Assembly (NCBI RefSeq): GCF_039539965.1
Contig: NZ_BAABED010000001.1
Location: 682,001-746,000 of the forward strand
Source: Arthrobacter methylotrophus
GTDB lineage: Bacteria > Actinomycetota > Actinomycetes > Actinomycetales > Micrococcaceae
DNA length: 64,000 nt
Direction of reading: 5' to 3'
Under the pieces are notes generated by a model. The model saw only the letters and a program-made list of their open reading frames with translations, did not search any database and had not been told where the DNA came from. This document shows positions 1-64,000 of the stretch, piece by piece. A program made the position numbers and the translations under genes. Numbering within the stretch: position 1 is the stretch's first letter; each line of letters begins with the position of its first letter.

Positions 1-589
1 CACCAAGATCGCGGCCGATCCGGGTTTCGTTGACGATCCTGCTCATCTCCTCGGCCATAGGTGCTTCGCTCTCCTGGGCGGTGGCGTCCACTGCCCTCAG
101 GAGGCTGTGCCCGGCCCGCATGCCTCCGCTCAACATCTGGAGGGCGTCCGGTACTTGTTCTTCGAATTTCGACGAACGCCGGGATGTGAGTAAGCCCAGC
201 AATGTAACCAAAGAAACCACGGCGACTAGGCACATCAGGATCGTGAAGACCAAGCCGCCGAGCATGAATCCCATCACACCGGAGAAAACCACCACGATTC
301 CAGCAATCAAGACGTAGTCGGCCGGTTGTTTCTTCAGACCCGCGGCATCGAGTTTCGCTTGCGAAAGATATCCACCAGAGCGCGGATGAATGCGTGTCTG
401 TATGGCATCTCTGGCGCCGTCAGTGAGCCGCGTCAGGGCTGACGTGTGGATCGGTGCATCGGGACGACGCCTTTCGGCATCGAGGGTTCTCTTTGACTTG
501 AGCACCACCAACACCAGTAGGAACAGAGCAAGATAGACAAAACCCAATCCGGCCGGTAGCAAAATGGCCTGGACTCCCGAACCGCTCAT
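1..589 (-). CDS. tadB: TadB-like type II secretion F-family membrane protein, 3' part outside window
   Basis: Inner-membrane platform protein of the Tad/Flp pilus machine, the expected partner of the TadA ATPase. Translating the minus strand from the ATG at 589 gives a hydrophobic N-terminal segment (about residues 8-30), a basic linker, two further hydrophobic segments (about residues 93-135), then the T2SSF-type cytoplasmic stretch with FEEQVPDALQMLSGGMRAG, typical of TadB. The reading frame is still open at base 1, so the C-terminal half lies outside. Its ATG overlaps the tadA stop by 4 bp, so it is the next operon gene. TadC is expected further on. TadB rather than TadC is inferred from the position directly after tadA. 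Confidence 0.85.
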   Translation of the reverse strand, partial: MSGSGVQAILLPAGLGFVYLALFLLVLVVLKSKRTLDAERRRPDAPIHTSALTRLTDGARDAIQTRIHPRSGGYLSQAKLDAAGLKKQPADYVLIAGIVVVFSGVMGFMLGGLVFTILMCLVAVVSLVTLLGLLTSRRSSKFEEQVPDALQMLSGGMRAGHSLLRAVDATAQESEAPMAEEMSRIVNETRIGRDLG

Positions 590-2067
590 CGCAAGCCTCC
601 CGCCATAGGGGCTCCGAACACAGCCGGGGAGATAGGAATCCCCAGTTCTGCGAAGCGGTCCGTGAAGCGGGGCCGGACTCCCGTGGGGATTGGCTTGCCT
701 AGGAACCGGCCGTTGGCATCGACGCCGGCCGAGTAGTCGAACAGGAAGGCGTCTTGGAGAGTCACGATATCGCCTTCCATGCCCTGGACCTCGGTGATGT
801 GCGTGACCCTGCGCGTTCCGTCGCGGAGGCGGCTGATGTGCACAATCAGGTTCACGGCTGAAGCCACTTGTTCGCGGATAGCCCTAAGCGGAAGGTCCAT
901 ACCGGCCATCAGGACTAGAGTCTCGAGGCGTGCGACGGCGTCCCTGGGGGAGTTTGCGTGAACAGTGGAGATGGAGCCGTCGTGGCCGGTGTTCATGGCT
1001 TGAAGCATGTCGAGGGACTCTCCACCACGAACTTCGCCTACCACGATGCGGTCAGGACGCATTCGGAGTGAGTTGCGCACGAGATCCCGAATGGTAACCT
1101 CACCGCGTCCCTCGACGTTGGCGGGCCTGCTCTCGAGGCGCACCACATGCTCTTGTTGGAGTTGCAATTCGACGGCGTCCTCAATGGTGACGATCCGGTC
1201 CTCAACGGGAATGAAGGAGGATAGGACGTTCAACAGGGTCGTCTTACCCGTGCCGGTACCGCCGGACACGATGATATTCATCCGAGCCAGGACGCAAGCC
1301 CGCAGCAGCTCCGCCATTTCCGGGGACAGGCTGCCAAACTCGATGAGCTTGTTGACCGTGAGTGCTTCGCGGCCAAATTTTCGGATGGTCAGCGAAGGCC
1401 CGTTGACGGCGAGCGGCGGAATGATGGCATTTACGCGGGAGCCGTCGGGGAGCCGTGCGTCGACGAGCGGAGACGACTCGTCGATTCGCCGCCCAACCCT
1501 GGACACAATGCGTTCAATGATCCGGCGCAGGGCCTCGTCCGAGGAGAATTTGGCCTCGGTCTTGTACAGCCGCCCGAACCGTTCCACGTAAATGCTGTCG
1601 TATCGGTTCACCATGACTTCCGTAATTTCCGGATCGTCCAGGAACCGCTGAATGGCACCGTGGCCGAGGACGTCGTCGATGATCTCAGCCGTGAGGCGCT
1701 GCCGTTCTGTTGACGTCAGGGGCACCTGCTCCTCGTCGACAACAATCTTCAGCTCATCGCGTACGTACTGGTGAAGCTCTGTCTCGTCCAAGGAGGAATC
1801 AGAGAGCCTGGAGCCGAGTCGTTCAAACAGGGCCTTGCTTGCCCGCTCCTTAAGGTCGCCGAGTGCTTCGCTCGCCAGAATCGTCGACGGCGGGTTTTCA
1901 TCGGCGTGAGCCACGGTATTCGAGGACTCGGCTGCTTTTGCTTCTTGGATACGGCCGAGCGTGGTTGCTGTTGGCGCAGCCGTTTCCGGGGGCACGGTCG
2001 GAGCGTCATGTGCTGCGCCGGAACCGGCGTCGTACCGACGACTTTCGAGTCTGCGTGAGAGGTTCAC
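586..2067 (-). CDS. tadA: TadA/CpaF-type pilus assembly ATPase
   Basis: Hexameric secretion ATPase of the VirB11/CpaF type that powers assembly of Flp pili. The 493-residue protein has a variable N-terminal part to about residue 100, the CpaF N-terminal domain with GHGAIQRFLDDPEITEVMVN, then a RecA-like core with Walker A GGTGTGKTT, a Walker B/Asp-box region (RIVTIEDAVELQL) and the His box with VGEVRGGESLDMLQAMNTGH. Start is GTG, overlapping the tadZ stop (GTGA), which implies translational coupling. All catalytic motifs are present, so the ATPase should be active. Family assignment is firm. Confidence 0.95.
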   Translation of the reverse strand: MNLSRRLESRRYDAGSGAAHDAPTVPPETAAPTATTLGRIQEAKAAESSNTVAHADENPPSTILASEALGDLKERASKALFERLGSRLSDSSLDETELHQYVRDELKIVVDEEQVPLTSTERQRLTAEIIDDVLGHGAIQRFLDDPEITEVMVNRYDSIYVERFGRLYKTEAKFSSDEALRRIIERIVSRVGRRIDESSPLVDARLPDGSRVNAIIPPLAVNGPSLTIRKFGREALTVNKLIEFGSLSPEMAELLRACVLARMNIIVSGGTGTGKTTLLNVLSSFIPVEDRIVTIEDAVELQLQQEHVVRLESRPANVEGRGEVTIRDLVRNSLRMRPDRIVVGEVRGGESLDMLQAMNTGHDGSISTVHANSPRDAVARLETLVLMAGMDLPLRAIREQVASAVNLIVHISRLRDGTRRVTHITEVQGMEGDIVTLQDAFLFDYSAGVDANGRFLGKPIPTGVRPRFTDRFAELGIPISPAVFGAPMAGGLR

Positions 2068-3269
2068 CGGACCACCGCCCTTCTGTGCAACTGCTTGTGT
2101 GATCGCTCATCCCAATTGGGCTTAAATCGGTTCACCAGCAGGCGTAGACCCTTGGTGGCGGCATCTCGCGCCCCGTCTTGGAGGAGCGGGACACCTTTGT
2201 TCGTGGAGAAAGGAAGGGTTCGTGAACGCGGAATGGCAACATCCACTGGTACTCCGATGGTCGCTTCCACGTCTGCGAGGACCAGCCCGCTCTTTGGGTC
2301 AGCCATATTCAGGACCACGTGCCGGTACTGAGGGAGCAGCTGCAGCTCGTCGAGAATGTTCAGGCCTGTCCGCAAACCACGAATGCTCGGAATATCCATG
2401 CCGCACACCCAGACTGCGTCCGTGGCATTCTCCAGCGCGGCGAGAACATGTTCGCCGAGCCCCGGAGCGGTGTCGATGACAACATACTGGAATTCATGGC
2501 GGAGTTGCTCAAGCAGCCTGGAGACGTGCTGGGCTGTGATCCGGTCCATTTCCACTGGATTGCGGGGGGCGCAGAGCGCGTAGATGCTGGCCGGGTGGAC
2601 GCTCAAGTAAGTCTTGAGGACCATGGAGTCTTGGCTTGCCGGGCCGAGCACGGCGTCGGTGATGGTGTGTTCGGGGTTCAACAACAGACCGCTCGCTACA
2701 TCGCCAAACTGAAGGTCTAGGTCGACGATCACCACCCCCATGGGCGCCAGAGCACCAAGTCCGACTGCCAGGTTGGTGGCTACTGTTGTCTTACCCACCC
2801 CACCCTTTGGGGACATGACGGCAATGATGCGGCCGCCCGTAGCCTGCGACGGGGTCTCGATGGCGTTGGGGGCGAGCCCCCTTCGCCTGCCAGCAGCAGC
2901 AAGACTCGCCCGTTCTACCATCACGCGGATGGAGTCCGAGTCCGCCGCGGGAGAGAGGAGGTCCCGCACCCCGGAGCGCATTGCTGCCAGAACCAAGGCC
3001 TCGCTTTGTTCCGCGGCCAGCACCACACTGATTTCCGGGAACTGGAGATCCAGCAGAGAAGCGTGTTTGAGAGAGTCATCGAGTTCCAGCCCAGGCCCCA
3101 ATATCAGCACTTCAGGCGGTTCTCCGAGGAGTTGGTCCAGGATCTCCCGCGGCCCTGCTGGCAAGTAGTCGGCCTGGAACCACTGGAGACTTCCGCTCAT
3201 TCCTGCAGTTGCAGAGCGTACCCGGCGTTCGAAGTCAAGGTCCGGGGTGATGAGAACGAAGCGGCTCAT
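2064..3269 (-). CDS. tadZ: TadZ/CpaE-like pilus-localising ATPase
   Basis: MinD/ParA-superfamily protein that positions Tad pilus machinery. The first ~125 residues look like a degenerate receiver domain; residues ~150-385 form the ATPase, with the deviant Walker A loop SPKGGVGKTT, a switch-like DLDLQFGD and YVVIDTAPGL. The receiver-like domain shows no clear phosphoacceptor context, as is usual in CpaE/TadZ. It overlaps cpaB upstream (ATGA) and tadA downstream (GTGA). The role is inferred from family and from the operon; ATP binding is supported by the intact loop. Confidence 0.9.
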   Translation of the reverse strand: MSRFVLITPDLDFERRVRSATAGMSGSLQWFQADYLPAGPREILDQLLGEPPEVLILGPGLELDDSLKHASLLDLQFPEISVVLAAEQSEALVLAAMRSGVRDLLSPAADSDSIRVMVERASLAAAGRRRGLAPNAIETPSQATGGRIIAVMSPKGGVGKTTVATNLAVGLGALAPMGVVIVDLDLQFGDVASGLLLNPEHTITDAVLGPASQDSMVLKTYLSVHPASIYALCAPRNPVEMDRITAQHVSRLLEQLRHEFQYVVIDTAPGLGEHVLAALENATDAVWVCGMDIPSIRGLRTGLNILDELQLLPQYRHVVLNMADPKSGLVLADVEATIGVPVDVAIPRSRTLPFSTNKGVPLLQDGARDAATKGLRLLVNRFKPNWDERSHKQLHRRAVVR

Positions 3270-4033
3270 TTGAATACACTTCCCCGATCGATGACTCCTG
3301 TTGCGCCGGCAACGGCATCCGAAGGCTCTTTGCTCAGGTAGATTGTGCCGAACTCCGCGGCGTACACGATTTTTTGGACGTCGACGGCGGACCGTGCCAC
3401 GGTCACAAGGTAGCCACTCCCTGAAGCCGCGGTCTTGCTGGCGTTCAGGGAACCGCTGCTTGGCTGAGAGGTGGAACTTGAATTGTCTGCAATCGTTCCA
3501 CTGGCGTCCTGCACGGCGGTGACCAGGACTTGGTGGAATGTGAAGCTTGTCTGGTCAGGGGCGCTGGACTTGTCATCGGCTTTGAAGGACAGCATCACCC
3601 CGACCGTGTCACCTGCCTTCACGGTCCCGCCGACAACGCGTTCGATCGGCAGCTTGAGCGTGATTTCTTGGAGCCCTGCGGGTACTTGAACACGGCCCGG
3701 ACCGGCCAGGCTGTTTGGGTCGACCATCCGGGTTGCAAGCAATTGCTCACCAGGCATGAAGTCAATCGAAGATACCTTGGAGCCCAGATCTCCCAGGTTG
3801 TTGACGCTGTCCGCTGCGATTGCCGCCTTGGGCACGGACTTTTTGATGACAGAATCCCCGAATTTTGCCGTGGGAGTTCCTGCGGGAATTTCTTTTTGGA
3901 TGACGTAGACGTCTTCGGTCTCCGTATTTGCCAGAGCGCGCTTGTCGGCGCCTTGGACATAGAACACGAGCATCACTGTTCCAATGATGGCTACGACAAG
4001 CGCAGCGATGCCTCCCAGTAGGCGCGTTTTCAT
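3266..4033 (-). CDS. cpaB: Flp pilus assembly protein CpaB/RcpC
   Basis: CpaB-family protein, 255 residues, thought to act outside the membrane in pilus assembly. It has one N-terminal transmembrane/signal segment (about residues 5-27) followed by an extracytoplasmic SAF-like domain with EIPAGTPTAKFGDSV and the CpaB-typical PAGLQEITLKLP and GGTVKAGDTVGVM. A Ser/Thr/Gly-rich stretch (about 185-205) precedes the last beta region. The ATG at 4033 follows tadG after 22 bp and the gene ends by overlapping tadZ. In Gram-negative relatives CpaB works with the outer-membrane secretin; no secretin is expected here, so its exact role in a monoderm is open. Confidence 0.88.
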   Translation of the reverse strand: MKTRLLGGIAALVVAIIGTVMLVFYVQGADKRALANTETEDVYVIQKEIPAGTPTAKFGDSVIKKSVPKAAIAADSVNNLGDLGSKVSSIDFMPGEQLLATRMVDPNSLAGPGRVQVPAGLQEITLKLPIERVVGGTVKAGDTVGVMLSFKADDKSSAPDQTSFTFHQVLVTAVQDASGTIADNSSSTSQPSSGSLNASKTAASGSGYLVTVARSAVDVQKIVYAAEFGTIYLSKEPSDAVAGATGVIDRGSVFK

Positions 4034-4055
4034 TGTGTTCCCCTTAGAAAATAGA

Positions 4056-5054
4056 CTATTTGACGAGCGTCACAACGGAGCTTTGGAAGTACGGACCCCC
4101 TGCTAGACCGGCTGCTGACAACGGAATAGTTTTCAGGAACCGGCCGCAGATCCCTCGGTTGCTTCCACCCAGCCCCGCGCACGCTGGATCGGCCTTTCCT
4201 GGAGGTAACCCATCTGAGTTCTGCACGAAATCCCAGCCATGCAGTTCCACCATCGCGTACCCAATAATGTGAAATTGACCATTTGCCCCGTTTCCGGAAC
4301 CATCGTCGAAAATTGGAAAATATGCGATGGCGAATTTGTTTTGGGAGTAGTCGATTGCCGCGCGCCATGAATCAGTCGTTGACGTGCAGTCGCTGGGAAA
4401 TTTGCCATTGCCTGGGGCGGAGTCGACCCAGCCGTTGGCGTCAGGGATGCTCTGGCACGTTCCCGTCTCGGTTAGCCAGCCAAAGCCTCCCGGTATGTGG
4501 TGTCCAGACGGACTGCCAACGCACGGACTCTTGCCGTGTTCTTTGATGATGACCGTGGTTCCTGGAGGTGCATAGGCGGGTCTCACCTGGCATTGGTCAA
4601 AGACCAGTGGCAGAGCGCCCGGTGCAGGCACGTTGGTCCACGTGGCTGTTGCTTGGGCGCCGACCGTCACAGGCGCGGTGTTGAGGGCGTTGGCGAACAT
4701 TTTGCTCAGGTAGCCGGCTCCGGTGGTGCCGTCCTTGGTAGAGGTTGTGACCGTCACCCGGCCCGGTACGCTCAAATCCACTGATTTCACGGTGCTTGCG
4801 CCATCGTTGGCATTCGCATTGGCCAAGGGGCCGGCCAACGAAGTATTGCAGGAACCCTTGGCGCAGCTGCTCGCCACGGCGAGCGCTCCGGAATCAGCTC
4901 CGTTTTGCAGTTGGGCCCGCTCCGCGTAGATCTGGCCGACATCGACCGCGACGGCGCCTACCCCAATTAGCGTGAGCATCATGAGCGCGACCATCACGCC
5001 CGCAACCCCGCTTTCTCTGTCCTGAAGGTCCCGACGCCGGATCAGCCGTTGCAT
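4056..5054 (-). CDS. TadG-like pilus-associated protein (Tad N-terminal domain)
   Basis: 332-residue protein with the Tad N-terminal pattern: a short basic head with ESGVAGVMVALMM, one transmembrane segment (about 16-40), then VGQIYAERAQLQNGADSGALA. The long remainder (about 60-332) is predicted extracellular, rich in Gly/Thr/Ser and contains several cysteines that could form disulfides. It overlaps the 3' end of tadE by 13 bp and precedes cpaB. TadG-like proteins are minor pilins or tip/anchor proteins; which applies cannot be told from sequence. ATG at 5054 was chosen because it starts directly before the basic head. Confidence 0.82.
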   Translation of the reverse strand: MQRLIRRRDLQDRESGVAGVMVALMMLTLIGVGAVAVDVGQIYAERAQLQNGADSGALAVASSCAKGSCNTSLAGPLANANANDGASTVKSVDLSVPGRVTVTTSTKDGTTGAGYLSKMFANALNTAPVTVGAQATATWTNVPAPGALPLVFDQCQVRPAYAPPGTTVIIKEHGKSPCVGSPSGHHIPGGFGWLTETGTCQSIPDANGWVDSAPGNGKFPSDCTSTTDSWRAAIDYSQNKFAIAYFPIFDDGSGNGANGQFHIIGYAMVELHGWDFVQNSDGLPPGKADPACAGLGGSNRGICGRFLKTIPLSAAGLAGGPYFQSSVVTLVK

Positions 5055-5437
5055 TGCATCGCTCCCTTGCCAGTGACGGTGAGACTGGAGCCGAAGAATC
5101 CGGTGAGCGACTGGCCGCTGTAGGTAGTGGTCACCGTGACGGTTGGAGGGGGACTGCCTGCTGCGCAGGCGCCAGAGTAGCTGAAACTCAGTTTGGAGGT
5201 GTCCAGCGAGGGTGCTCCGGCCTTGCCGGCCGCGGTGGCCTTGCTGCTGTCGTTGGTGATTGCCATGGTCCGCGCGGCTTCACGGGAGGCCTGAGTCACT
5301 GAAACCTGGATGTTGTAGGCGTTCGAAAACTCAACAACGGCGATGATCAGAGACACGAGGATTGGGGCGACGAGAGCGAATTCGACGGCAACTGCGCCCC
5401 GCTCATGGTTCTTGGAAGACTTGATCCTGCGTTTCAA
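5042..5437 (-). CDS. TadE-like minor pilin
   Basis: 131-residue TadE-like pseudopilin: basic head KRRIKSSKNHERG, then AVAVEFALVAPILVSLII, in which a glycine before the hydrophobic helix and the conserved glutamate mark the class that prepilin peptidase processes. The rest is a Ser/Thr-rich extracellular domain with two cysteines. I chose the TTG at 5437, which follows AGGGGGAT; the frame is open further upstream to an ATG at 5515, but that adds 26 residues unlike any TadE head. It lies between flp and tadG, in the usual order of actinobacterial Tad loci. Confidence 0.82.
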   Translation of the reverse strand: MKRRIKSSKNHERGAVAVEFALVAPILVSLIIAVVEFSNAYNIQVSVTQASREAARTMAITNDSSKATAAGKAGAPSLDTSKLSFSYSGACAAGSPPPTVTVTTTYSGQSLTGFFGSSLTVTGKGAMQCNG

Positions 5438-5528
5438 AGGATCCCCCTGTGTAGATGCTGCGGATTTTGCAGCGAGAAAACGGTGCGTTGTGCCGCGCCG
5501 ATAGGCGCGGCACAACGTTTGTGCCTGG

Positions 5529-5729
5529 TTACCAGGTGCCGACCGTGGTGCTGAGGGTCGTGAACCAGGTGTTCAGTGCTCCGCCGAACAGGCCGACCCC
5601 GCCAACTATGACGAGGGCAATGAGACCGACAAGCAGTGAATACTCGGTTGCCGTTGCGCCTTTTTCGGAGGTCAGTTTGTCTTTGATGCCGGCGACGAAT
5701 GCGAGGGTCGAAATCATGAGAGTTGACAT
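5529..5729 (-). CDS. flp: Flp/Fap-type major pilin precursor
   Basis: 66-residue prepilin, the main structural subunit of the Flp pilus. A cytoplasmic leader ends in TSEKG, followed by ATATEYSLLVGLIALVIVGG; cleavage after that glycine by the peptidase encoded at 6002-6655 would leave the Glu-Tyr pair at mature positions 5-6, the Flp hallmark. The mature pilin is about 43 residues, nearly all one hydrophobic helix. AGG-rich sequence precedes the ATG. A 272-bp region upstream suggests that flp has its own strong promoter and is the first gene of the transcript running to tadB. Confidence 0.92.
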   Translation of the reverse strand: MSTLMISTLAFVAGIKDKLTSEKGATATEYSLLVGLIALVIVGGVGLFGGALNTWFTTLSTTVGTW

Positions 5730-6001
5730 TGGAAAAAACCTTTCCCAGATAAGTGAATTTGTCTACGAATTCCAGTTACCTACATATTCCGTTTGGCGTT
5801 CGGATTTCGATAGGACAAGAATTGCCCGTGGGATGGTTAACAAACAATGCGTAGTGGTACTCGTCTTTCTTAGCGCTGACGGCGGGGACTACTCGAAGAG
5901 CGCTTCGGGGGTACTCGGTTTTTCTGCCTAAGTACTACTTAGGTGCCGACACGGATGGGGCTCCTGCGGTCTGAGGGAAGCCAGTGAAGATGGCCCCTGC
6001 C
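5730..6001 (-). promoter_or_regulatory. flp upstream region with palindrome and TACTCG direct repeats
   Basis: AT-richer non-coding region upstream of flp. It contains a perfect 7-3-7 palindrome, CCTAAGT-ACT-ACTTAGG, at 5927-5943, and three copies of TACTCG (5858, 5890, 5912), spaced 32 and 22 bp, close to three and two helical turns. This looks like a regulator binding region for pilin expression, but no regulator is identified and the exact -35/-10 boxes are not clear. Confidence 0.5.
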
Positions 6002-6655
6002 TCAAGCGAGGAGCAGGACTACTCCAATTGCCGCGGCGAACATGGCTGGTCCATGAGCCACCTCAGATGGCTTGATTCCGCGCTTCAGGCGCAACATCAG
6101 TATCGTCATCATCCCGCCCACCACGAATCCCAGCAGTCCCCCGTAGAACAGCTGCGTCCAGCCCAAGTAGCCCAAGTACATTCCGAGTGGTGCCGCGAGC
6201 TTTACATCGCCCATTCCGAGGCCCCCTGGTGAAACTAATCCGAGAATTAAGTACCCGAGGAACAAGATGACGCCGCCGGCAGCTGCGCGCAGCAGTCCAG
6301 ACCAGTCCGGAACGAGCACAGCCGACATGGTTAACAGACCAAGGCCGGCAGCAAGCAGCAACAGGACCAGCGGGTTTGGAAGTAAATGGTGCGCCACGTC
6401 AACGCGTGACAACTGCACTGCGAGCACTGCCAGGAGGAGATAGGCGGGGAGGGCCGGTGAGAAACCAAACCGGAGCGCCAGGAGGATAAACAGCGCTGCG
6501 GAGCCCACCGCCGTCGTGATCCTGACAAGGGGGGAGGGGAGCCCGCCAAGCCGCGGCAGGAATCGAGCTATTAGAAGCTCTGCTAGAGGGCTCGTGAGCA
6601 GCCCTAGGAGCCCGAGGGGGGCCACGAGCAAGGGCTGGGCGGCAGTTGCTGTCAT
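6002..6655 (-). CDS. A24 prepilin peptidase (TadV/CpaA-like)
   Basis: Membrane aspartyl protease that trims the Flp and TadE prepilins. The 217-residue protein is almost wholly hydrophobic with about six to seven transmembrane segments. The two A24 catalytic aspartates are visible in RVDVAHHLLPN and in the GxGD motif GLGMGDVKLA. It lacks the N-terminal zinc-binding/methylase domain of classical PilD, as expected for the short TadV type. It lies upstream of flp in the same direction but is separated by the regulatory region, so it may be transcribed separately or read through into flp. Confidence 0.9.
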   Translation of the reverse strand: MTATAAQPLLVAPLGLLGLLTSPLAELLIARFLPRLGGLPSPLVRITTAVGSAALFILLALRFGFSPALPAYLLLAVLAVQLSRVDVAHHLLPNPLVLLLLAAGLGLLTMSAVLVPDWSGLLRAAAGGVILFLGYLILGLVSPGGLGMGDVKLAAPLGMYLGYLGWTQLFYGGLLGFVVGGMMTILMLRLKRGIKPSEVAHGPAMFAAAIGVVLLLA

Positions 6656-6950
6656 GGCATCTCCTAGAAGCTCAGGAAGGGTCTCAGTCGTTCACGCTGG
6701 TTTCCAGCCTATTTTGACCCTGAAGCTCCTTGCCGCTATTGTTGATAGTCGTTGTGCGTGTCCTTTCTCGATGACACATGCCCGCTTGGGGATCCAGTTG
6801 CAGGATCGTTAACTCGACAGGCATATCGGGACTTCGGGATGACTGGTACATAGAGCCCTCACCTCTGCTCCGGTAACGCATACCTAGTAGGCACACGCTC
6901 CAGGCGTGCCGCCTAAAACATGAACGCCAGAACAAGAACGAGGCAAAACC
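6656..6950. other. Divergent intergenic region between prepilin peptidase and rplM
   Basis: 295 bp without a credible gene. It must hold the promoter of the rplM-rpsI operon on the plus strand and that of the peptidase on the minus strand. CATACCTAGTAGG near 6880 has an A/T box suitable for a plus-strand -10, but I cannot fix the promoter. No hairpin typical of an L13 autoregulatory site stands out. Confidence 0.4.
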
Positions 6951-7394
6951 GTGCGTACGTACACCCCGAAGCCCGGCGATATCAACCGCCAGTGGCACGT
7001 CATCGATGCCACCGACGTTGTCCTTGGTCGTCTTGCCAGCCAGACCGCAACACTGCTGCGCGGAAAGCACAAGCCGACCTTTGCGTCCCACATGGACATG
7101 GGCGACTTCGTCATCATCATCAACGCTGAAAAGGTCGCCCTGACCGGCGCCAAGCTGGAGCAGAAGCGCGCATACCGCCACTCCGGCTACCCGGGCGGCC
7201 TGACCTCCGTCAACTACGCGGAGCTGTTGGAATCCAACCCGGTCCGCGCCGTGGAGAAGGCCATCAAGGGCATGCTCCCGAAGAACTCCCTCGCTGCACA
7301 GCAGTTGGGCAAGCTCAAGGTCTACCGTGGCGCTGAGCACCCCCACGCCGCACAGCAGCCCAAGACTTTCGAAATCACCCAGGTCGCCCAGTAG
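6951..7394 (+). CDS. rplM: 50S ribosomal protein L13
   Basis: 147-residue L13, a 23S rRNA-binding protein needed early in 50S assembly. It has the full-length family pattern: [46 protein letters not shown], and the C-terminal [16 protein letters not shown]. The start is GTG after an ACGAGGC element; the GTG gives the conserved MRTYTPK N-terminus. rpsI follows after 37 bp in the universal rplM-rpsI order. Confidence 0.98.
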
Positions 7395-7431
7395 TCCTGG
7401 CCACCAAACAACTTTTAAAACAAGGAGAATC

Positions 7432-7941
7432 GTGGCTCAGAACGAAGAACTGACCACCGAGGCCGTTGTGGCCGAGGAAAACCTGACTAGCTACACCTCG
7501 GAGAGCGGTCCTGCGGAAGCAGAAGCGCCGAAGAAGGAGCGCCCGGCACTGACCGTTTCGGGTGCCGCAGTTGGTCGTCGCAAAGAAGCTGTTGCACGTG
7601 TTCGCATCGTGCCCGGCACCGGCAAGTGGATCATCAACGGCCGCGAGCTGGCCAACTACTTCCCGAACAAGCTGCACCAGCAGGATGTCAACGAGCCCTT
7701 CAAGATCCTTGATCTTGACGGCGCCTACGACGTCTTCGCCCGCATCCACGGTGGTGGCATTTCCGGTCAGGCCGGCGCACTGCGTCTGGGCATCGCTCGT
7801 TCATTGAACGAGATCGACACCGAGAACAACCGCGCCACGCTGAAGAAGGCCGGCTTCCTGCGTCGTGACGCCCGCGTCATCGAGCGTAAGAAGGCTGGTC
7901 TCAAGAAGGCACGCAAGGCTCAGCAGTACTCCAAGCGCTAA
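7432..7941 (+). CDS. rpsI: 30S ribosomal protein S9
   Basis: 169-residue S9. Residues from about 40 on are the conserved core ([34 protein letters not shown]) ending in the basic tail [12 protein letters not shown], whose last Arg reaches the P-site tRNA. The first ~40 residues form an acidic extension rich in Glu/Ala, common in actinobacterial S9. The GTG at 7432 sits behind AAGGAGAAT, an ideal Shine-Dalgarno site. The stop codon lies in the left arm of the terminator. Confidence 0.97.
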
Positions 7942-8010
7942 AAATACGCCTACCCGTGGTGTTGCCGCTGGCGCGACATCACCGCGGGGCCCTCGGCGTT
8001 TTTTAGCGCT
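7934..8010. terminator. Terminator of rplM-rpsI, overlapping the rpsI stop
   Basis: AGCGCTAAAAATACGCC at 7934-7950 is matched by GGCGTTTTTTAGCGCT at 7995-8010, an inverted repeat broken by one base, with a GC-rich middle that can fold further. A-run on one side and T-run on the other make it a likely bidirectional terminator. The rpsI stop TAA lies inside the left arm. Confidence 0.8.
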
Positions 8011-8037
8011 CGGATCCACAAGCGCTAAATCGCTTTC

Positions 8038-8071
8038 AAGGCCCGCTCCGCCGCTTGGCGGGGCGGGCCTT
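8038..8071. terminator. Terminator of the glycosyltransferase operon
   Basis: AAGGCCCGC-tCCGCC-gctt-GGCGGg-GCGGGCCTT forms a near-perfect GC-rich hairpin just after the minus-strand stop at 8079, followed on the minus strand by GAAAGCGATTT. It probably ends transcription of the minus-strand operon and may also back up the rpsI terminator. Confidence 0.75.
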
Positions 8072-8078
8072 GCCGCGT

Positions 8079-10001
8079 TTAATGGCTACCTTCCAGTGGT
8101 CTTCCTAGGTCGTACACCGTGGTGCCATCGGTGACATCTGCGCGGAATGTCTCCGCTACCCAATTCTGAATCGCCGTTAGTTCCCGACTGTTTCCCGGGA
8201 CCATCAGTTGTTCAGGCTGCTCGACCAGGTAGCAAATTTGTCCCGCAACGACCCAGTCCTGAAACTGCTTCAGGGTGGGACTGGGATCCATCGCGGCAAA
8301 TCCACCGAGCGGCATGATCGCACGATTGGACGCGAGCTGGAAGCGTGCAGCTGTTTGCGCTGGGTAGGTGGCTGCGGCCCATGTACATCTTGTTGGAGCC
8401 AATTGCAGGCGGTCCAGGACTGCCTTGCTCGGACTATTGCCAAGTGCAAGCCCAAAGGCCCACGCGGGATCTTGTTGCTTGACACCGTCAAGGAAGCGAC
8501 TGAGAGTGTTCGGGTTCCTCGATATGCCGCCAGACAGGGGGTTGGACCCTGCTTGGGGCGATCCGACGGTCAGCAAAGAACAGTACACCGGGCCGATCAA
8601 CAGTGCTCCGATGGCCAGTGCAGAGATGCCCCGTTCGAGCCATGCCCAGGGCGATCGGATCGCATAGGCTGCGGCAGCCAGCAAGCCCCCAAACAGTAGG
8701 GTATTTCCGAACCAATCCGGAAATACCCCGCTAATACGCCACATAGCGTTGGCGAAAATGAAGCTTGCCGCCAAAGCAACTGAGATCCACATACGCCCGA
8801 TCGCCGTTTTGGCGTCTGATAGCAAGAGCCGGGTCCCAATACCGATACAGAGCGCCAATGGCGGCGCCAAGGACGCGGTGTAGTAGGAATGAAAGCCTTG
8901 GCTCATGAAGCTCAGCGTTAGGTACGTAGTCAAGAACCAGAGGACGGCGGCGGAGGCAAGAGTTGCTTCGCTCCGGTCGAGTCGGCGCTTCGCGATGGCC
9001 CAGATTATTGCCACGCTGCTGAGTAGCGCCGCCATTAGCAACCAACCTGCCTCCTGGCCGTAATTGATGTTGAATAGCCTGAAAAAGCCTGCATCTGAGC
9101 CGACGCCCCTGAACTCCGGCTGAACCAGAGCCATCGACGGGTCATCTTGACGCTGCACGACACGATCGATCCCGTTATACCCGAGTGTCAGCTCAATCAT
9201 GCTGTTGTGCGTAGATCCGCCAACAAAAGGGCGGGATTGGGCAGGCGTTAGGTCCACGGCGAACGGCCACGCCAGGGAGCCAAAGGCCAAGGCGCCTCCG
9301 GCTATTACAAGCCTCAGAAACCTCTTGCGCCAAGATATCTGGGCGAAAAGGAGAAAGGCGATCGCGATCGCAGGCAAGACCAGAAAGGCTTGGAGTTGTT
9401 TCGTCAGGAATCCGAGAGCCAACAGGCCGCTCGACAAGAGCAGGGGCTTGAGCCTACCGGTCTCGGCGGCTCGAACTCCGGTGTAGAGCGCTGCAATCAT
9501 CAACAGGACCATGAGCGGATCCGGATTGTTGTAGCGAGCTAGCAGAACCGTGATTGGCGTGTATGCAAACACCGCGGCCGCGATGAGAGCAGCGGTGGCC
9601 GGGAAGTATCTGCGCATCAGGACGAAGATCAGCAGCGTACTGGTCAACGTGATGATGACTTGGGGAACTAGGAGACCCCAAGAGTTGAGTCCGAGTAGGC
9701 GGACCGAAAGCCCCATGACCCACAGGCTGAGCGGGGGTTTATCGACGGTGATGGAGTTGCCCCAGTCCGAAGACCCAAAGAAGAACGCTGTGAAATTGTG
9801 TTCACCTGACTGAACCGCGGCCGAGTAAAAAGCGTTGGCCCAACCGTTTTGATCCAGCTTCCACAGGTAAAGAAACGCCGTGGAGAGCAAGAGAACGGCC
9901 AAAGTGAGCTTCTCCCAGCGTGCGATCGGGGTTGGGCTCCGCATCGCGAAGCCGGCCGCCCGGCGCCTAGTGCCGGAAGCGGTGGATTCGGACACCGTCA
10001 A
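8079..10001 (-). CDS. GT39-type (ArnT/PMT-like) membrane glycosyltransferase
   Basis: 640-residue integral membrane transferase that would move a sugar from a polyprenyl-phosphate donor to an envelope acceptor. It has a basic head, about ten or more transmembrane segments and the GT39/GT83 features: an early loop with an acidic residue (YSAAVQSGEHNFTAFFFGS), VDKPPLSLW, and LLARYNNPDPLMVLL. The C-terminal ~170 residues form an extracytoplasmic domain. The start is TTG behind AAGGAGG, which is well spaced. The upstream gene (53 bp away) is a GT2-GtrA fusion, the usual maker and flipper of the lipid-linked sugar, so the two form a pathway. Acceptor and sugar are unknown. Confidence 0.88.
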   Translation of the reverse strand: MTVSESTASGTRRRAAGFAMRSPTPIARWEKLTLAVLLLSTAFLYLWKLDQNGWANAFYSAAVQSGEHNFTAFFFGSSDWGNSITVDKPPLSLWVMGLSVRLLGLNSWGLLVPQVIITLTSTLLIFVLMRRYFPATAALIAAAVFAYTPITVLLARYNNPDPLMVLLMIAALYTGVRAAETGRLKPLLLSSGLLALGFLTKQLQAFLVLPAIAIAFLLFAQISWRKRFLRLVIAGGALAFGSLAWPFAVDLTPAQSRPFVGGSTHNSMIELTLGYNGIDRVVQRQDDPSMALVQPEFRGVGSDAGFFRLFNINYGQEAGWLLMAALLSSVAIIWAIAKRRLDRSEATLASAAVLWFLTTYLTLSFMSQGFHSYYTASLAPPLALCIGIGTRLLLSDAKTAIGRMWISVALAASFIFANAMWRISGVFPDWFGNTLLFGGLLAAAAYAIRSPWAWLERGISALAIGALLIGPVYCSLLTVGSPQAGSNPLSGGISRNPNTLSRFLDGVKQQDPAWAFGLALGNSPSKAVLDRLQLAPTRCTWAAATYPAQTAARFQLASNRAIMPLGGFAAMDPSPTLKQFQDWVVAGQICYLVEQPEQLMVPGNSRELTAIQNWVAETFRADVTDGTTVYDLGRPLEGSH

Positions 10002-10054
10002 TTGACTCCTCCTTCAAATTCTTCCCGGGTGTTGCCCCGCCTGGGACAACAGGA

Positions 10055-11293
10055 TCAAAGTAACGACTCTTTTGGCTGGTGGAGAGTAAGACCAACGCGC
10101 CGTTCCTCCGAGCGACGAACCCGGAATACCCAGATCCGGAGCAGAACAAAACGGATAAGAGTGGCGAATACGTTTGCGCAAGTCAGGACGATCAGCTCGG
10201 TACGGGGTGCCGCATCCGGGTGGATGGCATGCAGCAGGAGCAGGGAGGACGAGGTGATGCCCCAGGCGACCAAGAAGACTACAAGGCCTTGAAACTGTTG
10301 TGTGAACAGCCGCTCCGGTCCGTGGATCCTGAAGGTAAAGCGACGGTTGGCCGCGGTGTTGGCGATGGCCGTGACCAACAGTGCCAGGAAGTTCCCCTGC
10401 TGAGCGCCGAAAGGGCCCTGGAATAGCAGATATAGCAAAGCAAACGCGAGAGTGGAGAACGCGCCGACGATTCCGAAACGCACCACTTGGCCGAAGAAAC
10501 TGGGACGCGTTGGCGCGGCGATAGGTCCTCGCCCCAGCTCCGCGTATATCGCTTGCAAAGGGATATTTCCCTTCATCATGGAACCGGCGACGCGCACGAG
10601 GCCCCTGATGTCGTCGACGGCCGTTTGGCGGATGTCCACACTGCTGTCAGGATCGTCGATCCAGTCGACTGGAATCTCGTGGATACGAAGCCCGGCCCGC
10701 TCCGCCAAGATCAACAGCTCGGTGTCGAAGAACCAGCAATTGTCCTCCACATAAGGAAGCAGTCGATGCGCGACTTCCGCCCTGACGGCCTTAAAGCCAC
10801 ACTGGGCATCGGAAAACCGTACCTGCATGGTCCGTTTGAGAAGCAGGTTATAACTCCGGGAAATGAATTCCCGTTTGGGACCCCTGACTACCCTGGAAGT
10901 CCGGCCAAGCCGCGTGCCGATGCTGACATCCGAGTGTCCGGAAAGCAGGGGAGCGATGAGCGGCGGCAACGCCGCCAAATCGGTCGAGAGATCTACGTCG
11001 ACATATGCCAGAACTTTGGCTTTTGATGACGTCCAGGCGTCGCGGAGCGCGAAGCCTCGTCCTTTAGTCTCGAGGCGCCGATAACTGACATTTGGAATCT
11101 CATCAACAAGTTTTCGCGAAATGGCGCCGGTCGCGTCCGTGCTCGCATTATCGGCAATCGTGATTTTCCAGCTGTACAACAATTCCCGGGAAAGATACTC
11201 GGCAAGCCGGCAAATGCTTCTTTCGAGTATGGCGGACTCGTTGAAAACGGGGACGATTATTTCGAGCGCCAAGCCCCCAGAGCTAGGTGTCAT
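10055..11293 (-). CDS. GT2 polyprenyl-phosphate sugar synthase fused to a GtrA domain
   Basis: 412 residues. About 1-240 is a DPM1-like GT-A fold (EIIVPVFNESAILE, then ADNASTDATG, YVDVDLSTDL, the QCGFKA loop and WFFDTELL). About 265-390 has four hydrophobic segments of the GtrA family, including FGIVGAFSTLAFALLYLLF and NTAANRRFTFRI. The first half should transfer a hexose from a nucleotide sugar to undecaprenyl/polyprenyl phosphate and the GtrA half may flip it. The GT39 gene follows, an obvious user of the product. The same fusion is common in actinobacteria. The start is ATG at 11293. Confidence 0.9.
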   Translation of the reverse strand: MTPSSGGLALEIIVPVFNESAILERSICRLAEYLSRELLYSWKITIADNASTDATGAISRKLVDEIPNVSYRRLETKGRGFALRDAWTSSKAKVLAYVDVDLSTDLAALPPLIAPLLSGHSDVSIGTRLGRTSRVVRGPKREFISRSYNLLLKRTMQVRFSDAQCGFKAVRAEVAHRLLPYVEDNCWFFDTELLILAERAGLRIHEIPVDWIDDPDSSVDIRQTAVDDIRGLVRVAGSMMKGNIPLQAIYAELGRGPIAAPTRPSFFGQVVRFGIVGAFSTLAFALLYLLFQGPFGAQQGNFLALLVTAIANTAANRRFTFRIHGPERLFTQQFQGLVVFLVAWGITSSSLLLLHAIHPDAAPRTELIVLTCANVFATLIRFVLLRIWVFRVRRSEERRVGLTLHQPKESLL

Positions 11294-11451
11294 GCGGTAA
11301 TCGTAGATACTTGTTAAGAGGCATTACTAGAGTGGAACAAAAAACGCAAGTCAAGTAGTGCCACTCTTGCGGTCGCGCGGCTGAAGGGTTACAAGCGGGG
11401 CCCGGCACTCGTTGCCTCGGCCCCTACTGCCGTCGTCTAGACTGGGACGCG
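11294..11451. promoter_or_regulatory. Divergent promoter region; leaderless -10 box for glmM
   Basis: 158-bp divergent spacer. On the plus strand TAGACT at 11438-11443 lies 8 nt before the glmM ATG, with no Shine-Dalgarno sequence in between, so transcription should begin at or next to the start codon. No clear promoter for the minus-strand glycosyltransferase pair was identified. Confidence 0.6.
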
Positions 11452-12816
11452 ATGGCTAGATTATTTGGAACAGATGGCGTGCGTGGTCTCGCCAATGGAT
11501 TGCTCACTGCGGAGCTTGCTCTCCAGTTGGCCCAAGCGGCTGCGGTGGTCCTCGGCCACGAGCGCGCGGCCAACGGAACGCGGCCGCGCGCCGTCGTCGC
11601 CCGGGATCCGCGCGCCAGCGGCGAGTTTATCGCTGCTGCGGTGGAAGCCGGGCTCTCGAGCTCCGGCATCGATGTGTACGACGCCGGTGTGCTGCCCACG
11701 CCCGCGGCGGCCTACCTCATCGCGGACCTCGATGCCGATTTCGGGGTCATGATCTCGGCGTCGCACAACCCTGCACCGGACAACGGCATCAAGTTTTTTG
11801 CCCGCGGCGGCCAGAAGCTCCCGGACGAGGTGGAGGACGCGATTGAGGCCCAGCTCGGCAAGGAACCGTCCCGTCCCGTAGCCGGCGACGTCGGCCGTAT
11901 CCAACGCTTCTCGGACGCCGAGGACCGCTACATCGTCCATCTGCTCGGTACCCTCCCGCACCGTCTCGACGGTCTCAAGGTTGTGCTGGACTGCGCCCAC
12001 GGTGCCGCCAGCGGCTGTTCCCCGCAGGTCTTCGCCAGTGCCGGCGCCGAAGTCGTGGTGATTGGTGCGGAGCCTGACGGCCTTAACATCAACGACGGCG
12101 TAGGTTCCACCCACCTTGGCCCGCTGAAGGCAGCAGTTGTCAAGCACGGTGCTGACTTCGGCATAGCCCACGACGGTGACGCCGACCGCTGTCTCGCTGT
12201 GGACCACGAAGGCAACGAAGTTGACGGTGACCAGATCATGGCGATCCTGGCCCTCGCGCTGAAAGAGTCCGGAAAGCTGAAGGACGACGTCCTGGTCGCT
12301 ACTGTGATGAGCAACCTCGGGCTCAAGATCGCCTTGCGGAATGCTGGAATCACCATCCGCGAGACCGCAGTAGGGGACCGCTACGTCTTGGAGGAAATGC
12401 GCGACGGCGGGTTTAGCCTTGGCGGGGAGCAATCGGGCCACGTCATCTTCTCCGACTACGCCACCACTGGCGACGGCGTCCTGACTGGTTTGCAGATCGC
12501 CGCCCAGGTGGCTGGCACCGGAAGGACCCTCAAGGATCTCGCACGTGTCATGACCAAGCTGCCGCAGCTCATGATTAACGTCAAGGGCGTGGACAAGTCA
12601 CGGGCAGCATCGGACGAAGGCGTGGCCGCTGCGGTGGCCGCGGCCGAACTGGAACTTGGCGAGACCGGCCGAGTGCTCCTTCGGCCTTCGGGCACGGAAG
12701 CGCTGGTGCGGGTGATGGTCGAGGCTGCGGACATGGATACCGCAACCCGCATTTGCACCGAACTTGCCGGCGTCGTCGAAGACCGCCTCACGATTCCGCG
12801 GGAACTGGCCTTCTAG
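11452..12816 (+). CDS. glmM: Phosphoglucosamine mutase
   Basis: Converts glucosamine-6-phosphate to glucosamine-1-phosphate for UDP-GlcNAc and peptidoglycan. The 454-residue length is standard. FGTDGVRG is near the N-terminus; the phosphoserine loop [12 protein letters not shown] places the active Ser at residue 104; the metal loop is DGDADR; the sugar-binding loop GGEQSGH; and the phosphate-binding loop RPSGTE is near the C-terminus. All four catalytic loops are intact. glmS, the preceding pathway step, is 2.5 kb downstream on the same strand. Confidence 0.97.
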
Positions 12817-12840
12817 CCCGAGCCCCGGCAAAGAAGCGAA

Positions 12841-12882
12841 ACAAGTGTGGCCCGCCTCCCGAGGGAGACGGGCCACACTTGT
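12841..12882. terminator. Bidirectional terminator between glmM and mscL
   Basis: ACAAGTGTGGCCCG pairs perfectly with CGGGCCACACTTGT (14 bp), and the middle CTCCC-ga-GGGAG pairs as well, giving a nearly uninterrupted stem between two convergent genes. Confidence 0.9.
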
Positions 12883-12887
12883 TGAAG

Positions 12888-13277
12888 CTACCTTTGGGCG
12901 AGGTTGTCGCGGATCTCGGTGAGGAGCGTGACCGCGGGGTCCGCGGCCGGCTCTTCTTCGGCGATGCCCAATTTGGCGTTGCGACGCTCGATGAGATGGT
13001 TCATGGGAGCTACCACTACGAAATAGATGGCAGCGGCTACCAAGACGAAATTGACGATTGCAGTCAGCAAAACACCGAATTGCAGATCATTTCCGTTGAT
13101 GGTCACTTTGGCGAAACTGTCAAAGTTGGGGGAGCCAACCAAGGCAGCGATCAGCGGCATGAGGACGTTCTTGACGAGTGCATCAACAACCGCACCGAAG
13201 GCGGCACCCATGACGACGGCTACGGCAAGGTCTACGACATTGCCCTTCAGAATGAAATTCTTGAATCCACTCAGCAT
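12888..13277 (-). CDS. mscL: Large-conductance mechanosensitive channel MscL
   Basis: Stretch-activated pore that releases solutes during osmotic downshock. The 129-residue length matches the family. An N-terminal amphipathic helix (MLSGFKNFILKGNVVDLAV) leads to TM1 with the constriction segment AVAVVMGAAFGAVV, then a periplasmic-side loop, TM2 (about 67-90) and a C-terminal helix ending LLTEIRDNLAQR. It converges on glmM across a shared terminator and appears to be monocistronic. Confidence 0.96.
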   Translation of the reverse strand: MLSGFKNFILKGNVVDLAVAVVMGAAFGAVVDALVKNVLMPLIAALVGSPNFDSFAKVTINGNDLQFGVLLTAIVNFVLVAAAIYFVVVAPMNHLIERRNAKLGIAEEEPAADPAVTLLTEIRDNLAQR

Positions 13278-13367
13278 GGCACCAAACTAGCGCATGCTGA
13301 TCAATTCAGGGTGGGTTGCGTTCGACCTCTGTTGGGAGTGTCGGGAACTTTCCGGATTAGTCAACCG

Positions 13368-14216
13368 TTATTGGTAGCTCGGCGCTGCTTCAAGGCCGAA
13401 ATATTCTTCAAGAGTGCTGATGCCGCGGTTGGCCATGTCCGTTGCGGCCTCAACCCCGATAAAGCGCAAGTGCCAAGACTCGTAGTAATAGCCGGTGACT
13501 TCTTGGCGCATCCGCGGGTACCTGACAACAAATCCGTACTTGTAGGCGTTGTCCCTGGCCCAAACAGCGGCCGGCTGCTCGGCGAAGCAGGGCTCGAAGC
13601 TGCACGCCCCGCCACCGTCGCCGATATCGAACGCCCAGCCGGTCTGGTGTTCCGAGAAGCCGGGTCGTGCGGAGGCAGTGTCGGCCGAGGCTTGGCCGCG
13701 CGTGTTCACGTACCCGTTGTATGTGGTGGTTTGGGTCTGGAATGAACGGTAGCCCGACGCCAGCGTCATGGTCACCCCGGCCGAGGCGGCCGCGGCGAAG
13801 AGCTTTTCGGCGGCGCCGGCTGTCGTGCTGTTGAGCAGGGAAGCTTCTCCGCTGACCGCCAGTTGGACCTTCGGTTGAACCAAGTCGGCAGGGACGAACT
13901 GCAGGGGTGTCAGCGGCCGGTGCTTGTTGACAATGACCCATTGGCTCGTGGGGTCGCTCAGGGAATGCTTTTGGGACAAAGCCCCCGACGGCGGTGCGCT
14001 CGACGGCGGTGCCTCGTTCGCCGTTGGTGCTGGAACCGGTGTTGTGGTCGCCGCCGTCGGTGTCGGCGTTGCCGTGGGGGGACCTGAGGGGGGCGGAGCC
14101 GGAGCAGGTGACGCGGCCCGGGTATCCGGGGTGCAGGCAGCCAAGGCAGTCAGTCCCACGCCTGCCGCCAGCAGCGCAGTGAACGACCTACGGCTGGTGC
14201 GGCAGTTGTAGCACAT
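13368..14216 (-). CDS. VanY-type D-Ala-D-Ala carboxypeptidase, predicted Tat lipoprotein
   Basis: M15B peptidase (282 residues) that would trim D-Ala from peptidoglycan stem peptides outside the membrane. Metal/catalytic motifs are present: SGYRSFQTQ, SEHQTGWAFDIGD and the C-terminal ESWHLRF. The N-terminus has both a twin-arginine motif, SRRSFTALL, and a lipobox LAAC (Cys28), so export by Tat and lipid anchoring are predicted. A Pro/Ala/Thr-rich linker (about 30-75) probably spans the wall. The ATG is only 5 bp after the coaA stop, suggesting co-transcription or coupling. An antibiotic-resistance role is not implied; no vanHAX genes are nearby. Confidence 0.88.
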   Translation of the reverse strand: MCYNCRTSRRSFTALLAAGVGLTALAACTPDTRAASPAPAPPPSGPPTATPTPTAATTTPVPAPTANEAPPSSAPPSGALSQKHSLSDPTSQWVIVNKHRPLTPLQFVPADLVQPKVQLAVSGEASLLNSTTAGAAEKLFAAAASAGVTMTLASGYRSFQTQTTTYNGYVNTRGQASADTASARPGFSEHQTGWAFDIGDGGGACSFEPCFAEQPAAVWARDNAYKYGFVVRYPRMRQEVTGYYYESWHLRFIGVEAATDMANRGISTLEEYFGLEAAPSYQ

Positions 14217-14221
14217 GCGTG

Positions 14222-15187
14222 CTAGAGCTTCCGGAGCAGCATTCGGCGGATGGAATGATCGGCATCCTTCGTGAGGACAAGTTGGGCACGCCCGCGCGTA
14301 GGGAGCACGTTTTCCTCGAGGTTGGGCTCGTTGATGCGTTTCCAGATGCCGCGTGCAGTGGCTTCCGCCTCGGCGTCGGAGAGGGTCGCATATCGGTGGA
14401 AGTAGGATTCGGGCTGGGCGAAAGCCGTACTCCGAAGCTTGCGGAACCGGTCCACGTACCAGTCTTCGATGTACGAAGTCTTGGCGTCGACGTAGATCGA
14501 GAAATCAAAGAAGTCGCTCAGCGCCAAGCCTTGCCGGCCGTCTTGCCGGGGACGGGCGGGCGCCAACACATTGAGGCCCTCGACGATAAGGACGTCGGGC
14601 CGGCGGACCACCACTTCCTTGTCGGGGACGATGTCGTACGTGACGTGCGAGTACCAGGGAGCGCGGACCTCTTCGGCGCCACCCTTGATCGCACTCACGA
14701 AACGTAACAGTGCCCGCCGGTCATAGGACTCCGGAAAGCCCTTGCGTTCGAGCAGGTGCCGACGCTTGAGCTCAGCGAGGGGATAGAGGAATCCGTCGGT
14801 GGTGATGAGTTCCACGTTCGGAGTGCCCGGCCAGCGGCGGAGCATTTCGCGCAGCACGCGGGCAATCGTGGACTTGCCCACGGCCACCGAGCCTGCGACG
14901 CCTATCACGAAGGGCGTTCGCTGGGTTTGCTCGCCCAGGAATGTGGTGGTGGCCGCATGAAGCTGCTGTGACGCTTGGACGTAGAGATGCAGCAAACGGG
15001 AGAGCGGAAGGTAGACCTCGCGGATTTCCTTCATGTCCAGGGGATCGCCGAGGCCGCGAAGCCGGACGATGTCCTCTTCGTTAAGCGGTTGCTCCATTTG
15101 AGCAGCCAGCCTGGACCACGTCTGTCTGTCCAGCTCCACGAACGGAGAAGAGCCGTCGCCGTTCGCTTCATTGCGTTGCAAAGTCAC
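14222..15187 (-). CDS. coaA: Pantothenate kinase, type I
   Basis: Phosphorylates pantothenate, the first committed step of coenzyme A synthesis. The 321 residues match bacterial type I PanK: Walker [39 protein letters not shown] and a long C-terminal region with FDFSIYVDA. These identify the P-loop kinase fold (PRK/PanK-I) rather than type II or III. It is divergent from glmS and followed by vanY. The ATG at 15187 gives a short leader before the conserved FVELDRQTW. Confidence 0.96.
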
Positions 15188-15364
15188 CCTAGCGATTCTG
15201 CCCTTCCACGGGCTGATCCGGAAATACTGCGTGAACGGCGGGAAGAATTTGTGTGAGCATGCTCTCCGTAAAACCGTACGATCCGCCGATTTCCGGACGA
15301 CGGCGGGACAGCGGGGCTGGATATCCTACCTCCGTTTCGCAGGGCACCCGCTACTCTTGTAGGC
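15188..15364. promoter_or_regulatory. coaA/glmS divergent region with a leaderless glmS -10 box
   Basis: 177-bp divergent spacer. TACTCT at 15352-15357 lies 7 nt upstream of the glmS ATG and there is no Shine-Dalgarno sequence, so glmS mRNA is predicted to be leaderless. This also leaves no room for a glmS ribozyme, which is a Firmicutes feature anyway. Confidence 0.6.
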
Positions 15365-17257
15365 ATGTGTGGAATCGTGGGTTACGTTGGCAATTCATCC
15401 CGCCGGGCAGACGCCGGGCACTCGGCTCTCGACGTCGTGCTTGAAGGGCTTCGTCGTCTTGAATACCGGGGCTATGACTCAGCCGGAGTTGCAGTGGTGG
15501 CTGATGGAACCATCGCCAGCCGGAAGAAGTCGGGAAAGCTCAGTAATCTGCTGAACGAACTCGAGGACAATCCGCTCCCGGAGTCCTTGACCGGCATCGG
15601 CCACACCCGTTGGGCTACCCACGGCGGACCCACGGATCAGAACGCCCACCCGCATCTGGCAGACGGCGGACGCCTGGCGATGATCCACAACGGAATCATT
15701 GAAAACTTCGCCGAGCTCAAGCAGGAGCTTGTCGCCAAGGGCGTCACTTTCGCGTCGGAGACGGACACAGAGGTTGCAGCAGCACTTCTGGGGGATATTT
15801 TCCGCAACCAGCTCAAGGGGGATTCGTCCAATGGCAAGCTCACCAAAGCGATGCAGCTTGCCTGCCAGCGGCTTGAAGGCGCTTTCACGCTCCTCGCCGT
15901 GCACGCTGAGCGTCCCGACGTCGTCGTGGCCGCCCGCCGCAACTCTCCCCTCGTAGTCGGACTCGGCGAGGGGGAAAACTTCCTTGGTTCGGACGTTTCC
16001 GGCTTCATCGACCACACGCGCCGCGCCGTCGAGCTTGGCCAGGACCAGATCGTTACCATCACGGCCGACTCCGTGGAGATCACGGACTTCTTCGGCGCTC
16101 CCGCCGAAGGCAAGGAATACCACGTTGACTGGGATCCGGCCTCTGCGGAAAAGGGTGGCTTCAGCTCCTTCATGGAGAAGGAAATCCATGACCAGCCCGA
16201 CGCCGTCACCCAGACCCTGCTCGGCCGCTCGGACATCAACGGCCAACTGACCCTCAGTGAGCTCCGGATCGACCCCGAGTTGCTGAAGCAGGTCAACAAG
16301 ATCATCGTGCTTGCTTGCGGCACAGCAGCCTACGCCGGGATGGTGGCCAAGTACGCCATCGAGAACTGGTGCCGTATCCCCACCGAGGTGGAACTCGCGC
16401 ACGAGTTCCGTTACCGGGACCCGATCGTTGACGCCAACACCTTGGTGGTGTCCATCAGCCAGTCCGGCGAAACCATGGACACTTTGATGGCCGTACGCTA
16501 CGCCCGTGAGCAGGGTGCCAAGACGATCTCCATCTGCAACACCAACGGCTCCACCATCCCGCGGGAATCCGACGCCGTGCTTTATACACATGCCGGTCCC
16601 GAGATCGCGGTCGCTTCGACCAAGGCATTCCTCGCCCAGATCACCGCTGCCTACCTGCTTGGCCTCTATCTGGCCCAGTTGCGCGGGAACATCTTCTCCG
16701 GTCAGATCAAGGACGTCTTGGCGGACCTTGGAAAGATCCCTGCCCACATCCAGAAGATCCTCGACAATGCCGGACCTCTCCGCGAGCTCGCCCGCAGCAT
16801 GAAGGACGAGAAGTCCGTACTGTTTCTTGGCCGCCACGTCGGCTTCCCGGTGGCCCTTGAAGGCGCGTTGAAGCTCAAGGAAATCGCTTACATCCACGCC
16901 GAAGGGTTCGCTGCAGGCGAGCTCAAGCACGGACCGATCGCCCTGATCGAGGAAGGACAGCCCGTCTTCGTGGTGGTCCCGTCCCCGCGTGGCCGCGACT
17001 CCCTCCACGCGAAGGTTGTGAGCAACATCCAGGAAATCCGCGCCCGAGGTGCGCGCACCCTGGTGATCGCCGAAGAGGGCGACGAAGCCGTGCGGGCCTA
17101 CGCCGAGTACGTCTTCTACGTTCCGCAGACCCCTACGCTCCTGATGCCGCTGCTCACTACGGTTCCCCTGCAGATTTTCGCGGCTGAGCTGGCCAAGGCC
17201 AAGGGGTACGACGTGGACCAGCCGCGCAACCTCGCCAAGAGCGTGACCGTAGAATAG
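15365..17257 (+). CDS. glmS: Glutamine-fructose-6-phosphate aminotransferase (isomerizing)
   Basis: Makes glucosamine-6-phosphate from fructose-6-phosphate and glutamine. The 630-residue protein has the Ntn glutaminase domain with the catalytic Cys2 (MCGIVGYVG; the initiator Met must be removed), [12 protein letters not shown] and GHTRWATHG. Two SIS isomerase domains follow (about 300-430 and 470-610) with [13 protein letters not shown] and the C-terminal [11 protein letters not shown]. It starts a cluster with acpS (4 bp downstream) and nnr. With glmM in this window it covers two of the steps to UDP-GlcNAc. Confidence 0.97.
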
Positions 17258-17261
17258 CCGC

Positions 17262-17609
17262 ATGATTGTTGGCATAGGCGTAGACGTCGTAGACATTGAG
17301 CGCTTCGGGCGCCAACTCGAGCGGACCCCGGGCCTCCGTGACCGCTTGTTCGTTCCCGCGGAACGCGAGCTGAACACGCGGTCCTTGGCTGCGCGCTTTG
17401 CCGCCAAGGAAGCTGTGGCCAAGGTATTGGGAGCTCCCGCGGGCATGAACTGGCAGGATTGCTGGATCGGCTTGGACCAGTACGGCCCCACGATCAAGGT
17501 CAAGGGCACCGTCCTCGCGGTGGCCGACTCCAAGGGCGTGAAACGCTGGCATGTTTCGATGAGCCACGACGGCGGAATCGCTACTGCCATGGTCATCGCC
17601 GAAGCTTAG
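17262..17609 (+). CDS. acpS: Holo-[acyl-carrier-protein] synthase
   Basis: Transfers 4'-phosphopantetheine from CoA to apo-ACP. The 115-residue length is normal for AcpS. Family motifs: [12 protein letters not shown] with the metal-binding Asp, [13 protein letters not shown] with the second metal ligand, and [12 protein letters not shown] at the end. It lies 4 bp behind glmS and 14 bp before nnr, so is probably co-transcribed with both. Together with coaA it touches the CoA-to-ACP path. Confidence 0.96.
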
Positions 17610-17623
17610 CAGCGTCAGCAACC

Positions 17624-19168
17624 ATGATCAGCGCCTTCACCGGAACACAGATCAGGGCAGCGGAACAACCGCTTCTCGATGCCGGAGAAGGCGCTGTTCT
17701 CATGCAGCGAGCGGCCCACGGACTGGCGAACGCCGTCGTAAATGAGCTCCGCTCGGAGGGCCGCCGCCTTTACGGATCGAGCGTCACCGTGCTGGCGGGC
17801 AAAGGGAACAACGGCGGGGACGGTCTTTTCGCCGCGGCAATCCTCGCACGCCGCGGAATGCGCACGACGGCGGTGCTCACCGCCGGTTCTGCCCATCCTG
17901 GCGCCCTGGGGGCCTTTGGCGCGGCCGGTGGACGTATCCACGTTTTGGACGAGAATAATGCCGAAGAGCTCGCCGTGCTCATCGCCGGAGACGATGTGGT
18001 CATCGATGCCATCCTTGGCACGGGCGCCCGCGGCGGCCTCGGCGGTCCGGCTGCGGAATTGATTGTGGCCTTGCAGGAGTTAAAGCCGAAGGTAGTTGTA
18101 GCCTGCGATGTCCCTAGCGGAGTGGACGCAGACACCGGCGAGGTCCACTGGCCCGTGCTGACGGCGCGGCTCACCGTGGCATTCGGGGCAGTCAAAGCGG
18201 GCCTCATGGCCGATCCTGGCGAGGGCTGTGCCGGCCGTGTCCTCCCGGTGCCCATCGGCATGGAAGATTCGCTTCCACTACCTGCCCTTCGCCGCCTCTC
18301 TGTCCGCGACGTGGCTGCTGTGCTGCCGAACCCCGGACGCCGGGTCCACAAATACACCAGGGGAGTCCTGGGCATTGTGGCCGGTTCCGAGCGCTACACA
18401 GGGGCAGCGGCTCTCTCGGTCGAGGCGGCCTCCGTCGCCGGCGCGGGAATGGTGCGGTACCTCGGCCCGGAGACGGTTGCACGCCAAGTTCTGGAGCGGA
18501 CCCCTGAAGCGATCTGGGAGCCGGGCGAGCCCGGCCGGGTCCAGGCGTGGCTGCTTGGGCCTGGACTGAACGGGACCGAGCAACTACAACGTGCCCGGGA
18601 CGTACTTGCCGCAGCGTCCGCCGCCGGCCAGCCCGCCGTCGTCGACGCCGGTGCCCTGGAGCTCCTGCCCGAACGCTGCCCGCCCCACTGGATCCTGACC
18701 CCGCACGCGGGAGAACTCGCTGCCCTTCTTGGCCGGGGCGAAGTGTGCGTGACGCGTGAGGATGTGGAATCGCGGACCTTGCATTTCGTGAGGCTCGCTG
18801 CCGAACACACCGGTGCCGTGGTCCTCCTCAAAGGTGCAACAACGTTGATTGCTTCCCCTTCCGGAGCGGTCTTCAGCCAGTCGGAGGGGTGCCCGTGGAT
18901 GTCCACTGCAGGCAGTGGAGATGTCCTGGGCGGGATACTTGGCGCCTTGGCGGCAACATATGCGGAGTCCGGCATGGACGACGACGGACCATTCGCAGCT
19001 CAGGGGATCGAGCCTGCGGAACGTTGGGCAGCAGCAGCGGCCGTCGGTGCGAGCATCCATGGAATGGCCGGCAGTGCCGCCTCGGCGGGTGGGCCGCTCA
19101 CGGCTTCCGACATCGTCCGGGCGGTCCCTGGCGTCTACCGAGCTCTCATGGAACATCGCACCAGATAA
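17624..19168 (+). CDS. nnr: Bifunctional NAD(P)HX epimerase and ADP-dependent dehydratase
   Basis: Repairs hydrated NAD(P)H. The 514 residues comprise a YjeF_N epimerase domain (about 1-215; GKGNNGGDGLFAA, CDVPSGVDADTG) and a ribokinase-like dehydratase domain (about 230-510; WILTPHAGELAALLG, VLLKGATTLIAS, STAGSGDVLGGILGAL). Both signatures are intact. The ATG at 17624 begins the conserved epimerase head and lies just after acpS; the frame is open further upstream but that part overlaps acpS. The fused form is the usual bacterial arrangement. Confidence 0.95.
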   Translation: MISAFTGTQIRAAEQPLLDAGEGAVLMQRAAHGLANAVVNELRSEGRRLYGSSVTVLAGKGNNGGDGLFAAAILARRGMRTTAVLTAGSAHPGALGAFGAAGGRIHVLDENNAEELAVLIAGDDVVIDAILGTGARGGLGGPAAELIVALQELKPKVVVACDVPSGVDADTGEVHWPVLTARLTVAFGAVKAGLMADPGEGCAGRVLPVPIGMEDSLPLPALRRLSVRDVAAVLPNPGRRVHKYTRGVLGIVAGSERYTGAAALSVEAASVAGAGMVRYLGPETVARQVLERTPEAIWEPGEPGRVQAWLLGPGLNGTEQLQRARDVLAAASAAGQPAVVDAGALELLPERCPPHWILTPHAGELAALLGRGEVCVTREDVESRTLHFVRLAAEHTGAVVLLKGATTLIASPSGAVFSQSEGCPWMSTAGSGDVLGGILGALAATYAESGMDDDGPFAAQGIEPAERWAAAAAVGASIHGMAGSAASAGGPLTASDIVRAVPGVYRALMEHRTR

Positions 19169-19242
19169 TCTCCGATGTTCTTTAAATGTCGCATAGTCTG
19201 GCTAGGCTTGCAGGAAGTTATCCGGCACGTGAAGGAGGACAC
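19151..19242 (+). promoter_or_regulatory. nnr 3' hairpin and glgX promoter/leader
   Basis: GAACATC (19151) and GATGTTC (19174-19180) followed by TTTAAA form a weak hairpin spanning the nnr stop. TAGTCT at 19194-19199 is a plausible -10 box, giving a short glgX leader that carries GAAGGAGGAC (19231-19240), a strong ribosome binding site. Confidence 0.5.
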
Positions 19243-21591
19243 ATGGACGTTTGGCCAGGATCCGCGTATCCGTTGGGTGCTACTTTCGATGGCACGGGGA
19301 CGAATTTCGCGTTGTTCAGCGAAAAAGCGGAGAAGGTGGAGTTGTGTCTCTTTGACGAGGACGGTAATGAGGTCAGCTATACCGTCAGCGAGGTGGATGG
19401 TTATGTGTGGCATTGTTATCTTCCGCATGTTCAGCCGGGGCAGAAGTACGGGTACCGGGTGCATGGTTTGTATGATCCTGCTGCGGGTCAGCGTTTCAAT
19501 CCGAACAAGCTTCTGCTGGATCCTTATGCCAAGGCTGTGCATCGGCAGATCGATTGGGATCCGGCTCTTTTCTCTTACAACATGGGGGATCCTGATTCCC
19601 GGAATGATAAGGATTCCGCGCCGCACATGATGATGGGTGTGGTGATCAATCCGTTTTTCGATTGGGCCGGTGATCAGCAGCTTCGGATCCCGTATCACCG
19701 TTCGGTGATTTATGAGGCGCATGTGAAGGGCCTGACGCAGCTTCACCCGGAGGTGCCCGGTGAGCAGCGCGGTACGTATGCCGGTGTCGCGCATCCGGCG
19801 GTGGTTGCCCATTTGAAGAAGCTGGGGGTCACGGCTATCGAGCTGATGCCGGTCCATCAGTTCACGAACGACGGTATTCTGCAGGACAGGGGGTTGAATA
19901 ATTACTGGGGGTATAACACCATCGGGTTCTTCGCTCCGCATAATGGTTATAGCTCCAAGGGTGATACCGGCCAGCAGGTGCAGGACTTCAAGGCGATGGT
20001 CAGGGCTTTGCATACGGCGGGTATCGAGGTCATTCTCGATGTGGTGTATAACCACACGGCCGAGGGTAATCATCTGGGGCCCACCTTGTCGTTCAAGGGG
20101 ATCGATAATTCCGCGTATTACCGTCTGGTGGAGGGTGATCTCAAGCATTACATGGATTACACGGGGACGGGCAACTCGTTGAACGTGCGCAGCCCGCATT
20201 CCTTGCAGTTGCTGATGGATTCTTTGCGTTATTGGGTGACGGAGATGCATGTGGATGGTTTCCGTTTTGATCTTGCCTCCACGTTGGCGCGGGAGTTTTA
20301 TGATGTGGACAAGCTCTCGACGTTCTTTGAATTGATCCAGCAGGATCCGGTGGTCTCGCAGGTGAAGTTGATTGCGGAGCCTTGGGATGTGGGTCCGGGC
20401 GGGTATCAGGTGGGGAATTTCCCGCCGCAGTGGACGGAGTGGAATGGCCAGTACCGGGACACGGTGCGTGATTTCTGGCGGGGGGAGCCTTCCACGCTGG
20501 GTGAGTTCGCTTCGCGGTTGACTGGTTCGGCGGACCTTTACGAGCATTCGGGGCGGCGTCCGGTGGCTTCGATCAATTTCGTCACGGCCCATGACGGGTT
20601 CACGTTGGCTGACCTTGTTTCGTATAACGAGAAGCACAACGAGGCCAACGGTGAGGGTAACAATGACGGGGAGTCTCATAACCGTTCCTGGAATTGCGGG
20701 GTTGAGGGGCCCACGGAGGATCCGAAGGTCCTGGGTCTGCGGGCCCGTCAGCAGCGGAACTTCATTGCGTCCATGCTGCTTTCCCAGGGTGTTCCGATGC
20801 TGTTGCATGGTGATGAGCTGGGCCGGTCGCAGCGGGGGAATAACAACGGTTATTGCCAGGACTCGGAGTTGACGTGGATCAATTGGGAGAGTGTGGATCA
20901 GCCGTTGGTGGAGTTCACGGCGGCGGTCAGTGCGTTGCGGGCCAAGCACCCCACGTTCCGGCGGAGCCGGTTCTTTGATGGCCGTCCGGTGCTTCGGGGG
21001 GAAGGCGAGAGGCTTCCGGATATCGTGTGGCTGGACGTGGACGGGACCACGATGACGCCCTCGGACTGGGACAGCGGTTTCGGTCGCTCCGTGGGGGTGT
21101 TCCTCAACGGTGACGGGATCCGTGGCCGGGATAACCAGGGGCGCCGGATCAAGGACGTTAATTTCCTGCTGTACTTCAACGCCCACGACGATGAAGTCGG
21201 TTTCAGGGTTCCCTCGGACGAATACGCGCCCGCGTGGGACATCATCATCGATACCGCTGGCGGCGGAGCCGACACCGAACCCGTACTGGCGGAAACCGTC
21301 CTCGGTGTCGGGGCCAAATCGCTCGTGGTCTTGCGGGCACACAGCGTGCCGGACACGGACCCGGACCACTCCGTCGCCGCTTCCCTGGCCGCCTTGTCGC
21401 AGACAACCACGCCCGAAACGGCTTCCTTGACGGCACCAGCCACGCCGGCACCGACTGAGCCCGCTTCCGGAAGCGAGCCTGCCTCCGGAAGCAAGGTCGC
21501 CTCCGGAAGCAAGGCTGCCGCCGATGCCAAGCCCCCTGCCGCGCCGAAGAAGCCCAGAAAGCCACGCGTCCCCAAGAACGGGAAATCATGA
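19243..21591 (+). CDS. glgX: Glycogen debranching enzyme GlgX
   Basis: GH13 isoamylase-type debrancher (782 residues) that releases linear maltodextrins from glycogen for TreY. It has an N-terminal CBM48 ([17 protein letters not shown]), then GH13 regions: [20 protein letters not shown] with the nucleophile Asp, a general acid Glu in [14 protein letters not shown], and [10 protein letters not shown]. The ATG at 19243 follows GAAGGAGGAC; an in-frame ATG at 19186 would add 19 atypical residues. Two oddities: the last ~50 residues are an Ala/Ser/Lys-rich tail with three ASGS repeats, and codon use up to about 21050 favours G/T-ending codons, unlike the flanking genes. The stop overlaps treY by 4 bp. 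Confidence 0.95.
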
Positions 21592-23900
21592 GGACGCCGG
21601 CCTCCACGTACCGGCTCCAGATCCGTTCCTCGTTCACGCTCCAGGACGCGGCAGCTCTCACGGACTATCTACGCGAGCTCGGGGTCGACTGGGTGTACTT
21701 GTCGCCCATCCTGACGGCGGAGGAAGGCTCGGACCACGGTTACGACGTGACCGACCCCTCCGCCGTTGATGCTTCCCGTGGCGGGGCGGAAGGGCTCGCC
21801 GCAGTCTCCAAGGCGGCACGGGAAGCCGGACTCGGGGTCCTGGTGGACATTGTTCCCAACCACATGGGCGTTGCGTCGCCTCCGCAAAACGCCTGGTGGT
21901 GGTCGCTCCTCAAAGAAGGCAAGACTTCCCGTTACGCGGAAGCATTCGACGTCGATTGGGACTTCGGCGGCGGAAAGCTACGGCTCCCGGTTCTCGGCAG
22001 CGACGACGACCTCGACAAACTGGAAGTGGTCGACGGCGAAATGCGCTACTTCGACCATCGGTACCCGCTGGCCGACGGCAGCTACGCCCCCGGTGACACC
22101 GCCCGGGACATCCATGCACGTCAGCATTACGAACTGATCGGCTGGCGGCGGGCCGACGACGAACTGAATTACCGCCGATTCTTCGCGGTCAACACTTTGG
22201 CCGGGATCCGCGTGGAAATCCCCTGGGTTTTCGAGGAATCCCACGCCGAGGTCTCCCGCTGGTTCCGCGACGGACTCGTGGACGGGCTGAGGATCGACCA
22301 CCCTGACGGGCTCGCGGATCCGGCCGGATACTTGGCCCGCCTGAAGGAGACCACAGCCGGCTCCTATGTGCTCATAGAGAAGATCCTGGAGCCGGGGGAG
22401 GAACTTCCGGAGAATTTCGATTGCGAAGGAACCACCGGCTATGACGCACTCGCCGACGTCGACCGCCTTTTCGTTGATCCCGACGCCGAGGCACCGCTGG
22501 ACGCCCTGGACGCAAGGCTCCGGGGCACCCAGTCACCGGCTGATTACCAGGCCATGATCCACGGGACCAAGCGGCGCATCACCGACGGCATCCTGCACTC
22601 GGAAATTCTGCGGCTTGCGAGGCTCGTCCCGGAGTCGCCGGAGCTTCCTCGGCGTGAAGTGGCCGATGCGCTGGCCGAGGTCATTGCCTCCTTCCCCGTT
22701 TACCGAAGCTACCTACCGTTCGGCAAAGACATCGTGGTGGAGGCCGTTGAGCGTTCCGCCCAGACCAGGCCGGAGCTCGGAAGAGTCCTCGATGCGCTGC
22801 TTCCGCTGCTGCTCGACGCTACCGGTGAACTGGGCTGCCGGTTCCAACAAACCTCAGGCATGGTCATGGCAAAAGGCGTGGAAGACACCGCGTTCTTCCG
22901 CTACACGCGTCTTGGAACGCTGACCGAGGTTGGAGCGGACCCCACGGAATTCGCCCTGTCCCCGGCTGGATTCCATGACCGGATGGTGCGCCGCCAGGAA
23001 CGGCTCCGGCTGTCCATGACCACGCTGACCACGCACGACACGAAGCGCAGCGAAGACACCCGGGCCAGGATCTCCGCTATCTCAGAGGCAATCCCCGAGT
23101 GGGAAGCATTCGTGGACAGGATGCAAGAACTTGCTCCGATTCCCGACGGACCCCTCGCAGCCCTCGTGTGGCAATCCATGACGGGCGCTTGGCCAGCCAG
23201 TCGCGAACGCCTTCACGGCTACGTCGTCAAGGCGGCACGCGAGGCCGGTAACTCCACCAGCTGGACGGAGCCGGACGAAGGATTCGAAGCGAGCCTCACC
23301 TCCGCCGTCGACGCAGTCTTCGATATTCCGGAGGCCTCGGCCGCACTGGAAGGGTTCGTGGCCCTTTTGGAACCGTACGGGACGTCCAACTCGTTGTCGG
23401 CCAAGATTGTCCAGCTGACCATGCCGGGCGTACCGGACGTCTACCAAGGGACTGAGTTGTGGGACCGTTCGCTCACCGATCCGGACAACCGCCGCCCGGT
23501 CGATTTCGAACGGCGCAGGGCCGCGCTTGCAGCCCTTGACGCCGGTGCCCCAACTGAGGTGCGGGACGAACTGGCTAAGCTGCTGCTGACTTCCCGGGCG
23601 CTGCGCCTGCGTCGCGACCGGCCTGAGCTCTTCGGTGGTTACAGTCCTGTCAATGCCGACGGGCCCGCGGCCGAACATCTGATCGCCTTCGACCGCGGCG
23701 CGGCCGGCTCCGGCGCCATCACTCTAGCCACCAGGCTCCCGCGGAAGCTTGAGCTGAGTGGCGGATGGCAGGACACCTCCATCCAACTGAAACACGCGGT
23801 CCATGACACGCTCACGGGCAACAGCTACCCAGCAGGCGAGGCGCAGCTCACACGCCTTCTGTCGAGGTTCCCGGTGGCCCTGCTCATACCGGTCACCTAG
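21588..23900 (+). CDS. treY: Malto-oligosyltrehalose synthase
   Basis: GH13 intramolecular transglucosidase that turns the reducing end of a maltodextrin into a trehalosyl unit. The 770-residue length fits. It begins with the TreY signature [16 protein letters not shown], then [24 protein letters not shown], a Glu-containing [26 protein letters not shown] and [11 protein letters not shown]. It overlaps glgX (ATGA) and precedes treZ by 57 bp, giving the complete glycogen-to-trehalose cassette. Confidence 0.96.
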
Positions 23901-23957
23901 CCAGGCCACTAACAACTGCCGACAAGCGATGTCCGAACAAGACGACGAGGGGGAACC

Positions 23958-25736
23958 ATGCCTGAGACGAGCAGCACGCGGAAAGGATTCGAGGTGTGGG
24001 CCCCGTTTGCAGAGTCCGTCACTCTGCTCGCAGCGGGCCAGCACCACGAAATGAGATCGCTTGACGACGGCGTCACTGGCTGGTGGACGGCGGACGTAGC
24101 CAGGGAGGGCGGGACTGACTACGGTTATCTGGTTGACGGAAAGGGGCCCTTTCCCGATCCGAGATCGCAGAGACAGCCAAACAGCGTCCATGGCTTGTCC
24201 CGTACGTTCGACGCCTCGTCCTACGCCTGGAACGACGCGGAATGGGCCGGGCGCGGGCTTGGCGGCGCCGTCATCTACGAGCTTCACCTGGGAACATTCA
24301 CACCGGCGGGCACCTTGGACGCGGCAGCCGAAAAGCTCGATTACCTGGCTGAGCTGGGAATCGACTTCGTGGAACTCCTGCCCGTCAACGCCTTCAATGG
24401 CGACCACAACTGGGGCTACGACGGCGTCCTGTGGTTCGCCGTCCACGAAGCCTACGGGGGACCGGAGGCTTATCAGCGGTTTGTTGATGCCGCGCATGGT
24501 GCCGGACTCGGCGTCATCCAGGACGTGGTCTACAACCATCTTGGGCCCAGCGGAAACTACCTGCCCAAGTTCGGCCCCTACCTAAAATCCGGTGAAGGCA
24601 ACAGCTGGGGCGATTCGGTGAATCTGGACGGCCCCGGCTCGGACGAAGTCCGCCAATACATTCTGGACAATGCCGCCATGTGGTTGAACGATCTCCACGT
24701 GGACGGGCTGCGCCTGGACGCCGTGCACGCCCTCCGTGACGAAAGGGCCGTCCATATCCTGGAGGACCTTGCCGGCCTTGCGGACGGCATCGAAGCCGAA
24801 ACCGGCATCCCCAAGACCTTGATCGCTGAATCAGACCTCAATAATCCGCGCCTTATCTACCGCAGGGACACCAACGGTTACGGCCTGGAGGGGCAGTGGA
24901 GCGACGACTTCCACCACGCCGTCCACGTGAACCTCACCGGTGAGACCGCCGGCTATTACGCCGATTTTGATTCTTTGGCGGCCTTGGCCAAAGTCCTTGA
25001 ACACGGATATTTCCACGATGGCAGCTACTCGAGCTTCCGCGGCAGGCATCATGGCCGGCCCATTCGCACAGGCCTGGCGCATCCTGCGGCGCTCGTGGTG
25101 TGCAGTCAGAACCACGATCAAATCGGTAACCGTGCCGCGGGTGACCGCCTCAGCGCAAGCCTGTCCTACGGCAGGCTGGCACTGGCCGCCGTGTTGACCA
25201 TGACCTCTCCGTTCACCCCGATGTTGTTCATGGGCGAAGAGTTCGGCGCTTCCACGCCCTGGCAGTTCTTCACCTCGCATCCCGAAGAATGGCTGGCTGA
25301 AGCTACTGCGAACGGCCGCCTCAAGGAATTCGAACGGATGGGTTGGGACCCGGCCTTGGTGCCCAACCCCCAGGACCCGGAGACCTTCACGCGTTCGAAG
25401 CTCAAGTGGGAGGAAGTCCACGACGGCGATCACGCCCGGCTGTTGGAGCTTTACCGTGCCTTGGCGAACCTCAGGCGCTCGACGCCGGAGCTCGCCGGCG
25501 GCGGATTCACCGACACCCACGTTGACTTCAGCGAAGAGGACCACTGGCTGGTTCTCAGCCGGGGCGCCGTGAGGGTCGCATGCAACTTCGGGGACCGAGC
25601 CGTGACGAAGGCGATCGACGGCGAACTCTTGCTCGCCACGGACCCTTCGGCCGACGTCGGGAACGGAACGCTGACGATCCCGGCGGAGAGCGCCGCCGTC
25701 GTACGCCTTCCCGCACGGGAGCTGGTGGCAGGATAG
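23958..25736 (+). CDS. treZ: Malto-oligosyltrehalose trehalohydrolase
   Basis: Releases free trehalose from the TreY product. 592 residues: an N-terminal beta domain ([14 protein letters not shown]), then the GH13 barrel with [26 protein letters not shown] (nucleophile Asp), [10 protein letters not shown] (acid/base Glu), and [33 protein letters not shown] near 415 is typical of TreZ. The ATG at 23958 follows a GAGGGGGAA ribosome binding site. It is the last pathway gene of the trehalose cluster. Confidence 0.95.
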
Positions 25737-25741
25737 TGCGT

Positions 25742-26779
25742 ATGACTTATTCGGCTGCGGAAAACCGCTATGAAACCATGCCCTACCGTCGCGTCGGACG
25801 AAGCGGTCTCAAACTTCCCGCCATTTCGTTGGGACTGTGGCACAACTTCGGTGACGACAAGCGATTCGAGGAGCAGCGTGCCATCCTGCGCCGTGCTTTC
25901 GACCTTGGGGTGAATCACTTCGACCTCGCCAACAACTATGGTCCGCCGGACGGTTCTGCCGAAACGAACTTCGGACGCCACCTGAAGGACGACTTCAAGC
26001 CATACCGCGATGAACTCGTCATTTCCACCAAGGCCGGTTACTACATGTGGCCCGGCCCCTACGGGGAATGGGGCTCCCGTAAGTACCTCCTTTCCAGCCT
26101 GGACCAGTCTCTGCAACGCATGGGCCTGGACTACGTGGACATCTTCTACAGCCACAGGCCGGATCCTGAAACACCCCTTGAAGAAACCATGGGCGCACTG
26201 GACTACGCCGTCCGTTCCGGTAAGGCGCTGTACGCGGGTATCTCCTCCTATACTCCGGAACAGACTCTCGAAGCCGCCCGGATCCTCAAGGAGATGGGCA
26301 CGCCGCTGCTCATCCACCAGCCCAGCTATTCCATGCTCAACCGCTGGACCGAGAATGGCTCGCCGAACCTCTACGAAACTCTTGACCAGGTGGGTGCCGG
26401 ATCCATCGCTTTCTCCCCGCTGGCGCAGGGGATGCTGAGCGACCGGTACTTGAACGGCATCCCGGCAGATTCGCGAGCGGCCAAGGAACGGTTCCTGTCC
26501 GAATCGGCGCTCAGCGAGGAAAAGCTGGACCGGGTACGGGGATTGAACGCGATCGCCGAAGGACGCGGGCAGACCCTCGCGCAGATGGCTATCGCCTGGA
26601 TCCTGCGCGAACAGCCCAAGGGCTCATCCGTGACCTCGGCCTTGGTGGGTGCGTCAAGTGTCGCGCAGCTGGAGGACACGCTGTCCGCCATCAACAACCT
26701 CGACTTCTCATCAGAGGAACTGACCGCCATTGACGAGTTCGCCGTCGAATCCGACATCAATCTGTGGGCGCAGAAGTAG
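25742..26779 (+). CDS. Aldo/keto reductase, YghZ/L-glyceraldehyde 3-phosphate reductase type
   Basis: NADPH-dependent carbonyl reductase of the AKR14-like group (345 residues). It has MPYRRVGRSGLKLPAISLGLWHNFGD, FDLANNYGPPDGSAE (catalytic Asp/Tyr), the catalytic Lys in VISTKAGYYMWPGPYGEWGSRK (in two parts), HRPDPETPLEETM, and SALVGASSVAQLED for coenzyme binding. The tetrad Asp-Tyr-Lys-His is complete. ATG at 25742 is 6 bp after the treZ stop; an in-frame GTG at 25736 overlapping that stop is also possible. Members detoxify aldehydes such as methylglyoxal; a tie to trehalose metabolism is only positional. Confidence 0.88.
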   Translation: MTYSAAENRYETMPYRRVGRSGLKLPAISLGLWHNFGDDKRFEEQRAILRRAFDLGVNHFDLANNYGPPDGSAETNFGRHLKDDFKPYRDELVISTKAGYYMWPGPYGEWGSRKYLLSSLDQSLQRMGLDYVDIFYSHRPDPETPLEETMGALDYAVRSGKALYAGISSYTPEQTLEAARILKEMGTPLLIHQPSYSMLNRWTENGSPNLYETLDQVGAGSIAFSPLAQGMLSDRYLNGIPADSRAAKERFLSESALSEEKLDRVRGLNAIAEGRGQTLAQMAIAWILREQPKGSSVTSALVGASSVAQLEDTLSAINNLDFSSEELTAIDEFAVESDINLWAQK

Positions 26780-26791
26780 ATTCGGAAACTT

Positions 26792-26839
26792 AACACAAGT
26801 GCGGGGTCGGCTGGGAACAAAGACGGCCCCGTGCGTGTT
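26792..26839 (+). terminator. Probable terminator after the aldo/keto reductase
   Basis: AACAC...CGGGGtCG and CGgCCCCG...GTGTT can pair in an imperfect stem of about 13 bp. No T-run follows. It separates the trehalose/AKR cluster from ino1. Confidence 0.5.
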
Positions 26840-26944
26840 GGTTACAATGCAAAGAGCGCCGAATGGCGCTGTGCCTTTAAGTCGCCGTCATACACTCATG
26901 TACTGACGCGCCAGGCACCTGAGGTTAGTTCTCAAAGGAGTTCC
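26840..26944 (+). promoter_or_regulatory. ino1 promoter and leader
   Basis: TACAAT at 26843-26848 is a good -10 candidate; a small hairpin AGCGCC-gaat-GGCGCT (26855-26870) lies where transcription would start and could be an operator. TCAAAGGAG (26932-26940) is the ribosome binding site for the GTG at 26945. The roughly 90-nt leader is longer than for most genes here. Confidence 0.5.
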
Positions 26945-28030
26945 GTGTCTTCACATCCGATTCGTGTCGCCATTGTCGGTGTAGGTAACTGCGCCGCTTC
27001 GCTGGTCCAAGGTGTCCACTACTATCGCGATGCCGACCCCCAGGCCACGATCCCAGGTCTGATGCACGTCGAGTTCGGCAAGTACCACGTCAACGATGTC
27101 CAGTTCGTCGCTGCTTTCGATGTCGATAGCAAGAAGGTCGGCCTGGATCTCGCAGACGCCATTGGCGCGAGTGAAAACAACACCATCAAGATCGCCGATG
27201 TCCCCGAGCTCGGGGTGAAAGTCCAGCGTGGCCACACCTTGGACGGCCTGGGCAAGTACTACCGCGAGACCATTGTCGAGGCCCCGGAGGAGACTGTGGA
27301 CATCGTGGCCGCGCTGCGCGAGGCCAAGGCCGACGTCATGGTCTGCTACTTGCCGGTTGGCTCCGAGGAAGCCGCGCACTTCTACGCGCAGTGCGCCATC
27401 GACGCCGGTGTGGCTTTCGTCAACGCGTTGCCGGTCTTCATTGCGGGTACCAAGGAATGGGCCGACAAGTTCACGGCGGCCGGCGTGCCGATCGTCGGTG
27501 ACGACATCAAGAGCCAGATCGGCGCCACCATCACGCACCGCGTCATGGCCAAGCTCTTCGAAGACCGTGGCGTCACATTGGACCGCACGTACCAGCTGAA
27601 CGTCGGCGGCAACATGGACTTCAAGAATATGCTGGAGCGCGACCGCCTGGAGTCCAAGAAGATCTCCAAGACCCGGGCCGTGACCTCCAACGTCGAAGCC
27701 AAGCTCCACGCAGACGATGTCCACATCGGGCCGTCCGATTATGTTGCGTGGCTCGATGACCGCAAGTGGGCGTTCGTCCGTCTTGAAGGCCGCAACTTCG
27801 GCGATGCCCCGGTTTCGCTTGAGTACAAGCTTGAGGTCTGGGACTCCCCGAACTCCGCAGGTGTCATCATCGATGCCATCCGCGCCGCCAAGATCGGCCT
27901 GGACCGTGGCATCGGCGGCCCGCTGCTGTCCGCGTCCAGCTACTTCATGAAGTCTCCGCCGGAGCAGTTCAACGACGATCTCGCCCGCGAAAAGGTCGAA
28001 GCCTTCATCCGCGGAGACGTCGAGCGCTAA
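26945..28030 (+). CDS. ino1: Myo-inositol-1-phosphate synthase
   Basis: Converts glucose-6-phosphate to L-myo-inositol-1-phosphate using NAD, the precursor of phosphatidylinositol and mycothiol. The 361-residue protein is the short prokaryotic type: Rossmann loop [57 protein letters not shown], and [12 protein letters not shown]. The start is GTG behind AAAGGAG. mshA, which uses inositol-1-phosphate, is 3 kb downstream on the other strand. A paired GGACGCTCGCTCAC repeat begins 10 bp after the stop. Confidence 0.96.
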
Positions 28031-28040
28031 CCATCCTCCC

Positions 28041-28190
28041 GGACGCTCGCTCACTTATGCGGCGTTTTTGACGGACGCTCACTCACTTATATGTGAGTGA
28101 GCGTCCGTCGTTTAAGCGCTCCCGTTGCAGCGGCACGTCGAGCCGACGCTCGCTCATTTTTGGTGGGTTTTCGACGGACGCTCGCTCACT
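28041..28190. repeat. Cluster of 32-bp-period GGACGCTCGCTCAC repeats with a 40-bp palindrome
   Basis: Heads GGACGCTC[G/A]CTCAC start at 28041, 28073, 28144 (CGACGCTCGCTCAT) and 28176, as two direct pairs with exactly 32 bp between heads; the 3' end of the unit, GTTTT[T/C]GAC, is also shared. The 28073 copy is mirrored by an inverted copy: GACGGACGCTCACTCAC (28070-28086), TTATAT, GTGAGTGAGCGTCCGTC (28093-28109), a perfect 17-bp stem. Related pairs lie at 29232-29290 and 31030-31086. Confidence 0.85.
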
Positions 28191-29148
28191 ACACCGCGTC
28201 TGCGAAGCCGGATGCGACGGCGGGATCCACCCACGCTGATCGCAGTGCCTTCTTGATCTTCTTGGTTGCCAGATCGAAACCATCTGCTAAATCGTCTTTT
28301 AGGAACACAAGAACAGTCCATCCAGCTGATTCGAACGCTTTGTCCCGGCGTCGATCGCTCAGTGACTGGGCATCCGCAAGGTGATGGCCGCCGTCGTACT
28401 GGATGGCGAGGCGCCGTTGGCGGAATCCCAGATCCGCCGACGGCGAGAGCGGGTCGCTGTCCCGCAACCTGAGTTGAAGTTCCGGTTCGGGGATTCCCGC
28501 GTCCAGCATTGCCAGGCGAAGCAGGGACTCTGGCGCGGAGTCCGCCCCAACCCGCATCAGATCCAGCGCCTCGCGGGCGCGCACGACGCCTTGCAAATTC
28601 GGATGCCGCCCCACCAAGGCGCGTAGGCCTCCAAGGGTCGCGAACGGAGTGTCCCGCCCTTCGAAGGCCTGCCGCGGAACGCGGATCAGCTCGTCGCCCA
28701 TACAGACGAGGTAGTTCAAAGGAAGCAGCTTAGCCATGTCCAACCACGTGCGCGATCGGGTGCTGATCCGTATTCCATCAACGGTTTCGACCTCGTCCTC
28801 GGCCGCGATCACGGTATGCCCGACCACGCCTTTACGGCGGACTCCGGGCAATGATCGCGGCTTGCTGAGGTGCAGCTCGCTCGAGTCTGACAGCCAGGGC
28901 GGAAGACACGAGCAGCGAAGGCGTGCTGCTGTCACATGGGAAATCCAGGCGCCCGGCGTCGCCGCAGACAAGGCACGCGCCGCTGACTCGAGATCGAAGT
29001 CCCAGCCTGCCGGACGGTAGAGCCCACGGCTGACGCGTTCGACGTCGGCGCGAAGCAAGAGTGCACGCGGGACCCCTTGTGCTTGGGCTTGCTCGAGTGT
29101 GAACGGTCCTGATAGCAAGTCAGCAGGAAGGTCGAACTGTTTTTGCAT
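28189..29148 (-). CDS. AbiEi-like N-terminal / DUF559 (Vsr-like endonuclease fold) protein
   Basis: 319-residue protein of a family found in many copies in actinobacteria. The N-terminal ~60 residues resemble AbiEi-type winged-helix antitoxin heads (LTLEQAQ-like start, RVSRGLYRPAG). The C-terminal ~110 residues are a DUF559/very-short-patch-repair-like domain: APESLLRLAMLDAG with a candidate catalytic Glu, SADLGFRQRRLAIQYDGGHH, and RRRDKAFESAGWTVLVF. The PD-(D/E)XK residues look present, so nuclease activity is possible but untested. No partner toxin gene is adjacent. The TAG stop lies inside a dispersed repeat and a consensus DnaA box is 40 bp upstream of the ATG. Confidence 0.7.
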   Translation of the reverse strand: MQKQFDLPADLLSGPFTLEQAQAQGVPRALLLRADVERVSRGLYRPAGWDFDLESAARALSAATPGAWISHVTAARLRCSCLPPWLSDSSELHLSKPRSLPGVRRKGVVGHTVIAAEDEVETVDGIRISTRSRTWLDMAKLLPLNYLVCMGDELIRVPRQAFEGRDTPFATLGGLRALVGRHPNLQGVVRAREALDLMRVGADSAPESLLRLAMLDAGIPEPELQLRLRDSDPLSPSADLGFRQRRLAIQYDGGHHLADAQSLSDRRRDKAFESAGWTVLVFLKDDLADGFDLATKKIKKALRSAWVDPAVASGFADAV

Positions 29149-29187
29149 ACCCGCATTGTTACCCGAATCGGCTGGTGCCTGCAGGAG

Positions 29188-29196
29188 TTATCCACA
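29188..29196 (+). other. Consensus DnaA box
   Basis: TTATCCACA, a 9/9 match to the DnaA box consensus, lies 40 bp upstream of the minus-strand DUF559 gene. It is isolated and no dnaA/dnaN genes are in the window, so it is not an origin; titration or regulation is conceivable. Confidence 0.5.
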
Positions 29197-29231
29197 GGCC
29201 AGGTGCTGCTCGCTCGACAAGGCGCTCTGAT

Positions 29232-29290
29232 GGGCCATACGTGAGCGAGCGTTCCTAGGATGGGGGCGATACGTGAGCGAGGGTCAGAAG
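29232..29290 (-). repeat. 32-bp-period repeat pair after fhs
   Basis: On the minus strand the sequence reads GACCCTCGCTCACGTATCG then, 32 bp on, GAACGCTCGCTCACGTATGG. The fhs stop TGA overlaps the first head. An inverted half copy GCTCGCTC at 29208-29215 can pair with GAGCGAGC at 29243-29250. Same family as at 28041 and 31030. Confidence 0.8.
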
Positions 29291-30978
29291 AGGCCCACCG
29301 GATTGCCGTGCTCATCGACATCCATGCGCATCGCGGCCGGCTCCTTGGGCAACCCTGGCATGGTCATGACGGCACCTGTCAACGCGACGATGAATCCCGC
29401 ACCGGTTTTGGGAATGAGCTCGCGCACATGCACCGTGAAGCCCTTGGGGGCTCCCAGCTGGGAGGCATCGTCGGTGAATGAATATTGCGTCTTGGCCATG
29501 CAAACAGGCATCCCGCCCCAGCCGTTTTTCCGGATGTCCGCGAGGCGCCTGAGGGCGGGGACCGAGAACTCGACGCCGTCGGCACCATAAATTTCCTGCA
29601 CAATCGTGCGGATCTTGTCTTCGACAGAGAGGCTTAGGGGATACAAGTGCCGGAAGTCCGACGGCGTCGCTGCCGCCACCACGGCTGCGACCTTCGCCGC
29701 GAGCTCGTCGCCGCCGTCGCCCCCTCCGCCCCGGCCCCAGACGTCGGCGACCGCGGCCTGTACTCCCTCCTGGGCGCACCAGGCAAGGAGCCATTCGAGC
29801 TCCTCCGGCGTGTCAGTGGCGAACTTGTTGATCGCAACGACCGGAGTGACACCGAATTTCTCAATATTGTGCACATGCCGCCTCAGGTTCTCGACGCCAG
29901 CGGCGAGAGCCTCCACGTTTGGGTCCTTGAGGAGCTCCTTCGGGACGCCGCCCTGCATCTTGAGCGCCCTGATAGTTGCCACCACTACGACGGCGGAGGG
30001 CGCCACATCAGCGATGCGCGATTTGATGTCCATGTACTTTTCGGCACCAAGATCAGCGCCGAACCCGGCTTCCGTGACCACAATGTCTGCAAGCTGCTGG
30101 GCCGTTCGGGTGGCGATAAGCGAGTTGCAGCCGTGCGCGATGTTGGCGAAGGGGCCGCCGTGCACCAAGGCGGGGGTTCCTGCGATTGTCTGCACGAGGT
30201 TCGGTTTGATGGCGTCCTTCAGCAGCATGGTCAGGGCACCTTGAACCCCGAGATCGGCCACAGTGACCGGCACTCGCTCGTAGCTGTATCCGAAAGTGAT
30301 GCGGCCAAGGCGCTCGCGGAGGTCGTCCAAGTCCGCGGCAAGGCAGAAGACAGCCATGATCTCGGATGCCACGGTGATATCGAAACCGTCCTGCCGCGGA
30401 ACGCCTTGAGCAGGGCCGCCCAAGCCGATGATGACCTCCCGTAAGGACCGGTCGTTCATATCAAGAACCCGTTTGAACGTCATGCGGCGGGGATCAATGT
30501 TGAGTTCGTTGCCTTGGAAGATGTGATTGTCCACGAGGGCCATCAGGGCATTGTTGGCTGAGGTGATCGCGTGGAAGTCGCCTGTGAAATGAAGATTGAT
30601 CTCGTCCATGGGGAGAACCTGGGAATACCCGCCGCCCGTGGCGCCTCCCTTCATGCCCAGGATGGGTCCAAGGGACGGTTCGCGCAGCGCGATCATCACC
30701 CGGTGACCTGCCCGGGCCAAAGAATCCGCGAGGCCTACCGTGGTGGTGGACTTTCCCTCACCCGCCGGTGTCGGGGACATGGCCGAGACGAGGACTATCT
30801 TGCCGACGCGCTCGGCGTCCGTGAAGCGGAGCTTGGCAGGATCGATTTTCGCCTTGTACCGACCGTATAGTTCCAGGGCATCGGCGTTGATCCCGGCACG
30901 CTCGGCGATCTCCTCGATAGGACGTATGGCGGCACTATGGGCAATTTCAAGGTCGCTCAAGATCTTGTTTTCAGGCAT
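29284..30978 (-). CDS. fhs: Formate-tetrahydrofolate ligase
   Basis: ATP-dependent activation of formate to 10-formyl-THF for purines and fMet-tRNA. 564 residues, full length: SDLEIAHSA at the start, the P-loop [35 protein letters not shown] (in two parts), and the C-terminal [22 protein letters not shown] chose the ATG at 30978 (MPENKILSD) preceded by GAGGACAAGG; the frame extends 13 codons further upstream with non-homologous residues. The stop codon lies in the repeat pair at 29232-29290. Confidence 0.95.
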
Positions 30979-31029
30979 CCTTGTCCTCAACTCCGTGCGT
31001 AACACTGTGCGCGACAATCTATCAGCCGT

Positions 31030-31086
31030 GGGCGTATTGGTGAGTGAGGGTCGTCGGGAGGGGGCGTATTGGTGAGCGAGGGTTTA
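31030..31086 (-). repeat. 32-bp-period repeat pair after mshA
   Basis: On the minus strand: ACCCTCGCTCACCAATACG, then 32 bp later GACCCTCACTCACCAATACG. The plus-strand units begin GGGCGTATTGGTGAG at 31030 and 31062. The mshA stop TAA directly abuts the first head. The pair fills nearly the whole gap before fhs. Confidence 0.8.
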
Positions 31087-32328
31087 GCTCGGACGGACGA
31101 GGACGGCACCGATGGCCGCGTGGTAGCTCTCCAGCGCGATGGTTGCCGTCCTTTGCCAGCCGAAGGCTTCCGCGTGCACGGCGGCGGCGCGGCCCATGTC
31201 TTCGCGGGTACGGGAATCGTCGTACAGGGCTTCGATGGCGTCGGCCCAGCGCGAGGGATTGTGACCGTCAACCAAAATACCGGTCCGCCCGTCGGCCACG
31301 GCCCGGGACAGCCCGCCCACGTTGGTAGCGACCACCGGAGTACCGCAGGCCTGGGCCTCAAGGGCAACCAGCCCGAAGGATTCGCTGAAGGACGGCATCA
31401 CTACGACGTCGGCAGAACGGAACCAGCCTGCCAGCTTGGGCGCCTTGACCGGCGCACGGTGTGTCAAAACGTCGTCGAGCCCGGCGGCCGTAATGAAGGA
31501 CTGCAGATCGAAGTCCTTGGAACCACTCAAAGCGCCCAGAATGGTCAGTTCCAGATCGATGTCGGGCCGCCGCCGCCGAAGGACGCCGGCAGCTTCAATG
31601 AAGACCTGCGGACCCTTGAGCCGTTGGATGCGTCCGGCGAAGAGAAGATGGAAGCTGTCCGGTCGCACTCCGAGTTCGGCGCGCGACCGTGCACGGAACG
31701 CTGGAGTGAACACCGCGAGGTTGACGCCGGGGGGAGCGACGTCGATGCGGTCAAAATCGGCGTCGTAATGCGAGACAAGCTCCTGGGCCTCGGCGGGAGT
31801 GTTGGCCACGAGCCGGGCGGCTCCATCCACGATCCGCTGTTCGCCGTCTTCACGCAGCCGCGGTTCGGGCCGCTCTCCGGATTCGAGCACCAGGTTCTTG
31901 ACCTTCGCCATGGTGTGCATCGTGTGGACCAGGGGCACGTCCCACAGTGCGGAAAGCTCCAGTCCGGCCACACCCGATACCCAATAGTGCGAATGGATGG
32001 CGTCGTAACGGCCATGCGGTTGACGCTGCCGGATCCTCTCGATTTCGGCAACCATGGCGTGGAGGAGTCCGGGAAGTTCCTCCTTGGGCAGCTTCCGGGC
32101 CGGGCCCGCCAGGACGTTGTGGACGCATACGCCCGGGCCGGGATGTTCGACGGCGGGTTGTTCGGCGGAGGTTGACCGCGTGAAGATTTCCACTTCTACG
32201 CCGAGCTCTGCCAGTGCCATGGCCAGCTCCCGGACGTAAACGTTCATTCCCCCGGCATCGCCCGAACCCGGCTGTTCCATGGGAGAGGTGTGGAGGGACA
32301 GGAACGCCACGCGACGGATTAACGACAC
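31084..32328 (-). CDS. mshA: D-inositol-3-phosphate glycosyltransferase MshA
   Basis: GT4 enzyme that joins GlcNAc from UDP-GlcNAc to inositol-1-phosphate, the first committed step of mycothiol synthesis. The 414 residues contain the MshA N-terminal signature SLHTSPMEQPGSGDAGGMNV, SHYWVSGVAG, the VAPPGVNLAVFTP switch, LLFAGRIQRLKGPQ and the C-terminal ESFGLVALEAQACGTPVVA. The start is GTG behind a perfect AGGAGG at 32335-32340. Works after Ino1; its UDP-GlcNAc donor depends on GlmS/GlmM. Confidence 0.96.
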   Translation of the reverse strand: MSLIRRVAFLSLHTSPMEQPGSGDAGGMNVYVRELAMALAELGVEVEIFTRSTSAEQPAVEHPGPGVCVHNVLAGPARKLPKEELPGLLHAMVAEIERIRQRQPHGRYDAIHSHYWVSGVAGLELSALWDVPLVHTMHTMAKVKNLVLESGERPEPRLREDGEQRIVDGAARLVANTPAEAQELVSHYDADFDRIDVAPPGVNLAVFTPAFRARSRAELGVRPDSFHLLFAGRIQRLKGPQVFIEAAGVLRRRRPDIDLELTILGALSGSKDFDLQSFITAAGLDDVLTHRAPVKAPKLAGWFRSADVVVMPSFSESFGLVALEAQACGTPVVATNVGGLSRAVADGRTGILVDGHNPSRWADAIEALYDDSRTREDMGRAAAVHAEAFGWQRTATIALESYHAAIGAVLVRPS

Positions 32329-32477
32329 GGCTTACCTCCTGTATCCAACGCATTCAACAATCAATTCAGCAGCCCGCACGGCGCAACTTCCCCGGCGTCT
32401 CAGCGAAAACACTACTCCTGAGACGAGTGGCGGCGCAGCCGGCCAACGCTATGTGAATCGCTGCTACCGTAGCGAGC

Positions 32478-33005
32478 GTGAGCCAATCAAACATCGAAGC
32501 AGCAACGCCACCTGCCGCCTACGAGATCCGGCCAGCACGGGAAAGCGACTGGCCGGGGATGTGGGCCGTCCTTGAACCTGTGATCCGAGCAGGCGAGACC
32601 TTCACCTGGGACCGCGGCACGTCCGAGGAAGCCGCACGCAGCAAATGGTTCAAGGAAGCGCCCGGCCAGACCTTTGTTGCAGTGCGCGACGGCGAAGTGC
32701 TGGGTACCGGGGAACTGCACCCCAACCAGGGCGGCGGGGGAAGCCATGTGGCCAACGCCGGCTACATGGTCCACGCCGATCATGGCGGGCAGGGACTTGC
32801 GCGGGCGCTCTGCGCATATTCTCTGGCTGCCGCGCGGGACGCCGGGTTCAAGGCAATGCAGTTCAACGCTGTTGTCGAAAGCAACGTCCGTGCGGTGGGC
32901 CTGTGGCAGTCCATGGGCTTCCGTATTCTGGCAACCATTCCCGGAGCCTTCCACCATCCGGCCCTGGGCTACGTGGGGCTGCACGTCATGTACCAGGAGC
33001 TCTAG
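32478..33005 (+). CDS. GNAT-family N-acetyltransferase
   Basis: 175-residue acetyltransferase of unknown substrate. YEIRPARESDWPGMW opens the GNAT fold; GYMVHADHGGQGLARALC is the acetyl-CoA pyrophosphate loop (Q/R-x-x-G-x-G/A type), and FNAVVESNVRAVGLWQSMGF is the C-terminal half, best matched by L-amino-acid or PPT-type acetyltransferases. TACCGT (32465-32470) lies 7 nt before the GTG start and no Shine-Dalgarno is seen, so translation is predicted from a leaderless mRNA. The gene is divergent from mshA. Its N-terminus has a short acidic leader. Confidence 0.8.
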   Translation: MSQSNIEAATPPAAYEIRPARESDWPGMWAVLEPVIRAGETFTWDRGTSEEAARSKWFKEAPGQTFVAVRDGEVLGTGELHPNQGGGGSHVANAGYMVHADHGGQGLARALCAYSLAAARDAGFKAMQFNAVVESNVRAVGLWQSMGFRILATIPGAFHHPALGYVGLHVMYQEL

Positions 33006-33084
33006 GAAGGTATGCAGTGCCCTGCGGCACCACCGCAAACCCGAAGGCTATGCACGCGGGTGGCTGCGGCGTAGTCTGCCGTGC

Positions 33085-34191
33085 ATGGACGCAACGCCCA
33101 GGTCCGGATTCGATCCCCTCGCCGCCCTCCGCGGGGATGCGACGGGCACAGGAGACGATTCGGGCTGTGATCTCCTGCTGGCTGGCACCGTGTTCCAAGA
33201 CATCATCTTTACCGGGTTGGACCGCAGTCCGGAACCGGGTACCGAGGTGTGGAGCCAAGGCATGGGTACATGCCCTGGCGGCGTGGCCAACCAAGCCATC
33301 GCCGCCGCCCGGCTTGGACTGCGGACCAGCTTGGCGGCAGCCTTTGGTGATGACGGGTATGGAGACTTCAACTGGCGGATCCTGGAGAGCCAGGAGCATG
33401 TGGATCTCTCCCTGTCCAGGCGGTTCGAGGGCTGGCATTCCCCGGTTACCGTTTCCTTCTGTGTCGATCACGATCGTTCCATGGTCACCCACGGACACCC
33501 TGCGCCGATGAGCGCATCGGAACTGATTGGCGAGCCTCCTAAGGCGCTCGCCGCCGTCGCCGATCTTGGCGAGGAGCCAGAGCCGTGGATGCTGGCGGCG
33601 AAGAAGGCCGGGGTCAAGCTCTTTGGCGACTCCGGATGGGATCCTTCGGGAGAATGGTCGTCGAGACGGCTGGACCAGCTCGGCAATTTTCACGCTTTCA
33701 TGCCGAACCAGCGGGAGGCGATGGCCTTTACGGGCATGGACAATCCGTGGTCCGCGCTTTATGCGCTCGCCGATCGTGTTCCCGTGGCCGTCGTAACCCT
33801 CGGGGCACAAGGCGCCATGGCCGTCGATTCTGAAACCGGGGAGGAGGAATGGGTACCGTCCCTTCCTGTCACCGCGTATGACCCCACGGGCGCGGGCGAT
33901 TGTTTCGGCGCGGCGTTTGTTGTGGGCTGCCTCGCCGCGTGGCCTTTGGGAGATCGGCTCCGTTTTGCCAACCTTTGTGCCTCGCTCGCGGTGCAGCAAG
34001 TGGGGGGCTCCCTGGCTGCGCCCGGTTGGGGTGACATCGCGGATTGGTGGAAGCGGGCCAACGCCCGGCCGGAGCGGCAGTCCAGCCAGTGGCTCAAAAG
34101 GTTCGCTTTCCTCAAGGACATTGTGCGGGACGTCCCGCCCGCCGCGCAGCGCCGGGCGACAGCCACTATTGCCCACAACTCCGACGTCTGA
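33085..34191 (+). CDS. PfkB-family carbohydrate kinase
   Basis: 368-residue ribokinase-fold sugar kinase, substrate unknown. LLAGTVFQDIIFTGL starts the fold; GGVANQAIAAARLGL is the first PfkB signature; DPTGAGDCFGAAFVVG is the second, with the catalytic Asp in the anion-hole loop. The N-terminal ~25 residues and C-terminal ~45 residues (WWKRANARPERQSSQW onward) exceed the core. The ATG at 33085 has TAGTCT 7 nt upstream (33072-33077), so it is probably leaderless. alr follows after 71 bp with its own -10 box. Confidence 0.82.
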   Translation: MDATPRSGFDPLAALRGDATGTGDDSGCDLLLAGTVFQDIIFTGLDRSPEPGTEVWSQGMGTCPGGVANQAIAAARLGLRTSLAAAFGDDGYGDFNWRILESQEHVDLSLSRRFEGWHSPVTVSFCVDHDRSMVTHGHPAPMSASELIGEPPKALAAVADLGEEPEPWMLAAKKAGVKLFGDSGWDPSGEWSSRRLDQLGNFHAFMPNQREAMAFTGMDNPWSALYALADRVPVAVVTLGAQGAMAVDSETGEEEWVPSLPVTAYDPTGAGDCFGAAFVVGCLAAWPLGDRLRFANLCASLAVQQVGGSLAAPGWGDIADWWKRANARPERQSSQWLKRFAFLKDIVRDVPPAAQRRATATIAHNSDV

Positions 34192-34262
34192 GCGGTGGAA
34201 TGCCGGCCACGGCACCGCCCCCCAGTCAAACAGCACGTCATCGCGGCACTAGAATCGTGAGG

Positions 34263-35468
34263 GTGACTTACGAAGCAGCTGCCAGGTTCGAGCCCACGAC
34301 GAAATCTGCTTCGGCAACGGTTCTTGAACGATCAGCCGTCATCGACTTGGACGCCGTCCGGCACAACGTGCGTCAGTTCGTGGCTGTCGCTTCGCCTGCC
34401 AGCGTGATGGCGGTGGTCAAGGCGGATGCCTACGGACACGGCGCGATTCAGGTGGCGCGCGCGGCCCTTGGCGCCGGCGCCCGATGGCTCGGCGTCGCGC
34501 ACATTTCAGAGGCTCTTGTATTGCGCGCAGCCGGAATTGACGCTCCGATGCTTGCTTGGTTGCACACCACCGAAAGCAACTTCCAAGCGGCAGTTGCCGC
34601 CGGCGTCGACGTCGGGATTTCCGGCTGGGAGCTGGACGCCGTGGTCGCCGCTGCACGCGAGCAGGAACGTCCCGCCCGGATCCACCTGAAAGTGGACACC
34701 GGCCTGGGCCGCAACGGCTCCACCATCACCCAATGGGACCAATTGGTGGGCCAGGCCATGGAATACCAGGACGAGGGACTCCTGCGCGTGGTGGGCATCT
34801 TCTCGCACTTGGCCGTGGCGGATGAACCCCACCGGCCCGAAACCGATGAACAATTGGCAGTCTTCCGGGAAGCGATTGCCGTGGCGGAGGACGCAGGGGT
34901 GGACACCGAAGTGCGGCACCTCGCGAACACGCCGGCCACGCTGTCCCGCCCTGATGCACATTTCGACCTTGTCCGCGTGGGGCTCGGACTCTACGGGCTG
35001 TCACCTTTCGAAGGACAAAGCTCCGCCGAACTGGGCCTCCGGCCCGCCATGACGGTACGCACCCTTGTGTCCAACTGCAAACGGGTACCCGAGGGACAGG
35101 GCGTGTCCTACGGACTCAACTACCGGACTTCCGGCGAGAGCACCCTGGGCCTCATCCCGCTCGGTTATGCCGACGGCGTCCCGCGCATCGCGACAGGCGG
35201 ACCCGTACGCGTCAACGGGGTCAACTATCCCGTGGTGGGGCGGATTGCCATGGACCAGATGGTCATTGACTTCGGGATTGTGGGGGCTGACGAACCCAGC
35301 TTGCTGGGGGCTGAAGCCGTCATGTTCGGCGATGGCGCCGACGGCGGTCCGACGGCGGACGACTGGGCAGCCGCCGCGGGCACCAACAACTACGAAATTG
35401 TCACCCGTATCAGCCCCCGGGTGCCGCGCATTTACGTCAACGAGACGCCGGAAGCAGATGCCCGATGA
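34263..35468 (+). CDS. alr: Alanine racemase
   Basis: PLP enzyme making D-alanine for peptidoglycan. 401 residues: SAVIDLDAVRHNVRQF, the PLP lysine in MAVVKADAYGHGA, VDTGLGRNG, VVGIFSHLAVADEP, LANTPATL, and the C-terminal catalytic Tyr region GQGVSYGLNYRT. The GTG at 34263 starts 7 nt after TAGAAT (34250-34255), a predicted leaderless promoter that would drive alr-tsaE-tsaB-rimI-tsaD. The frame is open upstream, but that part overlaps the kinase gene. tsaE overlaps by 4 bp. Confidence 0.96.
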   Translation: MTYEAAARFEPTTKSASATVLERSAVIDLDAVRHNVRQFVAVASPASVMAVVKADAYGHGAIQVARAALGAGARWLGVAHISEALVLRAAGIDAPMLAWLHTTESNFQAAVAAGVDVGISGWELDAVVAAAREQERPARIHLKVDTGLGRNGSTITQWDQLVGQAMEYQDEGLLRVVGIFSHLAVADEPHRPETDEQLAVFREAIAVAEDAGVDTEVRHLANTPATLSRPDAHFDLVRVGLGLYGLSPFEGQSSAELGLRPAMTVRTLVSNCKRVPEGQGVSYGLNYRTSGESTLGLIPLGYADGVPRIATGGPVRVNGVNYPVVGRIAMDQMVIDFGIVGADEPSLLGAEAVMFGDGADGGPTADDWAAAAGTNNYEIVTRISPRVPRIYVNETPEADAR

Positions 35469-36040
35469 GCGAGGCCTTGTGGGTACGCACCGTCGGTGTC
35501 ACGACGGCGGAGGCGACGCACGCTTTGGGCTCGGCCTTGGCCGGGGTCCTTGAGCCAGGAGACCTGCTGGTTCTGACGGGCGAACTCGGCGCCGGAAAGA
35601 CCACGTTCACCCAGGGACTCGGGGAAGGCTTGGGAGTCCGTGCCGGAGTTATCTCACCTACCTTTGTCCTGGTGCGCATCCATCCCAACCTCCCGGATGG
35701 TCTGCGTCCTGGCGGTCCCGACCTGGTCCACGTCGATGCCTACCGCCTGGCCTCTGCCGCCGAGATCGACGACATCGACCTCGAGAACACCATGGACAAC
35801 TCCGTGACGGTGGTCGAATGGGGACGCGAGCGCGTGGAACACCTTTCGGACAGCCGCCTGGACATCGAACTGCACCGAACCGTAGGCGGCACGGATTCGG
35901 CGGTAGCCAGTGCGGAAGCAGTCCCGGGCGCCGTGCTGGACTTCGACCCCGAGGACGACGACGAACCACGCACCATTGTTTTCCGCGGCTTTGGCCCGCG
36001 CTGGAACGCCGTCCCCGCAATACTGGAAGAGAACGCCTGA
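35465..36040 (+). CDS. tsaE: t6A biosynthesis ATPase TsaE
   Basis: P-loop ATPase that works with TsaB-TsaD to make N6-threonylcarbamoyladenosine at A37 of ANN-decoding tRNAs. Walker A is GELGAGKTTFTQGLGEGLGV, followed by VISPTFVLV, LVHVDAYRL and VTVVEWGRERVEHL. At 191 residues it is longer than the ~155 typical because of an acidic C-terminal insertion (about 140-170, DFDPEDDDEP). Overlaps alr (ATGA) and tsaB (TGATG). This places tRNA modification in one transcript with a wall gene. Confidence 0.94.
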   Translation: MSEALWVRTVGVTTAEATHALGSALAGVLEPGDLLVLTGELGAGKTTFTQGLGEGLGVRAGVISPTFVLVRIHPNLPDGLRPGGPDLVHVDAYRLASAAEIDDIDLENTMDNSVTVVEWGRERVEHLSDSRLDIELHRTVGGTDSAVASAEAVPGAVLDFDPEDDDEPRTIVFRGFGPRWNAVPAILEENA

Positions 36041-36711
36041 TGCTGATCCTGGCCATTGATACCTCGGCCGTGGCGAGCGCCGCACTCGTCTCGGACGATG
36101 CCATGGAGCGCGTGGTGGAGTCCTTCGCTACCGAAGACACCCGCAGCCACGCTGAAGTCCTGGCGCCCGGCATCGAGAAACTCCTGGATGATGCCGGTGT
36201 GCGCGGAGCGGACATCGACCTTATTGTCACCGGCGTCGGCCCCGGGCCGTTCACGGGGCTTCGTTCGGGGATTGCCACCGCCCGCACTTTGGCGTTCGCT
36301 TGGAACAAACCCCTTTTCGGGCTCATGAGCCTTGACGCGATTGCCTTGGAAGTGGCCGAGTCCACCGAGGCGCAAGCCGAATTCCTCGTGGCGACGGATG
36401 CCCGTCGCAAGGAGGTCTACTGGGCGCGCTACACGCTCAGCGAAGGCAAGCTTCCGCAGCTCGAGGACGGCCCGCATGTGGGCTTCGCCTCGGAGCTGCC
36501 CGATCTCCCCGTGTTCGGGGCCGGCGCCGGCATCTACGCGGACGTCGTCAACGCGAACAAGGAATTCAGCACCACCCAACCCGATGCTGCTTCCCTGGGC
36601 AAGTTCGCGATGGCACTCCTGATAGCCGGGGTTGAACTGCCGGACTCCACTCCGCTGTACCTGCGGGAATCCGACGCGCAAGTACCCGGCCCCAGGAAGC
36701 GTGCACTGTGA
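36040..36711 (+). CDS. tsaB: t6A complex protein TsaB
   Basis: Catalytically inactive ASKHA-fold paralogue of TsaD that stabilises it. 223 residues: MLILAIDTSAVASAALV opening, HAEVLAPGIEKLLDDAG, GVGPGPFTGLRSGIATAR, then ATDARRKEVYWARY. It lacks the metal-binding His pair of TsaD, as usual. The ATG overlaps the tsaE stop by one base (TGATG) and the gene ends inside the rimI start (GTGA), so the four genes are translationally linked. A frame-compatible longer start would overlap tsaE heavily and was rejected. Confidence 0.93.
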   Translation: MLILAIDTSAVASAALVSDDAMERVVESFATEDTRSHAEVLAPGIEKLLDDAGVRGADIDLIVTGVGPGPFTGLRSGIATARTLAFAWNKPLFGLMSLDAIALEVAESTEAQAEFLVATDARRKEVYWARYTLSEGKLPQLEDGPHVGFASELPDLPVFGAGAGIYADVVNANKEFSTTQPDAASLGKFAMALLIAGVELPDSTPLYLRESDAQVPGPRKRAL

Positions 36712-37196
36712 ACATGTCGAATAGTTTTACGCTCGACGGCGTGACCTTGCGGGACATGACCGCCGAGGATGTCACCGCCGTCGAGGCCCTCGAACGTCGC
36801 CTCTTCCCGGTGGACGCTTGGCCGGTGCAAATGTTCTTCGACGAACTCGCCCAGGTCGATACCCGCCGCTATGTGGTGGCCGAAGCCGGTGGACAGATTG
36901 TGGCCTACGCCGGGCTCATGTGCATAGAGCCGATCGCGGATGTCCAGACGATCGCCGTCGTGCCCGAATTCGAAGGCAAGGGAATTGGCTCCGCCATCCT
37001 CACCGAACTTATCGCCGAAGCCCGACGGCGCGGCGCGGCGGACGTGCTCCTGGAAGTCCGAGCGGACAATCCCCGCGCCCAAGCCCTGTACGTGCGGTTC
37101 GGCTTCGAACAAATCCATGTCCGGCCCAGGTACTACCGAGACGGCACCGACGCCCTCATCATGAGGCTGCCATTGACTGAAGGAAACCCTGCGTGA
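36708..37196 (+). CDS. rimI: Ribosomal-protein-alanine N-acetyltransferase RimI
   Basis: GNAT enzyme that acetylates the N-terminus of S18 and possibly other Ala-starting proteins. 162 residues: [40 protein letters not shown] (acetyl-CoA loop), [19 protein letters not shown] and [15 protein letters not shown], all RimI features. GTG at 36708 overlaps the tsaB stop (GTGA); ATG at 36714 is an alternative. Its place between tsaB and tsaD is the usual actinobacterial order. Confidence 0.92.
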
Positions 37197-38365
37197 ACCA
37201 GGCCAGCGACGTGAACAACTCCGGCACTCTCCAGACCGGCGGTACCGGGCCACTCGTGCTGGGGATCGAGTCCTCCTGCGACGAAACCGGGGTCGGGATT
37301 GTCCGAGGCACCACCTTGCTGAGCAACACAGTGTCGTCCTCGATGGATGAGCATGTCCGTTTCGGTGGCGTCATTCCGGAGATCGCTTCCCGAGCGCACC
37401 TGGACGCTTTTGTTCCAACGTTGCAGCAGGCCTTGCACGAGGCACGGGTGACGCTGGAGGACATCGACGCGATTGCCGTGACCTCCGGGCCAGGGCTGGC
37501 CGGCGCGCTCATGGTGGGAGTCTGCGCGGCCAAGGCCCTCTCTGTTGCCACGGACAAGCCCCTCTATGCGATCAACCACTTGGTGGCGCACGTCGGCGTC
37601 GGCCTGCTTGACGGACGCGCAGAAGGCACTAGCGGTCCCGGCACTGCTGATCTCAACGCGAGCGGTCTCGGTGCGGGCGGCCGGCTGCCGGAAGATCTCG
37701 GTGCGTTGCTGGTCTCAGGCGGACACACGGAAATCCTCCGCATCCGCAGCATCACCGACGACGTCGAGATGCTCGGCTCCACGATTGACGACGCCGCGGG
37801 GGAAGCCTATGACAAAGTGGCGAGGCTCCTGGGCTTGGGCTACCCTGGCGGACCGGCCATCGACAAACTTGCCAAGCAAGGCAATGTCAAGGCGATTCGC
37901 TTCCCTCGCGGCTTGACGCAACCCAAGTACATGGGAAGCGTCGAACAGCCGGGGCCCCATCGCTACGATTGGTCGTTCAGCGGCCTCAAGACCGCCGTCG
38001 CGCGCTGCGTGGAGCAGTTTGAAGCGCGCGGTGAGGACGTCCCCGTGGCTGACATCGCTGCAGCATTCCAGGAGGCGGTGGTGGACGTCATTACGTCCAA
38101 GGCGGTGTTGGCTTGCAAGGAAAACGGCATCACGGATCTTCTCTTGGGTGGCGGAGTGGCCGCCAACTCCCGCCTTCGTGAGCTGACAGGACAGCGCTGC
38201 AGCTCGGCGGGAATCACCCTGCACGTGCCGCCCTTGGCCCTGTGCACCGACAATGGCGCCATGGTCGCGGCCCTGGGATCACAGCTCATCATGGCGGGAG
38301 TCGAACCCAGCGGCATCTCTTTCGCCCCGGACTCTTCCCTGCCGGTGACCACAGTTTCGGTTTAG
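37193..38365 (+). CDS. tsaD: tRNA N6-threonylcarbamoyladenosine transferase TsaD
   Basis: Transfers the threonylcarbamoyl group to A37. 390 residues with [16 protein letters not shown], the iron-binding His pair region ([14 protein letters not shown] and [11 protein letters not shown]), [24 protein letters not shown], and [10 protein letters not shown] with the C-terminal CTDNGAMVA. Start GTG overlaps the rimI stop. Odd: a Gly/Ala/Ser-rich insertion of about 20-25 residues (around 140-165) between the second His segment and the SGGHT loop, plus a ~20-residue N-terminal leader before the conserved core. It ends the alr-tsa operon and converges on the YbdK-type gene. Confidence 0.95.
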
Positions 38366-38384
38366 CCGGGAACCCGACCGGAGG

Positions 38385-39536
38385 CTATGGGTTCGGAAGG
38401 GCCCGCATTTGCTGCACCAGATCAAGCACCACGGCCTGAAGATCGCCGTCGTGCTGGGCAGCGACGCGGCGCTGGCGTTGGTAGCCGGCTCCCCGCGCAA
38501 TGATCTTTTCGACGTCGGCCAGTTCGGCCGAACACCCAAGCTTTTTCGCGACAGGAGCCAGCCGCACCAGCGTCTCCTTCAGGTGGTCCGTGACTAGCTG
38601 CTCGTTGCCTTCGGCATCGAGAATGATGATCGCTTCCATGCCATAGCGGGCGGCGCGCCATTTATTTTCCTGGACATGCCATGGCGGCATCGTGGGAATG
38701 CTGCCGCCGTTGTCCAGGATGGTGGAGAACTCGTCCACGAGGCATTGGGTCAGGGCCGCGATGGCACCGACTTCTTCGAGGCTGGCCAAACCGTCGCAAA
38801 TGCGCATCTCGATGGTGCCCAGATTCGGCACGGGACGGATATCCCAGCGAATTTCGGACAGCGTGTCGATCACCCCGGTGGTGAACATGTCCTGGACGTA
38901 GGACTCGTATTCAGCCCAGCTGCGAAATTGGAAGGGCAAACCGGCCGTAGGCAGCTGCTGGAACATGAGGGCGCGCTGTGATGCATAGCCTGTGTCTTCG
39001 CCGCCCCAGAAGGGGCTCGAAGCGGACAACGCCTGGAAGTGGGGGAAGTAGTTGACCAGCCCATCGAGGATGGGGAGTGCCTTGTCCCTCCGGTCCAGGC
39101 CGACATGGACGTGGACGCCGTAGATGACCATTTGGCGCCCCCACCATTGAGTGCGGTCGATCAATTTGGCATAACGCTCTTTGTCGGTCACCTGCTGAAG
39201 CTGCGGCGGGCTGAAAGGGTGGCTTCCGGCACAAAACAGCTCTACGCCCATGGGGTCGGTAACTTCCCTGACCGCCTGCAGAGATCGGGCCAGGTCTTCC
39301 TTGGCCTCCTTGACGGTTTCGCACACGCCGGTGACCAGTTCCACGGTATTCAAGAGCAGTTCGCGTTTGATGTGCGGATGTTCGTCGTCTTCGTTCAGGT
39401 CCGGATGCCGGGACGCCACGCCGCGCAGGACTTCATTCGCGACCGAGACCAACTCGCCGGTTCGTGCGTTGACGAGCGCGAGCTCCCATTCCACCCCCAG
39501 TGTCGACTGCCTGGATGGAGCGAAATCAATCTGCAC
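38385..39536 (-). CDS. YbdK-type carboxylate-amine/glutamate-cysteine ligase
   Basis: GCS2-family ATP-grasp-like ligase (383 residues) annotated in relatives as putative glutamate-cysteine ligase 2. It opens with STLGVEWELALVN (metal-binding Glu residues), then HPHIKRELLLNTVELVTGVC (conserved ELL..T.E), GSHPFSPP, YGVHVHVGL, and TIEMRICDGLASLEEVG. These match the GCS2 active-site strands. True substrates of actinobacterial members are unsettled: gamma-glutamylcysteine (for example for ergothioneine) or another gamma-glutamyl amide. It is divergent from the Zur-type operon but no shared operator is proven. Confidence 0.82.
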   Translation of the reverse strand: MQIDFAPSRQSTLGVEWELALVNARTGELVSVANEVLRGVASRHPDLNEDDEHPHIKRELLLNTVELVTGVCETVKEAKEDLARSLQAVREVTDPMGVELFCAGSHPFSPPQLQQVTDKERYAKLIDRTQWWGRQMVIYGVHVHVGLDRRDKALPILDGLVNYFPHFQALSASSPFWGGEDTGYASQRALMFQQLPTAGLPFQFRSWAEYESYVQDMFTTGVIDTLSEIRWDIRPVPNLGTIEMRICDGLASLEEVGAIAALTQCLVDEFSTILDNGGSIPTMPPWHVQENKWRAARYGMEAIIILDAEGNEQLVTDHLKETLVRLAPVAKKLGCSAELADVEKIIARGAGYQRQRRVAAQHDGDLQAVVLDLVQQMRALPNP

Positions 39537-39668
39537 GTAGGTCCCCTCGGTGATATGCCATGAGCGCTCTGTGTAACGCCCGCTGTGGGGCCGTCAGCGG
39601 TTGGGTCAAGTCTAATGCAGGGGGGATACCGTACGGCCTGACCGGAAAGAGGACGAAATCGCCGGCTT

Positions 39669-39698
39669 TTGCGAATGAGAGTGATTTGCATCTAGACT
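39669..39698 (+). promoter_or_regulatory. Predicted Zur operator over a leaderless promoter
   Basis: Imperfect palindrome centred on 39680: TGCgAATgA-gag-TgATTtGCA (39670-39690), similar to the AT-rich actinobacterial Zur boxes. It lies over the -35 (TTGCGA, 39669-39674) and the spacer of a promoter whose -10 is TAGACT (39693-39698; 18-bp spacing). The ATG follows 6 nt later. The two genes behind it, a COG0523 protein and zinc-free L36, are classic Zur targets. Zur itself is not in the window. Confidence 0.65.
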
Positions 39699-39704
39699 GT
39701 CGGC

Positions 39705-40850
39705 ATGCATTTTTCCGTTGTTAGTTCCCTCGACAGTCAGTGCCGCGAAGCAGCCGCGGTGAAACTTGGCCGGACGCACCGTGATTCGGCGGTGGTCCTG
39801 CACGATCTCCTGCATGGCGGCATCGTTCTGCGGCGGGTCTTCCGCAATGGCGAGATCGTGGAGCAGGTACAAACCCTCTTGGAGCATGGCTGCCTTAGCT
39901 GCACCATCCGCCTGGACGTGGTCCCGACGGCGGAGCGTTTGGCAGCGTCCGGCCATGACCACGCCGTGCTGGGCCTTCCGCCGGGTGTTTCCGTGGAGAT
40001 GGCGGTGACCGAACTCAAGCGCAGCCTTGAAGGGGACGCGATCATTGACAACGCAGTGGTGGCGATCGATCCTTCAGGATTGGAAGACCATATCTGGGAC
40101 AAACACACGCTGTACGAATCCGGCTTCACGGCCATGCCGGAGGACGACCGCACCAGTGGGGAGTTTCTCATCGGCGAATTGGGCCTGGTGGACACCGTCA
40201 TGGTGCATGCGGGTCTCGGCGCGGAGCTCACCCAATCGCGTCCCGAGTCGAGCAAAGCCTGGGCCCAAGGGTTGGACCTTCTCGGGCAACTTGCGCCACA
40301 CGCTGCGGTTCCCGCCCACGACGACGACTTCCGGCCAGGCTGCTACGACGGCGCGGAAGCCCTTGCCCGGGTCCGCCGCGGTTCCGTGAGGGTCCCCCTC
40401 GAGGAGGAAACAGGCAGCTTCCGGACGGTGCTGCACAAAGTCGAGCGCCCCCTTCACCCCCGGCGCTTCCAGGAGGCACTTCCCAAGCTGGCGGAGGGCT
40501 GCCACTGGATGCGGGGCCGCCTCTGGATTGCGTCGGCAGCCAAAGTGCGGATCGCTGTGCAGGGAATCGGGCCGCGCGTCTGGCTCGAAAGCACGGGGGA
40601 GTGGCTCGCGGACTCCGGTGCTCGCCGCGGCGACGCCGAGACCGCCCTCGACTGGCACCCCAGCTTCGGCGATCGCGGCACGGTGTTGGCCGTAACGGGG
40701 CGGGGAGACGACGTCGACGCTTCCGAAATCCGGGCGCTGCTGGACGGATGTGCCTTGAGCGAAGCGGAGATGCAGCTCGACTTCGCTGGACTTGACGACC
40801 CGTTTGGACTCGAATCGACAATCACAAACCCCAAAAGGAGAAACCCATGA
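39705..40850 (+). CDS. COG0523/CobW-like zinc-homeostasis protein without a P-loop
   Basis: 381-residue member of the CobW/COG0523 metallochaperone group. The CxxC-type zinc motif is present in [18 protein letters not shown] and the C-terminal CobW_C domain is recognisable ([54 protein letters not shown]). However, the N-terminus ([18 protein letters not shown]) lacks the GxxGxGKT Walker A loop expected there, so GTP hydrolysis is doubtful. ATG at 39705 is predicted leaderless. It overlaps the L36 gene by 4 bp. Likely role: zinc allocation under zinc starvation, inferred from operon and operator. Confidence 0.8.
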
Positions 40851-40969
40851 AAGTCAGGAATTCGCTACATGCCCTCAAGAAGATCCCGGGCGCGCAGGTG
40901 GTCCGTCGCCGCGGACGCACGTTTGTCATCAACAAACTGAATCCGCGCTTCAAGGCGCGCCAAGGATAG
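40847..40969 (+). CDS. rpmJ2: 50S ribosomal protein L36, zinc-free type B
   Basis: 40-residue YkgO-type L36: [19 protein letters not shown] then [21 protein letters not shown]. All cysteines of the zinc-ribbon form are replaced, so this paralogue can substitute for zinc-binding L36 when zinc is scarce, sparing the metal. ATG overlaps the stop of the COG0523 gene (ATGA) and follows AAAAGGAGAAACCC, a strong ribosome binding site at 40834-40838. The pairing with COG0523 supports Zur control. Confidence 0.93.
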
Positions 40970-41020
40970 CTTCCCGTCTAGGCTGGGCAGAGAACCCCGC
41001 GACGCGAAGGAAGCTCCGTT

Positions 41021-41851
41021 ATGCCGATCCTCAACAAAGACATGACGCTCTGTATTTCTCTCTCTGCCCGGCCCAGCAACAACGGAACGCGTTTCCACAA
41101 CTTCCTTTACGAGGCGCTCGGCCTGAACTGGATCTACAAGGCTTTCGCGCCCACTGACTTGGCGAACGCGATCGCCGGCGTGCGCGGCCTTGGCATCCGA
41201 GGCTGCGCCGTCTCCATGCCGTACAAGGAAGAAGTCATCCCCCTCGTGGACCGCATGGACGCTTCGGCGGCCGCCATCGACTCGGTCAATACGATCGTCA
41301 ACGATGCCGGCGTACTGACGGCCTACAACACCGACTACACGGCCATCGCCCAGCTGATCGAGCGCAACGCCATCGATCCGGCGTCGTCCGTGCTGCTCCG
41401 CGGCTCAGGCGGCATGGCCAAGGCCACCGCGGCTGCGTTCCGTGACGCCGGATTCTCGCGCGTCACGGTCGTTGCCCGGAACGAAAAGCTCGGGCAATCC
41501 CTCGCGGGGCTCTACGGCTTCGCTTGGCAACCGGATTCTGAAGCCGTGCTACGAGATTCCACGGCGGACGTGATCGTCAACGTCACCCCGATCGGCATGG
41601 CCGGCGGACCCGAGTCCGGCTCGCTGTCCTTCCCCGAGGAGGCGGTAGCAGCCGCGCGCGTGGTGTTCGACGTCGTCGCCCTTCCGGCAGAGACGCCGCT
41701 CATCAAGGCCGGGCGTGCCGCAGGCAAAGCCGTGATCAGCGGCGCCGAGGTAGCCACCATCCAGGCCCTCGAACAATTCGTCCTCTACACGGGAATAACT
41801 CCGACGCCGGAACAAGTGGCGGCTGCCGAGGAGTTCACGCGCGCCCAGTAG
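41021..41851 (+). CDS. Shikimate dehydrogenase-like protein
   Basis: 276-residue protein of the AroE/YdiB superfamily. The Rossmann half is clear (LLRGSGGMAKATAAAFRDAG, VTVVARN, VIVNVTPIGMAGG), but the substrate half departs from AroE: SLSARPSNNGTRFHN replaces the usual shikimate-binding SLSPxxHN, and SMPYKEEVIPL replaces NVTxPxK while keeping the catalytic Lys. DSVNTIVN and AYNTDYTA keep the other substrate contacts. It is therefore more like the SDH-like/quinate group than biosynthetic AroE. AAGGAAG precedes the ATG. Substrate unknown. Confidence 0.8.
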   Translation: MPILNKDMTLCISLSARPSNNGTRFHNFLYEALGLNWIYKAFAPTDLANAIAGVRGLGIRGCAVSMPYKEEVIPLVDRMDASAAAIDSVNTIVNDAGVLTAYNTDYTAIAQLIERNAIDPASSVLLRGSGGMAKATAAAFRDAGFSRVTVVARNEKLGQSLAGLYGFAWQPDSEAVLRDSTADVIVNVTPIGMAGGPESGSLSFPEEAVAAARVVFDVVALPAETPLIKAGRAAGKAVISGAEVATIQALEQFVLYTGITPTPEQVAAAEEFTRAQ

Positions 41852-41858
41852 GGCCACC

Positions 41859-43097
41859 TCAGGCAGCAGCCACCGGCTCCACCACAACAGCCACCCGTTC
41901 TTCACCGATCCTGGTCAACACCAGAGTTGCTGTCTTGTCGCCGTGGGCTTTCGCCGAGCCTTTTCCTACCGGAAGCAATTGCTTCCGTAGTTCCTCGGGA
42001 GTGACGGAGATGCCTCGCTTCTTGATGTCCAGGACGCCGATTCCGTTGGCCTTCACCCATGCCTTAAGCCCTTTGACGTTGAGCGGCATGACCTCCAGGA
42101 CTTTGTAGGCGCGGGCGAACGGGGTCTCCACCAGCCCCGGGGCGCAGATGTAGGCAATGTGCTTGTCCACCAAATGGCCGCCGAGCCGGAGGGCGACATC
42201 AGCGACCAGTCCCGCGCGAATAACGGCGCCGTCGGGCTCGTAGAGGTATCCCTCCACCGGCCCGACGTCGGGCACCGGGCCGGCGTCGAAACCCTCGCCG
42301 CTGGTGATCTCGGCTGCGCCCCGGGGGCCGAGGAGCAGCGCGGCGCGGCGGATACCCGGGCGGGCCACGTCGTTGAACCACAGCGTCACCTCGGTGACGT
42401 CCCCGCCGACTGAAACCCACTGTGCCTCGCAGCCGGCAGGCACCGATTCGTGCGGCATCCCGGGGCCCATCTTGACACCGACCGACTTGCCGGAAGCAGC
42501 CAGCGATTCCACGAAGGACAACGGCGGCGAGAATGCCTCCGGGTCCCAGATCCGTTTGGTGCCCGACGTCGACGTCGTACGGCGCGCCGGATCGAGCCAG
42601 ACGCCGTCGAAGCCGTCGAGTGGCACGGACGTGGCGTCAGAGTGCACCACGGAGGCGTGGGGGAACGGCATGAGGTTGATGGTGGCGCAGGCCGCGGTGG
42701 TCTCGTCCAGCTCCACGGCAGTGACGTTGATATCCATGGAGGCCAGCGCCATGGAATCGGCCCCCAACCCGCAGCCAAGGTCGGCCACATGCTGCGTGCC
42801 TGCCTTGGCGAAGCGCTCGGCGTGCCGTGCTGCCACATTGAGCCGGGTGGCTTGTTCCAGTCCGGCCTGGGTGAAGAGCATCTGCCGGGCGAATTCACCG
42901 AACTTGGATTCGGCCCGGGTTCGGAGCCTGGATTGGGTGAGGACGGCAGCCACCAGAGCGGGGGAGTGGCCGTCTTTGCGCAAGCGTGCATTGAGGGCGA
43001 ACGCTTCGCCTTCCCGGTACGGTCCCAAGGAAGCCAGCAATTCCCAACCCTCCGTCGTCAGCAGCGGCGCAATGTGGTCCTGGGGTGTGTCAGCCAT
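41859..43097 (-). CDS. Class I SAM methyltransferase with THUMP-like C-terminal domain
   Basis: 412 residues. A central Rossmann methyltransferase domain (about 95-215) shows VADLGCGLGADSMALASM (SAM loop), VTAVELDETTAACA and the FDGVWLDPARRT motif, resembling RNA-base methyltransferases. The ~75-residue C-terminal part (LKAWVKANGIGVLDIKKRG) is the THUMP-like domain seen in actinobacterial homologues. An RNA target is likely but unknown. Converges on the AroE-like gene and is divergent from the small membrane protein gene at 43175. Confidence 0.82.
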   Translation of the reverse strand: MADTPQDHIAPLLTTEGWELLASLGPYREGEAFALNARLRKDGHSPALVAAVLTQSRLRTRAESKFGEFARQMLFTQAGLEQATRLNVAARHAERFAKAGTQHVADLGCGLGADSMALASMDINVTAVELDETTAACATINLMPFPHASVVHSDATSVPLDGFDGVWLDPARRTTSTSGTKRIWDPEAFSPPLSFVESLAASGKSVGVKMGPGMPHESVPAGCEAQWVSVGGDVTEVTLWFNDVARPGIRRAALLLGPRGAAEITSGEGFDAGPVPDVGPVEGYLYEPDGAVIRAGLVADVALRLGGHLVDKHIAYICAPGLVETPFARAYKVLEVMPLNVKGLKAWVKANGIGVLDIKKRGISVTPEELRKQLLPVGKGSAKAHGDKTATLVLTRIGEERVAVVVEPVAAA

Positions 43098-43174
43098 GGG
43101 AACTAGCCTACTGGCCGCCCGTCACACAGCCCGGAGCGGGATTCAGCATCACTTGGGCCGATAGTGTTGATGGC

Positions 43175-43609
43175 ATGCAAGACAACCCAGTACGCCAGCC
43201 TGACGACGCCAATGGTTATCCACCTGTTCCCGCTAATGGTTCACCCTCTATTCCCAATAGACGTCCCTTCGCCGGGAATCTGTCCAAGTATGCCCGTCCG
43301 GCGCTCATCGTGGGTGCTTCGATTGCCGTTGTCTGCATCGCGCTCTTGATCATTATTTTCTTCCTCGACTCCTTCAATGCGGCCACCTACTCCATGACCG
43401 GAAAGAGCGTCCAGGACGCCACGGACGAAGCCCGCGAGATCCGGGACACCTACGCCGGCGCCCGCATAGGAGCGATCGTGGGTCTGGTGGTGTTCGGCGT
43501 CATCGCGCTCGCCAGCGGCGTAGTGCTCTACCTGAACCGCGGAACAGCGCCGGAGGAAGAGTACGACGACGGCGAGGACGTGGACTTCGACGACCTCGCC
43601 GGACAATGA
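43175..43609 (+). CDS. Small two-TM membrane protein, function unknown
   Basis: 144 residues, not assigned to a known family. A Pro/Asn-rich cytoplasmic head (1-45) precedes TM1 (about 47-70, LIVGASIAVVCIALLIIIFFL), a polar loop with EAREIRDTYAGAR, TM2 (about 97-120) and a very acidic tail (EEEYDDGEDVDFDDL). TAGTGT (43162-43167) lies 7 nt before the ATG at 43175, suggesting a leaderless message. An earlier in-frame start at 43085 would overlap the opposite gene. It lies just upstream of the groES promoter with no evident link. Confidence 0.7.
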   Translation: MQDNPVRQPDDANGYPPVPANGSPSIPNRRPFAGNLSKYARPALIVGASIAVVCIALLIIIFFLDSFNAATYSMTGKSVQDATDEAREIRDTYAGARIGAIVGLVVFGVIALASGVVLYLNRGTAPEEEYDDGEDVDFDDLAGQ

Positions 43610-43694
43610 GCGCATTTCGCCGGACACTGGGAGCCTGTTGGGCCGGAAGCAGGCCTTTCTCCCGTTCACCCGTGACGGAATTCTGGCACTCGCC

Positions 43695-43755
43695 TTGACC
43701 GAGTGCTAATGCTTACATAGAGTCTTGATTAGCACTCTCCCTAGGCGGGTGCTAA
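43695..43755 (+). promoter_or_regulatory. groES promoter with CIRCE operator and extra HrcA half-site
   Basis: Promoter TTGACC (43695-43700), 17-bp spacer, TAGAGT (43718-43723). The CIRCE element TTAGCACTC-N9-GGGTGCTAA lies at 43729-43755, one mismatch from consensus and over the expected start of transcription, so HrcA repression is predicted. An additional GAGTGCTAA at 43701-43709 fills the promoter spacer. Confidence 0.9.
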
Positions 43756-43857
43756 TCATGCCGCCAGGCACTTACCGGCACCGCGACGACGGTAAGCACG
43801 CCACGGCACCCCTGGTTTGATAGTCCATGTACTACCTCACGTAAAGGAGAGATCCGA

Positions 43858-44154
43858 GTGTCGGTCTCCATTAAGCCTCTCGAGGATCGCATTGTTGTCC
43901 GCCCGCTCGAAGCAGAGCAGACCACGGCTTCCGGCCTGGTTATCCCGGACACTGCACAGGAAAAGCCGCAGGAAGGCGAAGTTGTTGCAGTCGGCCCCGG
44001 CCGCTTCGATGACAACGGCAACCGCGTACCCGTCGATGTAACCGTTGGTGACGTCGTCATCTACTCCAAGTACGGCGGAACCGAAGTCAAGATCGGCGGC
44101 AACGAATACCTCGTTCTGTCCGCCCGCGACGTTCTGGCGATCGTCGTTAAGTAA
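43858..44154 (+). CDS. groES: Co-chaperonin GroES
   Basis: 98-residue heptameric lid for Gro[29 protein letters not shown] (in two parts: start and mobile loop), [11 protein letters not shown] and [21 protein letters not shown] are all standard. Start is GTG preceded by AAAGGAGAG at 43846-43854. Controlled by the CIRCE promoter; groEL follows after 84 bp with a terminator-like hairpin in between. Confidence 0.97.
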
Positions 44155-44164
44155 TTCCCTGGAT

Positions 44165-44217
44165 CCCGCACCGCAGATCGAGTCGGACTTTCTGACTGAA
44201 TCGGCGGTGCGGGTTTT
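44165..44217 (+). terminator. Terminator-like hairpin between groES and groEL
   Basis: CCCGCACCGC (44165-44174) pairs perfectly with GCGGTGCGGG (44204-44213), followed by TTTTCC. It can stop part of transcription before groEL or protect a groES mRNA end. The loop is 29 nt, long for a classic terminator. Confidence 0.65.
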
Positions 44218-44226
44218 CCGTCTTGA

Positions 44227-45849
<1,623 letters not shown>

Positions 45850-45867
45850 TCCTGGCTGCTAAAAGCG

Positions 45868-45880
45868 AGGCCCGGTCCCC
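45868..45880 (+). terminator. Left arm of the groEL terminator, separated from its right arm
   Basis: AAAAGCG-AGGCCCGGTCCCC (arm at 45868-45880) has no matching arm next to it. The match, GGGGCCGGGCCTT at 48973-48985, lies 3.1 kb away beyond two insertion sequences. Together they would give the normal GC-rich hairpin behind groEL. Confidence 0.6.
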
Positions 45881-45898
45881 TTCGTGGGCGGGTTCTAG

Positions 45899-45941
45899 CG
45901 GTCGTTGCAACACCCAGAATTTTTGGGAGTTGCAACGACCG
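45899..45941. repeat. Palindrome at the left end of the IS30 element
   Basis: CGGTCGTTGCAAC (45899-45911) and GTTGCAACGACCG (45929-45941) are perfect 13-bp arms; the 17-nt loop adds CCCA/TGGG pairing. The right arm touches the transposase GTG start, so a hairpin in mRNA or a transposase-binding site at the promoter is possible. Confidence 0.8.
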
Positions 45942-47565
45942 TGTCGTCTTTAACGGAGAAAACAGGCGGGCGCAGGAAGTACACGCCGGGGCAGAAGGAT
46001 CAGTTCTTTTCGGTGCTGGACCGCCTTGGGAGTGTGAGCGCGACCGCCAAGGAGCTCGGATTCAACCTGATGACGTGCTACCAGTGGGTCCACAAATCCC
46101 GGCTCCCTGGGCAGGTCCCCCGGAATCGGGTGCCCGGGCAGAGGAAATACACGCCCGCGCAGAAGGAAGAGTTCTTCCTTGTGTTCGACCGCCTCAAGAG
46201 CACGACGCAGGCAGCACGGGAACTCGGACTGAGCCCCGACACGTGCGCCGGCTGGGTGCGCAACGCCGGGCTGAAAAGCCACGGCAAAACGGGGACGGGT
46301 CCTCACCCGGGCCGGGATGAGTACTTCCGGCTGCGCAAGACCGGCATGAGCCGGCGGAAAGCTGCCGCAGCAGTCGGGATCCATCTCCGGACCGCCCAAG
46401 AGTGGGACCACGGAATCCGCAAGTCCGGCGGCCGACGCATTTACCCGGATGGCCGAATCGTCGACTACAAACGTGGTGTGACCACCCTGACCCCTCCCGC
46501 CGGCACGACCGGAACGACCCAGGTCCTCCTACCGGTATCGGCACTGGAGAAGGCCATCGATCCGCGATACCTGACCGTGCAGGAGCGGGAGATGATCCGG
46601 GACCTGCACGCCGCGGGCACTTCGATCAGGGCCATCGCCCATGCGCTTGGCCGCTCGCCTTCAACGATCAGCCGCGAGCTGGGCCGAAATACCGATCCCC
46701 GGCTGGGATACCTGCCCCACGGGGCGCACCGGAAGGCCGCTGCCCGGCGGGCGCGGCCCAAGACGGCCAAGCTCGCTGTAGAGGGTCCGCTGCGGCGCTA
46801 TGTGAAGGACAAACTGCTCCTACGCTGGTCTCCGGAGCAGATCAGCCACACGCTGGTCGAAGAGTTCCCCGACAACCCGGAGATGCGCGTGAGCCCAGAG
46901 ACGATCTACCAAGCCCTCTATGTCCAGGCCAGAGGCGGACTCAAACGCGAGATACAGGTAGCGCTGCGCACCGGCCGGACCCGCCGCAAGCCGCACCGCA
47001 CCGGCGAGCAGCGCACCCCCCGGTTCGTGGACCCGATGATCATGATCTCCGAGCGCCCGCCCGAGATCGAGGACCGCGCCGTGCCAGGCCACTGGGAAGG
47101 GGACCTCATCACCGGCGCCTACAACCAGTCAGCGATCGCGACCCTGGTCGAACGCACCACCCGCTACGTCATGCTCGTCCACCTCCCGGGCGACCACACC
47201 GCCGAAACCGTCCGCGACGGCCTCATCGCCACCATGAACACCCTGCCGGCGCACCTGCGGGGCTCCCTGACCTGGGACCAAGGCGCCGAAATGGCCGGAC
47301 ACAAATCCTTCAGCCTCGCCACGGACATGAATGTCTACTTCTGCGACCCCGCCAGCCCCTGGCAACGGGGCACGAACGAAAACACCAACGGTCTGCTGCG
47401 CCAATACTTCCCCAAAGGCACCGACCTGTCCGTCTACGGCCCCGAAGACCTCGAACACGTCGCGCAGGAACTCAACGGACGCCCACGCAAAACGCTCGGC
47501 TGGAATACTCCAGCCGAGCGTTTGCGTGATTTACTACTAACCACCTAACCAACAGGTGTTGCAAC
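45904..47565 (+). mobile_element. IS30-family insertion sequence
   Basis: About 1.66 kb, bounded by inverted GTTGCAACACC (45904-45914) and GGTGTTGCAAC (47555-47565), enclosing one long transposase gene. The left end has a further inverted copy, making a 43-bp palindrome. Exact ends and target duplication are not clear: the bases outside the 11-bp repeats do not match as direct repeats. Outer boundary of the whole mobile block is about 45890-48966. Confidence 0.8.
45941..47548 (+). CDS. IS30-family transposase
   Basis: 535-residue DDE transposase. The N-terminal ~100 residues contain two similar segments, RRKYTPGQKDQFFSVLDRLG and QRKYTPAQKEEFFLVFDRL, each followed by a helix-turn-helix: a duplicated DNA-binding region not seen in short IS30 proteins. 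The IS30 HTH follows near 205-250 (GTSIRAIAHALGRSPSTISRE, two parts), then the catalytic core: GHWEGDLITG (first Asp), LTWDQGAEM (second Asp) and ENTNGLLRQYFPKGTD (Glu). All three acidic residues are present and the frame is intact. GTG at 45941 was chosen because upstream codons belong to the terminal repeat. Confidence 0.9.
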   Translation: MSSLTEKTGGRRKYTPGQKDQFFSVLDRLGSVSATAKELGFNLMTCYQWVHKSRLPGQVPRNRVPGQRKYTPAQKEEFFLVFDRLKSTTQAARELGLSPDTCAGWVRNAGLKSHGKTGTGPHPGRDEYFRLRKTGMSRRKAAAAVGIHLRTAQEWDHGIRKSGGRRIYPDGRIVDYKRGVTTLTPPAGTTGTTQVLLPVSALEKAIDPRYLTVQEREMIRDLHAAGTSIRAIAHALGRSPSTISRELGRNTDPRLGYLPHGAHRKAAARRARPKTAKLAVEGPLRRYVKDKLLLRWSPEQISHTLVEEFPDNPEMRVSPETIYQALYVQARGGLKREIQVALRTGRTRRKPHRTGEQRTPRFVDPMIMISERPPEIEDRAVPGHWEGDLITGAYNQSAIATLVERTTRYVMLVHLPGDHTAETVRDGLIATMNTLPAHLRGSLTWDQGAEMAGHKSFSLATDMNVYFCDPASPWQRGTNENTNGLLRQYFPKGTDLSVYGPEDLEHVAQELNGRPRKTLGWNTPAERLRDLLLTT

Positions 47566-47856
47566 TGTGAGAGTTGTTTGTAGCTGGTCTGGGACTGGCT
47601 GGCAGGATAGGTACCGGCCGTTCCGCCCCGTGGAGGTGACTCATGTTGCGACTGACCCTCAGGGTGTCATTGGGTCGACTTGTCCGTCCACAGGTGGGTG
47701 GCCGGTACCCGTCCGGCCCACCTCGGTAGCTTAATCAGAAGATTGTCCACCCCTCGGGGCGTGACCCATCACAGTGCTGTTCCGACGTGATTCCTACCCG
47801 GACTGGTGCCGGCCTATAACGGCCACCACCCGAGTCCATCACAAAGGAAAAGTACG
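47566..47856 (+). ncRNA. IS110 left-end non-coding region, candidate bridge RNA
   Basis: This 291-bp part of the 308-bp gap between the two transposase genes holds no gene but strong structure: GGTACCGGCC (47610-47619) pairs perfectly with GGCCGGTACC (47700-47709); AGGTGGG (47692-47698) pairs with CCCACCT (47717-47723) in a competing hairpin; ACCCT/AGGGT around 47655-47664 and CCCC-tc-GGGG at 47750-47759 add stems. In IS110-group elements the left end encodes the bridge RNA that pairs with target and donor DNA. Boundaries and loops here are not established. Confidence 0.55.
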
Positions 47857-48936
47857 GTGACCGCCTTGTCTATCGTCGCGCATTCTCACCCATTTGTCGT
47901 GGGTGTCGACACTCACGCCCGCAACCACGTCTACGCCATCCTCGACGCCACCAACGGCGCGCTGCTGGATACGCAGTCATTCCCGACTACCGCAGCTGGC
48001 ATCAACCGGGCTATCAAATGGGTGGCACGCCGCACCAACGCCGACGCCGATACCCTGTGGGTGATCGAAGGCGCTGCGTCCTACGGGGCGATCCTCGCGG
48101 GCACCGTGGCAACCCATGGATTCCCAGTCGCCGAGGCGCCGCGCATGGATGCCAAGAAGCGCCGTGGTGTGGGCAAGTCCGATGCTCTGGACGCCCACCA
48201 GATGGCCATGGCCGTTCTGCCTCTGCCGGCGGACAAGCTGCGCCGACCACGCCTTCACGACGGGGTCCGCCAGGGCGTGCGGATCCTGGTCACGGCCAGG
48301 GGATCCATGAGCAAGGACCGGACCCGGTCGGTCAACGCCCTCAACGCCCTGATGCGCGGCAACGACCTGGGCATCGATGCCCGCCAAAAGCTCACAGGCG
48401 CCCAGATCACGGAGGTCTCAAAGTGGCGTTCCCGCGAGGAAGAGCTCTCCCTGTCCATCGCCCGTGCCGAGGCCGTGCGGTTGGCCAGACATGTCCTGGC
48501 GCTGGATGAGCAACTCACGGCCAACGAGAACCAGCTGGACGACCTCGTGAAGGTCAGCGAGGCCGCACCGTTGCTGGAAGAGACGGGGTTCAGGGCGATC
48601 AGCGCCGCGAAGTGCCTCGCCGCGTGGTCACACAAGGGCCGGGTCCGCAACGAGGCAGCATTTGCCTCCTTGGCCGGGGTAAACCCGATCCCCGCGTCCT
48701 CCGGGAACACTGTCCGGCACAGGTTGAACCGGGGCGGTGACCGGTCCCTGAACAGTGCCTTGCACATGGTCGCGATCGTCAGGATGACCCATGACGGCGA
48801 AACCCGCGAGTACGTGGAGAAGCGACGCGCCGAGGGTCGTACGGACAAGGAAATTCGTCGTTGCATCAAACGCTACCTGGCGCGCCGCATCTACCGCGCG
48901 CTCAGCGCCGCGGCAATAGCGATGAACGCGGCTTGA
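47857..48936 (+). CDS. IS110-family transposase (DEDD recombinase)
   Basis: 359 residues. An N-terminal RuvC-like DEDD domain (VVGVDTHARNHVYAILDA with first Asp; VIEGAASYGAIL with Glu; VGKSDALDAHQMA with paired Asp) and a C-terminal Transposase_20 domain around AISAAKCLAAWSHKGRVRNE, with the conserved Ser in NPIPASSGNTVRHRLNRGGD (two parts). GTG at 47857 follows AAAGGAAAAG. It is at the shorter end of the family but in frame with all four acidic residues and the Ser present. Its length and the long upstream non-coding end match the IS110 subgroup, not IS1111. A short right end (about 48937-48951) follows. Confidence 0.9.
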   Translation: MTALSIVAHSHPFVVGVDTHARNHVYAILDATNGALLDTQSFPTTAAGINRAIKWVARRTNADADTLWVIEGAASYGAILAGTVATHGFPVAEAPRMDAKKRRGVGKSDALDAHQMAMAVLPLPADKLRRPRLHDGVRQGVRILVTARGSMSKDRTRSVNALNALMRGNDLGIDARQKLTGAQITEVSKWRSREEELSLSIARAEAVRLARHVLALDEQLTANENQLDDLVKVSEAAPLLEETGFRAISAAKCLAAWSHKGRVRNEAAFASLAGVNPIPASSGNTVRHRLNRGGDRSLNSALHMVAIVRMTHDGETREYVEKRRAEGRTDKEIRRCIKRYLARRIYRALSAAAIAMNAA

Positions 48937-48972
48937 CAGACATAGAAGAGTCGACCCCTAGAATCCAAGGTG

Positions 48973-49184
48973 GGGGCCGGGCCTTCTGCGTTTGCTGTGG
49001 TGCAGGACCACCGCCTAACACTGCCAAAACGGCACGGAGGATCGACCCAGACAACGTTCCGGAAGCTCTCAGCCGCCTGTGTCTTAATGGATTGTAAGAA
49101 GTTGGTTGAACGCAGTCTCAATTGACGAAGAACATTTTGAATCAGTAGGGTTGACGGTTTGAGCAGCACCCTGGAGGCAAGACT
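48973..49184 (+). promoter_or_regulatory. Right terminator arm and acyltransferase promoter
   Basis: GGGGCCGGGCCTT (48973-48985) is the likely right arm of the groEL terminator. After this the sequence becomes AT-richer. TTGACG (49122-49127), an 18-bp spacer and TAGGGT (49146-49151) form a good promoter for the acyltransferase; GGAGG at 49173-49177 is its ribosome binding site. No gene is seen between 48937 and 49184. Confidence 0.65.
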
Positions 49185-51239
49185 TTGACAACCATGCGCC
49201 CAATCGCGCCAAGGCGAACTCGCGGCGAGCCGCAGAATCCGGCACCTAAATCGACGTTCCGTCCTGAAATCCAAGGGCTTCGATCTGTTGCTGTCCTCAT
49301 GGTTGTCACCTACCACATTTGGTTTGGCCGGGTGTCCGGTGGAGTGGATGTCTTCCTCCTTGTCTCCGCCTTCCTGATGACCTTGCAGTTCACACGGCGG
49401 CACGCGAACGGCCAGGCGACTGCGCTTATCAAGCACTACCTCCACCATTTCCGGCGGCTCGTTCCAGCCGCCGTGATCGTGATCGTCGGAACTTTGGCCG
49501 CAACCTACCTCTTCCTTCCCGGCACACGCTGGGTGGACACGATCCAGCAGGGCTGGGCTTCGCTCTTTTACGGAGAGAATTTCCTGTTGCAGTCCCTGGC
49601 CGTCAATTACTACGCCTCGGACCACAGTGCGGCCAGCCCGCTGCAGCATTTCTGGTCGCTGTCCATCCAGGGGCAGGTCTTCATTGTCTGGCCGCTTATA
49701 TTTGTCGGGGCCGGCCTCTTGGCGAGGCGGTTCAAGCTCTCATATGTCCCCCTTCTTCGCTACATTTTCGGCGCAATCTTCCTCGCTTCGCTCATTTACT
49801 CGGTGGAGTTCACCGCAGTCAACCAGTCACAGGCGTACTTCTCCACCCTGGCAAGGCTGTGGGAGTTCGCCCTCGGCACGCTCCTGGCTCTGTACTTGCC
49901 GTCGTTGAAACTCCCGAAGACGCTGCAGATCGTCCTTAGCTGGGTCGGCATCATCGCCATGCTCAGTTGCGGCCTGATCCTCAACGTCGAGACGGCGTTC
50001 CCCGGATGGGTGGCGTTATGGCCCACGTTGGCCGCAGCTTGCATTCTCGCGGCGGGCAACACGGGAAGCCGTTTCGGTGCGGACCGCATCCTTAGTTCCA
50101 AACCGCTCGTCCGCATGGGAAGCAACTCCTACGCGCTGTATCTATGGCACTGGCCGATCCTGGTCATTTACTTGGCCTGGTCGAACAAGACCCACGCCGG
50201 CTGGTTGTCCGGAAGCGTGATCATTATCGCCGCTTTCGTCCTGGCAGTCCTGACCACGAGGTTTGTCGAGAAGCCATGGCGGGAATGGCGCTGGCCGGAG
50301 GTGAACCGGCGACGAAGCGCGATTGCGCTTGTGGCCGCCGCGACGGTGGCGATCGTTCCGCTCGCGGGATGGCGCTTCCAAATCGACCAGAGCAACCAGG
50401 CCCTCCTTGCCAACATGGATGCCCGCAACCCTGGTGCGGCTGCCGTTGGCGGGGCCTTCGTCTACACTCCGGATCCGGGCATTCCCCTCGTTCCGGCCAT
50501 GACCGCCATCGACGCTGACTGGCCCGTATTCCCGAAGGCGTGCACCGGCGGGAGCGACCCGAACGACTTCGTGAACCGATGCACCAACGGGATTAAGAAT
50601 GGAACCAAGTCAGTTGTGGTCATCGGCAATTCCCATGCCCACGTGTTGAACACGCCGTTGCTCACTATGGCCCAGAAGAACAACTGGAGCCTCACCTCAA
50701 TCACCAAGGGCTATTGCCCGCTGACCGAGAACACCTCGGACGATGTCACGCAGTCGTGTGTTGACTTCAACACGGCCACGCTGGCGGAGGTCCTCAAGAT
50801 GAAGCCCGACGTCGTCGTGACCACCAGTACCCGCACGAACGTGGATCCCAACGTGACTGAGCGGGTCGATCCCGGCTTTGTGTCGGAGGTCAAGACCCTC
50901 AACGATGCCGGCATCGAAGTTGTTGCCCTCAGGGATACGCCACGTCCGGCCCAGCCGGTCCCGGCGTGCCTCGAGAAAAACCGGACGGCGTATGTCGCCT
51001 GCGGTTCGCAGCGGGACCAGATCTATGCCCAGGATTCGCCGACGGCAGCGGTGGCTGCGCAGCTGCCGGACACCAAGTTCCTTGATCTCACGAAGTACTT
51101 CTGTCCGGACGCGAATTGCCCTGCTGTGATCGGCAACGTGATTGTCTACAAGGACGACAACCATGTGTCGGCCACCTACATGAAGACTTTGGAGCCATAC
51201 TTCGAGAAGGCGTTCATGGCGGCCACCGGGTGGAGCTAG
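49185..51239 (+). CDS. Acyltransferase-3/SGNH O-acyltransferase (OafA-like)
   Basis: 684-residue membrane enzyme that probably O-acetylates a surface glycan. The AT3 domain (about 25-370) opens with FRPEIQGLRSVAVLMVVTYH (Arg-x10-His pattern) and about ten TM segments including LQHFWSLSIQGQVFIVWPL. The extracytoplasmic SGNH domain (about 440-684) has VVVIGNSHAHVL, with the Ser nucleophile, and the terminal DDNHVSATYM, the Asp-x-x-His pair. TTG at 49185 is 7 nt from GGAGG; ATG at 49194 is an alternative with poor spacing. Acceptor unknown. The GT39/GT2 pair 40 kb away is another envelope-sugar system. Confidence 0.9.
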   Translation: MTTMRPIAPRRTRGEPQNPAPKSTFRPEIQGLRSVAVLMVVTYHIWFGRVSGGVDVFLLVSAFLMTLQFTRRHANGQATALIKHYLHHFRRLVPAAVIVIVGTLAATYLFLPGTRWVDTIQQGWASLFYGENFLLQSLAVNYYASDHSAASPLQHFWSLSIQGQVFIVWPLIFVGAGLLARRFKLSYVPLLRYIFGAIFLASLIYSVEFTAVNQSQAYFSTLARLWEFALGTLLALYLPSLKLPKTLQIVLSWVGIIAMLSCGLILNVETAFPGWVALWPTLAAACILAAGNTGSRFGADRILSSKPLVRMGSNSYALYLWHWPILVIYLAWSNKTHAGWLSGSVIIIAAFVLAVLTTRFVEKPWREWRWPEVNRRRSAIALVAAATVAIVPLAGWRFQIDQSNQALLANMDARNPGAAAVGGAFVYTPDPGIPLVPAMTAIDADWPVFPKACTGGSDPNDFVNRCTNGIKNGTKSVVVIGNSHAHVLNTPLLTMAQKNNWSLTSITKGYCPLTENTSDDVTQSCVDFNTATLAEVLKMKPDVVVTTSTRTNVDPNVTERVDPGFVSEVKTLNDAGIEVVALRDTPRPAQPVPACLEKNRTAYVACGSQRDQIYAQDSPTAAVAAQLPDTKFLDLTKYFCPDANCPAVIGNVIVYKDDNHVSATYMKTLEPYFEKAFMAATGWS

Positions 51240-51369
51240 CGGCCGGACCGCGCGACGCCGGTGGCCCCGGGGGTGCCGTTACTCACATTGCCCTCGCGGA
51301 ATATGGGGATCGGCGGCGAGGTTCTACTATTTATTCAGAACCTTTGTGCACAGGCCAGTCCCGTAATGA

Positions 51370-52947
<1,578 letters not shown>

Positions 52948-52978
52948 GCGCAACCAGTACCCGGATCGGTTTTCGAGC

Positions 52979-53011
52979 GAGCCCGCCCCTTCATCATGAA
53001 GGGGCGGGCTC
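52979..53011 (+). terminator. Terminator after guaB
   Basis: GAGCCCGCCCCTTCA-tca-TGAAGGGGCGGGCTC is a perfect 15-bp stem with a 3-nt loop, followed by CCTTGTTTT. Confidence 0.95.
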
Positions 53012-53060
53012 CTTGTTTTCCCTGCCGGTACATGGCGCCGCACTGGGATAACCTAGAGCA

Positions 53061-54197
53061 GTGACTTATGAGATTGAGATTGGCCGTGGCAAGCGTGGGC
53101 GTCGTGCCTACTCCCTGGATGACATTGCGATCGTCCCCAACCGCCGGACGCGCGACCCCAAGGACGTCTCCGTCTCATGGCAGATTGACGCCTACCAGTT
53201 TGAGATGCCTGTCATCGCGGCACCCATGGACTCTGCGATGTCGCCGGAAACGGCCATCGCCCTTGGCAAGCTCGGAGGTCTGGGCGTTCTGGATCTCGAG
53301 GGCTTGTGGACGCGCTACGAGGACCCTCAGTCCGTACTGGATGAGATCTCTGCCCTTGAGGATGAAACGGCCAGCCCCGCGGTGACGCGTCGCATGCAGG
53401 ACCTTTATAAGGCTCCCATCCAGCCCGAACTGATCACCAGCAGGCTTGCGGAAATCCGCGCTTCCGGCGTGACCGTGGCGGGTTCGTTGACGCCGCAGCG
53501 CACCCAGGAGCACTACAAGACCGTAGTTGCTGCCGGCGTCGACATTTTTGTCATTCGGGGCACCACGGTCTCGGCTGAACACGTTTCCAAGAACCACGAG
53601 CCATTGAACCTCAAGCAGTTCATTTACGAGCTCGACGTCCCGGTGATCGTTGGCGGAGCCGCCGGCTACACCCCGGCCCTGCACCTGATGCGTACCGGCG
53701 CGGCCGGCGTCCTCGTGGGCTTCGGCGGCGGGGCAACGACCACCACGCGCCGTGCACTCGGCATCCACTCGCCCATGGCTTCGGCCATCTCCGACGTCGC
53801 CGCCGCCCGCCGCGACTACATGGATGAGTCCGGTGGACGTTATGTGCACGTCATCGCCGACGGCGGAATGGGCTCGTCGGGCGACATCGTCAAAGCCATC
53901 GCCATGGGCGCCGACGCCGTCATGCTCGGCAGCGCTCTGGCCCGTGCCGAAGAAGCTCCGGGCAAGGGCTGGCACTGGGGCCAGGAAGCCCACCACCTCG
54001 AGCTGCCCCGCGGCGACAGGGTCAACGTCGGCACCGTCGGTCCGCTCGAGGAAGTGCTCTTCGGACCGGGCCATCACACCAACGGCACCTCCAACCTGAT
54101 TGGCGCGTTGCGCCGTTCCATGGCAACCACGGGTTATTCGGACCTGAAGGAATTCCAGCGGGTCGACGTCGTCGTCTCGCCTTACGAGGGCCAGTAG
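53061..54197 (+). CDS. guaB3: GuaB3 family IMPDH-related protein
   Basis: 378-residue (beta/alpha)8 protein of the actinobacterial GuaB3 family, without CBS domains. It has YSLDDIAIVPNRRTRDP, VIAAPMDSAMSPETA, IVGGAAGYTPAL and VHVIADGGMGSSGDIVKAI. The loop corresponding to GPGSICTTR in GuaB reads GFGGGATTTTR, so Thr227 stands at the position of the catalytic Cys. It is therefore doubtful that it is a normal IMP dehydrogenase. TAACCT (53049-53054) lies 6 nt before the GTG, indicating a leaderless transcript separate from guaB, which ends in a terminator. Confidence 0.88.
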   Translation: MTYEIEIGRGKRGRRAYSLDDIAIVPNRRTRDPKDVSVSWQIDAYQFEMPVIAAPMDSAMSPETAIALGKLGGLGVLDLEGLWTRYEDPQSVLDEISALEDETASPAVTRRMQDLYKAPIQPELITSRLAEIRASGVTVAGSLTPQRTQEHYKTVVAAGVDIFVIRGTTVSAEHVSKNHEPLNLKQFIYELDVPVIVGGAAGYTPALHLMRTGAAGVLVGFGGGATTTTRRALGIHSPMASAISDVAAARRDYMDESGGRYVHVIADGGMGSSGDIVKAIAMGADAVMLGSALARAEEAPGKGWHWGQEAHHLELPRGDRVNVGTVGPLEEVLFGPGHHTNGTSNLIGALRRSMATTGYSDLKEFQRVDVVVSPYEGQ

Positions 54198-54300
54198 CTC
54201 CTGCCGAGGCCGCTGCAGCCGCCCTGCGCAGCCCCTGCCCAAGCCCGCGGACAAGAAGTAGTGTGGGGAACTACGGGCTTTGTGCGATGGGAGGCGTCCG

Positions 54301-56055
54301 ATGAGCAGTGTTGCAGATGGTTCGCAGAGGAATGATGCCGGAGCGTTGAGTCCGCAGGCACGGGCCAGATCCCTTGAAGTGCTCAAGGGCACTGCGGAGC
54401 CCGGCAAGGAACTGGACATCCTGATTGTCGGCGGCGGCGTGGTTGGCGCCGGGGCTGCCTTGGACGCAATCACGCGGGGATTGTCCGTGGGTATTGTCGA
54501 AGCTCGGGACTGGGCTTCAGGCACGTCGTCGCGGTCCTCGAAGCTGATTCACGGCGGCCTGCGTTACCTCGAAATGCTTGACTTCGCGCTGGTACAGGAA
54601 GCTCTCCAGGAACGCGGGTTGCTGATCCAACAAATCGCACCGCACCTTGTCCGGCCGGTCCCGTTTCTCTATCCGCTCACCCGGCGTTTTTGGGAGCGGC
54701 CCTACGTGGGTGCGGGCATCCTTCTCTACGACACCCTTGGCCTCACTTCAGGCCACAGCCGCGGTGTCCCCATGCACAAACACCTCTTCCGGCGGGGAAC
54801 GCTGAGGGCTGCCCCGAGCCTCAAGAGCGATGCGTTCGTGGGGTCCATCCGGTACTACGATGCCCAGGTTGACGACGCCAGGCTCGTCGTCAATGTCGTC
54901 CGCACTGCGGCGCACTATGGAGCGCATGCCGTGAACAGGATGCGCGTGGTGTCTTTCGTGCGCGAAGGCGAACGCGTGGTGGGCGCGAAGGTGGAGAACC
55001 AGGAGGACGGCAGCATCATCGAAGTCCGCGCCAAGCAAGTGGTCAATGCGACGGGCGTCTGGACCGACGAGACCCAGGCCATGGTGACGGATCGCGGCCA
55101 ACTCAAGGTCCGCGCTTCCAAAGGGATCCACCTTGTGGTCCCGCGCGACCGCTTCCAGTCCACGGTGGGATTAATCCTGAGGACCGAGAAATCCGTGCTG
55201 TTCGTCATCCCGTGGGGGAGGCACTGGATCATCGGTACCACGGACACCGACTGGAAGCTCGACAAGGCCCACCCCGCAGCATCCACCAAGGACATCGACT
55301 ATGTTCTCGAACACGTCAACCGTGTCCTGAAACGGCCTTTGACCCGTGAGGATGTTGAAGGTGTGTATGCAGGCCTCCGGCCGCTGCTGGCAGGGGAGAG
55401 CGACTCCACTGCCAAGCTTTCGCGCGAACATGTTGTGGCGCACCCCGTTCCAGGGTTGGTGGTGGTTGCCGGGGGCAAGTTCACTACGTACCGGGTCATG
55501 GCGAAGGACGCCGTTGACGAAGCGACCCGCGCCATGGATGAGCGCGTTCCCGCGAGTTGCACTGAAACCATCCCGCTTTTGGGTGCTGAAGGATTCAAAG
55601 CTGCATGGAATCGCCGCGGAAGGACCGCAGACGAGGCCGGGGTCCACGTGGCCAGGGTGGAGCATTTGCTCAACCGATACGGCTCCATGACGCCGGAAGT
55701 CCTGGCGATCATCAAAGACAATCCGGCGATGGCCGAGCCACTGCCGGGCGCCGACGACTATCTTTCGGCCGAGGTTGTTTATGCCGCAACCCATGAGGGT
55801 GCCCGCCACGTCCACGATGTCCTGACCCGCCGCACCCGGATATCGATCGAGTCGTGGGACAGAGGTGTTTCCGCTGTCCCTGTTGTCGCTAAGCTGATGG
55901 GAGAAATTCTTGGCTGGAGCGACGCCCAGCGGGAAAGCGAAATCAAGCACTACCTGGCCCGGGTGGAAGCTGAACGGCTCAGCCAACAGCAGCCCGACGA
56001 CGAATCGGCCGATGCCGCGCGCATGGGAGTCGATGACATCGTTCCCTTGCGCTGA
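54301..56055 (+). CDS. glpD: Aerobic glycerol-3-phosphate dehydrogenase
   Basis: FAD enzyme that oxidises sn-glycerol-3-phosphate to dihydroxyacetone phosphate, passing electrons to the quinone pool at the membrane. 584 residues: DILIVGGGVVGAGAALDAIT (FAD loop), SGTSSRSSKLIHGGLRYLE (split; family signature), GTTDTDWKLDKAHP, GGKFTTYRVMAKDAVDEA, and a C-terminal DAO_C domain. ATG at 54301 follows GGGAGGCG; an earlier in-frame GTG at 54280 lacks a site. TAGTGT near 54259 may be the -10 box. The PTS EIIA gene follows after 39 bp. Confidence 0.94.
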   Translation: MSSVADGSQRNDAGALSPQARARSLEVLKGTAEPGKELDILIVGGGVVGAGAALDAITRGLSVGIVEARDWASGTSSRSSKLIHGGLRYLEMLDFALVQEALQERGLLIQQIAPHLVRPVPFLYPLTRRFWERPYVGAGILLYDTLGLTSGHSRGVPMHKHLFRRGTLRAAPSLKSDAFVGSIRYYDAQVDDARLVVNVVRTAAHYGAHAVNRMRVVSFVREGERVVGAKVENQEDGSIIEVRAKQVVNATGVWTDETQAMVTDRGQLKVRASKGIHLVVPRDRFQSTVGLILRTEKSVLFVIPWGRHWIIGTTDTDWKLDKAHPAASTKDIDYVLEHVNRVLKRPLTREDVEGVYAGLRPLLAGESDSTAKLSREHVVAHPVPGLVVVAGGKFTTYRVMAKDAVDEATRAMDERVPASCTETIPLLGAEGFKAAWNRRGRTADEAGVHVARVEHLLNRYGSMTPEVLAIIKDNPAMAEPLPGADDYLSAEVVYAATHEGARHVHDVLTRRTRISIESWDRGVSAVPVVAKLMGEILGWSDAQRESEIKHYLARVEAERLSQQQPDDESADAARMGVDDIVPLR

Positions 56056-56094
56056 GCGGCCTGGGCTGGCTGGGCACACTGGAGGCAAAACGAC

Positions 56095-56583
56095 GTGGCG
56101 GAACCGCTGGACCCGTATGATGCCGAACTGACGACGCCGGAGACCGTCATCTTGGAGATGGAAGCGACGGACAAGATCGATGCCGCGGGCCAGCTCGCGG
56201 AACGGCTCTACGCCGCCGGACGCATTACGGACCTGGGGGGTTTCCTCGAAGTCGTCAATTCCCGCGAGCACCAGCTGGCGACCGGACTGCCGGGCGGCAT
56301 TGGATTGCCCCACGCCCGCAGCGAGTTTGTCTCGCGTGTCTCCATCGCTGTTGGCATCACGAAATTCGGGCACTCCCTGGACTTCGGCGCGAGCGACGGA
56401 CCGGCCACGGTGGTACTGCTCATCGCGACACCGGCCAGTTCCTTCTCGGACCACCTCGAAGTGCTTGCCACCTTGGCGCGGTCGCTCTCCAAGGAGTCAT
56501 TCCGGGAATCCCTCCGGCGGGCCCATGATCCGGAAGTCATTGCCGAACTGATCAACTCCAGCCTGGTGTTCTTCGACCACTGA
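56095..56583 (+). CDS. PTS fructose/mannitol-type EIIA domain protein
   Basis: 162-residue stand-alone EIIA (PTS_EIIA_2). The phosphoacceptor His lies in GGIGLPHARSEFVSRV; NSREHQLATGLPGG precedes it as in EIIA-Fru and PtsN. DFGASDGPATVVLLIATPAS completes the active-site side. The first ~20 residues are an acidic leader. No EIIB or EIIC is adjacent, so it may serve a transporter elsewhere or be regulatory. Start GTG at 56095, 39 bp after glpD with no terminator between, suggesting co-transcription; a strong terminator follows. Confidence 0.88.
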   Translation: MAEPLDPYDAELTTPETVILEMEATDKIDAAGQLAERLYAAGRITDLGGFLEVVNSREHQLATGLPGGIGLPHARSEFVSRVSIAVGITKFGHSLDFGASDGPATVVLLIATPASSFSDHLEVLATLARSLSKESFRESLRRAHDPEVIAELINSSLVFFDH

Positions 56584-56596
56584 GACTCGGACCTCC

Positions 56597-56622
56597 GGGG
56601 CTGCCCACGCTAGGGCAGCCCC
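56597..56622 (+). terminator. Terminator after the EIIA gene
   Basis: GGGGCTGCCC-acgcta-GGGCAGCCCC, a perfect 10-bp stem with a 6-nt loop, then CTCTCGTTT. Confidence 0.9.
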
Positions 56623-56667
56623 ACTCTCGTTTAGCTGTTCTACAGCTTGACGAAGTACGGTTAAGGG

Positions 56668-57504
56668 GTGTTGAAAACTGCTCTGAAGCCTCGCTGGATC
56701 GCAGGACTTGTCTTTGCTCTCCTGCTCTCCGGGGTGTTTGTGCTGCTCAGCCAGTGGCAGTTCGGCAGATCCACGCAAAGCGACGTCCCTGCTGACGACC
56801 CCGCGGTGGAGCAAGTCAAGCCGCTCACCGGAACTCTGCAGCCGGGAACGTTCTTCCCGAGTACCGCATCGGATCAAATGGTCAGCGCCAAAGGCAGTTA
56901 CGATCCCGCCAAGCAGGTCCTTGTGGAGGGCAGGCTGCTCGCCGGACAAAAAGGGTACTGGGTGGTCAACGCGTTTGCCGTCGACGGCGCCCCCGTCCTC
57001 CAAGGCGCAGGCGCCTCCCCGAAGACCTGGATCCCCGTGGCACGCGGCTGGGTCGCCGATCCCGCCCAAGCCGGACCGCCGCCGTCGGGCAGCATTGAAT
57101 TGACCGGACGGCTCCTGCCGTCCGAAGCGCCAGTGCCAAACGTCGACGCCGGAGCGGGCCGCGCCTCCGCGGTTTCGGTCGCCGAACTCATCAACACCTG
57201 GGATGTCTCAAGCTATCCCGGCTTCGTCGCCGCGACTTCGGAAACGTCGGCGGGCAAGGTGCTTGCACTTCCGGCGCAACTGAAGCCCCTGAATATCCCC
57301 GCCCAGCCGCCCAACCAACAGATCAACTGGCTCAACCTTTTCTACTCGGTGGAATGGGTGGTCTTTGCAGGATTTGCCCTGTACATCTGGTGGCGCATGG
57401 TGGCCGACGACTACCGGCGTACTCTCGAAGAGGACGAGCCGGACGACGAATTCCCATCCGACGATTTGCCAGAAATGACCAAGCCAGAACAGGTACAGCC
57501 ATGA
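56668..57504 (+). CDS. SURF1-family cytochrome oxidase assembly-like protein
   Basis: 278-residue member of the SURF1 family, which assists heme a insertion into aa3-type cytochrome c oxidase. TM1 (about 11-30, IAGLVFALLLSGVFVLLSQWQFGR in part) and TM2 near 222-242 flank a large exterior loop with KGYWVVNAF and VARGWVADP, in the usual SURF1 topology, and QINWLNLFYSVEW before TM2. The tail is acidic. GTG at 56668 is 6 nt after TACGGT (56656-56661), so probably leaderless, though AAGGGG is also close. It overlaps the DUF3817 gene (ATGA). Confidence 0.88.
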   Translation: MLKTALKPRWIAGLVFALLLSGVFVLLSQWQFGRSTQSDVPADDPAVEQVKPLTGTLQPGTFFPSTASDQMVSAKGSYDPAKQVLVEGRLLAGQKGYWVVNAFAVDGAPVLQGAGASPKTWIPVARGWVADPAQAGPPPSGSIELTGRLLPSEAPVPNVDAGAGRASAVSVAELINTWDVSSYPGFVAATSETSAGKVLALPAQLKPLNIPAQPPNQQINWLNLFYSVEWVVFAGFALYIWWRMVADDYRRTLEEDEPDDEFPSDDLPEMTKPEQVQP

Positions 57505-58022
57505 TTGAGCCCAAGCCGGCCATCCAACCCGAACAGTCCGGAGAATCTGCCTCGAAGCCAGCCCTGGCCAAGAAGAAGCGCCGCTTCGGCGGAACCACGG
57601 CCCAGATCCGATCTGCCTTGAAGTTCTACAAAGTCATGGCATACCTCACCGGCACCATGCTGCTTCTCCTGTGCGCTGAGCTTGTGGCACGCTACGTGTT
57701 CGGTGTGTATCTCTTTGCCGGTGGCACGAACGCAATCACAGGCCAGCCGTTCGGCTTTGGATTTACCGACGCCGAGTCCAAGTCGGTCCTCGGGGGCGTG
57801 AACGTCTCGATCGCGGTGCTGATCGTCCACGGCTGGATGTACGTGATCTACCTCATCTCGAACTTCCGTTTGTGGTCGCTCATGCGCTGGCCGTTCCTGA
57901 AGCTCGTCCTGCTTGCCCTGGGTGGCGTTGTCCCGCTGATGTCGTTCATTGTGGAGAAGAAGTTCCACTCGGAAGTCGAGATGGAACTCGCCGCTCATCC
58001 CCAGGCGTCCAAGCGCTACTAG
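57501..58022 (+). CDS. DUF3817 membrane protein
   Basis: 173 residues. A basic, Pro/Lys-rich cytoplasmic head (1-40) is followed by three hydrophobic segments (about 48-72, 97-120, 130-150) typical of DUF3817: LKFYKVMAYLTGTMLLLL, VNVSIAVLIVHGWMYVIYL, WPFLKLVLLALGGVVPLMSF. It overlaps the SURF1-like gene, so the two are translationally coupled; a role near the respiratory chain is plausible but only inferred from position. Function unknown. Confidence 0.85.
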   Translation: MIEPKPAIQPEQSGESASKPALAKKKRRFGGTTAQIRSALKFYKVMAYLTGTMLLLLCAELVARYVFGVYLFAGGTNAITGQPFGFGFTDAESKSVLGGVNVSIAVLIVHGWMYVIYLISNFRLWSLMRWPFLKLVLLALGGVVPLMSFIVEKKFHSEVEMELAAHPQASKRY

Positions 58023-58161
58023 TTCCTGAGTGGCCGGTTGACGGTCCGGTCCCGGCGGGTATTGTGAGATCGCTAACGTCGGGTTGTCTTCCGGGTGTTT
58101 CCGGGGCTTCACGAGCAGCTCCAAGGTGCACCGGGGCATCCCGGCAAAGTAGGCTGTTACG

Positions 58162-59766
58162 GTGACTACTCCCACCGCACCCTTCAGTTCTGAAGCTCAG
58201 ACTTCCCAGAGGCCGGTGCTGGTTGTTGACTACGGTGCCCAGTACGCGCAGCTGATTGCCCGCCGCGTCCGTGAAGCGAATGTGTACTCGGAGATTGTTC
58301 CGCACACTTTCACCACCGAGCAGCTTCTGGCCAAGAATCCGGCAGCGATCATCCTTTCGGGCGGACCTTCCAGCGTTTACGCCGAGGGTGCGCCGAGCGT
58401 TGGTCCGGACCTTTTCGAGGCGGGCGTGCCTGTCTTCGGTATTTGCTACGGCTTCCAGGCCATGGCCAACGCGCTCGGCGGCAAGGTCGCTCAGACCGGT
58501 TTGCGGGAGTACGGCGCTACCGAGGCCACCACTGTTGGTGCGGCCCGATCGATCCTTGCGGGTATCCCGGACTCCCAGAACACCTGGATGAGTCACGGAG
58601 ACTCCGTTCATGAGGCCCCGGCAGGCTTTGAAGTCCTGGCGACTACGGCGGGTGCACCCGTCGCGGCTTTCGCGAACGAAGAGAAGCACCTTTATGGCGT
58701 CCAGTGGCACCCGGAGGTTAAACACTCGGCTCACGGACAGCAGGTCCTGGAGAACTTCCTGTTCAACGGAGCGGGCCTGAAGCCGAATTGGACCACGGGC
58801 AACATCCTCGAAGAACAGGTGGACCGGATTCGCCAGCAGATCGGCGATGCCAAGGTCATCTGCGGACTCTCCGGCGGCGTCGACTCGGCTGTGGCCGCAG
58901 CCCTCGTGCAGCGCGCCGTAGGCGATCAGCTCACCTGCGTATTCGTGGACCATGGCTTGCTGCGCGAAGGTGAAGCCGAACAGGTCGAGCGCGACTTCGT
59001 AGCCGCAACCGGTGTGAACCTCTACGTGGCAAACGAGCAGGAGCGCTTCTTGTCCGCTCTCGCCGGGGTCAGTGATCCCGAGACCAAACGCAAGATCATC
59101 GGCCGCGAGTTCATTCGTGCGTTCGAGCAGGCAGAGAGGGCAATTATTGCCCAGGCTGCGTCCGAAGGCGAGAGCATCAAGTTCCTCGTCCAGGGCACCC
59201 TGTACCCGGACGTCGTCGAATCCGGCGGCGGCGAAGGTGCTGCTAACATCAAGAGCCACCACAACGTGGGCGGGCTGCCCGAGGACCTGCAGTTCGAACT
59301 TGTTGAACCCCTGCGTGCGCTGTTCAAGGACGAAGTTCGTGCCGTGGGCGCACAGCTCGGCTTGCCGCAGGAAATCGTTGGACGCCAGCCGTTCCCTGGT
59401 CCCGGACTGGGTATCCGCATTGTTGGCGAGGTGAACAAGGAAAGACTCGATCTGCTGCGTAAGGCAGACGCCATCGCGCGTGCCGAACTCACTGCGGCCG
59501 GGCTCGACAATGACGTCTGGCAGATGCCGGTAGTGCTGTTGGCTGATGTCCGGAGCGTTGGCGTACAGGGCGACGGGCGTACCTACGGACACCCGATCGT
59601 GCTGCGTCCCGTTTCTTCAGAGGATGCCATGACTGCCGACTGGTCCAGGCTCCCTTATGATCTCCTCGCCAGGATCTCCAACAGGATCACCAACGAGGTG
59701 GACGGGGTCAACCGCGTGGTACTGGATGTCACCAGTAAGCCGCCGGGAACCATCGAGTGGGAATAG
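58162..59766 (+). CDS. guaA: GMP synthase (glutamine-hydrolysing)
   Basis: Aminates XMP to GMP. 534 residues: a class I glutamine amidotransferase domain (about 15-210; [29 protein letters not shown] with the Cys nucleophile, [11 protein letters not shown] with His and Glu), the PP-loop ATP pyrophosphatase domain ([18 protein letters not shown]) and the dimerisation domain ending [16 protein letters not shown] at 58162 lies 6 nt after TAGGCT (58150-58155): predicted leaderless. guaB and guaB3 are upstream, so guanine nucleotide genes cluster here, though as separate transcripts. Confidence 0.97.
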
Positions 59767-59772
59767 CTTTCT

Positions 59773-59807
59773 GAGTGACCGGCCTCTGTTTCAGAGGCCG
59801 GTCACTC
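59773..59807 (+). terminator. Terminator after guaA
   Basis: GAGTGACCGGCCTCTG-ttt-CAGAGGCCGGTCACTC, a perfect 16-bp stem with a 3-nt loop; the following sequence TGCATTTCC is moderately T-rich. Confidence 0.9.
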
Positions 59808-59894
59808 TGCATTTCCCCTGAAGTCAGGGGTAATTTGCCTTTCCACCAGTGTTGCGGTGCGGACTGCAGGTCTCTTCCCGCTACCCTCGAAAGT

Positions 59895-62800
59895 ATGCCG
59901 ATTTGGTCCAAGTCGTCTCGAGCCAGAACAGAAAAGAAGGCAGCAGTGTCAGTAAGTCAAAGCCACGAAGAGAGCTCCGCGGAGCTTCGGAAATGGCTGT
60001 CCGGGCTCAAGCCCGTGACTGGCGCGGACACGATGCTTCGCTTCGTCAAGACGCCGGAAGGATCGATTGACCTTAGTAACGGCCATCCGTCAGGCCTCGC
60101 ACAGCTCCTCGTCGGCCGTCGAACCCGTCTTTCCACTCTGATCCGGGATCGCCAGCAGTACCTTGTTGCCGCGCGTGCCGCAAGGAACCTTCGCTCGAAG
60201 ATCTTCGAACTGGGCAATGACCGGGGGATCGACGCAGGTTACCTGTCGTGTGGCACGGTCGTGTGGACGTCGGCGGTCGGAGGAAAGCCCCAGCGTGTTT
60301 CTGCTCCCGTCATGTTGGCGGCCATTTCGCTCACGGCACGGCCGGGCGAAGATGACTACGAGCTGCAGCTTACCGAGCAAGCCAGCATCAACCCCGCGTT
60401 GGTCCGGCACTTGAAGACCGTCCACGGAATTGTGTTCGACGTCAACGCAGTGGGCCGCATGGCGTACAACACCGCTCGCCTTGACCCCCTGCCAGTCCTT
60501 GACCGCCTGGCCACGCTGGTGCAGCCGATCCCCGGTGCGGAGGTAACTCCCAATCTCCTCGTAACGACGTTGGCGGATCTGTCCGGTAACTTGGATGACC
60601 CCTGGATCAACGAGAACAACAGCATCGTTTCCTCCCTGTTTGAAGCCGCCAACGGCGGGGAGGTCGAACCCGAACCCATCCAGTCCGGGCGGTTCCCAAG
60701 CCTTGACGAGCGCGATCCCGTCGAGGAGTCGCTGCTCCTGGACGCGGACACGGACCAGCAATTCGTCGTGGATGCCGTCCGGGCAGGCGATTCGCTGGTG
60801 GTCAGCACGCCGCCAGGCAGCGGCCAGACCCAAACCGCCATCAATGCCATCGGTGCGCTCGTCAACGAGGGCAAATCGGTGCTTGTCGTTGGCGACCGGC
60901 GAGCGAGCCTCAATGGCCTCGCCGCGCATTTCGAATCCCTTGGGCTCGAATCGATATTGTTCAGGCCAGGGAACGGCGCTAAGGCACAGCAGCTCAAGGG
61001 ACAGTTGGTCAGTGCGATCATCCGCAACGAGAAATCGTTGGAGCCGCAGCTTGCGAATCTCCACAAGACCCTGACCGAGCACCGCCATGCGCTGATGGAC
61101 CATGTCGCGTCTTTGCACAACGTGCGCGAGCGTTGGGGGTGCTCGCCCTATCAGGCCATGCAGTCGCTCGCGGAACTAACCTCCATCCACCCTGCCCCCG
61201 CCACGACGGTGCGCTTGAAGCGAAGTGTGCTGGACAATATCAAAGACCGCGCTGAGTTGGCCGAGAGGCTTCGACGCGCTGCCGAGCTTGGCAGCTTCAG
61301 CCGCGCTTCGACGTCGAGCCCCTGGTACGGGGCGCGTTTGGTCACGCGCAAGGAGACCGAGGAAGCCCAGCAACTGGCCCGTGCGGCCGCGGAACACCTT
61401 CCCCGGATGCGGGAACGGATGAACCAGGTTGCGGAGCACTCCGAAATCCGGCTCGGGGCCAACTTCGCCGAATGGGGCTCGCAACTAGGGCTGTTGATGG
61501 CGGTGCGGGAAAGTCTGGACAAATTTACTCCCGATATTTTTGACCGGCCAGTCCACGATCTGATCTCGGCTACGGCGACCTCCGCCTGGCGTCGTGAGCA
61601 GGGCCTCGAGATGCCTTCGATGCAGCGCTCTCGTCTGCGTCGCGTGGCCAAGGAATACGTCCGCCCTGGTGTCCACATTGCCGATCTTCACAGTTCCTTG
61701 GTCCTCGTCCAGTCACAGCGGGCACTCTGGGCGGAATACGCGACCACTCAGCGCCATCCGGCAGTCCCCTCCGGACTCGCGGACTTGGGTGCGAGCTACC
61801 GCGAACTGGACCGGGATCTCCGCCGTCTGGGCGACTGCCTCAAACATACGGCGGGCGGCGGCGACCTCCACGCGACCCGTTACGAAGACCTCATGGAGCG
61901 GCTTGAACGCCTGGTCGCGGATACGGGAACCTTGGAGACCCTCCCGGAACGCACGCTTTTGGTCGAGAACATGCGCGAGCATGGACTCGGCGAGCTTCTT
62001 GCGGATTTGGCGGAGCGCGAAGTGCCTGCCGAATCCGTTGCTGCCGAACTGGATCTCGCTTGGTGGCAATCCGCCCTCGAAGCGATGATCAGCGGCGATG
62101 ACTACCTTGCCATGTCCGACGGCGATTCCCTCCGCCGCCTCGAAGCCGAGTACCGTCTCGCGGACCATGCGCACATCGCCAGCGGTGCCGCCCGTTTGCG
62201 GTGGAAGCTCTCCGAAATGTGGAGGGCTGGAATCGCGGAACATCCCCGGCAGGCAGAATTGTTGCGGAACCTGATCAAGGATGGTCGCGTTACCCTGTCG
62301 GCGCTCAGCGCCCAAGCGCCAGACCTTGTCACGCGGCTGGTTCCCGTGTGGTCAATCAGCCCGTACCTGCTGACGAGCCTTTTGCCGGCCGAGCAGAAAT
62401 TCGACGCGGTGGTGATTCTTGATGCCGAGGGCACGTCCCTGCACGCTGTGCTGCCTGCCATAGCCCGAGCCCAGCAAGTGGTTGCCTTCGGCGACGCGAA
62501 CGTCGCCAATGCCCGGACGTTCAGTGTGGCGGTGGAGCCTCCCACGGCGGGTGGCATGAGCCAGGACATAGTCGACAGCGCTTTCAGTGCCCTGGCCCGG
62601 GTCCTGCCCACGCGGCAGTTGAACTGGGTGTATCGCGCAGTGGATGAAGATCTCGTGCTGCAACTGAGCAAGAACTACTACGATGGTGGCTTGCGTCGGC
62701 TTCCGGATGGCCAATCGGTCACAGGGCTGGACCGCTCGGTGGTAGTTGAGTACATTCCGGACGGCACCGGCTTGCCAGGTTCGGACCACGAAGGCGTTGA

Positions 62801-63791
62801 ATCCGTTGCTGCCGAGGTGAACCGCGTGGTTGATCTGGTTTTTGAACACGCCAGGCTCCGGCCCCGGACCTCGCTGGCAGTGGTCACGGCGAGCCTGAGG
62901 CATGCCGCAAGGATCGGCGAGGCCATTAGGCTGCAGTTGCCCAACTATCCGCTGTTGTCGGGTTTCTTCAACGCCGGTTCGGAATCCTTCCGGGTGGTTG
63001 ATTTGGAGCGTGCCCAAGGGCTGGTCCGCGACCACGTCATCTTCTCCCTGGGCTTTGGCCGGACTCCGCATGGCCGGGCGCTGCACAGTTTCGGCCCCCT
63101 GTCCGTTGAAGGCGGCCGCAACAAGTTTGCCTTGGCAATGACCCGCTCGCGGAGATCGCTGCACGTTCTGAGCTGCTTCCGTCCGGAGGATCTGGACCTG
63201 GACAGATTGGCTCATGGAGCCGTCGAATTCCATGAACTCCTTGACCGTGAATTGTCGGGGAACTCGGATCTGGGGACACCTGCCACCAGGGCTGCTGCCA
63301 GCGAGCAAGCCCTCGGTGAGGATCCGTTGGTGGCAGATCTGGGCGAGCGGCTCCGTGCCCGTGGGGCTCGTGTGTGGCACCACTATGACGGGGTCCTGGA
63401 CATCGCTGCCGCGGCCGATCCCGTGCACGCTATTGGGCGTGACGACAGCGAAATGCCCACCCCGGTGGCCATCGAATCGGACGGCACGGAGCGATACCGC
63501 CGCATGAGTGTCAGGGAACGCAGCAGGCTCCGGCCCCAGCTCCTGGAACGCCTCGGTTGGCGGTATATGTCTCTGTGGACCATCGAGGTCTTCACGGACC
63601 CCTCGTCCTGCGCGGACCGCATCGGGGCATACCTTGGGCTGGAGAAGCCGGTGGCGCCCCCGTACCCTGATGTCCAGGATGGCTTCCTGGACATGGATGT
63701 TGAACAATTGGAACTGGATCATCAGGCGGAGCCGGCCCGGGCCAGGCTTGGCGAAACGCACGGCCCCGATTCGGGACTGGCTGCCCCTTAG
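59895..63791 (+). CDS. Degenerate SF1 helicase-like protein with C-terminal Vsr-like nuclease domain
   Basis: 1298 residues. The layout matches large SF1 (AAA_11/AAA_12, Dna2-like) helicases, but key residues differ: the P-loop reads STPPGSGQTQT (Gln311 where Lys is required), the Walker B-like segment reads FDAVVILDAEGTS rather than DEAS, and QGDERD-like motif V is ERAQGLVRD. The motif LNWVYRAVDEDLVLQLSKNYYDGG and GPLSVEGGRNKFALAMTRSRR still mark the fold. The last ~130 residues (LGERLRARGARVWHHYDG, then VLDIAAAAD, VAIESDGTERY, LLERLGWRYMSLWTIEVF) are a Vsr-like PD-(D/E)XK domain. ATG at 59895 has TACCCT 7 nt upstream; GTG at 59946 with AAGG before it is an alternative. Function unknown. Confidence 0.78.
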   Translation: MPIWSKSSRARTEKKAAVSVSQSHEESSAELRKWLSGLKPVTGADTMLRFVKTPEGSIDLSNGHPSGLAQLLVGRRTRLSTLIRDRQQYLVAARAARNLRSKIFELGNDRGIDAGYLSCGTVVWTSAVGGKPQRVSAPVMLAAISLTARPGEDDYELQLTEQASINPALVRHLKTVHGIVFDVNAVGRMAYNTARLDPLPVLDRLATLVQPIPGAEVTPNLLVTTLADLSGNLDDPWINENNSIVSSLFEAANGGEVEPEPIQSGRFPSLDERDPVEESLLLDADTDQQFVVDAVRAGDSLVVSTPPGSGQTQTAINAIGALVNEGKSVLVVGDRRASLNGLAAHFESLGLESILFRPGNGAKAQQLKGQLVSAIIRNEKSLEPQLANLHKTLTEHRHALMDHVASLHNVRERWGCSPYQAMQSLAELTSIHPAPATTVRLKRSVLDNIKDRAELAERLRRAAELGSFSRASTSSPWYGARLVTRKETEEAQQLARAAAEHLPRMRERMNQVAEHSEIRLGANFAEWGSQLGLLMAVRESLDKFTPDIFDRPVHDLISATATSAWRREQGLEMPSMQRSRLRRVAKEYVRPGVHIADLHSSLVLVQSQRALWAEYATTQRHPAVPSGLADLGASYRELDRDLRRLGDCLKHTAGGGDLHATRYEDLMERLERLVADTGTLETLPERTLLVENMREHGLGELLADLAEREVPAESVAAELDLAWWQSALEAMISGDDYLAMSDGDSLRRLEAEYRLADHAHIASGAARLRWKLSEMWRAGIAEHPRQAELLRNLIKDGRVTLSALSAQAPDLVTRLVPVWSISPYLLTSLLPAEQKFDAVVILDAEGTSLHAVLPAIARAQQVVAFGDANVANARTFSVAVEPPTAGGMSQDIVDSAFSALARVLPTRQLNWVYRAVDEDLVLQLSKNYYDGGLRRLPDGQSVTGLDRSVVVEYIPDGTGLPGSDHEGVESVAAEVNRVVDLVFEHARLRPRTSLAVVTASLRHAARIGEAIRLQLPNYPLLSGFFNAGSESFRVVDLERAQGLVRDHVIFSLGFGRTPHGRALHSFGPLSVEGGRNKFALAMTRSRRSLHVLSCFRPEDLDLDRLAHGAVEFHELLDRELSGNSDLGTPATRAAASEQALGEDPLVADLGERLRARGARVWHHYDGVLDIAAAADPVHAIGRDDSEMPTPVAIESDGTERYRRMSVRERSRLRPQLLERLGWRYMSLWTIEVFTDPSSCADRIGAYLGLEKPVAPPYPDVQDGFLDMDVEQLELDHQAEPARARLGETHGPDSGLAAP

Positions 63792-63800
63792 GAAATCGCA

Positions 63801-64000
63801 ATGCCGGAAAGCAAAGACACTCCAGCTAGGCAAACGCCGGAGACCGGTGCGGATGTGGCGGAATCCGACACGGAGTTGGACAAGCGGGAGAAAACAGAAT
63901 TGGAAGCCACAACGGAGCGGAAACCGGCGGCAGAAGGCATTTTGCCGAAGAAGGCCGCCGAGGATGATCCACGCCGCTGGGGTGATGATCCTGGATATGA
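63801..64000 (+). CDS. Small acidic hypothetical protein, 3' end outside window
   Basis: ATG at 63801 follows AGGAAATCGCA and lies 9 bp after the helicase-like gene, so it is probably co-transcribed. The 66 visible residues are hydrophilic and charged (PESKDTPARQTPETGADVAE..., ending ...EDDPRRWGDDPGY), rich in Glu, Lys, Asp and Pro, with no hydrophobic core, and are likely disordered. Not recognised as a named family. The coupling suggests a small partner of the upstream protein. Confidence 0.7.
   Translation, partial: MPESKDTPARQTPETGADVAESDTELDKREKTELEATTERKPAAEGILPKKAAEDDPRRWGDDPGY

Follow-up and report, generated by a model that had tools for sequence, protein, structure and literature searches.

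We find that the paired repeats at gene ends in Arthrobacter methylotrophus are parts of palindromic mosaics in which two inverted copies of a short head, often forming a hairpin, are flanked by inward-facing 32-bp ladders. The likeness of the family to REP repeats is well supported. Our preferred reading, to which we give a probability of about 45%, is a REP/BIME-like family of its own design that combines an apex hairpin with a helically phased ladder and possibly serves as a dock for a protein or topoisomerase at gene ends. The window is a stretch of 64,000 nt (assembly GCF_039539965.1, NZ_BAABED010000001.1 positions 682,001-746,000, forward strand). An original prediction, made from its letters, had taken direct pairs of heads as the element; the pairs are real, but each is a piece of a larger palindromic mosaic whose apex covaries.

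Repeat elements in the window

The repeats lie downstream of ino1 (inositol-3-phosphate synthase, NCBIfam TIGR03450; 26831-28030, plus strand, start uncertain) and around three minus-strand genes: a DUF559/weak AbiEi_4 gene (28189-29148), fhs (formate-tetrahydrofolate ligase, 29284-31017) and mshA (D-inositol-3-phosphate glycosyltransferase, NCBIfam TIGR03449; 31084-32328). The ino1 3' element begins 10 bp after the ino1 stop with the head GGACGCTCGCTCAC (28041-28054, plus strand), and head 2 follows at exactly 32 bp (28073-28086, plus strand). Head 2 is the left arm of an apex hairpin whose right arm is an inverted head absent from the original prediction (28093-28106, minus strand); the hairpin, GACGGACGCTCACTCAC-TTATAT-GTGAGTGAGCGTCCGTC (28070-28109), has 17 perfect pairs. 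Between ino1 and the DUF559 gene lies a GCTCAT variant that departs from the 14-base pattern at two positions (28144-28157, plus strand), and the head 32 bp beyond it (28176-28189, plus strand) overlaps the stop of the DUF559 gene, to which it is antisense. In the fhs 3' array, head 1 (29273-29286) includes the fhs stop TGA and head 2 occupies 29241-29254; in the mshA 3' array, head 1 (31072-31085) sits at the mshA stop TAA and head 2 at 31040-31053, all four on the minus strand. All four direct pairs at 32-bp spacing that had been predicted are present, and their described placement after ino1, over the fhs TGA and at the mshA TAA is correct. Their plus-strand coordinates (28041/28073 and 28144/28176) were also right, and the minus-strand ones (29232/29264 and 31030/31062) were off by 9-10 bp.

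Counting heads with at most one mismatch, the window holds 8 versus 0.22 expected, and 0 of 100 shuffles reached 8. At gathering score, none of the Rfam 15 RNA families matched the window. A plasmid or phage origin was rejected, positions 28031-28200 having no match in a plasmid or phage collection. The DUF559 gene, a neighbour of the repeats that lies outside the element, was rejected as a partner enzyme: exact heads occur within about 1.5 kb of one of the 6 DUF559 matches that a domain search found genome-wide, namely the window's own, and several relatives carry the gene in synteny.

Abundance and the 32-bp period

The 12-mer head ACSCTCRCTCAC occurs 57 + 51 = 108 times genome-wide, compared to 1 + 1 for the reversed pattern, bearing out the proposal that the repeats form a dispersed family. 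Heads occupy about 44 places in 5 Mb, and most gene ends lack an element. Nor is the spacing random: when 31-33 bp were permitted, 29 of 29 pairs genome-wide lay at 32, and a control search at 33-35 bp found no pair in the genome. Similarly, in the stretches fetched from this genome, same-strand neighbours 20-45 bp apart were at exactly 32 in 32 of 32 cases, and the head read backwards had no such neighbours. At loci of other species the figure was 44 of 46, with the other two at 33. The 32-bp spacing is tight, not absolute: with 31-33 bp permitted, complete pair lists gave 63 of 71 pairs at 32 in the relative G020 and 28 of 33 in the relative G066, and the 13 of 104 that differed were off by a single base (31 or 33 bp). 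Within a species, 32-bp units are gained and lost from arrays, which in our preferred reading would grow and shrink through duplication or deletion of whole units. Because such gain and loss helps to maintain the period, spacing alone is no proof of selection. The original prediction had inferred selection on head and helical phase; both do carry signs of constraint, but unit turnover also keeps the period.

A base-paired apex and a phased ladder

The two arms of the apex covary. At head position 3, 47 of 58 apex pairs agree versus 32 when shuffled, and at position 7, 38 of 58 versus 18, values reached in 0 of 2000 shuffles; these shuffles ignore relatedness, and the covariation could stem from local templated repair. 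The outer arms lack covariation (position 3, 24/33 versus 25 shuffled; position 7, 20/33 versus 16.7), so the outer heads look constrained as sequence and not as stems. A stem of at least 11 bp is present in 34 of the 58 apex pairs and missing from 24. The list behind the covariation counts gives the non-pairing L054 the default stem length of 12. Single units had no fold of their own: 34 units from this genome had a median z of 0.13 on one strand and 0.14 on the other, no better than shuffles. We rejected a single long hairpin, nested throughout and with its interiors paired, since excess complementarity is restricted to bases adjoining the heads and the outer heads do not covary. A base-paired part, the apex, and a part constrained in sequence and phase, the ladder, are separate within one element.

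Between places, the core of the interior has an identity of 0.364 versus 0.269 from composition. Interiors alternate, with A/T at positions 14-16 and 23-26 and G/C at 19-22, and positions 23-26 accept T or A (17 T-rich, 8 A-rich, 3 mixed and 7 other among 35 in this genome), a pattern that is a DNA-shape type of constraint. In our preferred reading, the apex, made of two inverted 12-bp heads, would act as a hairpin or cruciform, and the ladder, the same head repeated at 32 bp or about three helical turns, would act as double-stranded DNA. The ladder would set identical sites on one helix face on which a sequence-specific DNA-binding protein or topoisomerase may dock and act where transcription ends.

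The head differs between species. In this genome position 7 is G in 98 of 117 heads, at orthologous loci of other species it is mostly T, and G020 has GTGAGAGAG at both ends of 71 of 71 listed pairs. The same head thus appears to drift as a species 'dialect' at orthologous positions.

Placement at gene ends and along the chromosome

Cluster edges favor stop codons. With stop and start distances taken from a simple codon-score gene finder, in which the DUF559 gene came out shortened, 53 cluster edges in this genome face stops and 17 face starts, as the predicted enrichment at gene ends requires; at loci L076-L093 the numbers are 24 and 2. The stop-facing edges of this genome, which have a predicted stop codon no more than 150 bp away, are a median of 18 bp from it, 33 of 53 within 25 bp, and the median at L076-L093 is 6.5 bp. 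The head nearest the stop is in sense (CTC) orientation at 43 of the 53 edges and at 19 of the 24. This agrees with the sense orientation that had been described after stops, but the rule is largely a by-product of geometry: because palindromes present CTC outwards, CTC heads also point towards gene starts (15 of 17 start-facing edges in this genome, 0 of 2 at L076-L093). The 52 clusters comprise 21 in convergent, 21 in tandem and 7 in divergent gaps, 2 in predicted genes and 1 at an edge, against a background of 64 convergent, 251 tandem and 63 divergent gaps. In tandem gaps, 39 heads are sense and 41 antisense, ruling out a sense-only 3'-UTR signal for such gaps.

A serious rival, if a doubtful one, is that these are transcription-termination or mRNA 3'-end elements, in which the apex hairpin would stop RNA polymerase or shield the 3' end of the RNA, in both directions where genes converge, and the ladder may be a Rho-loading (rut-like) region. 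Like intrinsic (Rho-independent) terminators, the elements adjoin stop codons and present a hairpin soon after the stop, and the apex hairpin in the window is strong (RNA fold of 28031-28125, -49 kcal/mol, z -7.9). Of the 34 apex hairpins of at least 11 bp, a T-rich tail on one or both sides occurs in 16, compared to 8 A-rich, 7 C-rich and 13 G-rich, which leans towards termination. Relatives of IS-B, an insertion sequence described below, enter the loops of terminator-like stems and these palindromes alike. However, a T-rich tail is uncommon when all 58 apex pairs are counted (10 top, 7 bottom), the excess over A-rich tails is small, and 24 of the 58 have no 11-bp stem. The CTC-sense interior is C-rich in other species (0.323 C, 0.252 G, recomputed on 42 in-register units, 15 of 57 being out of register) but not in this genome (0.259 C, 0.263 G). 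RNA would need neither the tight 32-bp spacing nor tracts indifferent to T or A. The ladder of several units and the single repeated sequence set the elements apart from intrinsic terminators, as may the T-tails, present in a minority of apex pairs.

Copies centre on dnaA in 3 of 3 chromosomes tested and thin out around the terminus, with cluster positions entered by hand (100 of 108 heads of this genome plus added pairs), sequence lengths rounded for G020 and G066, and G066 picked once its partial list had been seen to contain a gap. Long hairpins generally showed no such bias, at 8.5 versus 7.2 per 100 kb in 19 of 20 hand-picked stretches. Those 19 stretches contain 2 heads with at most one mismatch on the origin side, 1 of them exact, and 5 on the terminus side, 0 of them exact, but they were chosen after head positions were known and are therefore uninformative on element density. 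The origin bias could reflect the location of conserved genes. A bolder version of our preferred reading, which we consider quite unlikely, is that the ladders are sites of a putative DNA-binding protein that co-evolves with the dialect, reads the three-turn spacing and marks out the half of the chromosome nearer the origin. The ladders would then be a chromosome-domain or supercoil-management code of these Micrococcaceae, set at gene ends where promoters are spared. Owing to the split between apex and ladder, the dialect drift and the thinning at the terminus, one could test directly, in easily grown soil bacteria, for a protein partner and for a role in chromosome topology.

Known DNA uptake words are short, species-specific, often found as inverted pairs after genes, and present in a thousand or more copies. 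By analogy, the heads might be species-specific words read by a DNA uptake receptor, consistent with 12-mer dialects and inverted pairs at gene ends. We regard this as very improbable: about 100 copies are far from such numbers, and uptake would explain neither the ladder at 32 bp nor the bias towards the origin.

Relation to known repeats

REP-like repeats were first recognized decades ago, and BIME-2 elements are characterized by binding of gyrase, IHF or Pol I. In the available parts of the published accounts, the GTAG and CGTC super-families of REP/BIME are intergenic palindromic repeats with about 100 or more copies and inverted pairs. They lie near the 3' ends of ORFs, in gaps of the convergent and unidirectional kinds, and are targeted by insertion sequences, the IS3 family included (PMC3733652, PMC2817692). 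Our family shares their multi-copy, extragenic, inverted palindromes, with 108 exact heads and just 2 of the 52 clusters in predicted genes. However, 32-bp head-to-tail ladders dominate here, whereas direct dimers are described as negligible in the CGTC families in the portions available of PMC3733652. Each known unit folds into a hairpin that leaves a GTAG or CGTC tag unpaired; here units are unfolded and apex pairs alone form a stem. Further differences are the phased interior, the outer heads without covariation and the origin-centred distribution. REPINs, as far as the accessible text of PMC3116915 and PMC2817692 goes, are likewise short, arranged as inverted pairs and particular to a species in sequence, but they come with RAYT transposases, and a search of this genome for that Y1_Tnp domain (PF01797) gave 0 matches, with 5 of 14 control genomes positive.

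Our literature search, in sources partly available as excerpts, yielded no description of the 32-bp ladder family. The main text of PMC3733652, by word search, mentions neither Arthrobacter nor Actinobacteria; PMC12306157, in the sections available, gives REP counts for Arthrobacter livingstonensis and still terms the biological roles of REP-like repeats unclear. The earlier statement that no element of this form is described is fair for the ladder, but palindromes at gene ends that attract insertion sequences are known from REP/BIME, to judge from the available parts of PMC3733652 and PMC1525189. Set against these published descriptions, the ladder family looks like a novel relative of the REP repeats with unusual regularity.

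Distribution, mobility and insertion sequences

Within the Micrococcaceae, the motif pair was found in the GTDB genus of this genome and one other. This confinement to two genera of the family, together with intergenic, multi-copy, palindromic copies and species-wide heads, would suit non-autonomous repeats of the MITE or REPIN kind, selfish or neutral, that are tolerated at gene ends without a host function, the dialects reflecting recent master copies. We consider this unlikely. No Y1 transposase was found in this genome, the element position at fhs/ino1 is common to different species, and the copies mapped from G079 (30 of its 67 heads) all lie, except L191, at places that bear elements in this genome. 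The same mapping, made from G079 onto this genome, revealed no empty sites with a target duplication.

The repeats are themselves targets of two IS3-family insertion sequences. IS-A cuts the head, with 4 of 5 copies inside one. IS-B adjoins a head or variant head in 5 of 5 copies, no more than about 5 nt from CTCAC or a variant and usually at the palindrome centre; its boundaries with 4-7 mismatches are unreliable (L249, L253, L255, L259, L260), and L246 and L251 gave no boundary. Similarly, the IS3-family elements IS1397, ISKpn1 and IS621 insert specifically into enterobacterial REP/BIME palindromes, according to the available part of PMC1525189, but the insertion points of IS-A and IS-B set our family apart. 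One IS110-like element also lies near a head.

A 32-bp ladder of heads in Arthrobacter

The window (682001-746000 of its contig) contains mshA, fhs, a DUF559 gene and ino1. The original prediction placed four direct pairs of a short CTC-type motif (the head) here at 32-bp spacing; all four pairs are present at that spacing, but the coordinates of two sets were off by 9-10 bp. The window holds 8 heads with at most one mismatch compared to 0.22 expected, and across the 5.08-Mb Arthrobacter methylotrophus genome the 12-mer ACSCTCRCTCAC has 108 copies compared to 2 for a reversed control. A pair search allowing 31-33 bp found 29 pairs in this genome, 29 of them at 32 bp, and a search at 33-35 bp found none. 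In two relatives, G020 and G066, 63 of 71 and 28 of 33 pairs were at 32 bp, the remainder lying at 31 or 33 bp in a search that permitted 31-33 bp only.

A looser pair pattern (17-47 bp spacing) matched 151 of 198 genomes in the GTDB genus, where the number of pairs per genome ran from 1-2 in some to tens or hundreds in many; the reversed pattern gave 0 or 1 match per strand and genome. At the widest scope searched, the family, 24 of 295 genomes matched: 16 of 24 in the same genus and 7 of 22 in a second genus, g24. Of the other 249, one genome gave a single 33-bp match, apparently fortuitous. Heads with at most one mismatch are present in 10 of the 20 named MshA neighbourhoods taken from near relatives (L075-L094), at the ends of fhs and/or ino1. 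At head position 7, T predominates in these neighbourhoods (A or G at L075), and G is found in 98 of 117 A. methylotrophus heads. Different hairpins occupy the fhs/ino1 ends in L079, L081 and L084. Hairpins of a third type, whose arms resemble GGTCACTTACGGCCCA, occur at L199:16426 and also after fhs in L081 and L084, at loci that showed no CTC head. A second palindromic family, with arms of the ACTCGCATTTGTTGTCGTT type and stems of 18-31 bp, has 4 copies in 380 kb of A. methylotrophus (L209, L210, L212, L214). Several relatives have the DUF559/AbiEi_4 gene (window 28189-29148) between fhs and ino1; others lack it at this place.

Signs of base pairing at the apex but not in the ladder

Clusters laid out for 38 fetched stretches and the window revealed that most head pairs are parts of palindromic mosaics: at least one CTC-oriented head, an apex of two inverted heads, and then GTGAG-oriented heads, usually in 32-bp register. 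In the innermost unit the head is often a variant, for example ACGCTCCTGCA or ACCCTCCTTCA. Apex heads are most often 5 nt apart (22 of 58 pairs), and a stem of at least 11 bp with at most one mismatch is present in 34 of 58 apex pairs from A. methylotrophus and relatives (26 of 44 in A. methylotrophus), the others being broken or short. The ino1 element of the window has 17 perfect base pairs; in the fhs array and in the mshA array all heads point the same way. The longest array among the A. methylotrophus stretches laid out has nine units at 32 bp with head variant CGCCCGCTCAC (L055:5044-5311).

Apex arms agreed at positions 3 (47 of 58, 32 when shuffled), 7 (38, 18 shuffled) and 8 (40, 28 shuffled), levels reached by 0 of 2000 shuffles in a statistic that ignores relatedness; agreement was weaker at positions 9 and 12 (reached by 16 and 6 of 2000). 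In the 44 A. methylotrophus pairs alone, 36 agreed at position 3 (23 shuffled) and 29 at position 7 (17; reached by 1 of 2000). Outer head pairs (n = 33) had no excess like that of the apex, interior complementarity was confined to bases adjoining the heads, and single units folded no better than shuffles. We therefore read the apex as a base-paired structure and the ladder as an array kept for its sequence, although local templated repair could also produce the agreement between arms. A. methylotrophus interiors, the sequences between heads, alternate between A/T (positions 14-16 and 23-26) and G/C (19-22); other species show tract 23-26 and the G/C block again, with a shorter first tract. 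Tract 23-26 accepts either T or A. Together with the three-turn spacing, this points to double-stranded DNA.

Our preferred reading, to which we give somewhat less than even odds (about 0.45), is that the family is a putative array of docking sites on the DNA, its apex being structural. The main rival, a role in transcription termination or at mRNA ends, is a serious one, though we give it lower odds. In its favour, 16 of 34 real apex hairpins have T-rich tails compared to 8 of 34 with A-rich ones; against it, T-rich tails are few when all apex pairs are counted, and A. methylotrophus interiors are not C-rich. Interiors of other species have 0.323 C compared to 0.252 G.

Whole units are gained and lost

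Interior cores from different places share 0.364 identity, compared to 0.269 from composition, and this divergence suggests constraint on unit length. Spacing is, however, also kept in another way. In 18 alignments between A. methylotrophus and a strain of the same species, Arthrobacter sp. MA-N2 (NZ_KI912155.1), we found two exact 32-bp indels and a third split into 24 + 8, at two elements, indicating that gain and loss of whole units helps to keep the period. Further indels were 12, 13, 15, 15 and 20 bp.

Clusters favour gene ends and, in three genomes, the origin-proximal half

Of the 52 reliable clusters, 21 are in convergent, 21 in tandem and 7 in divergent gaps; 2 more fall within predicted genes and 1 is at an edge. 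The gaps available at these loci number 64, 251 and 63, respectively. Within 150 bp, 53 cluster edges face a stop codon and 17 a start. The proposed placement at gene ends held, with sense heads towards the stop at 43 of the 53 edges (median 18 bp). In L076-L093 this was so in 19 of 24 (median 6.5 bp); each of the 5 exceptions follows the DUF559 gene.

Clusters are centred on dnaA in 3 of 3 genomes tested, with 33/39, 12/17 and 16/22 in the origin-proximal half (Rayleigh p = 4e-5, 0.047 and 0.042; V-test towards dnaA p = 2e-5, 0.009 and 0.0095), G066 having been picked after a gap was noticed in its partial list and only the first places in G020 having been seen beforehand. Conserved genes biased to the origin could be reflected here. 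Long hairpins in hand-picked stretches lacked an origin-like bias (8.5 compared to 7.2 per 100 kb).

Insertion sequences target the elements

In the portions compared, the REP literature reports that gyrase, IHF and Pol I bind REP/BIME elements and that the elements assist Rho-dependent termination (PMC2817692); it names IS1397, ISKpn1 and IS621 as insertion sequences drawn to them (PMC1525189) and describes most REP families as scattered across the whole genome (PMC3733652). The Arthrobacter family shares their placement, palindromy and targeting by insertion sequences, but its units are not hairpins; a 32-bp direct ladder, a dialect and an origin bias were not met in those portions. A genome search found no Y1 transposase in A. 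methylotrophus.

MA-N2 carries five near-identical copies of the IS3-like IS-A, of which, by reading, 4 interrupt a head and the fifth is next to a degenerate one; two of these sites are without the corresponding insertion in A. methylotrophus. It also carries five copies of IS-B (1436 bp), with a 3-bp duplication in 4 of 5, all five directly following a head or variant head and 4 with an inverted head across the insertion. IS-B matches the IS3 model above the curated cut-off and IS-A below it.

IS-B relatives are present in 49 of 198 genus genomes. From 30 fetched loci (one of them MA-N2) we obtained boundaries for 28 and both flanks for 27; flank complementarity was at or above the 99th percentile of mismatched controls in 12 of 27. 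By reading, 9 of 28 have a CTC-type or variant head within ~20 bp (L231, L242, L243, L247, L248, L250, L252, L256, L258), another 9 lie in loops of terminator-like stems (L233-L237, L240, L245, L254, L257), and neither was clear in 10. Because relatives occur at both kinds of site, the IS-B transposase apparently does not distinguish these palindromes from terminators, and its relatives' target choice merits separate study. The terminator-like stems (among L231-L260) are ordinary stems 3' of genes in other species. An IS110-like element lies close to a head in L191. In A. methylotrophus, an insert of ~60 bp at an element apex (L064:7885-8029) has both IS-B-like ends when compared by eye, and is possibly a miniature derivative of IS-B.
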